Positions 1 to 45,231 of a DNA stretch of 45,231 nt are shown here, one piece after another. The stretch spans positions 1 through 45,231 of the forward strand of contig JABDKS010000890.1 of the NCBI GenBank assembly GCA_013002105.1. The letters are read 5' to 3'. Both the position numbers and the translations under genes were made by a program. Every line of letters starts with the position of its first letter. Positions within the stretch are counted from its first letter, which is position 1. The notes beneath the pieces are model-generated. The model did not search any database, was not told the origin of the DNA, and was given only the letters and a program-made list of their open reading frames with translations. Source of the stretch: Pirellulaceae bacterium. Lineage in GTDB: Bacteria; Planctomycetota; Planctomycetia; Pirellulales; Pirellulaceae.

Positions 1-2
1 CC

Positions 3-311
3 ACACAGTCGATACCAATCAAGCAGCGCAGAGAAATCAACGTCGCGTTTTCCGTGGGGCTGCTGCTGCAACTCGGAGCGGCGACGCAGGAGCATACTCC
101 TGCGGTAGTCGTGCTCCTATTGTTGTCCGTACCGCTCTTCATTTGGGGATCTGTCCGTTACGGAGCCGCCAAGGGCTATTCAGGGTCGTTCGGAGCGCTG
201 GGCATCGCCGGCGTTCTCGGCTTAACCGTGTTAGTCATGCTCCCGGATCGATCTTTCGATCCGCGGGTTTCGACGTCAGGTGCGGATCTTGATAGAACTT
301 CGCTCAACTGA
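3..311 (+). CDS. Small membrane protein, open at the left edge
   Basis: The reading frame has no stop between the window edge and the TGA at 309-311, so the gene probably begins outside the window. A GTG at 54 is the first possible internal start, but the residues before it (PIKQRREINVAFSV) read like normal coding sequence, so I treat the gene as 5'-partial. The visible 102 residues hold two hydrophobic stretches, roughly residues 14-48 and 60-80, followed by a short polar tail. It is probably an inner-membrane protein. I recognise no family and assign no function. Confidence 0.55.
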   Translation, partial: TQSIPIKQRREINVAFSVGLLLQLGAATQEHTPAVVVLLLLSVPLFIWGSVRYGAAKGYSGSFGALGIAGVLGLTVLVMLPDRSFDPRVSTSGADLDRTSLN

Positions 312-540
312 ACGTGTCAACGCTTGCTTGCACGAAGGGAGGCGACGAAGAAACTAACTGATGGGGCGGTCACAATATCGATATGGTTCAATACGCACTC
401 GGTATGGATGACACCGGACCAATCAAATTGAACGGCTACCTGATTTGAGCGAATCGGCGTTGGCGAGAGATTTTAAAAGCAGTGGTATAAGAAAAGAAGT
501 AGTACAAGTAGACGCCGAAATCCGAAAGTGTATTTAGTGA

Positions 541-750
541 AAACTCAAACTTCGCCCCGATACGTCAACACCGAACGCACCCGTTGAAGTCGGACACCGC
601 TCGGCAATCGTCTGTCACCCTGCCAACATCACGCGCGAACTCGATCGCTCCTTACAATGGAATCCGGAGACGGAACGGTTTGTCGACGATGTGGAAGCAG
701 ACCAACTCCTCGACCGTCCTCGGCGTGACGGCTTTGAACTGGAGCAGTAA
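541..750 (+). pseudogene. C-terminal remnant of a Gfo/Idh/MocA oxidoreductase
   Basis: The frame from 580 to the TAA at 748-750 translates to a tail containing VEVGHRSAIVCHPANIT, LQWNPETERFV and EADQLLDRPRRDGFEL. This matches the end of planctomycete Gfo/Idh/MocA NAD(P)-dependent sugar dehydrogenases, which typically read 'GHRS..CH..NIA..L.R.L.WDP..E.F..D.EA...L.RP.R'. An in-frame TGA at 538-540 precedes it, and no Rossmann domain or start codon is present upstream, so about 85% of the gene is missing. It converges on the FAD oxidoreductase that ends at 775. The family call rests on my memory of the motif. Decay is directly visible. Confidence 0.7.
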
Positions 751-774
751 GGCCGAGGGCGTGATTGATCTGAA

Positions 775-2193
775 CTACGCTGACGCATTCTCTTTGCGAA
801 TCGCTTGGACTGCTGCGTTCACGTCATCGTAAGCGACTTTGTGGGGTGCTGCCTTTGCCTTGCTGGCGATCGCGGCGGCCACTCCTGCATACTCGCCCAT
901 CGCAACGGCATTCCCCGTGACTCGATAGCTTGAATGAGCAATGAAGTCGCCACTGATACACCGCCCCGCCATCATCAGATTGTCGATTTCAGCGGCGATC
1001 ATCGCACCCATCGGAATGTCAAATGGTTTCGCCTTGATTCCACGATTCCCGTAGCCACCGTCTTTCTTTTCAAGAGCGTGGATGTCGACACAGAATCCCG
1101 ATGTGCAGACACTCTGGGCACTCTTGTTGCCGGCGATGACGTCGGCTTGCGTGACACGCTCACGACCTTTCAATCGTCGTCCATCACGCACACCAATCTG
1201 CTCGCTGGTCGTCACCAAACGAAGATCTTTCCATTCAGGTAACGACTGCAAACCTCGGATGATTTTGTTCAGTTCGTCTCTCGCTCGGAATGTGGCCTCC
1301 GTAATCGCAGCGGCATCATCGGGCCGCACGCCGTATTCGTGGTTCATCATCACTGACGCGATTGAGCCTCCCATGTGAAAGATGGTGGGTTTGGTGTAAC
1401 TCGGTTTGTAACCACCGCGCTCAATTTCCGCTCGAAAACGGTCTTTGTGCTTTCCGTCGCTGCTTCCTGTGCGAGTGAAGGGGCTGATCAATTCCGGCGG
1501 TGCAGAAATCACTCCCAACATTGACATGGGTTGGCAGGGACAATTGTCCTCCTTGGCATTTTCACCTATCTCGAATTCGCAGCCCGCAAGTGCGCCGACA
1601 TCGCCGTCACCTGTCGCATCGATAACCACATCCGCTTTCCACGCTTGTCGGCCCGATTTGGATTCGGTGAACACACCACGAATTGTGTTAGCTCGATCCA
1701 CATCCACTCCGACGACACGAGTATGAAGCTGAACGCCGATGCGCAGTTCGGTGACAAGAGTTTCCAGCACCCATTTCATCGTCTCAACGTCGTACATGTA
1801 CGACAGCCAGCTCTGCGGCCGCAGCGGAACGTGGCCATACTGAGTGTTCGCATCATCAAGGCGCCGGATCAACTCCGTGTTGAACCCCGGTTTGTCGGCA
1901 TCAATCACATACGACAGCATGCCGCTGGTCCACACACCACCGAGGCATCCGTGGCATTCCAGCACTTGTACAGAAGCCCCCGCGCGGGCCGCAGCAATCG
2001 CTGCACTGACACCGGCCGGACCGCCACCGCAAACCAGCACATCGCATCGTCGTGCGATCGACGTCTGACGCGCCGGCTCTGCTACGGAGTCAGGGGAAAT
2101 CTGTGCCGCAGTTTGATCAGATGCCGAACCCAATCTGGCTGAACCAATGACCGCCGTGGTTCCGATAAGCAGTTCTCGCCGCCGAATAGGCAT
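775..2193 (-). CDS. Exported FAD-dependent oxidoreductase (FAD_oxidored family)
   Basis: The 472-residue product starts with a twin-arginine-like signal (MPIRRRELLIGTTAVIG), so it is probably folded with FAD in the cytoplasm and exported by Tat. The dinucleotide-binding motif CGGGPAGVSAAIAAARAG lies at about residues 55-72 and is followed by the family's CLGGVWTSG segment. The C-terminal FAD-contact region GRCISGDFIAHSSYRVTGN is also present. The family covers many planctomycete redox enzymes acting on carbohydrates or small metabolites, and the substrate cannot be read from sequence. It stands alone between the Gfo/Idh/MocA remnant and a long gap. The ATG at 2193 fits the signal peptide. Confidence 0.88.
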   Translation of the reverse strand: MPIRRRELLIGTTAVIGSARLGSASDQTAAQISPDSVAEPARQTSIARRCDVLVCGGGPAGVSAAIAAARAGASVQVLECHGCLGGVWTSGMLSYVIDADKPGFNTELIRRLDDANTQYGHVPLRPQSWLSYMYDVETMKWVLETLVTELRIGVQLHTRVVGVDVDRANTIRGVFTESKSGRQAWKADVVIDATGDGDVGALAGCEFEIGENAKEDNCPCQPMSMLGVISAPPELISPFTRTGSSDGKHKDRFRAEIERGGYKPSYTKPTIFHMGGSIASVMMNHEYGVRPDDAAAITEATFRARDELNKIIRGLQSLPEWKDLRLVTTSEQIGVRDGRRLKGRERVTQADVIAGNKSAQSVCTSGFCVDIHALEKKDGGYGNRGIKAKPFDIPMGAMIAAEIDNLMMAGRCISGDFIAHSSYRVTGNAVAMGEYAGVAAAIASKAKAAPHKVAYDDVNAAVQAIRKENASA

Positions 2194-3055
2194 CGCATTT
2201 TCCCTTTAATTTTTGTGTCGTCGAATCGCTACGATTGTACCTTGTCGGAAGTCACGCGCTGGCGATGACATCAGAGCGACCCGGCTACCGCGAATGGAGT
2301 CCGACGCTATTGACGGCCTCCTCTGGGTAGGCGTGTTGGCCACCGAAGTTCGTTTTCTCGTCGACGCATTACAATTTGCGAAGTGGGAGCAGAGGCGTGT
2401 CGCTGTGCTGCAAAGCCTGGAACAACGAGCGTCGGCGTTGGGAATTGGGTTCTCGGGAAATCGAGCAATCACTCTGCCATTTCGGTAACTGACGAAGTGT
2501 CGAATGCCGCTCTCCCATTCTGCAGTTGCGTCCCAAGTTTACGTCGAATCGATATCGTTCACTTCCAAGTCTGAACGTTATGTCAGCTGAGTCACGACTG
2601 CTGCATCAAGCCATTTCTGTATTCAGGTGACTAAACCGAGCGTCGTCACGAAGAGCGTTGCTTCTGCTGAACTCTTTTATTCTTCGGAGTGCTGGCTACC
2701 AGCCAGTTCGCAGATTGAGCGTTTGTAAAAGCCATTCGTGGCTTTGAACTTGGAGCCGACTCGTGTGGTACTCTCCCCGCCATATTGCCCGTTCCAAATG
2801 ACCGGTGTTCCGTCCGGCGGAACCGATTCCCTCCGTCCCACCGAACCATACGGTTCATGAGAACTGCGGGTTAATCAGGTTGAAAATTCTTGATCCTTGG
2901 CAACGTCGCATGCAGCGCTGGCCATTCGATTGTTATGGCGATCGCGGCTGGGATGTTGGGAGTAGAGGTTGTCGAGCAACAGGAACTGTTTGATGTGGCT
3001 TTCAACAGCTCTGCGCGTTATGGACCGAGCTCTGCCGTCGGCACAAGTCGATCGT
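2194..3055. other. Gene-poor interval with a short repeat and a possible coding scrap
   Basis: About 860 bases lie between the start of the FAD oxidoreductase and the end of the PQQ gene. Reading frames here look like chance openings. A short frame on the + strand from about 2883 to 3071, with an ATG at 2936 (MAIAAGMLGVEVVEQQELFD), has fairly normal codon use and runs slightly into the end of the PQQ gene, but I do not recognise it. A GTTCCG/CGGAAC hairpin sits at 2807-2823 with no T-run after it. The dispersed repeat at 2645 is listed separately. Confidence 0.4.
2645..2687. repeat. Dispersed repeat, copy A
   Basis: The 25 bases beginning GTCACGAAGAGCGTTGCTTC recur at 8829 with one mismatch. 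The next 18 or so bases (a T-rich ACT...TTCTTCG stretch) are similar in both copies. Orientation is the same. Both copies lie in non-coding gaps. I cannot tell whether it belongs to a genome-wide family. Confidence 0.6.
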
Positions 3056-4456
3056 TCACGGCGTTTTGATACAGAACAATCGTCCCGCCGTGCGGAAATA
3101 CAATGCGTCGTTGGAAACTGCCGGTGTCGACCACGTCATTTCATCAATCTCGTTTTGCCCAATCACGTTGAAGCTGGGTCCTCCGGCCAACACAAACGTC
3201 GTGCCGCCGGTATCGACGCAAAACACCTTGCCATCCTGAACCCATGGCGAGGCCCAAAAAGCGCGTGCCCCCGCAATTCGCTTTTTGTAAACCTTTTCGC
3301 CAGTCGAAGCATCAATACAGTGGACAATCCCACTGCGCCGCTCCAGCAGATACAAATGGCCCTGGCAAAGGACGGGCGACGCCATTTGGATTCCCGACCC
3401 AGCCAATTGCCACAGGACAAATTCACTCTCACGCGACCCATCATCGATCGATAGCTCGCCACCTCCACCTGGTTTGATGGCGAATAAGAATCCACCGCCG
3501 TCGTCGGCACCACCTCGGTCTCGAAACTCAGTACCCACGTACAAGCGGTCACCTTGTGCCAACGGAGTTGCGGAACTGCGTCCCTTTTGCATATCCAACT
3601 GCCACAGCAAGTTTCCTGTGTCGGGGTCATAAGAACGATAGACCATCCCACCGGCAATCAACTCGTTGCGTTGACCGTTCTGCCAAATGATGGGGGAGCT
3701 GTATTGCGATTTTTCGTCTCGTTGGACCTTCCAGATCTCATCCCCCGTCGCAGCGTCTAACGCTACGAGGAAAGATTGCTGCTCGTTATCGATTTGTAGA
3801 AACAGTTTTTCGTCGAACAAGATCGGTGAACTTGCTGTGCCCCACCCGGCACGCATCGGATAATTACCCAAATCTTTCTTCCAGATCAAATTGCCACTGA
3901 CGTTGTAGCAGTAAACACCCATCATTCCGAAATATGCGTAGACCCGTTTTCCATCTGTGATGGGCGTCTCGGTGGCGTAGGAGTTGGAACTATGCCGCGG
4001 CAACGCTGGTCGACCTTCGCGAGCCGTTTGACGCCACAGTTCCGATCCAGTTTGTGCATCGAGACTGACCACCTGCCATTGATAGCTGACTTCGGTCAAG
4101 TCATCCCGACGCGTCCCACCGCCTCCGCGATACTCCTCGGGCTTTGAAACGGCACTCTCAGTCGCCAACCCAACGGGTACCGCCTCGGTCAGGAACACCT
4201 GATCACCCCCCACAACTGGGCTCGACCAGCCTTCGCCCTTGAGCGAGATCGCCCAGGCGACGTTTTCCGAGACCGTCCATCGGTTTGGATGAGAGGACTC
4301 GGCCACACCATTGGAGTGTGACCCGCGAAACTGCGGCCAGTCGCCTGCTGTCGCGAGACCCACGGGACCAAGCGACGAGAAAGCGACAACGAGACAAAAG
4401 TACTGTTGGGCCAAGAGGTTTCTAACGTTGAACAATCTTGGTTTTCGGTGAATCAT
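3056..4456 (-). CDS. PQQ-like beta-propeller repeat protein, secreted
   Basis: The frame is open from 4612, but the ATG at 4456 is the better start. It gives a 466-residue protein with a signal peptide whose hydrophobic core is YFCLVVAFSSLGPVGLATA. The first 52 codons upstream of it are basic and low-complexity. The mature protein begins GDWPQFRGSHSNGVAES, the standard opening of planctomycete outer-membrane PQQ-like proteins. Repeating blades follow, each with an A-T/A-x-G-x-x-x-W motif (DAQTGSELWRQ, DAATGDEIWKV, DPDTGNLLWQL). The fold is an eight-bladed propeller. Such proteins sit in the periplasm or at the cell surface and often bind no PQQ. No enzyme residues can be assigned. The gene looks monocistronic. 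Confidence 0.87.
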   Translation of the reverse strand: MIHRKPRLFNVRNLLAQQYFCLVVAFSSLGPVGLATAGDWPQFRGSHSNGVAESSHPNRWTVSENVAWAISLKGEGWSSPVVGGDQVFLTEAVPVGLATESAVSKPEEYRGGGGTRRDDLTEVSYQWQVVSLDAQTGSELWRQTAREGRPALPRHSSNSYATETPITDGKRVYAYFGMMGVYCYNVSGNLIWKKDLGNYPMRAGWGTASSPILFDEKLFLQIDNEQQSFLVALDAATGDEIWKVQRDEKSQYSSPIIWQNGQRNELIAGGMVYRSYDPDTGNLLWQLDMQKGRSSATPLAQGDRLYVGTEFRDRGGADDGGGFLFAIKPGGGGELSIDDGSRESEFVLWQLAGSGIQMASPVLCQGHLYLLERRSGIVHCIDASTGEKVYKKRIAGARAFWASPWVQDGKVFCVDTGGTTFVLAGGPSFNVIGQNEIDEMTWSTPAVSNDALYFRTAGRLFCIKTP

Positions 4457-4642
4457 ATCTTGGATCAACAAACGAGATAAGCGGACATTGTGACGGCATT
4501 TTAGCGGTGTGTCTGAAGCAGGAAAAACGATGTCGAACTGTTGGGTAGAGCGTCCGATCGCGGAGCCGACAGATCTAAATCGGAATTGGATCGCGCGGGT
4601 CGCCGTTGCCAAGTGAAACTTAATTGAGCAGGCGTTGCTTCG

Positions 4643-5137
4643 CTACCAACCCAAAGTGCCTGGCGCACCTTTGAAAGGACCAACGATGTCACGGGTGATC
4701 CAACCGCCATAGAAATCTCCGACTTGTGCAACCACCTGTTCCTCATCCACGTAGCAAGCATCCATTTTTCCCGGATAGAACGCAATGTAGCCCGCGATCG
4801 GTGCGAAATGAAGTGTTGGTTTCTGGTACGACCAAGCAGCGCGTTGAATCACTCGCTTGGGAAGTTGCAACGAGTAGTAGTCAGCATATCCCTTCCATTC
4901 GCAGAACGAAGCGCCGTCCGCTTCTTGCAGCGACTCCGTTCGAACCACCGACGGGGCGAAGTAATAGACGGGCGGATGACTTGTTTCCAGAACGCGAATT
5001 GATTCGCAAGTGTCAACAATGGAAATCCCTCCTGCAACGATGCGAATCCGTTTGCTGCATGATTCGAGGCGAGGCGGGCGCGGATAGTCCCACACGGACT
5101 CCTGACCAGGCATTGGCGAAATTCGTTTGCGATTCAT
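4643..5137 (-). CDS. DUF427 domain protein
   Basis: This is a soluble protein of 164 residues counted from the ATG at 5137. An ATG at 5113 (MPGQESVWDYPRPPRLE) is an alternative start, and neither has a clear ribosome site. The DUF427 (PF04248) pattern is complete: ESVWDYPRPPRLE, then VLETSHPPVYYFAP, CEWKGYADYY, AAWSYQKPTLHFAPI and IAFYPGKMDACYV in order. The family is small, widespread in aerobic bacteria and of unknown biochemistry. Family membership is secure and the function is not. It is transcribed in the same direction as the PQQ gene, about 190 bases away from that gene's ATG. Confidence 0.85.
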   Translation of the reverse strand: MNRKRISPMPGQESVWDYPRPPRLESCSKRIRIVAGGISIVDTCESIRVLETSHPPVYYFAPSVVRTESLQEADGASFCEWKGYADYYSLQLPKRVIQRAAWSYQKPTLHFAPIAGYIAFYPGKMDACYVDEEQVVAQVGDFYGGWITRDIVGPFKGAPGTLGW

Positions 5138-5333
5138 TCTAAATTTAGAGCGAGTCAAATTCCCTTGAAGTGCGACCGTGCCATGAGAGCAAAACAGCTG
5201 ACCTTAGATCGCGATATTGCGTGTAGGCTCTGGAAGTCCCGTATCAACTACGGCTAGGAATCCTCAGCAGCAATGAAGCTCCAAAACTTCATCACTAAAT
5301 TGTACATCAGCACAAGGTGCTTCAGTGGCAAAC

Positions 5334-5507
5334 TCACTGGGAGTTTTCGACATCGCCTCGTCCCACCAACTGCTTCTCGAATGGCGCTAAATCTTCGACG
5401 CGGCTTTGACTTGGATCGGCTGCCTCTTGAAGTCCGATCAGGACCGCACCTATTCCGGTGATTGCAGTAACAATGATTCCCAGCACAAAGATTGCGAACG
5501 AAGTCAT
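5334..5507 (-). CDS. 57-residue single-pass membrane protein
   Basis: The start is the ATG at 5507, set by an almost perfect Shine-Dalgarno (AAGGAGGTGAC at 5521-5511). The product begins MTSFAIFVLGIIVTAITGIG, one hydrophobic helix of about 20 residues, and continues with a polar tail (LQEAADPSQSRVEDLAPFEK). The start codon overlaps the stop of the gene upstream (ATGA), so the two are probably translationally coupled. The frame continues further upstream, but those codons belong to the upstream gene's region. I have a vague memory of similar small proteins in other planctomycetes. No function is known. Confidence 0.72.
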   Translation of the reverse strand: MTSFAIFVLGIIVTAITGIGAVLIGLQEAADPSQSRVEDLAPFEKQLVGRGDVENSQ

Positions 5508-5683
5508 GAGGTCACCTCCTTGCCCGCAAACAGGAGTGTTCCGAAGGACAGGATGGAGGGTACCCATATGCCCACGAATAGTCCCTCATCGCGTTGACCC
5601 GTGAACCAGAGCCCAACTGAAAACAGGAACGATAGCCCGGCTCCGAGCACAATCAGAGCCTTCCCAAAATTTTGTTTCTTCAT
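5504..5683 (-). CDS. 59-residue two-helix membrane protein
   Basis: Reading the minus strand from the ATG at 5683 gives MKKQNFGKALIVLGAGLSFL, then a turn with GQRDEGLFVGIWVPS, a second hydrophobic helix and a polar end (AGKEVTS), stopping at the TGA at 5506-5504. It probably spans the membrane twice with a short loop. The last codons (GGC AAG GAG GTG ACC TCA TGA) supply the Shine-Dalgarno and start of the downstream 57-residue gene, which argues that both are real and co-translated. The region upstream has only a weak GCGAGAC ribosome site. No family assignment. Confidence 0.7.
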   Translation of the reverse strand: MKKQNFGKALIVLGAGLSFLFSVGLWFTGQRDEGLFVGIWVPSILSFGTLLFAGKEVTS

Positions 5684-6460
5684 GTTTGTCTCGCTTTATA
5701 TTTGCATTTGAGGATCTATCGAGCCGAGCTTTCGCGTTTAGAAATTGCGTGTTTCGGATTACCGAATACCGCTCCCTCACGTAAAAGCAAAACTTCAAAG
5801 CAATCACGTCAGCCTTGAATTCGTCGACTGTGCTCAAACGTACTGAAGTGTAGGGGCGTGGAAAGGCAAGTCGTGCTTGGGGCGTTGTATTCAGACGTTG
5901 AAGTGAATGAACCGACGCCAGCGGCAACCAAATCGTTGCCCGATTGATGAAAGACGGCCTGGATCCGTCGTGGCCGGTTGCCAGCAGCAGAAACCGCTTC
6001 ATCCGGTACAAGAATGAGAGGTTGGAGCTAGCACAATCACTTTTTTACGCTCTCGATGGTGGCTGGGAATTTTCAGCGTCGTTTCGAGTCTCCCGTTCCT
6101 CAACTACCTCTGCCCCTGCTACTGAACCAACAGTTTTGGGGTCTCGCAGGTATCTTTTCGTTGCTCTGCAAAATTGTTTGACGGATTGCATTTATGATTC
6201 CGATCGATCTTCTGGGTGGTCTAATGCTACCGAATCGATTCAGATCCCAGTCGCTTTCAACATTCGCCTCAGTTCAAAAATGGGTTCCGGACGCAATGAT
6301 CGCATCGGCTCTGATGGAACGGATCGCGTTGTCAATCGCCTGATCCCTACTTGAACTCGGAGCGCGTAATCTTCACGAAGCCTAGGGCTTGCCCGAGCCC
6401 TACGGTTAATCGTGCACGACGTATTCTGGCTCGTGCAGAATAACTTTTAGGAGAACGAAG
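5684..6460. other. Gap with a REP-like hairpin
   Basis: About 780 bases separate the tiny membrane pair (minus strand) from the small-protein pair at 6461 (plus strand), so promoters for both presumably lie here. I find no convincing gene. A short frame from about 6193 to 6342 (MIPIDLLGGLMLPNRF...) is unrecognised. A perfect inverted repeat TAGGGCT-TGCCCG-AGCCCTA lies at 6383-6402 and the palindrome TCGTGCACGA follows near 6410. I see no convincing -35/-10 or -24/-12 pair before 6461. Confidence 0.45.
6383..6402. repeat. Inverted repeat, REP-like hairpin
   Basis: Perfect 7-base arms (TAGGGCT / AGCCCTA) flank a 6-base GC-rich loop, about 60 bases upstream of the gene at 6461. There is no T-run, so it is not a standard terminator. 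It resembles the short palindromic elements common between planctomycete genes, but copy number cannot be judged from this window. Confidence 0.5.
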
Positions 6461-6673
6461 ATGACCAACACTGGTGACACCCAAAATTGGCCCGACCTGG
6501 CAATCGGATTGTATGACAAGTTAACGGGACGAAATGCTGAGATCAGCTACTCATTCGTTGATCTAGAACTGAGCATCCCCAGTTCGACATCGCCAGACGC
6601 AAAGCACGCGACTTGGAAAATGAACGGTACCGTGCGAATTACGACGCGAAACGCTGCCGAATCGAATGCCTGA
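6461..6673 (+). CDS. 70-residue conserved-looking small protein, first of an overlapping pair
   Basis: The ATG at 6461 is preceded by a good Shine-Dalgarno (TTAGGAG, spacing about 7). The soluble acidic product contains WPDLAIGLYDKLTGRNAEIS and ends in a beta-strand-like WKMNGTVRITTRN. No signal peptide, membrane helix or metal motif is visible. The stop overlaps the start of the next gene by 8 bases, so the two are probably one operon. I do not recognise a named family and assign no function. Confidence 0.7.
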   Translation: MTNTGDTQNWPDLAIGLYDKLTGRNAEISYSFVDLELSIPSSTSPDAKHATWKMNGTVRITTRNAAESNA

Positions 6674-7010
6674 TCAATGCGTCATGGAGATCAATGCCGA
6701 TCTGGATTGCGATTTCGATGGTCACTCCGTGCGGATTTACAGCAACGGAGACGGAAAGGTAGTGTGCAGGGTGCCAAATGCGAAAGCTCTGTTCGGGGTG
6801 CAGCGCGTCTTGCGCGGTAGAGTCTCGTTTCGTTCACTAGGACGGAGTTTCTCGTCCATTGACCAGACACTGGAAGTGCACGTTGCGGGTAACACGATTG
6901 CTCGTTTCGGCCACGATGTGGATGGACGTCTTCTAAGACTTTTCGGATACGGGGCGAGTGAACTCAGATTTGGTCGAATTGCATTCTTGGCGCTGAGACG
7001 GTCGACGTGA
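6666..7010 (+). CDS. 114-residue hypothetical protein, second of the pair
   Basis: It starts at the ATG at 6666 inside the end of the previous gene, with an alternative ATG at 6684. The sequence alternates short polar and hydrophobic strands (SVRIYSNGDGKVVCRVPNAK, QTLEVHVAGNTIARFG), suggesting a mainly beta, soluble domain. No catalytic motif is apparent. It ends 2 bases before the convergent SDR-DUF2867 gene. Overlap with its partner suggests the two small proteins work together, possibly as a complex; that is inference. Confidence 0.65.
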   Translation: MPDQCVMEINADLDCDFDGHSVRIYSNGDGKVVCRVPNAKALFGVQRVLRGRVSFRSLGRSFSSIDQTLEVHVAGNTIARFGHDVDGRLLRLFGYGASELRFGRIAFLALRRST

Positions 7011-7012
7011 TC

Positions 7013-8491
7013 CTACTTCGACTCGTGCAACGCCTCGGCGTCACGCTTGATTCCGTTGACCATTGTCGGAAATACGAAGAAGTGAAGTGGCAGTACAGCA
7101 TACCAATATGCTAAGCCAAGTAACCCTTTCGGACGGAACCGGGCGGTTTGGGTCACCCGCGTGGTGTCCTCCGTTATCGGCTCGACACGAAATTCCAATT
7201 CAGCGACTCCGGGCAACTTCATTTCTGCGTGCAATCGTAACCATCGGCCGGTCGTGTAACCGTTGACACGCCAAAAGTCGACCGCCTCACCGTAACTCAG
7301 ATACTCTGGATGACGGCGACCACGGCGAAGTCCGGGACCACCAATTGCTTTGTCCATGAGTCCGCGCAGCCACCAAAGCCAGTCCGCGCCCCAATAACCA
7401 TACCGCCCACCAATTCGACTCAGGGCAGTAAACGTCTCGCTAGCTGCAGCGTCAATCATCCTGGAACGCGTATCTTCAAAAACTTTTCCGCCTGACCACT
7501 CGGGATCGCCGGGCATTTCACCTGCGGTTGACCACCTGGTTTGAATATCACCCTCTCTTAGCTTTCCTAGAGCCGCATCTAGCGAGTTCTGGACATCGAA
7601 AAGCGGTCCAGGCATGAGTTTTTCAGCATCGTCGTTGCGACAAACTGTTCGGTTTCGCAAACCTTCCGCCAACGGTCGAGCAATTCTTGCGTTGACCGGA
7701 GTGACTAACGAAATCCACGCGGAACTGAGTTTCGGTGTAAGAACGGGGACTGGCAAAATGATTCGCCGAGGAAGACCGAGCGCTTTAGCCATCATTTGCA
7801 TCAGCTCTTGATAGGTAAAGACATCTTGTCCCCCAATGTCGATAACGCGTCCTGCGCTCTCTGGGACGTCCAAACACTGAACCAAGTATCGCAGCACATC
7901 TCGAATGGCGATCGGTTGTGTCTCAGTTTTCACCCATCGCGGCGTAACCATGATCGGCAGTCGCTCCACGAGATAGCGCAGAATCTCGAACGATGCTGAT
8001 CCCGAGCCGATGATCATCGCAGCGCGAAAGACGGTCGTTTCGCACCGGCTGGTCTGCAGAATCTCGGCAACTTCGCGACGGCTGTGTAAGTGCGGGCTGA
8101 GGTCGGGTCCGAGTTCACCCAGTCCGCCCAAATAGATGAGCCGTTGGCAGCTGGACCGATCCAGTCCGGCCACGAAATTGCTCGCCAACTCGCGGTCACG
8201 TTTCGCGTAGTCTTCACCAGCGCTGATCATCGCATGGACAAGATAGTAGGCTGCATCGACGCCGACTGCCGCGGCTGCAATCGTTTCGACGTCATCCAAG
8301 TCACCCTCAATGACTTCCAGACGCTCGTCGTCGCACCACGGGAAGGCACGCAGCTTTTTGGGACTGCGCACCAGGCAACGTACGGTAAGTCCCTTTCCGA
8401 GCAATTTCGGGACTAAACGTCCACCGACATACCCCGTTGCCCCACACACGAGAACATGGTTGTTTTTTTTAGGATGCAAGATTTGCTCCAA
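7013..8491 (-). CDS. NAD(P)-binding SDR-like protein with C-terminal DUF2867 domain
   Basis: The 492-residue protein opens with an atypical short-chain dehydrogenase/NmrA-type Rossmann motif (VLVCGATGYVGGRLVPKLL, residues 13-31), continues through a YYLVHAMISAG segment, and carries LIYLGGLGELG further on. From about residue 340 the DUF2867 domain follows, with the typical tryptophan-rich RYGYWGADWLWWLRGLMDKA and a VNGYTTGRWLRLHAEMKLPG core. Fusions of this kind are common in environmental bacteria and are annotated as oxidoreductases or membrane-associated epimerase-like proteins. The substrate is unknown. The C-terminal FRPKGLLGLAYWYAVLPLHF could contact the membrane. The start at 8491 gives the normal Rossmann spacing. 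Confidence 0.87.
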   Translation of the reverse strand: MEQILHPKKNNHVLVCGATGYVGGRLVPKLLGKGLTVRCLVRSPKKLRAFPWCDDERLEVIEGDLDDVETIAAAAVGVDAAYYLVHAMISAGEDYAKRDRELASNFVAGLDRSSCQRLIYLGGLGELGPDLSPHLHSRREVAEILQTSRCETTVFRAAMIIGSGSASFEILRYLVERLPIMVTPRWVKTETQPIAIRDVLRYLVQCLDVPESAGRVIDIGGQDVFTYQELMQMMAKALGLPRRIILPVPVLTPKLSSAWISLVTPVNARIARPLAEGLRNRTVCRNDDAEKLMPGPLFDVQNSLDAALGKLREGDIQTRWSTAGEMPGDPEWSGGKVFEDTRSRMIDAAASETFTALSRIGGRYGYWGADWLWWLRGLMDKAIGGPGLRRGRRHPEYLSYGEAVDFWRVNGYTTGRWLRLHAEMKLPGVAELEFRVEPITEDTTRVTQTARFRPKGLLGLAYWYAVLPLHFFVFPTMVNGIKRDAEALHESK

Positions 8492-9201
8492 TGCAGAATT
8501 CTGTTCGATGCATTGTTGTCAGTTGACAAGATACAGCCCGCCGACCGGAGTTCACGCTGATCGTAAGTCGAATACGAGCTTCGATGAACCACGTAGCTGG
8601 TCGACTCATCCGCGTAGTGGCATCGCGAGAGTTTTTTTTCACGAATCGTGAGAGATGCTTGGCACCGTGCCGCACGGCTTTGATGTGTTTCAGCGGGAAG
8701 TAAGACAGCCAGGCAGTAGATCCCCCGTCTCTGCTCGCGCTCAAGGCCGACTTCACGTCCGAAATCCAGGCATGCAGAGTCAAACACATATTTCTGGATG
8801 CCGAGTTTCGAGAGATACACCGAGAGTTGTCGCGAAGAGCGTTGCTTCTGCTGCACTTTATTGTTCTTCGATCTGATGCTGCCACGCCAATTGGTTCAAA
8901 GTGCCTTACGGGCTGCCGTGGCATTTCCCACAGGACGCGTCCGTCTACTGAGTTAGGCGACGCTGAGACTTAAGACACTACCAATAGAAGTGTGATGCTG
9001 TCGGCGTTGTGCCGCTTTTGTTGCACATTCGCGATAGCCTTTGCTTGCATGCACCGATGGCGTGAAACATCTACCACGTTACGTTTCTATTGCTGAGCCG
9101 GATTCTGGCGTGCTATAGGAGATCGAAAACCTTTACCGCCAAAAAATCGTGCCCGTCGCGGTGCGCGATTCTGCAGTACTCTTTCACATTAAAGGTTCAC
9201 C
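8492..9201. other. Gap of about 700 bases, no supported gene
   Basis: The interval separates two divergent genes. Long open frames exist on both strands around 8650-8870 (for example a minus-strand frame with SKLGIQKYVFDSACLDFG), but no start, ribosome site or known motif supports any of them. The second copy of the dispersed repeat is at 8829. The good Shine-Dalgarno (AAAGG) just before 9202 belongs to the DUF1353 gene. The content of 8650-8870 may be a decayed gene. Confidence 0.4.
8829..8870. repeat. Dispersed repeat, copy B
   Basis: The first 25 bases match positions 2645-2669 with a single A/G difference, in the same orientation. The next part is a diverged ACTTTATTGTTCTTCG stretch comparable to copy A. 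It is non-coding here too. Confidence 0.6.
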
Positions 9202-10257
9202 ATGACTATGCAAGGGTCGGTTAGCAACAGTCGTAGCGACACTCGTCAGAATGGAGAAGTCTGTCGTCCGGTGACAACCGTGGTGGAAAAAAAGAAGGCA
9301 CATCATCGGCTCGCCCGCGTGGGGCAGATAATCGCCATGGTTTCTCTCGTTACGACCGCATTGTTGGGTTGCACGCCGACCTCCACACCGGACTCAACTG
9401 ATTTTGGCCGATTCGAAGGTGAGGTTGTGGCGGTTTGGTCGGCGGATGGTCGCGACATGATATTGCGCGAACCCTTTACGTACATCGACAGCCATGCCCG
9501 GGTGTGGACCGCGCCAGCTGGAGCAACAGTCAATGGTGCTTCGATCCCGTCCGCTTTTTGGTCATTCATCGGTGGGCCATTCGAAGGTCGCTATCGCAAC
9601 GCGTCGGTGATTCACGATGTCGGTTGCGAACTGATGACGAACTCCTGGCAGGACGTTCATCAAATGTTCTATGAGGCCTGTCGATGTGGTGGGGTCGATG
9701 AAACCGAAGCCAAGATGCTTTACTACGCTGTCTATCACTTCGGGCCACGCTGGGAGCCGATTTCCGACGGTGCGGGAAATGCTCAGGTGGTCCGGCTTGA
9801 TCCCGTGCCGCCAACGCCCGACGAGCTTAACGAACTGGAAACATTCGTCGTCCAGGAGAATCCGACTGCCGAAACGATTCGCAATCACGATCGACGCAGT
9901 TTGCACTCACATGCGGGCAGGTATTTCCACGGCTCGGCGCGAAGCCAGCCGAGCGATTTTGCTAGCCGATGGCAGAGCCAGGAAGCCAGCGAGCGACGAG
10001 GCCGCCGATCCGGGCCGCGTGAGTTGACGCCCGAAAGTGAAGAACAGATCATCGGCATTGTCCAAAGTCACATCGTTTCACAAACCGGCCAAGAGCGACC
10101 GGCCGCCTACTCTGTGACGCCGCAGCGTGGCGGCTATCGCGTAGACGTACAATTCGTTCATGAGAACGCCGACGGCCAAGCAGCCGCCGACCCTGGAGGG
10201 AGGAGCGTCGCGTTTGTATCGGGTCGCGGCCAACTGATCGAATTCGTCAGCCGGTAG
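9202..10257 (+). CDS. Lipoprotein with DUF1353 domain
   Basis: The 351-residue product starts at the ATG at 9202 (Shine-Dalgarno AAAGG six bases upstream). It has a long basic N-terminus, a hydrophobic helix and the lipobox LLGC with Cys57, so it is probably a lipid-anchored envelope protein. The DUF1353 (PF07087) region spans about residues 65-190, with the signature WTAPAGATVNGASIPSAFW, FIGGPFEGRYRNASVIHD and a final YYAVYHFGPRW. DUF1353 is also known from phages and has no established activity. The conserved His-Asp (VIHD) and Asp/Glu residues suggest a hydrolase-like site, which is inference. The C-terminal third (residues 215-351) is basic and polar, then forms a small alpha/beta domain. 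Confidence 0.82.
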   Translation: MTMQGSVSNSRSDTRQNGEVCRPVTTVVEKKKAHHRLARVGQIIAMVSLVTTALLGCTPTSTPDSTDFGRFEGEVVAVWSADGRDMILREPFTYIDSHARVWTAPAGATVNGASIPSAFWSFIGGPFEGRYRNASVIHDVGCELMTNSWQDVHQMFYEACRCGGVDETEAKMLYYAVYHFGPRWEPISDGAGNAQVVRLDPVPPTPDELNELETFVVQENPTAETIRNHDRRSLHSHAGRYFHGSARSQPSDFASRWQSQEASERRGRRSGPRELTPESEEQIIGIVQSHIVSQTGQERPAAYSVTPQRGGYRVDVQFVHENADGQAAADPGGRSVAFVSGRGQLIEFVSR

Positions 10258-10732
10258 TGGCTTTCTCAATACACGGTTCGCGTTCGGTTCGCGTTCGGCT
10301 CGCCAAATCGAGAGTCTGCGCGAATACTGTTTGTCCCGGCGTACTCTTTTCCATCTGTGGACGTAGCCCTACCGGGCGACTCGCAGGTGATCGACTCGGT
10401 TGGCCATTCTCTGGCGGTCCGTTCTTACAGTCTCTGGCATTGTCGTTGCAACTGGCAACGTCGGCGGATGTCGTCAGACTGGCAGTCCCGAGCGCATTGG
10501 ATCGTGACGTATTTGTTCACGTGTCAAACGCAACCAACCGCCAAGGTCGATCCTCGCTGAGTGTTTCCCCGACGACAGCTATCTGGGCGAATAGAACGGC
10601 CAGTGTTGAATTGTGTTTCGATAGGGGCCTCGTCAATGGGATGGCCCAAATGGGTGACTCATCGAAAGTTTCGATGACTTATGCTACACAAGTAATTGCC
10701 TCTTCATCCCTAGGTCTACAGTGTTGCGTGTT
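10258..10732. other. Gap of about 470 bases upstream of the DUF3124 gene
   Basis: A frame is open through most of this interval from a GTG at 10257, but its product is arginine/serine-rich without motifs and overlaps the end of the previous gene. I regard it as chance. I see no clear promoter, hairpin-plus-T terminator or repeat. A GTAGCCCTACCGGGCGAC stretch near 10365 resembles the GC-rich elements seen in other gaps. Confidence 0.4.
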
Positions 10733-11374
10733 ATGTCCAGTAAAGTCGCCGTAGCAGATACCGACAAGTTTATGCGGCAGTTCAAACTCCTGATTGGCGG
10801 GGTTGTGGCGCTCTTCGTCGTGCCCCTGATCATCTATGCGATCTACATGGAGCAACGACTTGGCGCGTTTGAGGACACTCTGCGTCACAGGGGACCTCAG
10901 ACGCTGCAGGTGGACGAGATCACTCGCGGTGACCTATTTCACCTGGCGGCAAATCCCGTTGAGGGACAAGTCGTTTACGTTCCCGCCTATTCGCATATCT
11001 ACCACGGCGACGGCGATCCGTACCTTTTGACCATCACACTGAGCGTCCGCAACACGAGTATGGACGACGAGATCGTTGTGAAATCAGTTCGGTACTTCGA
11101 CACGAATGGAAAGGAAGTGAAATCCTATCTCGAAAAACCGGTCCGCCTACCTGCGCTCGGAACGACTGAGGTGCTCGTCGAGCGAGACGACGCATCCGGC
11201 GGCAGCGGGGCGAATTTTCTCGTCCAATGGTACGCCAACAACCCAGTGACGGAGCCGATCATCGAAGCGGTCATGATCGATACGAACTCCCAGCAAGGAA
11301 TCTCTTTTGCTCGACGCGGTTCGGTGATCAGCGAAGTGGTTTCTCGCTCGCAAGATACTGAGTCGGGCCAATAA
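10733..11374 (+). CDS. Membrane-anchored DUF3124 protein
   Basis: The preferred start is the ATG at 10733 (213 residues); a GTG at 10721 is possible. One transmembrane helix lies at about residues 18-37 ([20 protein letters not shown]). A DUF3124 (PF11322) domain follows: [40 protein letters not shown], then [14 protein letters not shown] and [19 protein letters not shown]. The domain probably lies in the periplasm as a beta-sandwich. The family occurs in cyanobacteria and marine bacteria and is functionally uncharacterised. The gene appears to be transcribed alone. Confidence 0.86.
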
Positions 11375-12010
11375 CTCCCGCCGTGCAGAAAATCGTCACG
11401 ACGCTCGCACCGTTTAGCAATGGACCGAAGATATCAAGCGATATCCGGTACCAAAAACCGCGCCGTTACTGTGGAAGTCAAGCTGCTCCCAAAGTTGGAT
11501 CTCTATTGCATACTGGCAACAAAGCGATGGCTCGACCCAGACAGAACCGCCATCATTGGGAAGAATTCGTTTAGCACACGACGCCCATGCGATCGTCCCT
11601 CGAATCGCTCTTGTTGAACGTGCGACACCGCTGGCCGGCTAACCACGAAAGAGACGAAGCACACGAATAGTTTGCTCAGCCAAGAGCGGTTGATGAATGG
11701 TTGATCAATCAGATCGGAAACACCAAAGTCTACTACGGAAACGGATTCCAGTTTCTAGCGTGTCCAACGTGTTTTTCGTGGTCGATCCAGCCCCTATTCA
11801 CCGTGGTAGCAGTGGTGCGTGCAAGCACAGCACCCTACGGCTTCATCCATCGCAAGAAGTCATGCTGCTGCGATGCATTCAAGCTGGTTTTGGATGGACG
11901 GCGTGATGCTTGAATCAGCCAAGCAGCCATCATTTCGGTCGCTCTGCTAGGCTGGTATTTGCCGTTTTGCGATCACCGGGCAGGGCGGGGAAGAACAACA
12001 CAATGTCAAA
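11375..12010. other. Gap of about 640 bases, nothing recognised
   Basis: No gene, RNA or mobile element is evident between DUF3124 and the first CNNM gene. Two overlapping frames at 11697-11913 have no motifs and no ribosome site. The stretch ACCACGAAAGAGACGAAGCA at about 11641 resembles the ACCACGAAAGACACGAAG words seen between planctomycete genes. Confidence 0.4.
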
Positions 12011-13063
12011 GTGAGTGTAAACGTGACAATCTTTTTGATCTCCATCGTGGTTGTGCTCGCGGTGTCAGCGCTTTGTTCGGTCAGCGAGGCGGCGCTTTAC
12101 GCTGTACGTCGACCGTATGTCCGGCAACTGGCCGAACAAGGCAGCCGGTCGGGGCAGTTGTTACTCGGCTTCAAAAACAACATGGAGCAGCCAATCTCTG
12201 CCATTCTGATCGTTAACACGGTCGCGAACACTGCGGGAGCCGCCGTCGCCGGAGCTCAAGCCCGCGTATTGTTTGGCGAAATTGCGCTGATTTGGTTTTC
12301 GTTGGCGTTTACACTCTGCGTGCTATTCTTCTCCGAAATCGCTCCCAAAGTCATTGGCGTTGTCTACAGCCGACCCGTCTCGCGAGCGATCGCCCTGCCT
12401 TGGGCAGCCGGAATCGCCATGCTGTTCCCGATCATTTGGTGTATCGAAAAACTGTCACGACTGATCAAGCCTGACCGTGTCTTTGCGGCGCCCGAAGAGG
12501 AAGTGCACCAGCTTGCCATCATCAGCGCCGAGGAAGGTAGCATCATGCCGTACGAGGCCGAGATGGTGCGCAACGTTTTACATCTGGACAAAGTCCTTAC
12601 GCGCGAGATCATGACACCGCGACCGGTCGTCATGAAACTGCCCTCGGACATGACTTTGCGGGAGGTATCCGAGAAACACAAAGATTTTACGTACTCAAGA
12701 ATTCCAGTTTACGATTGTGATGATCCGGAAACCTGGAAAGGCATCGTGCTGGCCCGCGATATCCTTTCTGGTTTAGCCAAGGATCAGTTCGATACCAAGC
12801 TGGAAGAAATCTGTTTACCGATCTACTTTGTCTCAGAGAAGACACCCGCGCATGTTGTGTTGAGGACTTTCTTGAAACGTCGCGTCCTACTGTTTGGTGT
12901 ATCCGACGAATATGGAGACATTACTGGCGTTGTTACTTTGGAAGACGTGATGGAATCGGTTCTTGGCCAAGAGATTGTCGATGAAGTGGATTCCGCTGTT
13001 GATATGCAGGAAGTCGCTCAACTACGAAAACGTCGGCATTCCCGAGATCAGCCGAATGAATAA
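12011..13063 (+). CDS. CNNM/CorC-type protein (DUF21 plus CBS pair)
   Basis: The 350-residue product begins at a GTG at 12011. A DUF21 membrane domain occupies residues 1-150 and carries SEAALYAVRR and NTVANTAGAAVAG, with FFSEIAPKVIGV at the third helix. A CBS pair follows at about 190-330 (REIMTPRPVVMKL, YSRIPVYDCDD, ITGVVTLEDVMESVLGQEIV). The C-terminal CorC_HlyC domain found in the two larger paralogues in this window is absent. Family members act in Mg2+ or Co2+ efflux or regulate divalent-cation balance; the CBS pair binds adenine nucleotides with Mg2+. Transport direction and ion cannot be read from sequence. It converges with the next gene. Confidence 0.88.
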   Translation: MSVNVTIFLISIVVVLAVSALCSVSEAALYAVRRPYVRQLAEQGSRSGQLLLGFKNNMEQPISAILIVNTVANTAGAAVAGAQARVLFGEIALIWFSLAFTLCVLFFSEIAPKVIGVVYSRPVSRAIALPWAAGIAMLFPIIWCIEKLSRLIKPDRVFAAPEEEVHQLAIISAEEGSIMPYEAEMVRNVLHLDKVLTREIMTPRPVVMKLPSDMTLREVSEKHKDFTYSRIPVYDCDDPETWKGIVLARDILSGLAKDQFDTKLEEICLPIYFVSEKTPAHVVLRTFLKRRVLLFGVSDEYGDITGVVTLEDVMESVLGQEIVDEVDSAVDMQEVAQLRKRRHSRDQPNE

Positions 13064-13209
13064 ACGTTGTGCATCGTTGCCAGTGTTACGATCATTCATC
13101 ACGGACTTCATTGGCACAGCCCACCACAATCGAGACGATCATCGAAACAATTGCGACAGGCGATTTCACTTTAAGCAACTTAACTTGCATCCATCCGGTC
13201 GGATGAACA

Positions 13210-15447
13210 TCATTGAACGGTACGATCAAGCCACAGGGCGATTTCTTCTGGATCATCCATGATCTTGAATTGTTCGATATCGTCGTCGTCGATGCAGCCC
13301 TTTTCTTGCACCGTTTTTCGAAGCCAGTCGAGCAGTGGATTCCAAAAATCGCTTCCTGCCAGCACCACAGGAAACTTGGCCAGTTTCTTGGTCTGGATCA
13401 GCGTGAGTGACTCGAAGAACTCGTCGAATGTGCCGAAACCACCGGGGAAAATCACAAATCCGCGTGAGTACTTGGCGAACATCATTTTTCGAACAAAGAA
13501 ATAGCGACAGGTATAGGACGCATCGCAGTAAGGATTCAGCGTCTGCTCATGTGGTAGTTCAATGTTAAGACCGATCGACGGGCTGCCGGCATCTCGTGCA
13601 CCACGATTGGCCGCTTCCATGATTCCAGGTCCACCACCGGTGATAATCGCAAAGCCACGCTCGCCGAGCGATTGACATGTTTGGTGAGCGAATTGGTAAG
13701 AGGAATCGGACTCCTGCAATCTCGCACTTCCAAACACGGCGACCGATCGGTGCCGACCCTGCAGGGCACGCGTCATGACTTCGATACCTTGAATCAAGTC
13801 GCTTTGAATTCGTAGCACGCGCCAAGGGTCTTCGTGAAGAAAACTGACCGAGCGGCGGATCGAACTGTCTAGGAACTCGAGGTCGGGGTCCTCGGGACCG
13901 ATCGGAAACAGCTCATTGACTTTTACCGGCTCGGCGGCCTCTGGGCCGGTAGCTTCGATCGCGAGATGCGAATCGCTGACAGGTAGTCGGGTGACTGCGA
14001 CAGAGATCGGCTGGCCGGACTCGACAAGGCTCGTTCCCTCGTCGTCGAAGTCGTGTTCCGTGCCATATTCGGGAACAGAAACATCGAATCCGAATCTCGA
14101 TTCGATGCTGTTCTGAAGAGCCAGCGATGCACTTTCTTCCCCGTGCGTCAAAAACACTTTCCGTGGTGGCTGCTCGAAATGGTTTAGCCATTGGAGCAAT
14201 CCAGTGCGATCAGCATGCCCCGACAGACCGAAAACTTGTTCGATTCTCGCGCTAACGTCGTACTCGCGCCCGTGGATGCGTACCGTTTTGTCACCTGAGA
14301 TCAATCGACGTCCCAGGGTGCCTTCGGCCTGAAAGCCGACAAATAGGATGGTTGATTCGGGTCGGCGAATATTGCTCCTGAGGTGATGTTTGATTCGTCC
14401 GGCATTACACATTCCAGCGGGAGCCATGATGATACAGGGGCCTTTGACATGGTTGATCGACTTCGATTCGTCAACGGTTCGCGTGAGTCTTAGGCCAGGA
14501 AAGTGCAGTGGCGGTTGATCACCCTCGATCGCTCGACGCGTTTCGTCGTCCAGCCAACTCGTGAACCGTCGAAAGATGTTGGTGACGTCATAGGCCATTG
14601 GACTATCAAGGAAGACAGAAACCTCAGGAATGCGATTCTTGTGGACCAAGCGGCTGACGAAGTACATCATTTCTTGGGCACGTTCAACGGCGAAAACCGG
14701 AATGACCAGATTGCCGCCACGTTTGAACGTTTCGTTGGCAATCGTCTCCAGTTGCTCTTCGACGCAGCCATGATCTTCGTGATCGCGATCTCCGTAGGTT
14801 GATTCCATCACCACGTAGTCCGCCCGACGAAAATAGGTCGGATCGTGAATCAGCGGCTTGTCGTGTTGTCCCAGATCTCCCGAAAAGATGATCGTTCTCT
14901 GGCGTCCTGATTCTTGAACCAAGATTTCCAGGCAGGCAGAGCCGAGGATATGACCTGCATCGTGCCATGTAACGGTGATCCCAGGAACAATCTCCGTCGC
15001 TACGTGGTAGTCGACTCCGCGAAAAAACTGGATCGCTTTTTCAACATCCTTGTCGTTGTAAAGTGGTACGACCTCGTGGGGTCCGGTTCGTCCTTCCTTA
15101 CGGTGACGTCGCCGCTTGTATTTGGCGTCCTCGGCTTGAATCTTGGCCGAGTCTTTCAGCATCACATCAGCCAATGCCACGGTCGGCCGAGTTGCGAAAA
15201 TTCTTCCGCGAAAACCGTCGGCGACGAACTTCGGTATCAACCCGATGTGGTCGATATGGGCATGAGTCACGACCAATGCGTCGATGTTTCCGGCCGCGAC
15301 GGGACAAGAATCCCAGTTCCGCGACACGTAATCACGTTCCTGCACCAAGCCACAGTCAATCATGACTCGCTTGCCGCCTGCCTCCAGGCAATAGCGTGAA
15401 CCAGTGACATTGCGGTTGGCCCCGAGAAAGGTGATTTTCAATTGCAT
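13210..15447 (-). CDS. Beta-CASP metallo-beta-lactamase protein fused to a LOG domain
   Basis: The ATG at 15447 has a Shine-Dalgarno (AGGGAA) close by and gives 745 residues. An upstream TTG extension is unlikely. Residues 1-190 are a metallo-beta-lactamase fold with THAHIDHIG (His62, His64, Asp66, His67) and SGDLGQHD. Residues 200-440 are the beta-CASP and RMMBL parts, with MESTYGDRDH, APAGMCNAGRIKHH, GLSGHADRTG and VFLTHGEE. These are the motifs of CPSF73/RNase J-like ribonucleases. After a linker, residues 568-745 form a TIGR00730/LOG domain, with GGGPGIMEAANRGA and FPGGFGTFDEFFE intact. LOG proteins cleave nucleoside 5'-monophosphates to base and ribose 5-phosphate. The fusion suggests coupling of RNA trimming to mononucleotide breakdown; that is inference. 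Both active sites look intact. Confidence 0.9.
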   Translation of the reverse strand: MQLKITFLGANRNVTGSRYCLEAGGKRVMIDCGLVQERDYVSRNWDSCPVAAGNIDALVVTHAHIDHIGLIPKFVADGFRGRIFATRPTVALADVMLKDSAKIQAEDAKYKRRRHRKEGRTGPHEVVPLYNDKDVEKAIQFFRGVDYHVATEIVPGITVTWHDAGHILGSACLEILVQESGRQRTIIFSGDLGQHDKPLIHDPTYFRRADYVVMESTYGDRDHEDHGCVEEQLETIANETFKRGGNLVIPVFAVERAQEMMYFVSRLVHKNRIPEVSVFLDSPMAYDVTNIFRRFTSWLDDETRRAIEGDQPPLHFPGLRLTRTVDESKSINHVKGPCIIMAPAGMCNAGRIKHHLRSNIRRPESTILFVGFQAEGTLGRRLISGDKTVRIHGREYDVSARIEQVFGLSGHADRTGLLQWLNHFEQPPRKVFLTHGEESASLALQNSIESRFGFDVSVPEYGTEHDFDDEGTSLVESGQPISVAVTRLPVSDSHLAIEATGPEAAEPVKVNELFPIGPEDPDLEFLDSSIRRSVSFLHEDPWRVLRIQSDLIQGIEVMTRALQGRHRSVAVFGSARLQESDSSYQFAHQTCQSLGERGFAIITGGGPGIMEAANRGARDAGSPSIGLNIELPHEQTLNPYCDASYTCRYFFVRKMMFAKYSRGFVIFPGGFGTFDEFFESLTLIQTKKLAKFPVVLAGSDFWNPLLDWLRKTVQEKGCIDDDDIEQFKIMDDPEEIALWLDRTVQ

Positions 15448-15541
15448 TTCCCTGCGTTGACGGATGTGTTGTTCTGTTCCATGTGCCAATCAGCCGAGTC
15501 GCGTGCGTGCCAGGCCACTGCGGTTGCGAGCGAAAACTAAA

Positions 15542-17266
15542 TTAACGATCCAGAGCCTTGTTTGATTCCACAGAGTGGTTGTCGGCTAACTTCTCTGCAC
15601 TGTGAAAATCCGTGGACACAATGCGCGCGATCCGTCGTGTCAACGTGTTGATTCGTTTAAAGTTCTCAAGAATATCTGTTTCAACTTTGAAGGCGGCTAG
15701 GCGGTTGGGTTCGTACGCTACCAAGCGTTTGGCCAAATGGGCGGTTGCTTTGTCGGCTAGCTCATTGACGCTGGTTTTGCTTTCAACTGCAGCGCGAGCC
15801 GCAATCTGATCGCTCGTACGTAACGCTTCAATTGACTGATCGAACGCCAAGCAAACTTCTTCGTGAACGGTGCGTAGCACATCAATCGTAGCGGGGCTGA
15901 CCGTAACTCCGAGTCGCATTCGTTTGACCGCGTCGATCAGAACATTGTTTTCGATCACATCACCGACATTCTCCAAGTAGTTTGCGACCCCAATATACTG
16001 ATGAAGCCGCGTCGACTGCGGCTCAATCAAATTCTGCTGTGACAGCTTTCCCAAGTAGGTGATGATCGTGCCGTGCAGCGTGTCGACGTCCTCGTCGGCC
16101 CGTCGAAGATTCGCGATGTCCCTTTGCGTTCCCGTTGTCGCTACACCGAGCGTCAGTTTCAACATCTGCTGATCCAACCCGGCGAGCCGGACCAACTCTC
16201 GACGCACCTGATCGAGCGCCAACGCGGGCTGTTCCAAGAACATTTCATCGAGGAACATTGGGCGGATGCCCTCGGGTTCCTCCTTTGCCGGGACGATCCG
16301 ATCGACCAGTTTCGATAACGGTCCAGTGAACCAAATGAACAGCAGCGTATTGCCGACGTTAAATAGGGTGTGTGCGTTTGCGATTTGACGTGGTGTATCG
16401 GCGGCAAGCCGGGCAGAACCACCGAGGTACTCCGCGGTTGGAGAAATGTGACGCACGATCTGCGCGAACTGGGGAATAAAAAACATCCACAGCAATACGC
16501 CGCCGACGTTGAAGAAAACATGAATCCATGCTGCCTGAACGGCTTCGCGAGGTCGACCCAGCGATGCAATGATCGCGGTGATGCAGGTGCCGATGTTTGC
16601 TCCGAAGATCAGTCCGATTCCTGATTCGAGCGAGATCAACCCCTGACTCGCCAGTACGATAACAATTCCTGTCGTGGCGGATGAACTTTGGACAAGGGCG
16701 GTAAAGATGATTGCGATCACGATGCTCAGGAGGGGACTCTGCATGTTTTGCATCGCGTCGATGAACGGTGCCCATTGACGTAGCGGACCAGTCGCATTGC
16801 TCATCAGTTCCATGCCGAAAAAGATCAGCCCCAACCCCATCAGGACCATGCCCCACTGCTTCGTCCGTTCGGACTTTGCCGCGACATCAACAAGAAAGCC
16901 GATTGCGATCATCAACAAGCCATACTTATAAATGTTGAAGGCAATGATCTGAGCGGTGATCGTCGTTCCGAGATTGGCACCAATGATGACGCCGATGGAC
17001 TGGCTTAACGTCAGCAGTCCAGCCGAGATGAAACCGACCACAAGTACCGTTGTGACGGAGGACGATTGGATCACGGCCGTGATCACCGTGCCGGCAATTG
17101 CGGCGGTAAATCGGTTCGCCGTCATTTTTGCCAACAGGTTTTTCATACTGCTGCCGGCAACCGTCTTCAGGCTCTCGGTCATTTGCCGCATACCAAACAG
17201 GAACAACGCCAGCCCGCCACCTAGGCCCGTCACCAAAACGCCGACTTCGAGCGAAGAAGAATCCAC
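15542..17266 (-). CDS. Na+/phosphate cotransporter family protein with PhoU-like tail
   Basis: The start is the GTG at 17266, fixed by a strong AAGGAG eight bases upstream. The 574-residue protein has two inverted Na/Pi repeats carrying the diagnostic QSSS motifs (ITAVIQSSSVTTVLVVGFIS and TALVQSSSATTGIVIVLASQ), each followed by a GANxGTxIT motif. Residues 1-330 hold eight or more helices. Residues 345-555 form a helical PhoU-like domain. The family imports phosphate with sodium (NptA type), and the PhoU tail usually regulates it. It begins 11 bases after the end of the truncated mechanosensitive gene, so the two share a transcript. Confidence 0.9.
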   Translation of the reverse strand: MDSSSLEVGVLVTGLGGGLALFLFGMRQMTESLKTVAGSSMKNLLAKMTANRFTAAIAGTVITAVIQSSSVTTVLVVGFISAGLLTLSQSIGVIIGANLGTTITAQIIAFNIYKYGLLMIAIGFLVDVAAKSERTKQWGMVLMGLGLIFFGMELMSNATGPLRQWAPFIDAMQNMQSPLLSIVIAIIFTALVQSSSATTGIVIVLASQGLISLESGIGLIFGANIGTCITAIIASLGRPREAVQAAWIHVFFNVGGVLLWMFFIPQFAQIVRHISPTAEYLGGSARLAADTPRQIANAHTLFNVGNTLLFIWFTGPLSKLVDRIVPAKEEPEGIRPMFLDEMFLEQPALALDQVRRELVRLAGLDQQMLKLTLGVATTGTQRDIANLRRADEDVDTLHGTIITYLGKLSQQNLIEPQSTRLHQYIGVANYLENVGDVIENNVLIDAVKRMRLGVTVSPATIDVLRTVHEEVCLAFDQSIEALRTSDQIAARAAVESKTSVNELADKATAHLAKRLVAYEPNRLAAFKVETDILENFKRINTLTRRIARIVSTDFHSAEKLADNHSVESNKALDR

Positions 17267-17277
17267 CGTTGCGCTCC

Positions 17278-17925
17278 TTATTGCTCAGTAGCGGATGGTG
17301 TGTCGTTTGTCTCGTCACGATCTAGCCGAAACGGAACGGCGATGGAGCGAACGTGCAGATCACGCTGCGGAAACGCAATTTCGATGCCGGCAATACGCAA
17401 CTCGCAGTGGAGCGTTTCGTCAATCGCATGTTTGGCCGGGAGAAGCTGATCCAGGTCGGGAAGGAAACATCGCAAGGTTAGACTCAACGTGCTATCACCA
17501 ACGGCATCCATGACCACGCTCGGTTGCGGATCATCCAACACCGTCGGGTGCGCTTTCGCGATGCCAGGCACCACTTCGCGCGATTGTTTTCTATCCAATC
17601 CACAGACAACTATAAGACGGGTTTCGTCAAGACGGCTTTGAACGTCCATCGTACCATGTTCAACAATGGTTGGCTCGCTATTGAGCTTGGCCTGGGTTGC
17701 CGGTTCATTGAGGGTTCGCCGGTAGCTCTCCACGATCCGCCCACGCTGGGTATCATCGAACTCGGTCGCAAGTTCGATTGCGGCTAGCTTGGTGCGAATC
17801 TGCTCCCTGCTGATCTCCGCCGCCGGAAGTTCCGAGACGGTATCCTGCGCGGGAGCGAGAGGAATAACGGATAACAACACCAGGCAAGAAACGATCGCCG
17901 CGCGGGCTACGGGACATGATGGCAT
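17278..17925 (-). pseudogene. Mechanosensitive channel (MscS type) gene lacking its pore
   Basis: The 215-residue frame begins with a signal peptide (MPSCPVARAAIVSCLVLLSV) and the start of a periplasmic helical domain (REQIRTKLAAIELATEFDD), as in long KefA/MscM-like channels. From about residue 120 it is the MscS C-terminal cytoplasmic alpha/beta domain: AKAHPTVLDDPQPSVVMDAV, LRCFLPDLDQL, IEIAFPQRDLHVRSI. No transmembrane helix or MscS beta domain lies between, so hundreds of residues that make the channel have been lost in frame. A protein could still be made, but the two ends would lie on opposite sides of the membrane in the ancestor. I call it an internal-deletion pseudogene. A shortened functional protein is possible. 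Confidence 0.75.
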
Positions 17926-18129
17926 CGATCGCTACTCTTGGAGTCGGACAGTCAGGTGTGCTTGAAAAAAACGGATCGGACCTCGTTTGTTCCAGGCTAA
18001 CAGGAGCATGGAAAAAGAGAACGTTGTCGATGGAAGATAGAGGCAAGTGCCATGCTGATACTGATGCATCACGCTCCATGTTTCAAGATTTCTGCGAGGC
18101 CGAAGGGCGTGTCGCGTCAAGCTGGGACA

Positions 18130-19410
18130 TTAGCCGAAAACGTCGCGTTCAGCCCTCACTTTAAGGACCGTGCGATCCGTTGCATCTTCGACCGTGAATC
18201 GGTACCCCCCTTCGGATACGGATTCGCCTTGCTTGCCCAAATGATGGAGGCGAGCGACCACCATTCCACCGATCGTATGAAACTCGGTTGCAGGCAGGTC
18301 AAGGCCTAGGGCGTCGTTCACTTCATGAATAGGCAGCCGACCATCCATTAGATAGACACCGTCGGAAAGCTCTTCGCATTGACGATGCTGCCGCGGCAAT
18401 GATTCCTCGAAATCATGGCCGCTATCAATTTCGCCAACAACTGCCTCGACCAAGTCTTCCATCGTAATCATACCGACAGTCGATCCGTATTCGTCGACGA
18501 CGATTGCCATTTGATCATCACGATCTCGGAGGACCGGCAGAATTTCCTGAAGCGGATCGTGTGGCGAAACGTAGTGCGCCGGTTGAATGAGTTGAGATAT
18601 CGGACGCTCGGCGACGGTTGGGTTCAGCAAGTCCCAAGTTGTCAACGTGATGATTCCGATCACGTTATTGGTGTCGCCTTCATACGCCGGCAGGCGGTTG
18701 AGTCCACGTCGGCGGACCAATCTGATTGCGTCTGCAGTTGTTTTCTCATTATCAATTGCCACCATCTCTGCGACCGGCACCATTACCTCGCCAACGGTCG
18801 TCTCAGGAAAGCGAATCGCTCGCTCGATGCGAAACCGGTCGAAGACGGTCGTGTCGGAAGCCCGTTCGGCCATTTCCATCACGCTACGCAATTGGTCGCG
18901 AGTGATGAACAGGTGATGCGATGTGGATCCGCCCCCAACCACCCAGGCTGCGGATCGAGCGACACTTGAAAACAAAGCAACCATCGGAGAAAACAGCCAC
19001 GCAAACGCGCGAAGCGGAAAGACCGCAATTGGCGCAATGCGATCTGACTCTTGCTGATAAATACTCTTGGGAACGATCTCACCGAGAATCAGCAGCAGCG
19101 GCGTGAAAATCAGAAATGCGTAAAAGTCTCCCAGCTGATTACCGAAAAAATGGATCATCATCAGTGTGCCAAGTGTTGTCAGCACGACGGTCGCGATATT
19201 GGTTCCGATCAGTGTCGTCGTCAGCAACCGCTCGGGTCGTTTGAAAAGCTGGACGACTAAGCGAGCACCGCGGTTTCCCTGCTTGGCTCGATGCGACAGT
19301 TTGATCTTGTCGGCGTTGACCAAGGCGATCTCGGAACCCGAGAAGAAACCCTTTAGCAACAGCATGACAATCATGACTGGCACCATCCAAACCAAATCGA
19401 GACTGTTCAT
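18130..19410 (-). CDS. CNNM/CorC-type protein (DUF21, CBS pair, CorC_HlyC)
   Basis: The 426-residue protein overlaps the stop of its upstream paralogue by 4 bases (ATGA), so the two are translationally coupled. The DUF21 membrane domain starts with the family motif FFSGSEIALVNADKIKLSHR; LLTTTLIGTNIATV and LILGEIVPKSIYQQ follow. A CBS pair spans about residues 200-340 (VGEVMVPVAEMVAID, RLPAYEGDTNNVIGI, VVDEYGSTVGMITMEDLVEA). The CorC_HlyC domain ends the protein. Together with the coupled gene it may form a hetero-oligomeric cation transporter; CNNM proteins act as dimers. The operon begins at the K+ channel gene. Confidence 0.9.
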   Translation of the reverse strand: MNSLDLVWMVPVMIVMLLLKGFFSGSEIALVNADKIKLSHRAKQGNRGARLVVQLFKRPERLLTTTLIGTNIATVVLTTLGTLMMIHFFGNQLGDFYAFLIFTPLLLILGEIVPKSIYQQESDRIAPIAVFPLRAFAWLFSPMVALFSSVARSAAWVVGGGSTSHHLFITRDQLRSVMEMAERASDTTVFDRFRIERAIRFPETTVGEVMVPVAEMVAIDNEKTTADAIRLVRRRGLNRLPAYEGDTNNVIGIITLTTWDLLNPTVAERPISQLIQPAHYVSPHDPLQEILPVLRDRDDQMAIVVDEYGSTVGMITMEDLVEAVVGEIDSGHDFEESLPRQHRQCEELSDGVYLMDGRLPIHEVNDALGLDLPATEFHTIGGMVVARLHHLGKQGESVSEGGYRFTVEDATDRTVLKVRAERDVFG

Positions 19411-20834
19411 GCTTGTGGCTCCGTTGTCTCTGTTGCGTCATTTTTGTCATCCTGGGCATCCAACGGCATTGCTCCCGCGTCCTCAGCAAAGCCTTGTCCG
19501 TCGTCGCCTCGCCGAACCCTGACTTGTGAGATTCGATGTGCGTCCATCGCCAACACCGTGATCGTGACACCATCGGTTGTCACGTGATCGCCGACGCAGG
19601 GAAGTCGATCGAGATGCCGAAATGCGACACCCGCAATGGTCGTCATCCGCGGGTCATGAACACTGAAACGTGTCACACGATTCATTTCCCCAAGCTTCGT
19701 GTCACCTGGCATTTCGAACGCATTGGGTCCAACTTGCTTGATACTGGTTTCAGCTTCTCCGCTATGAGTCAAGGAGCCGAAGATGAATCGCAAGACATCG
19801 TTGACGGTGATGAAACCGGCCACGCCGCCAAACTCGTTCAAGACTGCCGCCGCACGCGCGTCGTTTTTCACGAAAAAGTCGAACATCTCATCGACGGTCT
19901 TTGTCAACGGAACCACAATCGGTGATCGCAGTACCTCGCCCAGGTCAAGCGTCGAAAAGTCGGCGCCGTCGAGATGCAAGCCAACGACATCCTCTTCATG
20001 CAGGAATCCGATTAGGTTGTCGCGGTGCTGACGATAGACGGGAACGCGGGAATGTCGAATTCGACCAAACTGCGAAACCATTTCGACCGCTCCCAGTTCG
20101 ATGTCCAGAAAGACAGTACTGCTGCGCGGCGTCATGACTTTTACGATCTCGGTCGCCCCAGCCGACAATAGATTGTTGATCAGCGTGCGAGCTGTCACAT
20201 CCAGCTTTCCCGATTCGGCAACGTCCTCGATCACGCTACGGAATTCGTCGATTTGCAGGATATTTTCCGCAGCACGTTCGGGGCCCACAATCCATGTCGT
20301 GATCCGGTCCGAGATATTGCGGACGACCCAGCGCAACGGACCGATCAATCGAACCCAACGCCACAGAGGTCCAGCCACAACTCCCGCGCTGATCCTACGA
20401 GGGTTCGTGACGGCGATCGTTTTGGGTGTTACTTCCCCGACTAGCAACAGCAGTGGCAACATGACGATCACCGCAATCCATCCCGCTTTCGCTTCGCCGT
20501 ACAGTGCAACAAGAATACCCGTCATGTTGGCGATGGCTGCGATGTTGACGAGTTCGTTGCCGCAAAGAATCGAAACGATCAGGCGACGCGGTTCGTCCAG
20601 CAGGGCTTGCAAAGTTTCCGCGTGGCGATGTCGAATTCGTCGAAGCTGTTGGAAGTCGACATGAGAGAGTGAAAACAAAGCCGTCTCCGAACCGGAGAAG
20701 AAGGCCGAACCGCACAACAAAACAAACTGAATCGCGTAGCGAACAAGCATATTGACTTCGAGGGCCTTCGACATGTCGAAGGCGAAGTAGTCAAGCAAGG
20801 GTTGCAGACCCCAGACAGCCATCAACATTGACAT
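19407..20834 (-). CDS. CNNM/CorC-type protein (DUF21, CBS pair, CorC_HlyC)
   Basis: The 475-residue paralogue of the next gene has the DUF21 motif FFSGSETALFSLSHVDF, an ILCGNELVNIAAIAN segment and LLLVGEVTPKTIAV. The CBS pair is at about residues 215-345 (IVKVMTPRSSTVFLD, RHSRVPVYRQHRDNLIGF, VLNEFGGVAGFITVNDVLRF) and a CorC_HlyC domain follows, with an acidic C-terminal tail rich in D and E. Its start lies 31 bases after the K+ channel stop. The tandem arrangement with overlap is typical of obligate partners. The likely role is Mg2+/divalent cation export or its control. Substrate not determinable. Confidence 0.9.
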   Translation of the reverse strand: MSMLMAVWGLQPLLDYFAFDMSKALEVNMLVRYAIQFVLLCGSAFFSGSETALFSLSHVDFQQLRRIRHRHAETLQALLDEPRRLIVSILCGNELVNIAAIANMTGILVALYGEAKAGWIAVIVMLPLLLLVGEVTPKTIAVTNPRRISAGVVAGPLWRWVRLIGPLRWVVRNISDRITTWIVGPERAAENILQIDEFRSVIEDVAESGKLDVTARTLINNLLSAGATEIVKVMTPRSSTVFLDIELGAVEMVSQFGRIRHSRVPVYRQHRDNLIGFLHEEDVVGLHLDGADFSTLDLGEVLRSPIVVPLTKTVDEMFDFFVKNDARAAAVLNEFGGVAGFITVNDVLRFIFGSLTHSGEAETSIKQVGPNAFEMPGDTKLGEMNRVTRFSVHDPRMTTIAGVAFRHLDRLPCVGDHVTTDGVTITVLAMDAHRISQVRVRRGDDGQGFAEDAGAMPLDAQDDKNDATETTEPQA

Positions 20835-20865
20835 CGTTTCTCAAGTGCAGAAGACAAGTGCGCGC

Positions 20866-21852
20866 TCATACCTTTGTTTCGCACGTTAATAACTCCGAAA
20901 CGGCGGACACTTTTCCCAATGCGATCAGCACATCGTCAGCGCGAATCATTGTCGAGCTGGCTGGTGGCAGTAGAATCTCACCGTCAGGCCGGCGAATTGC
21001 CACGATGATGACGCCTTGTTGGCGAAAGTCAGTTTCCGAAAGAGCACAATTGGCGCATGGAGACTCGGCATGGACGCGAATTTCTGCCAAATCCAATGTG
21101 GTTCCAGAGCCCGATACGAACTCGAAGAAATCCTCCACTTGCGGATTGATCAATAGCTGAGCCATTGTTGCGGCTCCCGTCGTGAATAGGCTGACGACCC
21201 GGTTCGCACCTGCCTTTTCCATCTTGTGCGCGCCGTTTTCGTCGGTCGCCCTAGCAATGATCTGCAGCTCGGGTGCGATCAGCCGAGCCGACAGCACGAC
21301 ATACAGGTTATCGGCATCGCTGTCCAAAACGACGGCCAAACCGCGAGCGCGTTCGATGCCTGCATCCATCAGCGTTTGATCAATGGTCGCGTCGTCGCGC
21401 ACGCATGGCCATCCTTGTTGTTCGCATTCCGCAAGCGCACTTTCGTTGTGATCAACCACCACAAACGGAAGCTTCCGATCCGCAAGATGTCGACAAATCG
21501 TGCGGCCCATGCGACCAAAGCCACAAATGACGAAATGGTTCTTAACCGAATGAAGCGTCGAATTCATGCCACGTCTCCTCAACCAAGTTCTTAGTTCTGC
21601 CCGCACGAACATTTCGCCAAGCTGCACAACGGCAAAAAGGAACACACCAAGTCCACTCACCAAGTAGATCATCACAAAAATACGACCGCGATCTGACAGC
21701 GGCCGCACCTCGTCATACCCTACCGTGCTAAGCGTAATAACGGTCATGAACGCCGCGTCCAACAGCGACCAGCCTTCCACCAGCCAGAACCAACCAGTTC
21801 CAACAGCCGTCAAGAGCACCAGTACCGCGACGATCCAGATCAATCTACTCAT
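20866..21852 (-). CDS. Two-helix potassium channel with RCK domain and unusual filter
   Basis: The 328-residue product has the MthK/Kch plan: helix 1 (residues 3-24), pore loop, helix 2 (56-78), then a TrkA-N/RCK domain from about residue 108 (NHFVICGFGRMGRTICRHLA) with a GxGxxG-type nucleotide site, and a TrkA-C domain at the end. The selectivity filter reads T43-V-G-Y-D47-E-V where classic K+ channels have TVGYGD. The second glycine is therefore Asp. NAD(H), ATP or Ca2+ normally gates RCK domains. It heads the operon with two CNNM genes and lies downstream of a Usp gene in the same orientation. Channel identity is secure; ion selectivity is not. Confidence 0.88.
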   Translation of the reverse strand: MSRLIWIVAVLVLLTAVGTGWFWLVEGWSLLDAAFMTVITLSTVGYDEVRPLSDRGRIFVMIYLVSGLGVFLFAVVQLGEMFVRAELRTWLRRRGMNSTLHSVKNHFVICGFGRMGRTICRHLADRKLPFVVVDHNESALAECEQQGWPCVRDDATIDQTLMDAGIERARGLAVVLDSDADNLYVVLSARLIAPELQIIARATDENGAHKMEKAGANRVVSLFTTGAATMAQLLINPQVEDFFEFVSGSGTTLDLAEIRVHAESPCANCALSETDFRQQGVIIVAIRRPDGEILLPPASSTMIRADDVLIALGKVSAVSELLTCETKV

Positions 21853-22001
21853 ACGCTACTCAACTTGGATCGATGAAGCATATCTTGCGCGTGATGATGC
21901 ATTTGGTTTATCCACGTCGGTGCAGCGCGACAACTGAAATCACCGGTTTAATCGCCGACGGATGTTCTTTTTCGAGGTTGCACAATAATCGCCTGCGATG
22001 T

Positions 22002-22901
22002 TCACACCTCGGCCGCCGCTCGATGATACCGAGAAATCCAAACGCTACAGGGGGCATAACGCAGGACATACTTGGTGGTGCTCCCCAAAAACAGTTCGTC
22101 AAGTTGGCTATGGCCCGTGTCGCCGAGAATGATCAGTTCACTTTTGTTCTGCTCGGCAAAACTGGTAATCGTGTCCCCCACATGCGACCCTTGGATCACC
22201 CGAACCTGTGTGTTTGGAATCCTGGCCGAGAGCTGTTTTGAGACCTTTTCACCCTTGGCACGCAGACTCTTGAGGGCTTTGGCATCGTTTGCGATCAAGC
22301 CAGCATTCAATCCGTCGCCCATCAAATAGTCATTCGTTGGGGCAACCATCACGATGCTGACTTCTGAGCCTTCGGCCCATTTCACCGTCAGCAACTCGTG
22401 GACCGCTGCTTGGGAAGCCGCTGATCCATCGTATGCGACGATGATCTTCTTCGGAAAACCGGTGGTTGGAGCAACGTCGTTCTTAGGTCGAACGACCAGC
22501 ACCGAGCATTTTGCGTTTGTCGCGACTGTATCGGAAACACTCCCCAGTAGCAGACGACTGAGCATCGAATGACCCATTGCCCCCATCACGATCAGATCGG
22601 CCACGTTTGACTTGGACACACTCAGTATCTCTTGCGCGGCATTTCCCGTTTTGTGCAATTTTGAAAGCTCGACGCTTTGGCTTGCGAAATAATCGTTCAA
22701 TTCATCGTGAAGGTCCCTGACGAAGTTTCGTTGCTGACCCTCCCAGTCCGGGTTCTGAATGTTGCCGTGAACCGTCAACTCGGGGTTCATGGAAACGGTC
22801 AGCAGAACGAGATTCAGTTTTCCGTCAACCTTGAACTGGCGCAATAATCGTGCTGCTGCTTTGGCGCTGGAAGATCCGTCGGTTGCAAAAATGACCTTCA
22901 T
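22002..22901 (-). CDS. Tandem universal stress protein
   Basis: The ATG at 22901 gives 299 residues beginning MKVIFATDGSSSAKAAARLL. A long upstream extension of the frame is not Usp-like. Two Usp domains are present (1-145 and 155-299), both with ATP-binding-type loops (VMGAMGHSMLSRLLLGSVSD and ILGDTGHSQLDELFLGSTTK) and conserved Asp at the first strand (ATDGSSSA, AYDGSAAS). Usp proteins help survival under starvation, hypoxia or oxidative stress, and nucleotide binding may tune nearby ion transporters. It is preceded by a likely sigma-54 promoter whose predicted start site lies about 44 bases upstream of the ATG. It is followed by the K+ channel/CNNM operon after 149 bases. Confidence 0.9.
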   Translation of the reverse strand: MKVIFATDGSSSAKAAARLLRQFKVDGKLNLVLLTVSMNPELTVHGNIQNPDWEGQQRNFVRDLHDELNDYFASQSVELSKLHKTGNAAQEILSVSKSNVADLIVMGAMGHSMLSRLLLGSVSDTVATNAKCSVLVVRPKNDVAPTTGFPKKIIVAYDGSAASQAAVHELLTVKWAEGSEVSIVMVAPTNDYLMGDGLNAGLIANDAKALKSLRAKGEKVSKQLSARIPNTQVRVIQGSHVGDTITSFAEQNKSELIILGDTGHSQLDELFLGSTTKYVLRYAPCSVWISRYHRAAAEV

Positions 22902-22955
22902 CAAGAATTCTTTCGATTGTTGCGCGGCGACGAATGAAGCGAGTATCAGAAAACA

Positions 22956-22972
22956 AGCATTTTCTATGCCAA
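22956..22972 (-). promoter_or_regulatory. Candidate sigma-54 promoter of the Usp gene
   Basis: The minus strand reads TTGGCATAGAAAATGCT. GG and GC are 12 bases apart as RpoN requires, and the consensus TGGCAC-N5-TTGC is matched with two substitutions. The predicted start site is near 22945, 44 bases before the ATG at 22901. Confidence 0.5.
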
Positions 22973-23445
22973 CGTGTCCCGCTCGAAAACACTTTGATAA
23001 CGTCCGCATCTTGGAGGTCGCGGTTGAGATCGTCATCCCTACCACGCGACTGCGACGCCAGCCATCCTGAGCCGCCATGTGCCAAGCCACCAGTGATGCC
23101 GCCAAAACCACCGGCCCACCGACCATCCACGAATCGCGATGCGCCTCGGTCAGCAAAGCCCATCAATGAGCCATCACGATCAAAGTCACCATGAATCGCA
23201 TCACAGCATCCTACGCGAACAAGTCGCCGAAGCCGTCTGACGCGGTGGGGAACTTTGGTTCTCGGTCGGTCGGGAACCAGGCAAGTGGAAAGCTCTTTTC
23301 CAGTGGCCAACAACGCGTGACAACCGAGGGTGACCCCGTACCCCATCACACGTGCCAGGCGACTTGACCGAAGACGATACAACCCGCGGCAGGCATGACG
23401 GACAACACCGACAGGAGCAAGTCGATTGACGCGAATGAATTGAAT
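22973..23445. other. Divergent intergenic region, no supported gene
   Basis: Frames on the minus strand are open here but change frame repeatedly. Scraps such as MRFMVTLIVMAH followed by a stop and WMVGGPVVLAASLVAWHMA look like a decayed short membrane protein at 23060-23210. No start or ribosome site supports a living gene. The region would also hold activator sites for the flanking sigma-54 promoters, but I could not define one by eye. Confidence 0.3.
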
Positions 23446-23462
23446 TGGCACGCGAAATGCAT
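23445..23462 (+). promoter_or_regulatory. Candidate sigma-54 promoter of the WXXGXW gene
   Basis: The sequence TTGGCACGCGAAATGCAT matches the consensus TTGGCACG-N4-TTGCA with a single difference (A for the first T of the -12 box). GG and GC are exactly 12 bases apart. Transcription would start near 23472, giving a leader of about 180 bases before the ATG at 23654. Confidence 0.65.
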
Positions 23463-23653
23463 GTTTATAGATGCGTTCATGCCCACGTGTCTATTCGGTC
23501 GGTAACGAAACATTCTCCCGGACGGGCGACATCCGCTCAATGTCCGTTGCCGCCTGAATTTGCAACGGAAAATCTCGCACGACAACTAGAATGGAAGCGG
23601 GCGGTTGCCGCGCGACGCTGTACCGTGGACTCGATTTACACCTTGGATCCATC

Positions 23654-25426
23654 ATGTCTCAAGACCGACTTTTCGCCATCACCATCCATCGCACACTCGT
23701 CGTTGCCGCGATCGGGATCGCAGTAATCGGGGTCGCAGTAATCGGGGTCGCCGATTCGGCACTGGCCCAAAACGAGATCCTTTCGGGCCAGCCCACGCCG
23801 CCACCGCCGACTGCCGCTGACACTTCGGCTGCTGCCGCGGCCAGCGATGCGATCGACCGCGACGCCACGAATGAACTTGGGTATCGCGAATTGCTCCAAG
23901 GGCCGGTGCACGAAGCATTTGCACCGCACACCGAAACCGGTGCCCAGGTCGATCCCCGCGTCTACGGCGAAAAACCGCCAGCGGATGTTCGCGAGCAACC
24001 GCCAGAAGATCGTCCCGAGGGCAATAATCTATTGTGGATCCCCGGCTATTGGTCTTGGATCGATGTAGGCGCGGAGGTAGGCGGGGATGGCGGCAACGGA
24101 AAGTATGTCTGGGTGAGCGGTGTCTACCGCAAAGTGCCACCAGGGCGAACGTGGGTGCCGGGTTATTGGAGCGCTGATGGCGCCGGCTATCGCTGGACAA
24201 GTGGCTATTGGTCCAGCACGCATGCAGGAGTTGACGACCAAGTCTATCTGCCTGCGCCGCCACAATCGATCGATAACGGACCGAGTGTTCCTCCGCCCAG
24301 TGATGATTATTTTTGGCTGCCCGGATCATGGCAGTACGGCGATGGTGTTTACCGATGGCGCAGTGGGTACTGGACCCGACACTACGAAGGCTGGGTCTGG
24401 CAACCGGCTTGCTATATCCCGACCCCGAGCGGTTACATCTATAACAGTGGGTACTGGGATGTGCTTCCACCCAATCGCGGATTGCTGTATTCGCCTGTCG
24501 AATTCTACCGTCCGGTGTACCTGAATCCACGCTTTGTCTATCGACCCCGCTACCCACTGGCTAATTCCGCTGCCTTCCTGCTGAATCTGTTTGTTCGTCG
24601 CGGACATCCCGGATTCTTCTACGGAAACTACTATGGACCATCCTACGCGGCGCTGGGTTACCAGCCGTGGTATGACCTGGGCTTTGGGCTCGGTGGGTTT
24701 GGATCGCGTTATTCATCGCCCTGGCTTACCTATTACGACTGGAATTACGGACGTCGTGGAATCGATTTCCGCAACAGCATGGGTCGCTATCAGAGTTTCT
24801 ATGACAAGGCCGGCCGCGGAGGTCCCCATCCTGTGAAGTTCGATGCCGACATCGCCAAGCTTTCCGAACAACGAAATTCGGGGCGTGGATCGCGAGAGAA
24901 AGCGGTCGGGGGTTCGTTGGATGACGTCGTGCTGCGCGACTTTAATGGGCAATCGCCACCACGTGTCGACCGCCAACCCAATGCCAAGTTCTCGAAGCAC
25001 AATGGCAATCTAAGCCCCGCGAAAACAAAAGGCAATTTCGACCCGCAGCGAGCATCGAATCGCAGTTTCGCAACTCCCAATCCCCAACAATCCAGTCCCC
25101 GCCAGCCGAGTTTCCGCCAACCGAGTTTCCAGCAATCAAGTCCCCAGCCATTGAATCCCAAGAAATCGAATGCTGGCGCGATGCTGGAGCATCAAGGCAA
25201 GAAATCGCAAGGATTTTCGAGTTCGCCGCAAACATTCGATCGCGGACGTCCCCAATCTTCGATCCAACGACCTCCTTCGATCCAACGCTCTCAGTCGCCG
25301 CGCGGCCCGGATTCGTTTGGCGGATCAAACAAAGGGAGCGGTAAGTCGTTCGGTGGTGGTAACAGCGGAAGAGGCGGGGGCGGGGGCGGTAAAGGCAAGA
25401 GCGGCAAAGGTGGCGGTAAGAAGTGA
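23654..25426 (+). CDS. Secreted WXXGXW-repeat protein with a disordered basic tail
   Basis: The ATG at 23654 gives a 590-residue protein with a clear signal peptide. An ATG at 23591 would only add a polar stretch in front. Residues 120-290 contain repeated W-x-x-G-x-W/Y motifs (WIPGYWSW, WVSGVYRK, WVPGYWSA, WTSGYWSS, WLPGSWQY, WRSGYWTR), as in YXWGXW/BcpO-like proteins, each adding an aromatic beta-hairpin. An Arg/Tyr-rich region follows (RGHPGFFYGNYYGPSYAALG). From about residue 460 the chain is Gln/Ser/Pro-rich with QPSF repeats. It ends in a Gly/Lys/Ser tail (SGRGGGGGGKGKSGKGGG), probably disordered and nucleic acid- or polyanion-binding. The likely location is the periplasm or cell surface. 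Function unknown. Confidence 0.85.
   Translation: MSQDRLFAITIHRTLVVAAIGIAVIGVAVIGVADSALAQNEILSGQPTPPPPTAADTSAAAAASDAIDRDATNELGYRELLQGPVHEAFAPHTETGAQVDPRVYGEKPPADVREQPPEDRPEGNNLLWIPGYWSWIDVGAEVGGDGGNGKYVWVSGVYRKVPPGRTWVPGYWSADGAGYRWTSGYWSSTHAGVDDQVYLPAPPQSIDNGPSVPPPSDDYFWLPGSWQYGDGVYRWRSGYWTRHYEGWVWQPACYIPTPSGYIYNSGYWDVLPPNRGLLYSPVEFYRPVYLNPRFVYRPRYPLANSAAFLLNLFVRRGHPGFFYGNYYGPSYAALGYQPWYDLGFGLGGFGSRYSSPWLTYYDWNYGRRGIDFRNSMGRYQSFYDKAGRGGPHPVKFDADIAKLSEQRNSGRGSREKAVGGSLDDVVLRDFNGQSPPRVDRQPNAKFSKHNGNLSPAKTKGNFDPQRASNRSFATPNPQQSSPRQPSFRQPSFQQSSPQPLNPKKSNAGAMLEHQGKKSQGFSSSPQTFDRGRPQSSIQRPPSIQRSQSPRGPDSFGGSNKGSGKSFGGGNSGRGGGGGGKGKSGKGGGKK
23711..23755 (+). repeat. Triple 15-base tandem repeat in the signal peptide
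   Basis: Three copies of a 15-base unit (ATCGGGGTCGCAGTA, first and third slightly diverged) encode IGIAV-IGVAV-IGVAD. They lie in the hydrophobic core of the WXXGXW protein's signal peptide. Slippage here would change the length of the core in steps of five residues. Confidence 0.75.
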
Positions 25427-25452
25427 GCCGCCGGACCGCTGGAGAATTCGCA

Positions 25453-25896
25453 TCATTCGGAGATGTGACATTTGAAACTGTAGGGTTTGATCGCCAGCAC
25501 CGAGCAGTTGATGCGATCGAGAATGTTCTCTGACGTGTTGCCCATCAGCAGACCTGCCAAGCCCGCTCGAGCCACCGTTCCCATCACCACCAAGTCGACG
25601 GCGTTGTCGCGGACGAAATCGGATACCACGTCGGCTGTCCTGCCCTTGACCACATGGACATTTTCAGCGGATTGGTCGCAGTCGTGCTGATCCAAGAATT
25701 TGTCGAGTAGTTTTTGTCGGTACTCCCGGTCTTCGCGTTCATACTCGGCGAGGGCCTTGGGTTGCAATCGCGCGCTAAGCAATGATTCATCGTCCATCTC
25801 CCAGGCGTGAAGAATCGAGAATTTGAAATCTTGGAAACTATAGTGGATGGAGTGTGCGAAAAATGGGATTGAAGTCTGTGCATTTACAACACGCAA
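25453..25896 (-). pseudogene. Universal stress protein fragment (second domain only)
   Basis: The frame encodes the C-terminal half of a UspE-like tandem protein: FSILHAWEMDDESLLSARL, KGRTADVVSDFVRDNAVDLV, VMGTVARAGLAGLLMGNTSE, NCSVLAIKP. The first domain and the first strand of the second are missing. Residues before HAWEM are not Usp-like, and the frame opens only with a TTG at 25896, upstream of the predicted start site. A sigma-54 promoter lies directly in front, so the deletion apparently joined promoter and gene body. A shortened protein starting at the ATG at 25797 is possible but has no ribosome site. It closely resembles the intact gene at 27927. Confidence 0.75.
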
Positions 25897-25905
25897 CTAC
25901 AGCAC

Positions 25906-25921
25906 GCAACGACTGTGCCAA
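25906..25921 (-). promoter_or_regulatory. Candidate sigma-54 promoter before the Usp fragment
   Basis: The minus strand reads TTGGCACAGTCGTTGC, a full match to TTGGCACR-N4-TTGC with GG and GC 12 bases apart. The predicted start site is about 25894. Confidence 0.65.
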
Positions 25922-25959
25922 GCGAGGCGTGCAGGATAGGTCGTGATCGACGAATCAGA

Positions 25960-25977
25960 CTGCGTCTACCGACGCAG
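25960..25977. promoter_or_regulatory. 18-base palindrome between two divergent sigma-54 promoters
   Basis: CTGCGTC-TACC-GACGCAG is a perfect inverted repeat with 7-base arms. It lies about 39 bases from the -24 box at 25920 on one side and 9 bases from the one at 25986 on the other. It is a plausible activator or repressor site for one or both promoters, though closer than usual enhancer distances. Confidence 0.45.
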
Positions 25978-25984
25978 AGAGCGT

Positions 25985-26002
25985 CTGGCACAGAATATGC
26001 AT
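25985..26002 (+). promoter_or_regulatory. Candidate sigma-54 promoter of the 42-residue gene
   Basis: CTGGCACAGAATATGCAT matches YTGGCACR-N4-TTGCW with one difference in the -12 box, the same A seen at 23445. GG and GC are 12 bases apart. Transcription would start near 26012, 43 bases before the ATG at 26055. Confidence 0.65.
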
Positions 26003-26054
26003 CCGCCAGATCCCTACTGAGCAGCATTTCCCCAACCTCAAGAAAGACCGAACC

Positions 26055-26183
26055 ATGACTCATGACGAATACCAGCCGGCGAAATTGGAATTCATCCTCA
26101 TTCTAACGTTACCATTTGTTGCAGTATTGGTTGCGATCCTGTTTGGCATTTGGGCGTATAACTTTGATGTCAGCGGATTTTAA
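26055..26183 (+). CDS. 42-residue single-pass membrane protein
   Basis: The frame from the ATG at 26055 to the TAA at 26181-26183 encodes MTHDEYQPAKLEFILILTLP, continues as one long hydrophobic helix through WAYNF, and ends DVSGF. The N-terminus is polar with mixed charge. A sigma-54 promoter lies at the right distance, which is the main support for this being a real gene. It ends 33 bases before the convergent CPA2 antiporter stop. Size and plan recall the small subunits that attach to membrane complexes such as pumps or oxidases; that is only an analogy. Confidence 0.65.
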   Translation: MTHDEYQPAKLEFILILTLPFVAVLVAILFGIWAYNFDVSGF

Positions 26184-26216
26184 TCGATCACTGTAGAGCT
26201 GCCGTTGTCTGATTGC

Positions 26217-27896
26217 TCACTGGTCGCTCCGTGTTGTGATCTGGCGTTTTCGTTCCGTCTGCTCCGATTCAGCTAGTACATCGATCGCTTCTTTGGCAGC
26301 GTCCGCGAATGGCAGGAGGATGAGGTTGCATCCTTTTTCCTTTAACTTGGCGGCGTCCCGATCGTTGTGTGCGGTTGCTGCGATCGAGCCGGCATATCCA
26401 TAGCGTGAAAGCGCATGCAGTAGTGCCAGGTTGACCGAAAGCTGCGGCACCGAACTGACCACCCAACGCGTGTGGGAGAGCGGTAACGTTGAGGCAAACT
26501 CAGGATCTTCCGCGTCCCCATACACGACGGCATGATCCGACTGGCGCAGTCGATGCACCACGTCTGGATCGAAGTCCACGCCCAGCACACGGTGTCCTCG
26601 TTGGTTCAACTCTCGCGAAAGATGATTTCCGAATCGCCCCAAACCGAACACGATCGTGTCAAACCCTCGCGCCGGCTCCGTCGTGGTTTCCAATGCGACC
26701 TCACGGAATGGATTCTTTTTTTCGAACCGACCCAGGAACGGTGACAAAGAATCGTATAACCGTTGCGAGTAAAGGATCAGGTAGGTCGATAGTGTGATTG
26801 TGATCAAGCCGACCAGGGTGATCAGCGCCAATACTTCGCCCGTAATATGCCCTAGGCTTTTTCCCAAGGCACCAAGCATCAAGGAGAACTCGCTAATCTG
26901 CGCCACTGTCAATCCGGCCAAGAAACCGGTTCGTTTTCGATACCCCATCATTCCCATGATGACCATCACGATCAAAGGATTGCCGATCAGTACGAATAGC
27001 GACAGCGCCAGCGAGGGGATGAGTTGCGATTCGATCAGGCTGAGCTTGAGATGGGCTCCCAAATCGACAAAAAAGAACAGCAACAGAAAGTCGCGCATGC
27101 CGACCAGACGTGATCCGAGTGCTTCCCGGTGCGGCAACCCAGCCAGCGAAACGCCTGCCAAAAACGCACCCACTTCTTTGCTGAAACCGAGCCAGTCTCC
27201 GATCGCGGCCAAAGCGACTGCCCAGCCGATCGCCAGTGTGGTCAGTAATTCAGCCGAGCGAGCCGCATGACGAAACAACGTCGGTAAAACGTATCGCATC
27301 AGCAGACCGACGACGATCAACAGACCAATTCCCTTAACGACCACCAGGGCGATGCCCTGCATCCAATGGACGCCGGTACTCGCTCCAAATGCAGTCAACG
27401 CAATCATCACCAGCACGACCACCAAGTCCTGGACGATCAGAAAACCGACGGCGATACGGCCGTGCAACGAGTCGATTTCGCGTTTGTCAGACAAAAGTTT
27501 GACGATGATGATCGTGCTGGAGAAAGTCAGCGCGACGGCAACGTAGAGCGAGGCGATGTGCGAGAATCCCATCGCGATGCAAATCAGGTAGCCGATCACC
27601 GACGTGAACGTGACCTGCCCCAGACCGGTGGCCAAAGATACCGGCCCCATCGTGCGAATCACGTTCAAGTCGAGCTTCAAGCCGACAGTAAAAAGCAACA
27701 ATGCGATACCGGTTTTGGCCAGCAGGTCGATTTCACTGCCAATAGAAACCCATTTCAGCCCCGCCGGCCCGACCAAGATTCCCACTGCAATGAAGGCCAC
27801 GATCAGCGGTTGTTTGAGCAGGTGCGCAAACATGCCCAGGACCCCGGCGGCGGCCAGTAGCAGCGCAAACTCGTAGAAGACGTTACCGACTTCCAA
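26217..27896 (-). CDS. CPA2 cation:proton antiporter with TrkA-N domain
   Basis: The 559-residue protein has about 12 helices in residues 1-380 with the Na+/H+ exchanger fold (LIVAFIAVGILVGPAGL near the start, AVALTFSSTIIIVKLLSDKR, FLAGVSLAGLPHREALGSRL). A soluble RCK/TrkA-N domain follows from about residue 412 (FDTIVFGLGRFGNHLSREL, then VDFDPDVVHRLRQ). This is the KefB/KefC/YbaL plan, in which K+ or Na+ leaves in exchange for protons and nucleotide gates the RCK domain. It lies 30 bases after the intact Usp gene, third in an operon with that gene and the P-type ATPase. The substrate ion cannot be fixed. Confidence 0.9.
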   Translation of the reverse strand: MEVGNVFYEFALLLAAAGVLGMFAHLLKQPLIVAFIAVGILVGPAGLKWVSIGSEIDLLAKTGIALLLFTVGLKLDLNVIRTMGPVSLATGLGQVTFTSVIGYLICIAMGFSHIASLYVAVALTFSSTIIIVKLLSDKREIDSLHGRIAVGFLIVQDLVVVLVMIALTAFGASTGVHWMQGIALVVVKGIGLLIVVGLLMRYVLPTLFRHAARSAELLTTLAIGWAVALAAIGDWLGFSKEVGAFLAGVSLAGLPHREALGSRLVGMRDFLLLFFFVDLGAHLKLSLIESQLIPSLALSLFVLIGNPLIVMVIMGMMGYRKRTGFLAGLTVAQISEFSLMLGALGKSLGHITGEVLALITLVGLITITLSTYLILYSQRLYDSLSPFLGRFEKKNPFREVALETTTEPARGFDTIVFGLGRFGNHLSRELNQRGHRVLGVDFDPDVVHRLRQSDHAVVYGDAEDPEFASTLPLSHTRWVVSSVPQLSVNLALLHALSRYGYAGSIAATAHNDRDAAKLKEKGCNLILLPFADAAKEAIDVLAESEQTERKRQITTRSDQ

Positions 27897-27926
27897 TACT
27901 TCACTCCGGTCGCTTGTGATGAGGGC

Positions 27927-28856
27927 TTAGTCGAACTTGACGGGCGACTGAAATGCGTCGGGCTTGACGGTCAGCACCGAGCAATCGACTTCGTCCAAGA
28001 TTTTCTCGGCCGTGTTGCCAATGAAGAAGCCGGGAATGCCTGTCCGGCAAACGGTTCCCATCACCAGCAGATCGACTTTTTCTGATTTCGCCAGATCGGG
28101 GATCACGAACTCAGCAAGGCCCTTGACCATGTGGACTTTCGCAATGCCGTCGATGTGTTCCGCGATCAACGTGTTCAACAACTCGTGATGTTTACGCATC
28201 TCTTCCTGAAAGTAGCCTTGGATTTCCGGTTCCGTGAAACGACCTGGCCCGCGCAGCAACGATTCTCCGACCATTGTCCAAGCGTGTGCGACGTGCAGTT
28301 CCGCACTGTCCTGGTGTGCAAGCGACGCAGCGAGCTGCAGTATCAATGCGTTCAGAGCATTTCGAGAATCGTCAAACGGTTCGGGATCAACCGCAGCCAT
28401 GATTCGCAAAAACCGTTTCCGCTTCGTCGGCTTCATCACCCACAAGGGGCAGGGGCATTTACGCATCAGATGCAGTGACGTGCTGCCGAAAAGACGTTCT
28501 TTCAATCCACCATGGCCCTCGGCAGTCATGATCATCAAGTCATGTTTTTCAACGATCACTTCGCGAATGATTTCTAAAAAGGGCGTTCCGATCACGACCT
28601 TGGTCGAGACGCGCACACCCTCCTTTTTTACGGGGGCGACGACGTCCTTGAGCTGAGACTGATATTCTTTGATCACCAGGTCTTGCAACTCAATAGCGGG
28701 GCTGCCAGCCGCGGTGATCAGGCTCGTGCCGGTCAACTCACGTTCAACGCGAATGAACTTTAACCTTGCATGATTATTTTGGGCCAGCGAAGTAGCGCGG
28801 TCGAGCGTCGCCTGGTCACAGGGGTAGACGAGTAAGATGTTTTTGAAACGCTTCAT
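27927..28856 (-). CDS. Tandem universal stress protein (UspE-like)
   Basis: The 309-residue protein has two complete Usp domains. The first starts MKRFKNILLVYPCDQATLD and carries MTAEGHGGLKERLFGSTSLH and LMRKCPCPLWVMKP. The second carries LHVAHAWTMVGESLLRGPGR and MGTVCRTGIPGFFIGNTAEK before CSVLTVKP. UspE-type proteins support survival under stress and oxygen limitation. It lies 11 bases after the P-type ATPase stop and 30 bases before the antiporter, so stress control of ion transport is a natural inference. It is the only intact one of three similar copies between 25.4 and 32.8 kb. Confidence 0.92.
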   Translation of the reverse strand: MKRFKNILLVYPCDQATLDRATSLAQNNHARLKFIRVERELTGTSLITAAGSPAIELQDLVIKEYQSQLKDVVAPVKKEGVRVSTKVVIGTPFLEIIREVIVEKHDLMIMTAEGHGGLKERLFGSTSLHLMRKCPCPLWVMKPTKRKRFLRIMAAVDPEPFDDSRNALNALILQLAASLAHQDSAELHVAHAWTMVGESLLRGPGRFTEPEIQGYFQEEMRKHHELLNTLIAEHIDGIAKVHMVKGLAEFVIPDLAKSEKVDLLVMGTVCRTGIPGFFIGNTAEKILDEVDCSVLTVKPDAFQSPVKFD

Positions 28857-28867
28857 TGAATTGCTCG

Positions 28868-31633
28868 TTATTGTGACTTGGCTGACCCAGAATTCTCAAG
28901 TGAGCCGGCAATGCGTTTTCGCCGCACCCATTTCTCGAATCCAACGATCATATACGTCGCTATGCCGGTAAGCAGGATTCGCCACCATGCATCCCAGCCA
29001 ATCGGCGCGCTATGAAAGATGCGGTTCATGATCGGCACGTACGTGAACGCGAGTTGTAGCACCACCATGGCGGCGACCCCGAGACCAATCCAGCGATTCG
29101 ACAACAACCCGAGCTCGAACATCGATTTCGTGAGCGATCGGCAGTTGAACAGATAAAATAATTCGACCATCACGAAGACGTTTACGGCAACGGTGCGGGC
29201 AACGATTTCGCTGTAACCTTGTCCAATCGCCCACTCGAAAGCCCCAAAAGCACCTATCAGCATGACGACCGAGACGAGAACAATTCGGCCAATTAACTCA
29301 GTGGTCAGGATCGGTGCTCGCGGATCACGGGGCGGCCGAGTCATGATGTCGTCTTCCTTGGGCTCAAAGGCGAGCATCAAGCCCAACAAGACAGCGGTGG
29401 TCATGTTGATCCACAGAATCTGAACGGGCAGAATCGGCAACGCCACCCCAGCGAAGATTGCGGCCAGAATCACGAATCCCTCGCCCATGTTTGTCGGCAG
29501 GGTCCAAACGATGAACTTCGTCAGATTGTCGAACACGCCACGACCTTCTTCGACCGCTGCTTCAATCGTCGCGAAATTGTCGTCCGTCAGCACCATATCG
29601 GCTGCTTCCTTGGCGACTTCGGTGCCACCGATCCCCATCGCCACACCGATGTCGGCCTGTTTCAGTGCTGGTGCATCGTTGACGCCGTCACCGGTCATGG
29701 CCACGACGTGGCCGTGTGCCTGTAAGGCACGAACGAGCCGCAGTTTCAACTCCGGTGTCGCTCGTGCGAACACCGCGACTTGATCGGCAATCTCGATTAG
29801 TGCTTGATCGGTTGTTTCGGCAAGATCGCGAGCCGTCTTGACCTCCGGCGTCGATGAGGTGCCCGTGTGTGCAGTACCAGGGTCCATTCCATCAAGTCCG
29901 AGTTTTTGTGCAATCGCGTGGGCCGTCTTGGCATGATCGCCGGTGATCATTTTCACGCGGACGCCTGCGGTCTGGCAGGCTTTGATCGCGGCCACCGCTT
30001 CGGCGCGCGGGGGATCAATCATGCCCTGCAATCCGTAAAAGACCAGTTCGCCAATGTCCTCGTGCGTGATATCGCTGGTCGCCTGGGACACTACTTTACC
30101 GGCGAAGGCCAACACCCGCAGTCCTTCGGCCGCCATCGCTTCGACCTGACGATGAACCATGTCGATGTCGGTCGGACAGGTTTCTCCCGACACCGTCAAC
30201 ACAACAGGGCATTTTGAAAGGACCGTTTCAACCGCACCCTTCACATACAACTGCCGCCCTTGATCCGACACGCTATCGTGCAAAGTTGCCATGTACTGGT
30301 GCTGCGACTCGAACGGAATGGTGTCCAGGCGAGCCGATTCCTCGTCGACCTGCTTGCGATTGAAGCCTGCTTTGCCGGCGACGGTGATCAAGGCACCTTC
30401 GGTTGGATCGCCTTGCACTTGCCAGTTGGAATCCGCGTGCACCACCTGCGAATCGTTGCACATCAATCCCGCCAGTAGACAATGACGCGCCGCCGCATTG
30501 GCCAAGACTTGTTGAGGATTGTCGCCGGAGGATTGAATCTGCCCGCTCGGGTCGTAGCCGCTGCCGGAGGCTGTAAACACCTGTCCGTCCGCCCAGATCT
30601 CACGAACCGTCATCTGATTCACGGTCAGCGTGCCGGTTTTGTCCGAACAGATCACGGTGGTGCCACCAAGTGTTTCCACGGCGGGCAGTTTGCGAATGAT
30701 CGCGCGGCGGCGGGCCATGCGGGCGACGCCAATTGCCAGCGTGATCGTCACTGCGGCTGGTAATCCTTCTGGTATCGCGCCCACCGCTAGGGCGACAGCA
30801 GCCATGAACATCTCGAATTTGGCTTGCCCACGATACACACCAACGGCAAACGTGACGGCCGCCAATAGCAAGATCACCACCAGCAGCACGCGACTAAATT
30901 TGGCGATCTTTCGCGTCAGCGGTGTTTCCAGTACATCGGCTAACGAGATCAGTTCGGAAATGCGGCCGACTTCGGTCTTCGCTCCGGTCGCGACCACGAC
31001 ACCGCGGCCCTGACCGTAAGTCACCAAGGTGGATGCATACGACATGTTGCGGCGTTCAGCCAAAGGCGTTTCCAATGCCAGTTCAATCGCCTTTTTTTCG
31101 ACCGGCACTGACTCGCCCGTTAGGGCCGACTCGTCCACCTGCAGGTCTCGCGATCGCAATAGCCGCAGATCCGCGGGAACCTTGTCGCCGGACTGCAACA
31201 ACACCAAGTCACCGGGCACCAATTCGGTCGACGCTACGTTCCGAGTTTCTCCAGCGCGAACCACTCGGGCTTCGGTCAGCGTTGTCTTGGCCAGGGCTTC
31301 CAATGCTTTGGCTGCTTTCGATTCCTGCAGATAGCCAATGACGGCATTGACCAGCACAACACCAAAGATCACGGACGCATCTACCCACTCATCCAAGAAA
31401 GCGGTGATCACCGCAGCCGTCATCAGGATGTACAGCAGCGGCTGATGAAACTGCAACAGGAAACGAGTCAGTGCACCATGACCACGGCGAAGTGGAATCG
31501 CATTGGGACCAAAGTGCTGTTGGCGTGCTTCGACCTCAAACCGATCCAGCCCCTTGTCCGAGTCGCTAGTCAGTAATCGGACCGCTTCATCGGCGGGGGT
31601 GTGATGCCACAATCGTTCAATCAGTGTTTCCAT
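28868..31633 (-). CDS. P2-type cation-transporting ATPase
   Basis: The ATG at 31633 gives 921 residues beginning with the cation ATPase N-terminal domain (ADEAVRLLTSDSDKGL). Upstream codons are not conserved-looking. The catalytic motifs are intact: LTGES (171-175), ICSDKTGTLT with Asp331, and TGDGVNDAPALKQADIGVA. The fourth helix has PEGLP (288-292) as in Ca2+ pumps. The fifth has TNMGE, retaining the Asn and Glu ligands. The sixth reads WINMTTAVLLGLMLAFEP, where SERCA has NLVTD, so the key Asp is Ala. Ion specificity is therefore uncertain; Ca2+, Na+ or another cation is possible. It is first in an operon with a Usp gene and a CPA2 antiporter. Confidence 0.92.
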   Translation of the reverse strand: METLIERLWHHTPADEAVRLLTSDSDKGLDRFEVEARQQHFGPNAIPLRRGHGALTRFLLQFHQPLLYILMTAAVITAFLDEWVDASVIFGVVLVNAVIGYLQESKAAKALEALAKTTLTEARVVRAGETRNVASTELVPGDLVLLQSGDKVPADLRLLRSRDLQVDESALTGESVPVEKKAIELALETPLAERRNMSYASTLVTYGQGRGVVVATGAKTEVGRISELISLADVLETPLTRKIAKFSRVLLVVILLLAAVTFAVGVYRGQAKFEMFMAAVALAVGAIPEGLPAAVTITLAIGVARMARRRAIIRKLPAVETLGGTTVICSDKTGTLTVNQMTVREIWADGQVFTASGSGYDPSGQIQSSGDNPQQVLANAAARHCLLAGLMCNDSQVVHADSNWQVQGDPTEGALITVAGKAGFNRKQVDEESARLDTIPFESQHQYMATLHDSVSDQGRQLYVKGAVETVLSKCPVVLTVSGETCPTDIDMVHRQVEAMAAEGLRVLAFAGKVVSQATSDITHEDIGELVFYGLQGMIDPPRAEAVAAIKACQTAGVRVKMITGDHAKTAHAIAQKLGLDGMDPGTAHTGTSSTPEVKTARDLAETTDQALIEIADQVAVFARATPELKLRLVRALQAHGHVVAMTGDGVNDAPALKQADIGVAMGIGGTEVAKEAADMVLTDDNFATIEAAVEEGRGVFDNLTKFIVWTLPTNMGEGFVILAAIFAGVALPILPVQILWINMTTAVLLGLMLAFEPKEDDIMTRPPRDPRAPILTTELIGRIVLVSVVMLIGAFGAFEWAIGQGYSEIVARTVAVNVFVMVELFYLFNCRSLTKSMFELGLLSNRWIGLGVAAMVVLQLAFTYVPIMNRIFHSAPIGWDAWWRILLTGIATYMIVGFEKWVRRKRIAGSLENSGSAKSQ

Positions 31634-31779
31634 TGGTCCGCTTTCGAGTACCTGCGCCGCAATGCAGTCCCAGATCCAGTGTGCGACACAACACATGCGC
31701 CGAATCCGCACATGCGACCGTGCGGCAACTCACCAGCCGCGAGACGCCAGCAATTGGTAATTGAGTCTTCCAATGCGAG

Positions 31780-32712
31780 TCAGTTTTCCATCTGAATAGG
31801 GCAAACGAAGTCAGATGGTTTCAAGGCGAGTACCGAACAAGTGAGTTGATTGAGTATTTGCTCGGCTGTGTTGCCCATGACCATTCCGGAAACTCCGGAA
31901 CGCCCGACCGTTCCCATAACAACCAAATCAACGTCTTGATGGTCAACAAAACTTGAAATTGCCGCAGCGGTGTTTCCTTTAATCAGGTGGACGTTTTTGT
32001 CGTTCAGGCCGCTTCCATGCTTCGCCAAGAATTTTTCCAACTGAGTTTCGACTTGATGTTGACTTGATTGAACCATCTCGGCGAAGGAGTCTGGATCCAT
32101 ACGATGTTTTAGCATCGGTTCATTCCAAACCGACCAAGCGTGAACGATCGAGTAGTATCCACCGTGGTAATGGCTAATGTTTCGCGATAACTCAAGCACT
32201 TTGTCGTTGGTCTCGACGTCGCGAGGGTCGTCTGTCGCCGTATCAACGCAGCCAAGGACGTGTTGGAACTGGACCCGCGACGGCGTGACCAGCCAAACAG
32301 CACAGGGGCACTTACGCATTAACCGCATACCGGTATTGCCAAAGAATCCCTAGCCTCCACTTTCCCTGCCCTTGTGAATCCGTAGTACCAAGTCGTGTTC
32401 ACAACGCAGGACCTCGCGAATGATCTCCACCGAGGTTTTCCCCTGCAGCACTCTCGTTTCGACGTCGACCCCCTTTGCCCGGATTTTTGCTTCCATCGCA
32501 TCGAGCTTCTCTTGTTTTTCTTGACCCATCAACTCACGCATGTGCTCGTGGTCTTTCAAGGTAAGCCTGACGGTCCAAGGAAAGTCTGGGACCACGTCCA
32601 CAATCTTCAGTGACGCGCCATTGTGCATGGCGATCTCAACCGCTTCGTCAACGATTGGGTGCTCACCCCATCGAGTGTCGGTCGCGACGAGTATGTTTTT
32701 AAATCGTTTCAT
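31780..32712 (-). pseudogene. Tandem universal stress protein broken by one in-frame amber codon
   Basis: Two halves lie in the same frame. The first starts at 32712 (MKRFKNILVATDTRWGEHP) and stops at a TAG at 32352-32350, codon 121. Translation then continues without a frame change as GFFGNTGMRLMRKCPCAVWL and a complete second Usp domain (VMGTVGRSGVSGMVMGNTAE, CSVLALKP), ending at 31780. The total of 310 codons equals the intact paralogue at 27927 (309). The context GGC-TAG-GGA-TTC suggests AAG (Lys) mutated to TAG, giving KGFFGNTG in the ancestor. It may be a recent nonsense mutation, a sequencing error or a readthrough site. An internal ATG at 32328 could start the second half. Confidence 0.82.
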
Positions 32713-33029
32713 AGTGAATCGCTAAAAGTCATTCCCATTTGGCGGGTCACTTGCTCGGTCAATCATGGCAAGATTTCGACCGCTACCGGAAACTTTTTTT
32801 CCAGTTGTCGGCTGCGTCCGATGCACGAACAAAAGCTGTGTTTCGATGAACGCTGCCTCGATAGAATATCGGTCCTGCTTGAGCCAAAAAACAATGTTTC
32901 CATCTGGAAGCAAACGCCGCGCCAACGTGATCGAAAGTCGAGCGCTGACGGCCATGCAGCATGGTGTCACCAAAGACAGCGTGTCGTTGCTGATCGGATC
33001 GCGGCTCTTGAAATCTTGTGGGAGCAGAT
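32713..33029. other. Gap of 317 bases upstream of the broken Usp gene
   Basis: It lies between the end of the DUF2238 gene and the start of the broken Usp gene, both on the minus strand. No supported gene. I looked for a sigma-54 box on the minus strand and found only pairs with wrong spacing. There is a T8 run in the 32798-32808 area without a convincing stem. Confidence 0.35.
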
Positions 33030-33719
33030 TCAGGGAGGGGATCGTCGCGAGAAGAGCGCTGGATTTGCGTCAATGAATCGCTGAATCCATTGCTGGACGA
33101 TTGACGTTTCGCCTCGCTTCATAAACCGATACCCAATTGCTGAAACGATGAGTGCGCCGAAGGCGTTTACGGTCAGATCCCACATGGTGTCGGTCTTGCC
33201 CGAGGAATCGCCCAGCATCGGTTTCTGCATGTTCATGCCGAAAAATTGGTCCATCGCGAACTCGAACACCTCCCACAGTGAACCGATGGCAACGGCAAAA
33301 CAGAAAGCAAAAAACGCTACGAAGCCGGGCCGCATGTCGAGGTCAATCCGGGGGTTTTTGTTCAGTACATAGACAAGCAAGACGCCAAAAACCCCCAGCA
33401 GCCCGCCCGAGGTCGTGTGTAGCATCAGGTCCCACCACCAAAACCGACCGTAGTAGTCACGCGATTCACCCAGGAAGAGAGCCGCGAAAATAAACGCGAT
33501 GGTCAGTAACTCGAATTCAGGCGGTACTTGAATCTGGGCCCGCCGAGAAACAACCGACGGCAGCATCGTTAACATCAGAATGCCCGTGACGATGACGACA
33601 TTTAACCAATGGCGTTCGTACACTTCCAATGCAAGCCCCGCCAGGATGAGTCCTTGCAGGATCATCGCTACCGAAAACTTGAAACGGCGCCGCTGAGAAG
33701 TGTCTGAATGGGGTTCCAT
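33030..33719 (-). CDS. DUF2238 (YjdF-like) membrane protein
   Basis: Starting at the ATG at 33719 the product has 229 residues; a TTG at 33740 is possible but less likely. Six hydrophobic segments are visible. The family signature is present: FWWWDLMLHTTSGGLLGVFG, FFAFCFAVAIGSLWEVFEFA, then TDTMWDLTVNAFGALIVSAI. Conserved His, Asp, Glu and Trp residues lie within or near helices, suggesting a membrane enzyme or ligand site; E. coli YjdF is of unknown function. It stands apart from its neighbours by about 300 bases on one side and 460 on the other. Confidence 0.85.
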   Translation of the reverse strand: MEPHSDTSQRRRFKFSVAMILQGLILAGLALEVYERHWLNVVIVTGILMLTMLPSVVSRRAQIQVPPEFELLTIAFIFAALFLGESRDYYGRFWWWDLMLHTTSGGLLGVFGVLLVYVLNKNPRIDLDMRPGFVAFFAFCFAVAIGSLWEVFEFAMDQFFGMNMQKPMLGDSSGKTDTMWDLTVNAFGALIVSAIGYRFMKRGETSIVQQWIQRFIDANPALFSRRSPP

Positions 33720-34178
33720 GGATACCCATTTTACAGGCAACTACCTGGTCGCATGTCGGCTTGGAATTCGAGCAACGCACAGAATATCGACCAAGAAACA
33801 GACGGCTCCCTTGGTCGATGAAAAACTCCAAGCAGAGAGTCGTCACGAGAGGTATTGCTTTCGCTGTACAAGAGCCCGTGTCTGCGATCGTCATCGGCCG
33901 TCAGACGCGGGTTTTTCCTTGCTTTCTTGCCATTGGAAGTGCAGGCGTACACAAACGTCTCCGAGCTACATTTGAAGCGGGATCCGTTTCGATCTCAATA
34001 TTGGTTGTGAAAACGTAGAAGTTTGACAAGAAACTTGCCGCAAGGACATTCGATTGTCCGCGCTGGTGACTGGGTCATTACGCAAATAACCGCGAGTCCA
34101 ACTGTGAGAGTGATGCTTTGATCATGGATGTGGTCTTATCGTGGGTCACGGGCTGTCCTGGCCAACGAGGAATCTGCA
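33720..34178. other. Gap of about 460 bases between DUF2238 and the ATP-grasp cluster
   Basis: No gene, RNA or repeat is recognised. It should contain the end of the ATP-grasp operon transcript and the promoter of the DUF2238 gene. No stem followed by a T-run is obvious after 34179 on the minus strand. Confidence 0.35.
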
Positions 34179-35222
34179 CTACAACGTACACATATCGACG
34201 TTGTCGAAGTTACGTCCGTAGAAGTTCATGTACTCGACTTTTCTTTCAATCGCTTCAACGATCGTATTCGAAAAATTGACCTTCTCGAACTGCTGCGCGC
34301 TGCCGAGCCCACCGGGGCTGAATACGTTAATCTCCATCAACTTGTCGCCGACAATGTCCAGGCCCACCAGGAACATTCCGTCCTGCACAAGTTTTGGTCG
34401 CACGATCTCCGCAATATGCAATTCCGTCGGACCAATTTCTGCGGCAGCTTTGCTGCCGCCTGCGTGGATGTTGCTGCGCATATCGTCGCCTTTTCTGACC
34501 CGGCGGAATGCAGCGTATTTTCCTTTCATCCGCAGTGGTCTGCCGTTCATCACAAACAACCGCGTGTCGCCTGCCTCGGCGGCCGGCAGATACTCCTGTG
34601 CAATCACAAAACCGTCTCGGCTGACTGCGTCAATCATCTGATTCAAGTTGGGGATGTCTTCCTTGCGGACCAGGAAGACGCTCGCGCCCCCGGAACCCTG
34701 AAGCGGTTTGATGACCATCGTTCCCTCTTCCCTTGCAAAGTGTTTGATTTCGTCGCGGTCGCGAGTGATCAAAGTTCTTGGACGAACCGCCTCTGGGAAC
34801 AGTTGAAAGTACATCTTGCTGGACGCCGTCGCGAGTCTGTTTGGATCGCTTAACACGATCACGCCGTTTCGCATGGCAACGCGAGCGAATTCGGTTGCCG
34901 CCGTGCTGGCCCAAGGGCGTTTGAGGTAGTCGTCCGATGGAACGTTGCGCATGACCAGAGCGTCAAGATCGTCAACGGTAACACGCCGCTTGACGGCATT
35001 CTTGCCTTTTAAATCCGCCGTATAGCTGTCCGAACTGCTGTACTTTGACTTGGGAACCGATGTCGCCCGGGCGTGGATCCTATCGTCAGGATCGTAGGCC
35101 AAATCGCCTACGCCGATCGTCCACACTTCGTGGCCACGATTCACTGCCGCTTGGCCAAGACGGCTGGTCGTGAACTTGCCTTCTTCCGTCGCGACATCGT
35201 TGACAATAAATCCAATTTTCAT
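34179..35222 (-). CDS. GSHB-like ATP-grasp ligase, paralogue 1
   Basis: The 347-residue enzyme starts at the ATG at 35222 with a Shine-Dalgarno (AAGGAA). It has an N-terminal glutathione-synthetase-like domain (MKIGFIVNDVATEEGKFTTS; LAYDPDDRIHARA) and an ATP-grasp domain with the nucleotide-binding lysine in VIKPLQGSGGASVFLV (Lys172), the adenine-contact Glu210 (IAQEYLPAA) and metal ligands in VGLDIVGDKLMEINVFSPGG (Asp289, Glu297, Asn299). ATP-grasp enzymes join a carboxylate to an amine through an acyl phosphate. The order MEIN-V-FSPGG mirrors MEINVTSPTG in glutathione synthetase. It is the last of five genes in the ligase/peptidase operon. Substrates unknown. Confidence 0.9.
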   Translation of the reverse strand: MKIGFIVNDVATEEGKFTTSRLGQAAVNRGHEVWTIGVGDLAYDPDDRIHARATSVPKSKYSSSDSYTADLKGKNAVKRRVTVDDLDALVMRNVPSDDYLKRPWASTAATEFARVAMRNGVIVLSDPNRLATASSKMYFQLFPEAVRPRTLITRDRDEIKHFAREEGTMVIKPLQGSGGASVFLVRKEDIPNLNQMIDAVSRDGFVIAQEYLPAAEAGDTRLFVMNGRPLRMKGKYAAFRRVRKGDDMRSNIHAGGSKAAAEIGPTELHIAEIVRPKLVQDGMFLVGLDIVGDKLMEINVFSPGGLGSAQQFEKVNFSNTIVEAIERKVEYMNFYGRNFDNVDMCTL

Positions 35223-35640
35223 ATTCCGTTCCTTATCATCGGTTGCAAAGTCTCAATGTCCCCAAGTGAAAGCTTCGATGAGGTCAATCCATGGGCAGGC
35301 GACTGATTTGGATGCGTGCTGATCCCATCACGACAGCGGCGCGCCGGGTCTGACGTCCGAGACGCATGGATCGTGATTCTGACCAATCAACGCCACGTCT
35401 GCAATTGCAACGGCCAAAACACTCGCCGCACATTCGAGCCAAGCAAATCATGCGTTGAACATAGGGCGGACAAATCCACCAAGGGCCTCGGTTTTTGATT
35501 CACCGCCGGGCGACCGCACACAGCAGTCGCAGCAATCCGCGATAGCCATTTCGTATTCACGCAGTTCGCCAACATGCGCCGCTTTTGAACGGCATAACAT
35601 GCAGTCGAGTCGGACAGAATAGCCGCCATCAGCGAATGAC
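35223..35640. other. Gap of 418 bases inside the ATP-grasp operon
   Basis: Unusually long spacing separates paralogues 1 and 2. A minus-strand frame from 35653 is open over much of it, but the product has no motif and opens inside the next gene. No promoter, terminator stem or repeat is convincing. The spacing raises the possibility that paralogue 1 has its own promoter or that a gene was lost here. Confidence 0.4.
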
Positions 35641-36687
35641 TCAGAGCGAACACAAGTCGACGTTGTCGAAGTTCCGCCCGTAAAATTTCATATAGTTCGC
35701 TTTACGCTCGAGTGCGTGAATGACGTACTTGTTGAAATTTATTTTGGTGAATTTTTGGGCGCTCCCAAGTCCACCTGGACTGAACACGTTGATCTCCATC
35801 AACTTGTTACCCACGATGTCCAAACCGACCAGAAACATGCCGTCCTGAACAAGTTTGGGTCTCACGATTTCCGCGATTTTGAGGTCCTTCTCGGTGACTT
35901 CGGCAGCAGCCAACTTTCCGCCGGCGTGGATATTGCTGCGCATGTCATCGCCGCTTCGTGTGCGACGGAAAGCGGCATACTTGCCTTTGACTTGCAATGG
36001 TCGTCCATTCATCACAAACAGTCGCATGTCACCTTCTTGCGCGGCTTCCAGATACTCCTGGCAGATGACGAATCCATCGCGGCTAACCGCGTCAATCATC
36101 TGATTGAGGTTTGGGATATCACTTTTTTCTACGAGGAACACACTGGCGCCGCCGGAACCCTGCATCGGTTTTAGCACGCATCGGCCTTCTTCCTTGGCAA
36201 ACGCTTTGATCTCGTCACGGTCGCGCGTGATCAGAGTGCGCGGGCGGACTTCTTCGGGGAACAATTGGAAGTACATCTTGGTATTCGCCTTGGCCAGGCC
36301 ATTGGGATCGTTGACCACAATCACGCCATGACGCATCGCAACGCGACCAAACTCCGCAGCAGTCGTTGCCGCCCAGGGTCGCTTGAGGTAATCGTCCGAC
36401 GGAACGTTACGGAGCATCAACACATCGAGATCATCGACCGTGATGCGTTCCCTGACACCCTTGGCACCTTGAAGATCCTTGATGTAAGTCTCTTGAGAGC
36501 TGTACTTTTTGTCTTTGGGCACGGTCAGCGCGCGTGCACGAACAGACTCATCCGGGTCGTAGGCCACGTCGCCGACCCCAATCATAAAGGCTTCGTGGCC
36601 TTGCTTGTGCGCTTCGTGCGCAAGGCGCACGGTTGTAAATCCTTTTTCTTCTGTCATGACGTCGTTGACGATAAATCCGATCTTCAT
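35641..36687 (-). CDS. GSHB-like ATP-grasp ligase, paralogue 2
   Basis: The 348-residue paralogue is close to number 1 over its whole length (MKIGFIVNDVMTEEKGFTTV, YFQLFPEEVRPRTLITRDRD, VLKPMQGSGGASVFLV, EMGDMRLF-type core, VGLDIVGNKLMEINVFSPGG). All ATP-grasp catalytic residues are kept. The Lys context KPMQGSGG and Glu in FVICQEYLEAA agree with the family. The ATG at 36687 has an AGAAGGGA ribosome site. Two near-identical ligases in one operon suggest either different amino acid substrates or a hetero-oligomer. It ends with the conserved tail YGRNFDNVDLCSL. Confidence 0.9.
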   Translation of the reverse strand: MKIGFIVNDVMTEEKGFTTVRLAHEAHKQGHEAFMIGVGDVAYDPDESVRARALTVPKDKKYSSQETYIKDLQGAKGVRERITVDDLDVLMLRNVPSDDYLKRPWAATTAAEFGRVAMRHGVIVVNDPNGLAKANTKMYFQLFPEEVRPRTLITRDRDEIKAFAKEEGRCVLKPMQGSGGASVFLVEKSDIPNLNQMIDAVSRDGFVICQEYLEAAQEGDMRLFVMNGRPLQVKGKYAAFRRTRSGDDMRSNIHAGGKLAAAEVTEKDLKIAEIVRPKLVQDGMFLVGLDIVGNKLMEINVFSPGGLGSAQKFTKINFNKYVIHALERKANYMKFYGRNFDNVDLCSL

Positions 36688-36770
36688 CTAACAAATCCCT
36701 TCTAAGTACAAGCGTTTTGGCTTGAATGGAAAATTGAATGCGAGCAAGCAGGGGTGCTTGTCGTAGGTCT

Positions 36771-37802
36771 CTATAGTGTGGCCAGATCCACGTTGGCGAA
36801 GTTGCGGCGGTAAAATTTCATGTAGTCGACTTTTCGTTCCAGCGCTTCGAGCACGGCATGCGTGAAGTTGACTTTCTCGAATTTCTGTGCGCTGCCGAAT
36901 CCGCCAGGGCTGAACACGTTGATCTCCATCAGTTTATCGCCGACGATGTCCAGTCCGACCAGGAACATGCCGTCTTCGACTAATCGCGGCCGAACCATCT
37001 CGGCAAGCCGGAAGTCCATGTCGCTGAGTTCCGCCCGGCGGAGCTTTCCACCGGCGTGAATGTTGCTGCGGATGTCGTCGCCTGATCGGATTCGCCTGAA
37101 CGCGGCATACTTGCCCCTGTGCCGCAGCGGAATGCCGTTCATCAAAAACAGACGCGTGTCGCCATCTGCGGCGGCAGGTAGATACTCTTGCGCCACGACG
37201 TATCCGTCCCGACTTACCGACTCGAAGATATCTGGCAGATTGTGCTCCTCGTTGGAACGGATGATGAACACGCCCGTTCCACCGGAGCCCTGTAACGGTT
37301 TGATGATGATCCTGCCCTCGTCATCGAGAAATTTTTCGATGCGGCTCAGGCTGCGAGTCACCAACGTGCGCGGCCGCACGCTTTCGGGAAACGTTTGCAG
37401 ATACAATTTGTTCATCGCCTTGGCCAGGCCGTTGGGATCGTTCAACACAATCACGCCGTGGCGCATCGCCAATCGTCCGAAGTGGATACCCGCCGACTGC
37501 GCCCAGGCTTTTTGTGCCGACGGGTTGTTGCGCAACAGCAGCACATCGAGATCGTCAAGCGTGATCCACTGATTGATCGCTTTGTCGCTTTTGAAGACAC
37601 TTAGAAATCGTTCGGAATTATAACGGCCCGGTGGGACTGTCCTGGCAAACGCGCCGATCGTATCGTCTGGGTTGTACGCCAAGTTGCCCGTGCTCATGAT
37701 CGACACGTCATGGCCCATATTGATCGCATCTGCGGCCAGTCGATAGGTGGTCGCACCGGCTTCATTGCTGTCCATCACGTTGACGACGATTCCGAGTCTC
37801 AT
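36771..37802 (-). CDS. GSHB-like ATP-grasp ligase, paralogue 3
   Basis: The 343-residue protein is the most diverged of the three (MRLGIVVNVMDSNEAGATTY; LAYNPDDTIGAFARTVPPGR). It keeps the ATP-grasp sites: IIKPLQGSGGTGVFII, VAQEYLPAAADGDTRLFLMN and GLDIVGDKLMEINVFSPGGF. Its ATG overlaps the stop of the DUF1704 gene by 4 bases (ATGA), so peptidase and ligase are translationally coupled. That is the strongest sign that the two activities act on the same molecule. The C-terminus YRRNFANVDLATL resembles the other two. The likely role is peptide-bond formation on an unknown acceptor. Confidence 0.9.
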   Translation of the reverse strand: MRLGIVVNVMDSNEAGATTYRLAADAINMGHDVSIMSTGNLAYNPDDTIGAFARTVPPGRYNSERFLSVFKSDKAINQWITLDDLDVLLLRNNPSAQKAWAQSAGIHFGRLAMRHGVIVLNDPNGLAKAMNKLYLQTFPESVRPRTLVTRSLSRIEKFLDDEGRIIIKPLQGSGGTGVFIIRSNEEHNLPDIFESVSRDGYVVAQEYLPAAADGDTRLFLMNGIPLRHRGKYAAFRRIRSGDDIRSNIHAGGKLRRAELSDMDFRLAEMVRPRLVEDGMFLVGLDIVGDKLMEINVFSPGGFGSAQKFEKVNFTHAVLEALERKVDYMKFYRRNFANVDLATL

Positions 37803-39760
37803 TTCTTGATTCCCTTCTTGGATCGACCTGAACTGACCAAGTCGACAACGGTGCTGTCGCTACCGCGCAATCGTTCGAGCCGACCAATGGCGGCTTCATC
37901 CTGCATATATCGCGGTACCATAGCGACTGGGTTGAGTACCTTGCGATACTGCAATTCCTTGATAATGGGGATGTGTTCGACAGCCATTTTTCCCACCAGC
38001 AGCGGTTTCAAGTCGCCACCTTTTTGCACGTAACCCAGAATCGCGCGAAGCCCGCGCAGGTAGACCGCGTCCTTGGTCAAACCGCCTCCGCGATAGACCC
38101 GCATCGTAATGTTGTACGCCGTACGTTGTGTGAATCCGTAATCGTCGTCTAGCGCGCGAAACGTCTCGATAAACGACGCACCATCGACCATGTGCCGCAC
38201 TGCCACGACGCGAGCGGCCAGTTGCCGCATTCGACCGCTGCTGAGCCCGTCGACTAAATACTCTGACAGGACCGCGAGACCTTCCTGCAGTTCTTCGTAG
38301 CCTGCCAATCCTGAATAAAGTTGTTGGAATGGCTGTGTGCGACCGTTGTAGTACGTCAGCAAGTGGGTGCCCACTTCGTGCGCTAACAACGCTGCAACGC
38401 GTGACGGCGGCAGGCTCATCTCCGAATTAATCATTAGTTTGCCGCGAGAGACAATCAGTCCGCTGACATCGGGCGATACCAACGTTTTGGCTTTGAATCC
38501 TGAACATAGGTTTCGATAGTATTCAAAGTCGGCCTCGGCAAGTTTTGCAAAACGCTGCGCGCTGACATGGCGGCCTTTCTCTTTTTCACTTTTGCCCGAC
38601 AACTGCTCTAGCAGCTCCTTCGCCAGTTTCAGCAGATCGTCCTTGACGCCGCCAAATAGTTGCAGGCTTTCATACAAGAAACGCGGCGTGTCGCGGTCCC
38701 GCAACATCGTCAGTTTTAACTCTAATTCTTCCTGTTTTTCTTGGAACAATCGCTGCAGAGCCGGATCTTCGACTCGCTCGATGGGAATCTTATAGAGGTC
38801 GCGTTTCAGCACGGTTGGGTCAACCGGCAAGGGACGATAATGAAACTCAGGAGCCTTCTCGAACTCCGCGCGCTGAAACTGTTTCCAGGCAGCATTCGAA
38901 TTGACGGGCGTCAATTGCAGTAGGTAATCGAACTGATTGCTGACCGCGGCCAGTTGTCGATCGATCTCCCAAACGGCTTTGACCACCGCCTTGCGTCCCA
39001 AGGCATGAAAATGTGGTGGACGATGAGTCGTTCGCGACCGAGCAAATTCGTAGTACGTTTGTCGTAGCGCCAGGCTCAGCCCTTGCCTCAAGGACCGTGC
39101 CAACAAAGGAAACTCGGCGGTCGAGTTGGCCTCGCGAAATACCGGCGGTACGGCTACTCCGATGAACATGCAATTCAATTCGCGTGCCTCGGCATTGGTC
39201 AGCAGCGGCTTCATGTCCGGTGGGTGAGTTTTGCCGCCACGCGTCACTTCGACTTTGACACCGTGCTTGAGAACTTTAACTCGCTTGAGACGTTTTGCGA
39301 GCGCGTCGACCGACCGAGTCAGTTTTGTGGTCTCCGGCGCGTTAATGGTGAACGTCGGCAGAACAGAAGGGACGGCTGGATCGTTCGCCTTGCCGCCGTC
39401 GGGCGCCGACCAAATTTCGACGATCAAGAAAGCGCCGAACTCAGCCGACAGCGTTGACGCCACATTGCGTATCAGCTTTGCGATTTTGGAGCGATACTGC
39501 GGATTGCCCGGAGCGATTAAGTAAGACGCTTCGCCTTGCACAAGACGCTCTGTGCCAGCATCCACATCATCGGGCGGTTGACGGTAGACAGTCAAAAATG
39601 GCAATTGGCGATCAATGTGCAACCGCCCCTTTTCGGGCAGCGCTCGACGCACACGCTGATTCTTTGCCAGCCGCTGACACACTTCGTCAATCAGCGAGAC
39701 CGAGATTTCCTGATTCGTTTCGCGCGTCGTCGTCCGCTTTTTCTTTCTCTTTGCAGTCAT
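37799..39760 (-). CDS. DUF1704 zinc metallopeptidase (QEGLA-motif family), first copy
   Basis: Counting from the ATG at 39760 the protein has 653 residues; an ATG at 39778 and a TTG at 39799 are alternatives. The basic start (MTAKRKKKRTTTRE) precedes the DUF1704 domain. The catalytic site is HEVGTH (His461, Glu462, His466), an HExxxH zinc motif, with a further Glu in the QEGLAVLSEYLVDG helix (Glu493). The family is annotated as flavohemoglobin expression-modulating QEGLA proteins. Its animal members (MATCAP/KIAA0895L) remove the C-terminal tyrosine of alpha-tubulin. A carboxypeptidase role is therefore likely. It lies second in the operon and is coupled to an ATP-grasp ligase. Confidence 0.88.
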   Translation of the reverse strand: MTAKRKKKRTTTRETNQEISVSLIDEVCQRLAKNQRVRRALPEKGRLHIDRQLPFLTVYRQPPDDVDAGTERLVQGEASYLIAPGNPQYRSKIAKLIRNVASTLSAEFGAFLIVEIWSAPDGGKANDPAVPSVLPTFTINAPETTKLTRSVDALAKRLKRVKVLKHGVKVEVTRGGKTHPPDMKPLLTNAEARELNCMFIGVAVPPVFREANSTAEFPLLARSLRQGLSLALRQTYYEFARSRTTHRPPHFHALGRKAVVKAVWEIDRQLAAVSNQFDYLLQLTPVNSNAAWKQFQRAEFEKAPEFHYRPLPVDPTVLKRDLYKIPIERVEDPALQRLFQEKQEELELKLTMLRDRDTPRFLYESLQLFGGVKDDLLKLAKELLEQLSGKSEKEKGRHVSAQRFAKLAEADFEYYRNLCSGFKAKTLVSPDVSGLIVSRGKLMINSEMSLPPSRVAALLAHEVGTHLLTYYNGRTQPFQQLYSGLAGYEELQEGLAVLSEYLVDGLSSGRMRQLAARVVAVRHMVDGASFIETFRALDDDYGFTQRTAYNITMRVYRGGGLTKDAVYLRGLRAILGYVQKGGDLKPLLVGKMAVEHIPIIKELQYRKVLNPVAMVPRYMQDEAAIGRLERLRGSDSTVVDLVSSGRSKKGIKK

Positions 39761-39933
39761 CGTGATCTTCGGGTGCATAACGCTTTGTGAAGCTGCCAAA
39801 TTATCGGACTCGATGCGATGGGTAGCCTAATAGTGAAATTGTCTTGATTCGACCAATCGGCCGCATGTGCTCCTCAGTATCGCTCGCGATCAGATTCGGG
39901 ATGATGCTTTGGCGTCGTCAGCAGTCGCACGGG

Positions 39934-40716
39934 CTATGCTCTCTTTAACGCATCTAGCACCGATGGTGCCGTAAACTTCAATGCGTCTCCAATTGCCTCC
40001 ACCATCAGGTTATCTGGCTCGCCACTCCATTCGTCCATAAAGAACTTCTTGAACTCGATCGCGATCGCGATACCGTTGTCAGGAAATTCATCATGAATCC
40101 ACCGTGGCCAGTTGCCGCCTCGGAATTTTACGTTTTCCCTTACGTCCAATTTACCGCCTGGGAAGTCAAACGAACGCAGCGTGTCAAGGAACGAGTCCAC
40201 GACAGGAGCCCAGCGTTGACGGTCCATCGTGCCGGTGCCGATATTGACTTGTGGATTCGCCTCTGGGTCAGCGGTTGGACCATCGGGTCCCTCTCGACGA
40301 TGGTTGTAGGTATGCAAGTCAAAAACGATGAAATGACCGTACTGTTCTGCGATCGCGGTAAACATCTCGTGCATCGATGCGTAAAAAGCATCGTATTGTT
40401 CCAATGAACGATTGAACATTTCGTTTGGCGGATCGTCCTTCCAGACGTTCAGCCCCCAAGCATCTTCCGGTTTACGGTAGACGGCCTTCTCGCGAGGACG
40501 GTTCAGGTCCACCTCGAAACGCGACCGTGTACCGACAACGCGGGTCGGCGCGACCTCGGCCCACTCTCCGGTGAATGGATCCTCCTCGCGCAGTTGTTCC
40601 AGATCGGTCAGGGCCAAATGCTTCGCCACGTCGTCGCGAACGTCGTGCCCATCATGTACCGCAGTTGCAATTAGCGGGCCGCTGCCAAGGTGCAAACGCC
40701 ATATCTGATCCGTCAT
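39934..40716 (-). CDS. N-formylglutamate amidohydrolase-like hydrolase
   Basis: The ATG at 40716 has a good ribosome site (GAGG, spacing 7), preferable to the ATG at 40737. It gives 260 residues. The PF05013 pattern includes VHDGHDVRDD near the start, a central FVIFDLHTYNHRREGP with the zinc-type Asp-Leu-His, VNIGTGTMDRQRW, then FRGGNWPRW and IAIAIEFKKFFMDEW. Enzymes of this family hydrolyse N-formyl-L-glutamate to formate and glutamate, but relatives cleave other N-acyl amino acids. No histidine-degradation genes are nearby, so the classic role is doubtful. It is probably the first gene of the operon with DUF1704 and the ligases. Confidence 0.85.
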   Translation of the reverse strand: MTDQIWRLHLGSGPLIATAVHDGHDVRDDVAKHLALTDLEQLREEDPFTGEWAEVAPTRVVGTRSRFEVDLNRPREKAVYRKPEDAWGLNVWKDDPPNEMFNRSLEQYDAFYASMHEMFTAIAEQYGHFIVFDLHTYNHRREGPDGPTADPEANPQVNIGTGTMDRQRWAPVVDSFLDTLRSFDFPGGKLDVRENVKFRGGNWPRWIHDEFPDNGIAIAIEFKKFFMDEWSGEPDNLMVEAIGDALKFTAPSVLDALKRA

Positions 40717-40762
40717 GATTGATCCTCGAGAACTCATTTTTGTGTAGAGTGTTCAAGCCGTA

Positions 40763-40777
40763 GCAACCACCGTACCG
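40763..40777 (-). promoter_or_regulatory. Candidate sigma-54 promoter of the ligase/peptidase operon
   Basis: The minus strand reads CGGTACGGTGGTTGC, followed by T. The -12 box TTGCT is perfect and GG and GC are 12 bases apart. The -24 box CGGTACG differs from TGGCACG at two positions. Start site would be near 40751, 35 bases before the ATG at 40716. It is weaker than the promoters at 23-26 kb, but a sigma-54 activator gene starts 99 bases away on the other strand. Confidence 0.42.
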
Positions 40778-40875
40778 AAAGCATACCGGGGCTCGCAAAC
40801 GGTGCGATAAACGCATTCACATACATGACTTACGTTTGGCAAGGTTGATTTTCCGAAGGTAGCAATTGAAAGGAT

Positions 40876-42378
40876 TTGCCGATAGAATCGGGTGTTGGCA
40901 CCCGCAACTTGGGTTCTCAATCGACTCGGTTTAAGGGTGAAGTCATTCTCGTACGAATCTTAATTGTCGTTGACGATCGTGAGTTGGAGCGACGATTTGA
41001 TCGGATTTGCGAGCCACTTGAAACAGCAGTCGCTACTGCTCCGCACAACGGGTTGTTGTGGGATCGGGTGACCGCGTTCCCCACCGACTTGGTCGTGATC
41101 GGACGGTCGTCGCTTACGGATCCGATTGATGCGACGGTCGAGACGATTCGGGCGCTCCCGGATCGGCCCGAGGTAATCGTCGTCGGTGAGGACGAACAGG
41201 TAGGTGAGCGGGCGAGTTTGCTGATCGCAGGTTGCACGGCGGTATTGAACACGTCACTTGATGACGACACGCTGCGGAAGGCATTTGACGCTTTTGTGAG
41301 TCGCCAGCGCAAGTCGGGCATCGAACGGTTGCAACGCGAAATCGACGCGCCGCAGGCGCAACTGAGCGACTTTGATTCGGTGAGCACGACGATGCAATCG
41401 TTCCTGCGAATCGTGAAACGAGTTGTCCAGCCAGACAGTTCGCTGCTGATTCAGGGTGAGACCGGTGTCGGCAAGGAACGTTTGGCGCGGGCAATTCACG
41501 CGGCCAGTCCGAGGGCGGGCAGTCCGTTCATTCCGGTTATTTTGTCGGCCTTTCCCGAATCACTCGTGGAGGGAGAACTGTTTGGATATGTCGCGGGAGC
41601 GTTTACGGGCGCGGTCGGGACACGTCGAGGCTGCTTTGAACTTGCCCACGGCGGCACGATCTTCTTGGACGAAATTGGTGAACTGCCGCCGCACATTCAA
41701 GTCAAGCTTTTGCGTGTACTACAGGATCGTACGATCCAACGGCTCGGAAGTGAAGAATCGATTCGCGTCAATGTCCGCGTGATGGCGGCGACGAACCGCA
41801 ACCTGTTGGACGAGGTCAAATCCGACCGGTTTCGTCAGGATCTGTACTATCGTCTCAGTGTCGTGACGCTCGAGATTCCTCCGCTGCGGCATCACAGCGA
41901 AGATATTTCGAAACTGGCAAACCGCTATCTAGACGAATTTCGTGTTCGGCTTAACAGTAAAGTGACCGCGTTTACTGAGGAGGCGATGCAAGCGATGGAG
42001 CGATATCCGTGGCCCGGCAACATCCGTGAAGTCATCAATGTTGTCGAACGTGCCGTCCTGTTGTGCGAAGGGGAAAAGATTACGGTTGACGACCTGCCGC
42101 GAACGATCGTTCCCGCGCCACGAAATTCAGGTAGCCTGGAATCGACTTCCTCGCTCGATGCGCTTTTTGAAGGAGATTGGCATTCGCGTCCGTGGAAAGA
42201 CGTCCGCAATGCGATCATCAGTTCGTGCGAACAAGCGTACTTCGTCCGTCAACTTGGATTGACCAACGGCAACGTCGAAGAAACCGCTCGTCTGTCGAAA
42301 ATCAATCCGCGGTCACTTTACGATCTGATGAAGCGGCACGGCATGAAAAAAGAGTCCTTCAGAAACGGCGGAAAGTAG
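40876..42378 (+). CDS. Sigma-54-dependent activator with a degenerate receiver domain
   Basis: The 500-residue protein is an NtrC-type bacterial enhancer-binding protein. Residues 26-150 look like a receiver ([10 protein letters not shown]), but the phosphoacceptor strand reads [10 protein letters not shown] where an Asp is expected, so phosphorylation is unlikely. The AAA+ domain has Walker A GETGVGKE (194-201), the sigma-54 contact loop GAFTGA (241-246), Walker [13 protein letters not shown] and the arginine-finger region. A Fis-type HTH ends the protein ([20 protein letters not shown]). The annotated start is a TTG. The real one may be further in, around the AAGGGTGA near 40933. It is divergent from the amidohydrolase operon. 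Confidence 0.9.
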
Positions 42379-42870
42379 GAACTTGGCACTGTTGTTGACT
42401 CATCATTGTTGCGTGCAGGCGAAACGGGATTGGGGAGGTGTAATCATCGCGAGTCAGATAATCGCTCTCAGCGCCACTTTTCGCTAGCCAATGGGCGGTA
42501 GCCCCGGTTGTCTTTGGAAGGAACCGCGGCTATCACCGTTCGCTTCTCGGGACAGGAAAACACAGCGTTCTGATTCCAAAGTGGCGGTGTCCCATCAAAA
42601 ACATCCACGGACGCTATCGACGAATTGTCGTTGTCAAACAGGTTGTCGCTCGCTGCTGTGTGTCGGCTCCACTCGCTCCGCTCACGGGCAGAACGCCCCA
42701 GGCCGAGATTCATTTGATAGTGATCATTCGACCGTGATTCATATTGCGCGAAATATGCAAATGGCGGTGGCAAGAACTTGCGACGGGCGAGCACGAAGTG
42801 TTTTCGTTTTTGCTGCTGCTATGTTTATGTTATTGAGCAAACCACAAGTTACCGTGTCCTGGAATTGCGC
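42379..42870. promoter_or_regulatory. Leader region of the second DUF1704 gene
   Basis: About 490 bases lie between the activator and the peptidase. A box TGGCAC-TGTTG-TTGA at 42384-42398 has a perfect -24 element, but GA where the -12 GC is expected. A second TGGCAAGAACTTGC at 42768-42781 has good boxes but is one base too short. A near-perfect 11-base hairpin (TAGCCCCGGTT / AACCGCGGCTA) sits at 42499-42532. No coding function is seen. A minus-strand frame over 42468-42794 has no support. Confidence 0.35.
42499..42532. repeat. Inverted repeat in the leader
   Basis: Arms of 11 bases with one mismatch flank a 12-base loop. There is no T-run after it, so it is not a standard terminator. It could be a REP-like element, an RNA structure or a protein site. 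Confidence 0.5.
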
Positions 42871-44808
42871 ATGGCATCCAACATGAATTTGGTCGCGGAC
42901 AATGAAACGATTACGGCAGCCGTGATTGAGGATGTTTGCGCACGTCTACTGGCCAATAAACGGGTCCGTCAGCCCCTACCGGGTGGCGGCATGCTGGAAA
43001 TGGACCGGATGTTACCGTTCCTCTGCATTTATCGCCGAGATCCCAATCGTCGCGACGAAGGGACAGCCCAGTTGGTCAGGTCGGAGGCATCTTTTCTCTC
43101 CGCACCCGGATCTTCCCCAGATCGAGGCGGGCTTCGGACGCTGGTCCGACGAATTGCCCAGACGGTCTCCGGTCAACTCGGCTCGTTTTTATTGTTGGAG
43201 GTTTGGTCGGGCGAAGATGAGCTGCACGTGGACGATACAACTGGCGAACGGCAGCTTCCCGAGCCATTGTTTCGCATCATGCCGCGGCGGCCCCATCGGC
43301 CAGCAGGAACGGTAGCGACTTTGGGTCATGCGTTGAAGCAGATTCGTGTTCATCGCAAGTCGGCGATCGTGGAAATCAATCGCGAAGCCAACAATCATCC
43401 CAATGGTATGAAACCGCTGATATCGGAGCGGGCCGAAATGAGCATTGGTTGCCATGTGCTGGGACTTGAGGTCCGACCGCTTTATCGGGATGCGGACTCG
43501 GGCGAGATTTATGATCGCGTCATGCGGTCCTACAATCGGCAGGTGTCTCACGCGATTAAGAAGACCTTCTTTGCCTTTGCCCAGGACCGCACCACGGTTC
43601 GACCCGAACACTATTTCTCATTTGGTTCCAGCAAGCTCTCCAGTCAGGTGCTGGCAGTTGACCGGCAGCTCTCCGATCTCAGTCACCAGTTCAAGTTTTT
43701 GCTGCTCGTCACTCCAATTAATGCTCAGCGTTCCTGGCTTGATTTTTCACAGGGCGGGTATCGCAAGTCTCCTGTTTTTCAGTATCGCCCGCTGGACGGG
43801 GACCCGATGTTATTGAAGCGGCGGGTCACCAAAGTGGCGACCGAAAAGGTCGAAGATCCGGCTTTGTCTCACATCTTTCGGCAAACCCAATACGAACTTG
43901 ATCGGCAGATCAACATGCTGGCGGACATCGGCACGTCGCGGTTCTTACACGGCAGCCTGCAAGTCTATGGAAATGTTCAACCTCGTCTGCGAAATCTCGC
44001 GCTAAAGATTCTCCGGAAGTCCACCACTGAGAACCAAAAGGGCGATCAGGCTGAGATGCTCGGCTCGCGAGCATTCTTTCGGCTGGCTGAGAAGGAAGTC
44101 GACTTCTATCGCAAACAGTGTTCCGCATTCACGGCCAAGGTCACCATTCGTGATGACATCTATACCGGGCTGATGGTTACGGGTGGCGAGCTTTTGATTG
44201 GGCGCGAATCGCGGCTTTCCAAAGCTCGAGCCGAGGCGTTATTGCAACATGAGGTGGGGACACATTTGGTCACCTACTACAATGGTGCGGCGCAGCCCCT
44301 GCGATTGTTGCGCAGCGGGTTGGCTGACTACGACGCCTTGCAGGAAGGAATTGCAGTGTTGTCGGAGTACCTTGTCGGCGGCTTGAGTATGGGACGCTTG
44401 CGTACCTTGGCAGCCCGCGTCGTTGTCGCGGATGAAGTTGCCAGAGGTTCGTCGTTTTGTGATGTGTTCGAGCGGTTGGTTGATGAGATGCGTTTCGAGC
44501 CGCGGACCGCCTACACGATCGCACTTCGCGTCTTTCGCGGAGGCGGGCTGACCAAAGATGCACTGTACTTGCGCGGGTTGGTCGAGATACTCGAATACCT
44601 CGGCGCCGGGGGTGAAATCGAGCCTTTGCTGTTGGGCAAGTTTGCCGTCGAGCACGTCCCCATTGTCCGCGAGTTGACCTTGTGTGGTGTCCTGCGTAAA
44701 CCACCTCTACGGCCAAGATATCTTGATTCGCCAGCAGCTTTGCAGCGGCTCAAGAAGATCGAACGCGGGACGACCGTGATCGACCTGATCGATCTGCAAC
44801 GAGTCTAG
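42871..44808 (+). CDS. DUF1704 zinc metallopeptidase, second copy
   Basis: The protein has 645 residues from the ATG at 42871. Upstream codons in the frame are not conserved with the first copy, whose core also begins near IDEVCQRLAKNQRVRRALP. An ATG at 42883 is equally possible. Catalytic residues are HEVGTH (His460, Glu461, His465) and the QEGIAVLSEYLVGG helix (Glu492). The two copies align along their length, with many shared blocks (HYRPLP / QYRPLD; TKDAVYLRGL / TKDALYLRGL; VEHIPI / VEHVPI). It lies in the activator's orientation. An ancient duplication with a possibly different substrate or timing is likely. Confidence 0.88.
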   Translation: MASNMNLVADNETITAAVIEDVCARLLANKRVRQPLPGGGMLEMDRMLPFLCIYRRDPNRRDEGTAQLVRSEASFLSAPGSSPDRGGLRTLVRRIAQTVSGQLGSFLLLEVWSGEDELHVDDTTGERQLPEPLFRIMPRRPHRPAGTVATLGHALKQIRVHRKSAIVEINREANNHPNGMKPLISERAEMSIGCHVLGLEVRPLYRDADSGEIYDRVMRSYNRQVSHAIKKTFFAFAQDRTTVRPEHYFSFGSSKLSSQVLAVDRQLSDLSHQFKFLLLVTPINAQRSWLDFSQGGYRKSPVFQYRPLDGDPMLLKRRVTKVATEKVEDPALSHIFRQTQYELDRQINMLADIGTSRFLHGSLQVYGNVQPRLRNLALKILRKSTTENQKGDQAEMLGSRAFFRLAEKEVDFYRKQCSAFTAKVTIRDDIYTGLMVTGGELLIGRESRLSKARAEALLQHEVGTHLVTYYNGAAQPLRLLRSGLADYDALQEGIAVLSEYLVGGLSMGRLRTLAARVVVADEVARGSSFCDVFERLVDEMRFEPRTAYTIALRVFRGGGLTKDALYLRGLVEILEYLGAGGEIEPLLLGKFAVEHVPIVRELTLCGVLRKPPLRPRYLDSPAALQRLKKIERGTTVIDLIDLQRV

Positions 44809-44835
44809 ATCCTATTGAGCCTAGATCCTAATGAG
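44805..44835. repeat. 15-base tandem duplication at a stop/start junction
   Basis: CTAGATCCTATTGAG at 44805 recurs as CTAGATCCTAATGAG at 44821, 16 bases on, with one T/A change. The first copy contains the TAG stop of the DUF1704 gene. The change in the second copy makes the ATG at 44831. Confidence 0.75.
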
Positions 44836-45061
44836 CGAAAGAATCGGCGACAGTGAAACCTACATAGCGTCGCGCCCTCCATTGCGTTGGTCACTGCCAA
44901 CGCAAGTCGACCACGTGCGGTCCGACGGCTTCCTGGCACGGCTGCACGCCTGGCGAGGGCTTCTCATCGAGCGGTTCGAGGACGCAGCGAGCCTTGCGCC
45001 GGCGCCGCGCTTCGTCAACGCTATCCGGCAGACCCGAATACGGTTCGCCGGCCAACCGTAG
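44831..45061 (+). CDS. Short unknown frame after the second DUF1704 gene
   Basis: A 76-residue product starts at the ATG at 44831 (MSERIGDSETYIASRPPLRW) and ends at a TAG just as the transglutaminase-like sequence begins in another frame. It contains an aromatic/basic helix (ARLHAWRGLLIERFEDAASL) but no known domain. It may be an independent small gene, or the diverged start of the transglutaminase gene separated by a frameshift or deletion. Confidence in it as a gene is low. Confidence 0.3.
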   Translation: MSERIGDSETYIASRPPLRWSLPTQVDHVRSDGFLARLHAWRGLLIERFEDAASLAPAPRFVNAIRQTRIRFAGQP

Positions 45062-45231
45062 CGGTTTGTGTCGCGACTTTGCCACGCTGTTTATGGAATC
45101 GTGCCGCCATCTGGGATTAGCGGCGCGGTTTGTCAGCGGCTATCGACATGAACCAAACTTGTCGCCCGAAAATGCAGCGACCCATGCCTGGTGCGAAGTT
45201 TATTTAACGGGTGCCGGATGGCGCGGTTTTG
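45057..45231 (+). pseudogene. Transglutaminase-like protein, 5' part missing, cut by window end
   Basis: In the frame starting CGT at 45057 the sequence reads RSGLCRDFATLFMESCRHLG, then LAARFVSGYRHEPN and NAATHAWCEVYLTGAGWRGF up to the window edge. These are the catalytic Cys (GLCRDF), the conserved ARFVSGY and the catalytic His (THAWCEVY) of bacterial transglutaminase/protease-like proteins. The frame has no usable start and a TAG at 44865. The expected N-terminal domain is not visible. Either a deletion or frameshift removed it or a sequencing error broke it. Transglutaminase-like proteins often accompany ATP-grasp amidoligases, which makes its place here meaningful. Confidence 0.7.

Follow-up and report, generated by a model that had tools for sequence, protein, structure and literature searches.

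Closest described systems and layout of the locus

The eukaryotic MATCAP/TMCP peptidases (KIAA0895L, KIAA0895), which are tubulin metallocarboxypeptidases and trim tubulin tails, have bacterial relatives, the long form of which differs from them by an additional FGase-like domain and by its position next to genes for a GshB-like ligase and an FGase. For the ligase, the nearest well-described enzyme is glutathione synthetase (GshB), and for the FGase it is N-formylglutamate amidohydrolase (structure 2q7s; HutG type). The pairing of a ligase with a protease is also found in RimABK, where, according to PMC11957791, an ATP-grasp glutamate ligase is combined with a protease; the latter, however, is retropepsin-like, and the ligases studied here belong to another subfamily.

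The locus lies within a window (the whole stretch of DNA that was analysed) of 45 kb. The genes that the initial annotation had described as a ligase-peptidase cluster are present with intact catalytic motifs, and the 4-base overlap between mat1 (37799-39799) and grasp3 (36771-37802) was likewise found:

34179..35222, minus strand: grasp1, GshB-like ATP-grasp ligase, paralogue 1 (NF009110/PRK12458 subfamily)
35641..36687, minus strand: grasp2, GshB-like ATP-grasp ligase, paralogue 2
36771..37802, minus strand: grasp3, GshB-like ATP-grasp ligase, paralogue 3, sharing 4 bases with mat1
37799..39799, minus strand: mat1, long-form MATCAP/QEGLA protein
39934..40716, minus strand: fgase, N-formylglutamate-amidohydrolase-like metallohydrolase, motifs conserved (the ORF as listed starts at 40737)
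40763..40777, minus strand: sigma-54 (-24/-12) promoter-like site CGGTACGGTGGTTGC upstream of fgase (shuffle p 0.007)
40876..42378, plus strand: divergent sigma-54 activator, AAA+ domain with lid
42384..42398, plus strand: weak sigma-54-like site TGGCACTGTTGTTGA upstream of mat2 (shuffle p 0.063)
42778..44808, plus strand: mat2, second long-form MATCAP/QEGLA protein, also with an FGase-like N-terminal domain

For fgase, the start is likely at 40716 rather than at the listed 40737, because of a ribosome-binding-like sequence and a conserved start. An alternative start of mat1 at 39760 is possible, corresponding to a 653-aa version in the protein database.

Ligases, peptidases and the FGase-like domain

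All three ligases exceed the cut-off of NF009110/PRK12458 (450, 455, and 431 bits for grasp1, grasp2, and grasp3; cut-off 408), a subfamily named "glutathione synthetase," and share the Pfam domains PF02951 and PF02955 as well as a full-length alignment, including the EIN-x-x-SP motif, with E. coli GshB. This name and the GshB-like motifs favor plain glutathione synthesis, in which the ATP-grasp genes would encode glutathione synthetases and their neighbors would recycle glutathione. However, the scores stay below both GshB equivalog cut-offs (NF003573, 214-220 vs 272 bits; TIGR01380, 197-202 vs 299 bits), and NVFSPGG replaces the NVTSPTC of E. coli GshB. A glutathione role also appears less likely because neither glutamate-cysteine ligase family was found in 21 of the 39 genomes with the module, one family being found in the remaining 18 (a count over genomes of unstated completeness that excludes the window's own). 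In 3 genomes with a proteobacterial GshA, a further GshB-like gene scoring below the NF009110 cut-off lies on another contig (G006 and G010; a partial gene in G011), and in the 13 genomes for which MATCAP coordinates were listed, 17 of 18 NF009110 genes above the cut-off lie no more than a few kb from a MATCAP gene, tying this ligase type genetically to the peptidase. We therefore regard glutathione synthesis as very improbable, and annotations as "glutathione synthetase" appear doubtful in genomes seemingly devoid of the first glutathione enzyme. The RimK-family model TIGR00768 yielded 62-76 bits for grasp1-3, compared to a cut-off of 143.

The presence of 3 ligases had been taken to suggest 3 successive additions, which we reject as a general rule because the commonest unit, found in 47 of 80 related loci, holds 1 ligase together with 1 MATCAP and 1 FGase. 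The extra copies in the window are old paralogues, each with its own relatives in related planctomycetes: the nearest relatives of grasp1 and grasp2 are L054:13263 (87% identical) and L054:12108 (93% identical), respectively, while grasp3 was placed in a separate clade of 16 rows.

Membership of fgase in the FGase superfamily (PF05013) is supported by the profile match (72 bits, cut-off 29), the fold, and conserved residues. A reading as HutG, i.e., N-formylglutamate deformylase, became less likely, with the HutG equivalog TIGR02017 giving 26 bits against a cut-off of 279.

Both MATCAP proteins match the peptidase family PF08014 (mat1 314 bits, mat2 296 bits; cut-off 27), and mat2 falls just under the TIGR02421 cut-off of 339 bits (mat1 352, mat2 328). 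The metallopeptidase domain of mat1 spans residues 293-658, preceded by the FGase-like domain at approximately 46-260; the catalytic motifs are HEVGTH at 474 and QEGLA at 505 in mat1, and HEVGTH at 491 and QEGIA at 522 in mat2. Across the long-form MATCAP ORFs of the first set and the window, HExGxH is present in 92 of 92 and a QEGLA-like motif in 91 of 92. The proposed kinship of DUF1704 with human MATCAP is that of a true relative by both sequence and fold, as the window MATCAP matches the human MATCAP fold and the human protein, for which residues E281 and E316 of TMCP1 have been described in print, was aligned with bacterial MATCAP. Genes of the PF08014/DUF1704 family were found in 38 of 199 drawn Planctomycetota genomes and in 54 of 369 genomes of the class to which G006 belongs.

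The N-terminal FGase-like domain of mat1 is devoid of the two metal-ligand histidines, and the same degeneration extends through the 47 aligned domains: the position of His28 is Tyr/Phe in 46 rows and His in 1 (a correspondence read by eye in a stretch outside the hhalign alignment), and that of His142 is Trp/Phe in all 47. The catalytic Glu is retained in 28 of 47 rows and replaced by Ala in mat1. Since both histidines are lost, we refer to this domain as dead. In other bacteria, an FGase is fused to MATCAP beside a ligase; among the 6 fusions, a motif search recovered the H motif in 5, RxxxDLNR in 5, DxH in 4, and EFKKF in 1. The metal-ligand-less domain may be a remnant of an FGase-MATCAP fusion, and its probable role is to bind the substrate or the active FGase.

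Conservation, neighbors, and sigma-54 control

A neighborhood survey left the proposed clustering standing: among 80 related loci from 13 phyla, an ATP-grasp gene is present in 76 and an FGase in 70 (ATP-grasp counts per locus may include pieces of split genes, e.g., in L002, L004, L037, and L059), and the arrangement is a contiguous FGase-MATCAP-ligase in 62. This association is far beyond chance, and the gene order maintained across phyla, the fusions, and the recurring sigma-54 activator argue that the genes constitute a real module.

The activator of the window combines its AAA+ domain with an N-terminal domain and a C-terminal part that both lack a Pfam match; a relative in L094 has a Fis-type helix-turn-helix in its C-terminal part. 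Activators sharing the same N-terminal domain adjoin the module elsewhere, in 2 phyla, as determined in short stretches of up to ~22 kb around MATCAP genes (45 kb for the window), a scope that misses copies elsewhere. In a scan of 12 chosen regions using single-base shuffles, the fgase upstream regions of the window, L001, L031, and L054 each had an outstanding sigma-54-like site (p no higher than 0.013), whereas that of L018 had a weak one (p 0.043). The 6 scanned regions from L032, L094, and L103 had no outstanding site, and over the whole window sigma-54-like sites were not significantly in excess (61 found vs 51 expected).

Beside long-form modules, MscS channels are 38-fold denser than genome-wide in the first set, which includes 6 related Poribacteria; the enrichment was less marked when genomes were drawn evenly (2 genes, 6.2/Mb) and absent beside short MATCAPs. 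Sigma-54 control and MscS could be read as signs of envelope stress, with the ligase and two hydrolases editing peptidoglycan-type peptides of the cell wall. However, the likeness to Csd4 is no nearer than that to animal carboxypeptidases, and wall-synthesis genes were not recognised among the recurring neighbor clusters listed, so that we consider envelope peptide editing improbable. Among the same clusters, no transporter family recurred in most loci.

Graspetides are defined by ATP-grasp ligases that modify precursor peptides (PMC8939145), and a comparable system would have the ligases modify such a precursor and MATCAP or FGase trim it. Yet a blastp comparison (E 1e-3, a threshold at which very divergent precursors would be missed) of 4,093 small ORFs surrounding the core revealed no recurring precursor or small-substrate family among the 12 top groups listed, and the ligases score as GshB-like, with a single match to a maturase model that fell far short of the cut-off. 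A graspetide-like system is thus considered very unlikely. The widest recurring groups of small ORFs lay antisense to activator genes.

Proposed function of the module

The idea that a ligase builds and a peptidase trims is still the best reading. More specifically, we favor, with a probability of about 0.5, a sigma-54-controlled peptide-turnover module that makes and trims a small peptide, probably a glutamyl one, under the control of stress. One enzyme of the module probably joins building blocks and two others probably split them. In a probably cytosolic setting, the GshB-like ligase would use ATP to join an amino acid, which judging from family kinship is likely to be glutamate or a glutamyl compound, to a carboxylate, giving a small peptide or a capped amino-acid conjugate. 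The MATCAP metallopeptidase would then take off the C-terminal residue, and the FGase-like metallohydrolase a group at the opposite end, if the steps follow this order. The product or its breakdown may serve in osmotic or envelope stress. In a published data set on Photobacterium damselae, a neighboring pair related to the module was induced 27-38-fold at 1% compared to 3% NaCl; a classical osmolyte would be expected to respond to high rather than low salt.

Alternatively, the ligase could add residues to a protein C-terminus or a glutamate side chain and MATCAP remove them, comparable to TTL/TTLL and MATCAP on tubulin or RimK and a protease on S6. TTL enzymes are ATP-grasp ligases, so that an ATP-grasp ligase and a MATCAP peptidase represent the enzyme classes of the eukaryotic cycle; TMCPs cut C-terminal residues and shorten glutamate chains, and RimK, to which the ligase is more remotely related, was induced 52-fold in the same low-salt dataset. 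However, neither the tubulin cycle nor RimABK is known to involve an FGase, the ligases are GshB-type, and the small ORFs yielded no recurring substrate gene near the module. The parallel to tubulin tyrosination/detyrosination drawn in the initial annotation is therefore an analogy, and protein-tail editing, the substrate of which could be encoded elsewhere in the genome, is a possible but rather unlikely alternative to the turnover of a small peptide. More speculative, and somewhat less likely still, is a turgor-linked cycle of glutamylation and deglutamylation in bacteria, in which the ligase would add to a peptide or protein tail and MATCAP, with its dead FGase scaffold, would trim it. Under sigma-54 control, such a cycle would tune mechanosensitive channels and ion homeostasis, and eukaryotes would have acquired their tubulin-tail peptidases from a bacterial setting of this type. 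The bacterial family also bears on the origin of these peptidases.

Apart from the Photobacterium transcriptome, no paper that we recognised in the open-licence literature deals with the bacterial module, and no source was found for the name "flavohemoglobin expression-modulating." A 2009 amidoligase survey by Iyer and colleagues may mention the module. New here are the FGase-like domain without its metal-ligand histidines on MATCAP, the FGase-MATCAP fusions, the recurring activator, the MscS density, and the missing glutamate-cysteine ligases. While bacterial MATCAP/DUF1704 carries only a vague automatic name, the finding that its long form is tied to ligase and amidohydrolase genes, and in many cases to a regulator as well, provides a concrete hypothesis, and the retention of the same uncharacterised set by many unrelated bacteria makes the bacterial job of the MATCAP family testable. 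On pSymB of Sinorhizobium meliloti, the three module genes lie in a row, offering a tractable test organism.

Gene layout and ligase paralogues

Judged by its closest relatives, the window looks planctomycete. Seven genes occupy 34179-44808. On the minus strand, an FGase-like gene (N-formylglutamate-amidohydrolase-like) is followed by a MATCAP gene (DUF1704/QEGLA, PF08014) and then by three ATP-grasp genes. The plus strand carries, divergent from this run, the gene of a sigma-54 activator followed by another MATCAP gene:

34179..35222, minus strand, GshB-like ATP-grasp ligase (grasp1)
35641..36687, minus strand, GshB-like ATP-grasp ligase (grasp2)
36771..37802, minus strand, GshB-like ATP-grasp ligase (grasp3)
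37799..39799, minus strand, MATCAP
39934..40716, minus strand, FGase-like protein (fgase)
40876..42378, plus strand, sigma-54 activator
42778..44808, plus strand, second MATCAP

All three ligases belong to NCBIfam NF009110, 'glutathione synthetase' by name, and grasp1 shares 74% and 58% identity with the remaining two. In a tree of 123 ligases, built by a quick method with SH-aLRT support and containing many weak forks, grasp3 falls in a 16-row clade (support 100); grasp1 and grasp2 sit together in another clade, of 28 rows (support 99). Since both clades hold planctomycete relatives of their own, e.g., from L054 and L001, two of the loci fetched around MATCAP genes, the three-ligase set is an ancient, retained elaboration and not the basic plan of the module (FGase, MATCAP and ligase).

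By eye, the gap between grasp1 and grasp2 (35223-35640, minus strand) has a short stretch, across two frames, in common with an ORF of ~110 residues at the same position in L001 (8474-8803), which groups in blastp with a shorter ORF of L054 (13142-13258). The gap thus appears to contain a small ORF, conserved or decaying.

Association of ligase and FGase with long-form MATCAP

The initial annotation had proposed a neighbourhood survey of ligase and MATCAP genes, and the two proved to be kept together. Among the best 80 of 380 places in genome contigs matching a MATCAP alignment, chosen by likeness to the window, ATP-grasp was present in 76 loci and FGase in 70, with one ligase, one MATCAP and one FGase as the commonest make-up (47/80). 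FGase, MATCAP and ligase were consecutive on one strand in 62 of these loci, some of the misses falling at contig ends, and matches were confined to one strand in 79. According to record titles and lineages, this first set spans 13 phyla: Planctomycetota, Chloroflexota, Poribacteria, Myxococcota, Calditrichota, Bacteroidota, Gemmatimonadota, Kiritimatiellota, Acidobacteriota, Armatimonadota, Verrucomicrobiota, Pseudomonadota and Thermodesulfobacteriota. Annotated examples include Shinella and Sinorhizobium meliloti pSymB, with FGase, QEGLA protein and glutathione synthetase/synthase encoded consecutively.

Because these loci had been picked by likeness to the window, even draws were added, each counting its own module-bearing centre. 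PF08014 was present in 38 of 199 genomes of Planctomycetota, the phylum of G001, and in 54 of 369 genomes from the class to which the Sedimenticola genome G006 belongs. By architecture, the loci around these matches comprised 29 long forms (with an extra N-terminal FGase-like domain), 64 short forms and 4 FGase-MATCAP fusions. Long-form loci, 5 of which also belong to the first set, carried ATP-grasp above 100 bits in 27/29 and a separate FGase in 23/29 cases, and none lacked both. In contrast, ATP-grasp above 100 bits occurred in only 2/64 short-form loci (L094 and L107, the latter possibly a cut long form), with weak matches (49-66 bits) in four others, and FGase in 0/64. Therefore, it is the long form, and not the MATCAP family as a whole, that is associated with ligase and FGase.

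In plasmid records, the genus tallies for MATCAP and module FGase agree (tallies, not single records, were compared), with Pseudoalteromonas (short form) appearing in the MATCAP tally only. The short-form MATCAP of a Pseudoalteromonas plasmid (L138) has annotated genes for betaine synthesis and BCCT transporters nearby, and no annotated ligase or FGase is present in the stretch shown.

Ligase identity and possible product

A plain glutathione synthetase identity was set aside for the module ligase, as the window ligases score under both GshB equivalog cut-offs. Across 39 module-bearing genomes (completeness not stated), the GCS2 family, which also includes enzymes other than GshA, was found in 15 and the proteobacterial glutamate-cysteine ligase in three others, leaving 21 with neither family. 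NF009110 genes over the cut-off were present in the 39 module-bearing genomes and in none of 14 control genomes. Furthermore, in the 13 genomes with listed MATCAP coordinates, 17 of 18 such genes had a MATCAP no more than a few kb away, the sole exception being G147:C20.

The most likely plan using known parts is that the ligase would build a product, which MATCAP would trim from the C-terminus and FGase would hydrolyze at the opposite end. Since the characterized kin GshB, RimK, FGase and TMCP act on glutamate or glutamyl bonds, our best guess, by analogy, is that this product would be a glutamyl compound. PMC10499314 describes TMCP/MATCAP enzymes as carboxypeptidases that also shorten glutamate chains.

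Proposed sigma-54 control and stress-related neighbors

An iterated search with the N-terminal domain of the activator, covering short stretches around MATCAP genes, yielded eight relatives (L001, L018, L031, L032, L054, L094, L103 and L105), none farther than 3 kb from module genes and seven at most 180 bases away. Seven of the eight are titled or were drawn as Planctomycetota; the eighth, L032, comes from a Kiritimatiellae record. One relative lies in a short-form locus that also has a ligase (L094) and another in a fusion locus (L103), so markedly different forms of the module come with this regulator. Upstream of fgase, sigma-54 promoter-like sites were found in the window (p 0.007 against shuffles), L001 (p 0.003), L031 (0/300 shuffles), L054 (p 0.013) and L018 (p 0.043); the scanned regions of L032, L094 and L103 had none that stood out. 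The N-terminal domain of the window activator has no Pfam receiver-domain match at E 0.001, and that of L094 scores under the Pfam cut-off. Elsewhere in the window, 25906-25920 (minus strand) matches the sigma-54-like pattern exactly (TGGCACAGTCGTTGC); the nearest same-strand downstream ORF of at least 150 residues starts ~1.3 kb away, opposite a plus-strand gene.

MscS-type channels flank 19 of 72 loci (eight Pontibacter loci dropped), with 27 genes or 33.8 per Mb by a home-made profile, compared to 177 genes in 201.8 Mb (0.88 per Mb) genome-wide in 39 of the same genomes, counted with the different profile PF00924. The density was 1.1 per Mb beside short forms; beside modules in the even draw it was 6.2 per Mb, a figure based on just two genes. 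Six of the 19 loci are from Poribacteria, and others from Planctomycetota, Calditrichota, Bacteroidota, Acidobacteriota, Verrucomicrobiota, Chloroflexota, Magnetococcales and Kiritimatiellae. Magnesium-transporter-like genes (CorA, CNNM, MgtE; named from their sequences) numbered 25 in 799 kb beside modules versus 9 in 900 kb beside short forms, these flanks rather than whole genomes being the baseline.

According to PMC10308900, the neighboring Photobacterium damselae locus tags RS17020 ('GshB', treated there as glutathione synthetase) and RS17025 (QEGLA) show 38.4-fold and 27.5-fold higher expression, respectively, at 1% versus 3% NaCl. The adjacent tags and a matching arrangement in Photobacterium sp. 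DA100 (L137) suggest that RS17020 is the module's ligase. From the MscS neighbors and this one salinity experiment, we infer an osmotic or envelope link of the module.

In the window itself, ion-transport and stress genes are densely packed at 12011-32712; from sequence they were named as CNNM-like proteins, a Na/phosphate-cotransporter-like protein, a K+ channel with a TrkA-like part, a CPA2/Kef-like antiporter and a P-type cation ATPase, with universal stress proteins (Pfam) at 31780-32712; one window ORF grouped with MscS. Beside the FGase-MATCAP fusion of L103, the sigma-54 activator lies together with small-heat-shock-like genes (by eye) and an MscS gene in a compact stress island (L103:1246-4629 and 7103-7984).
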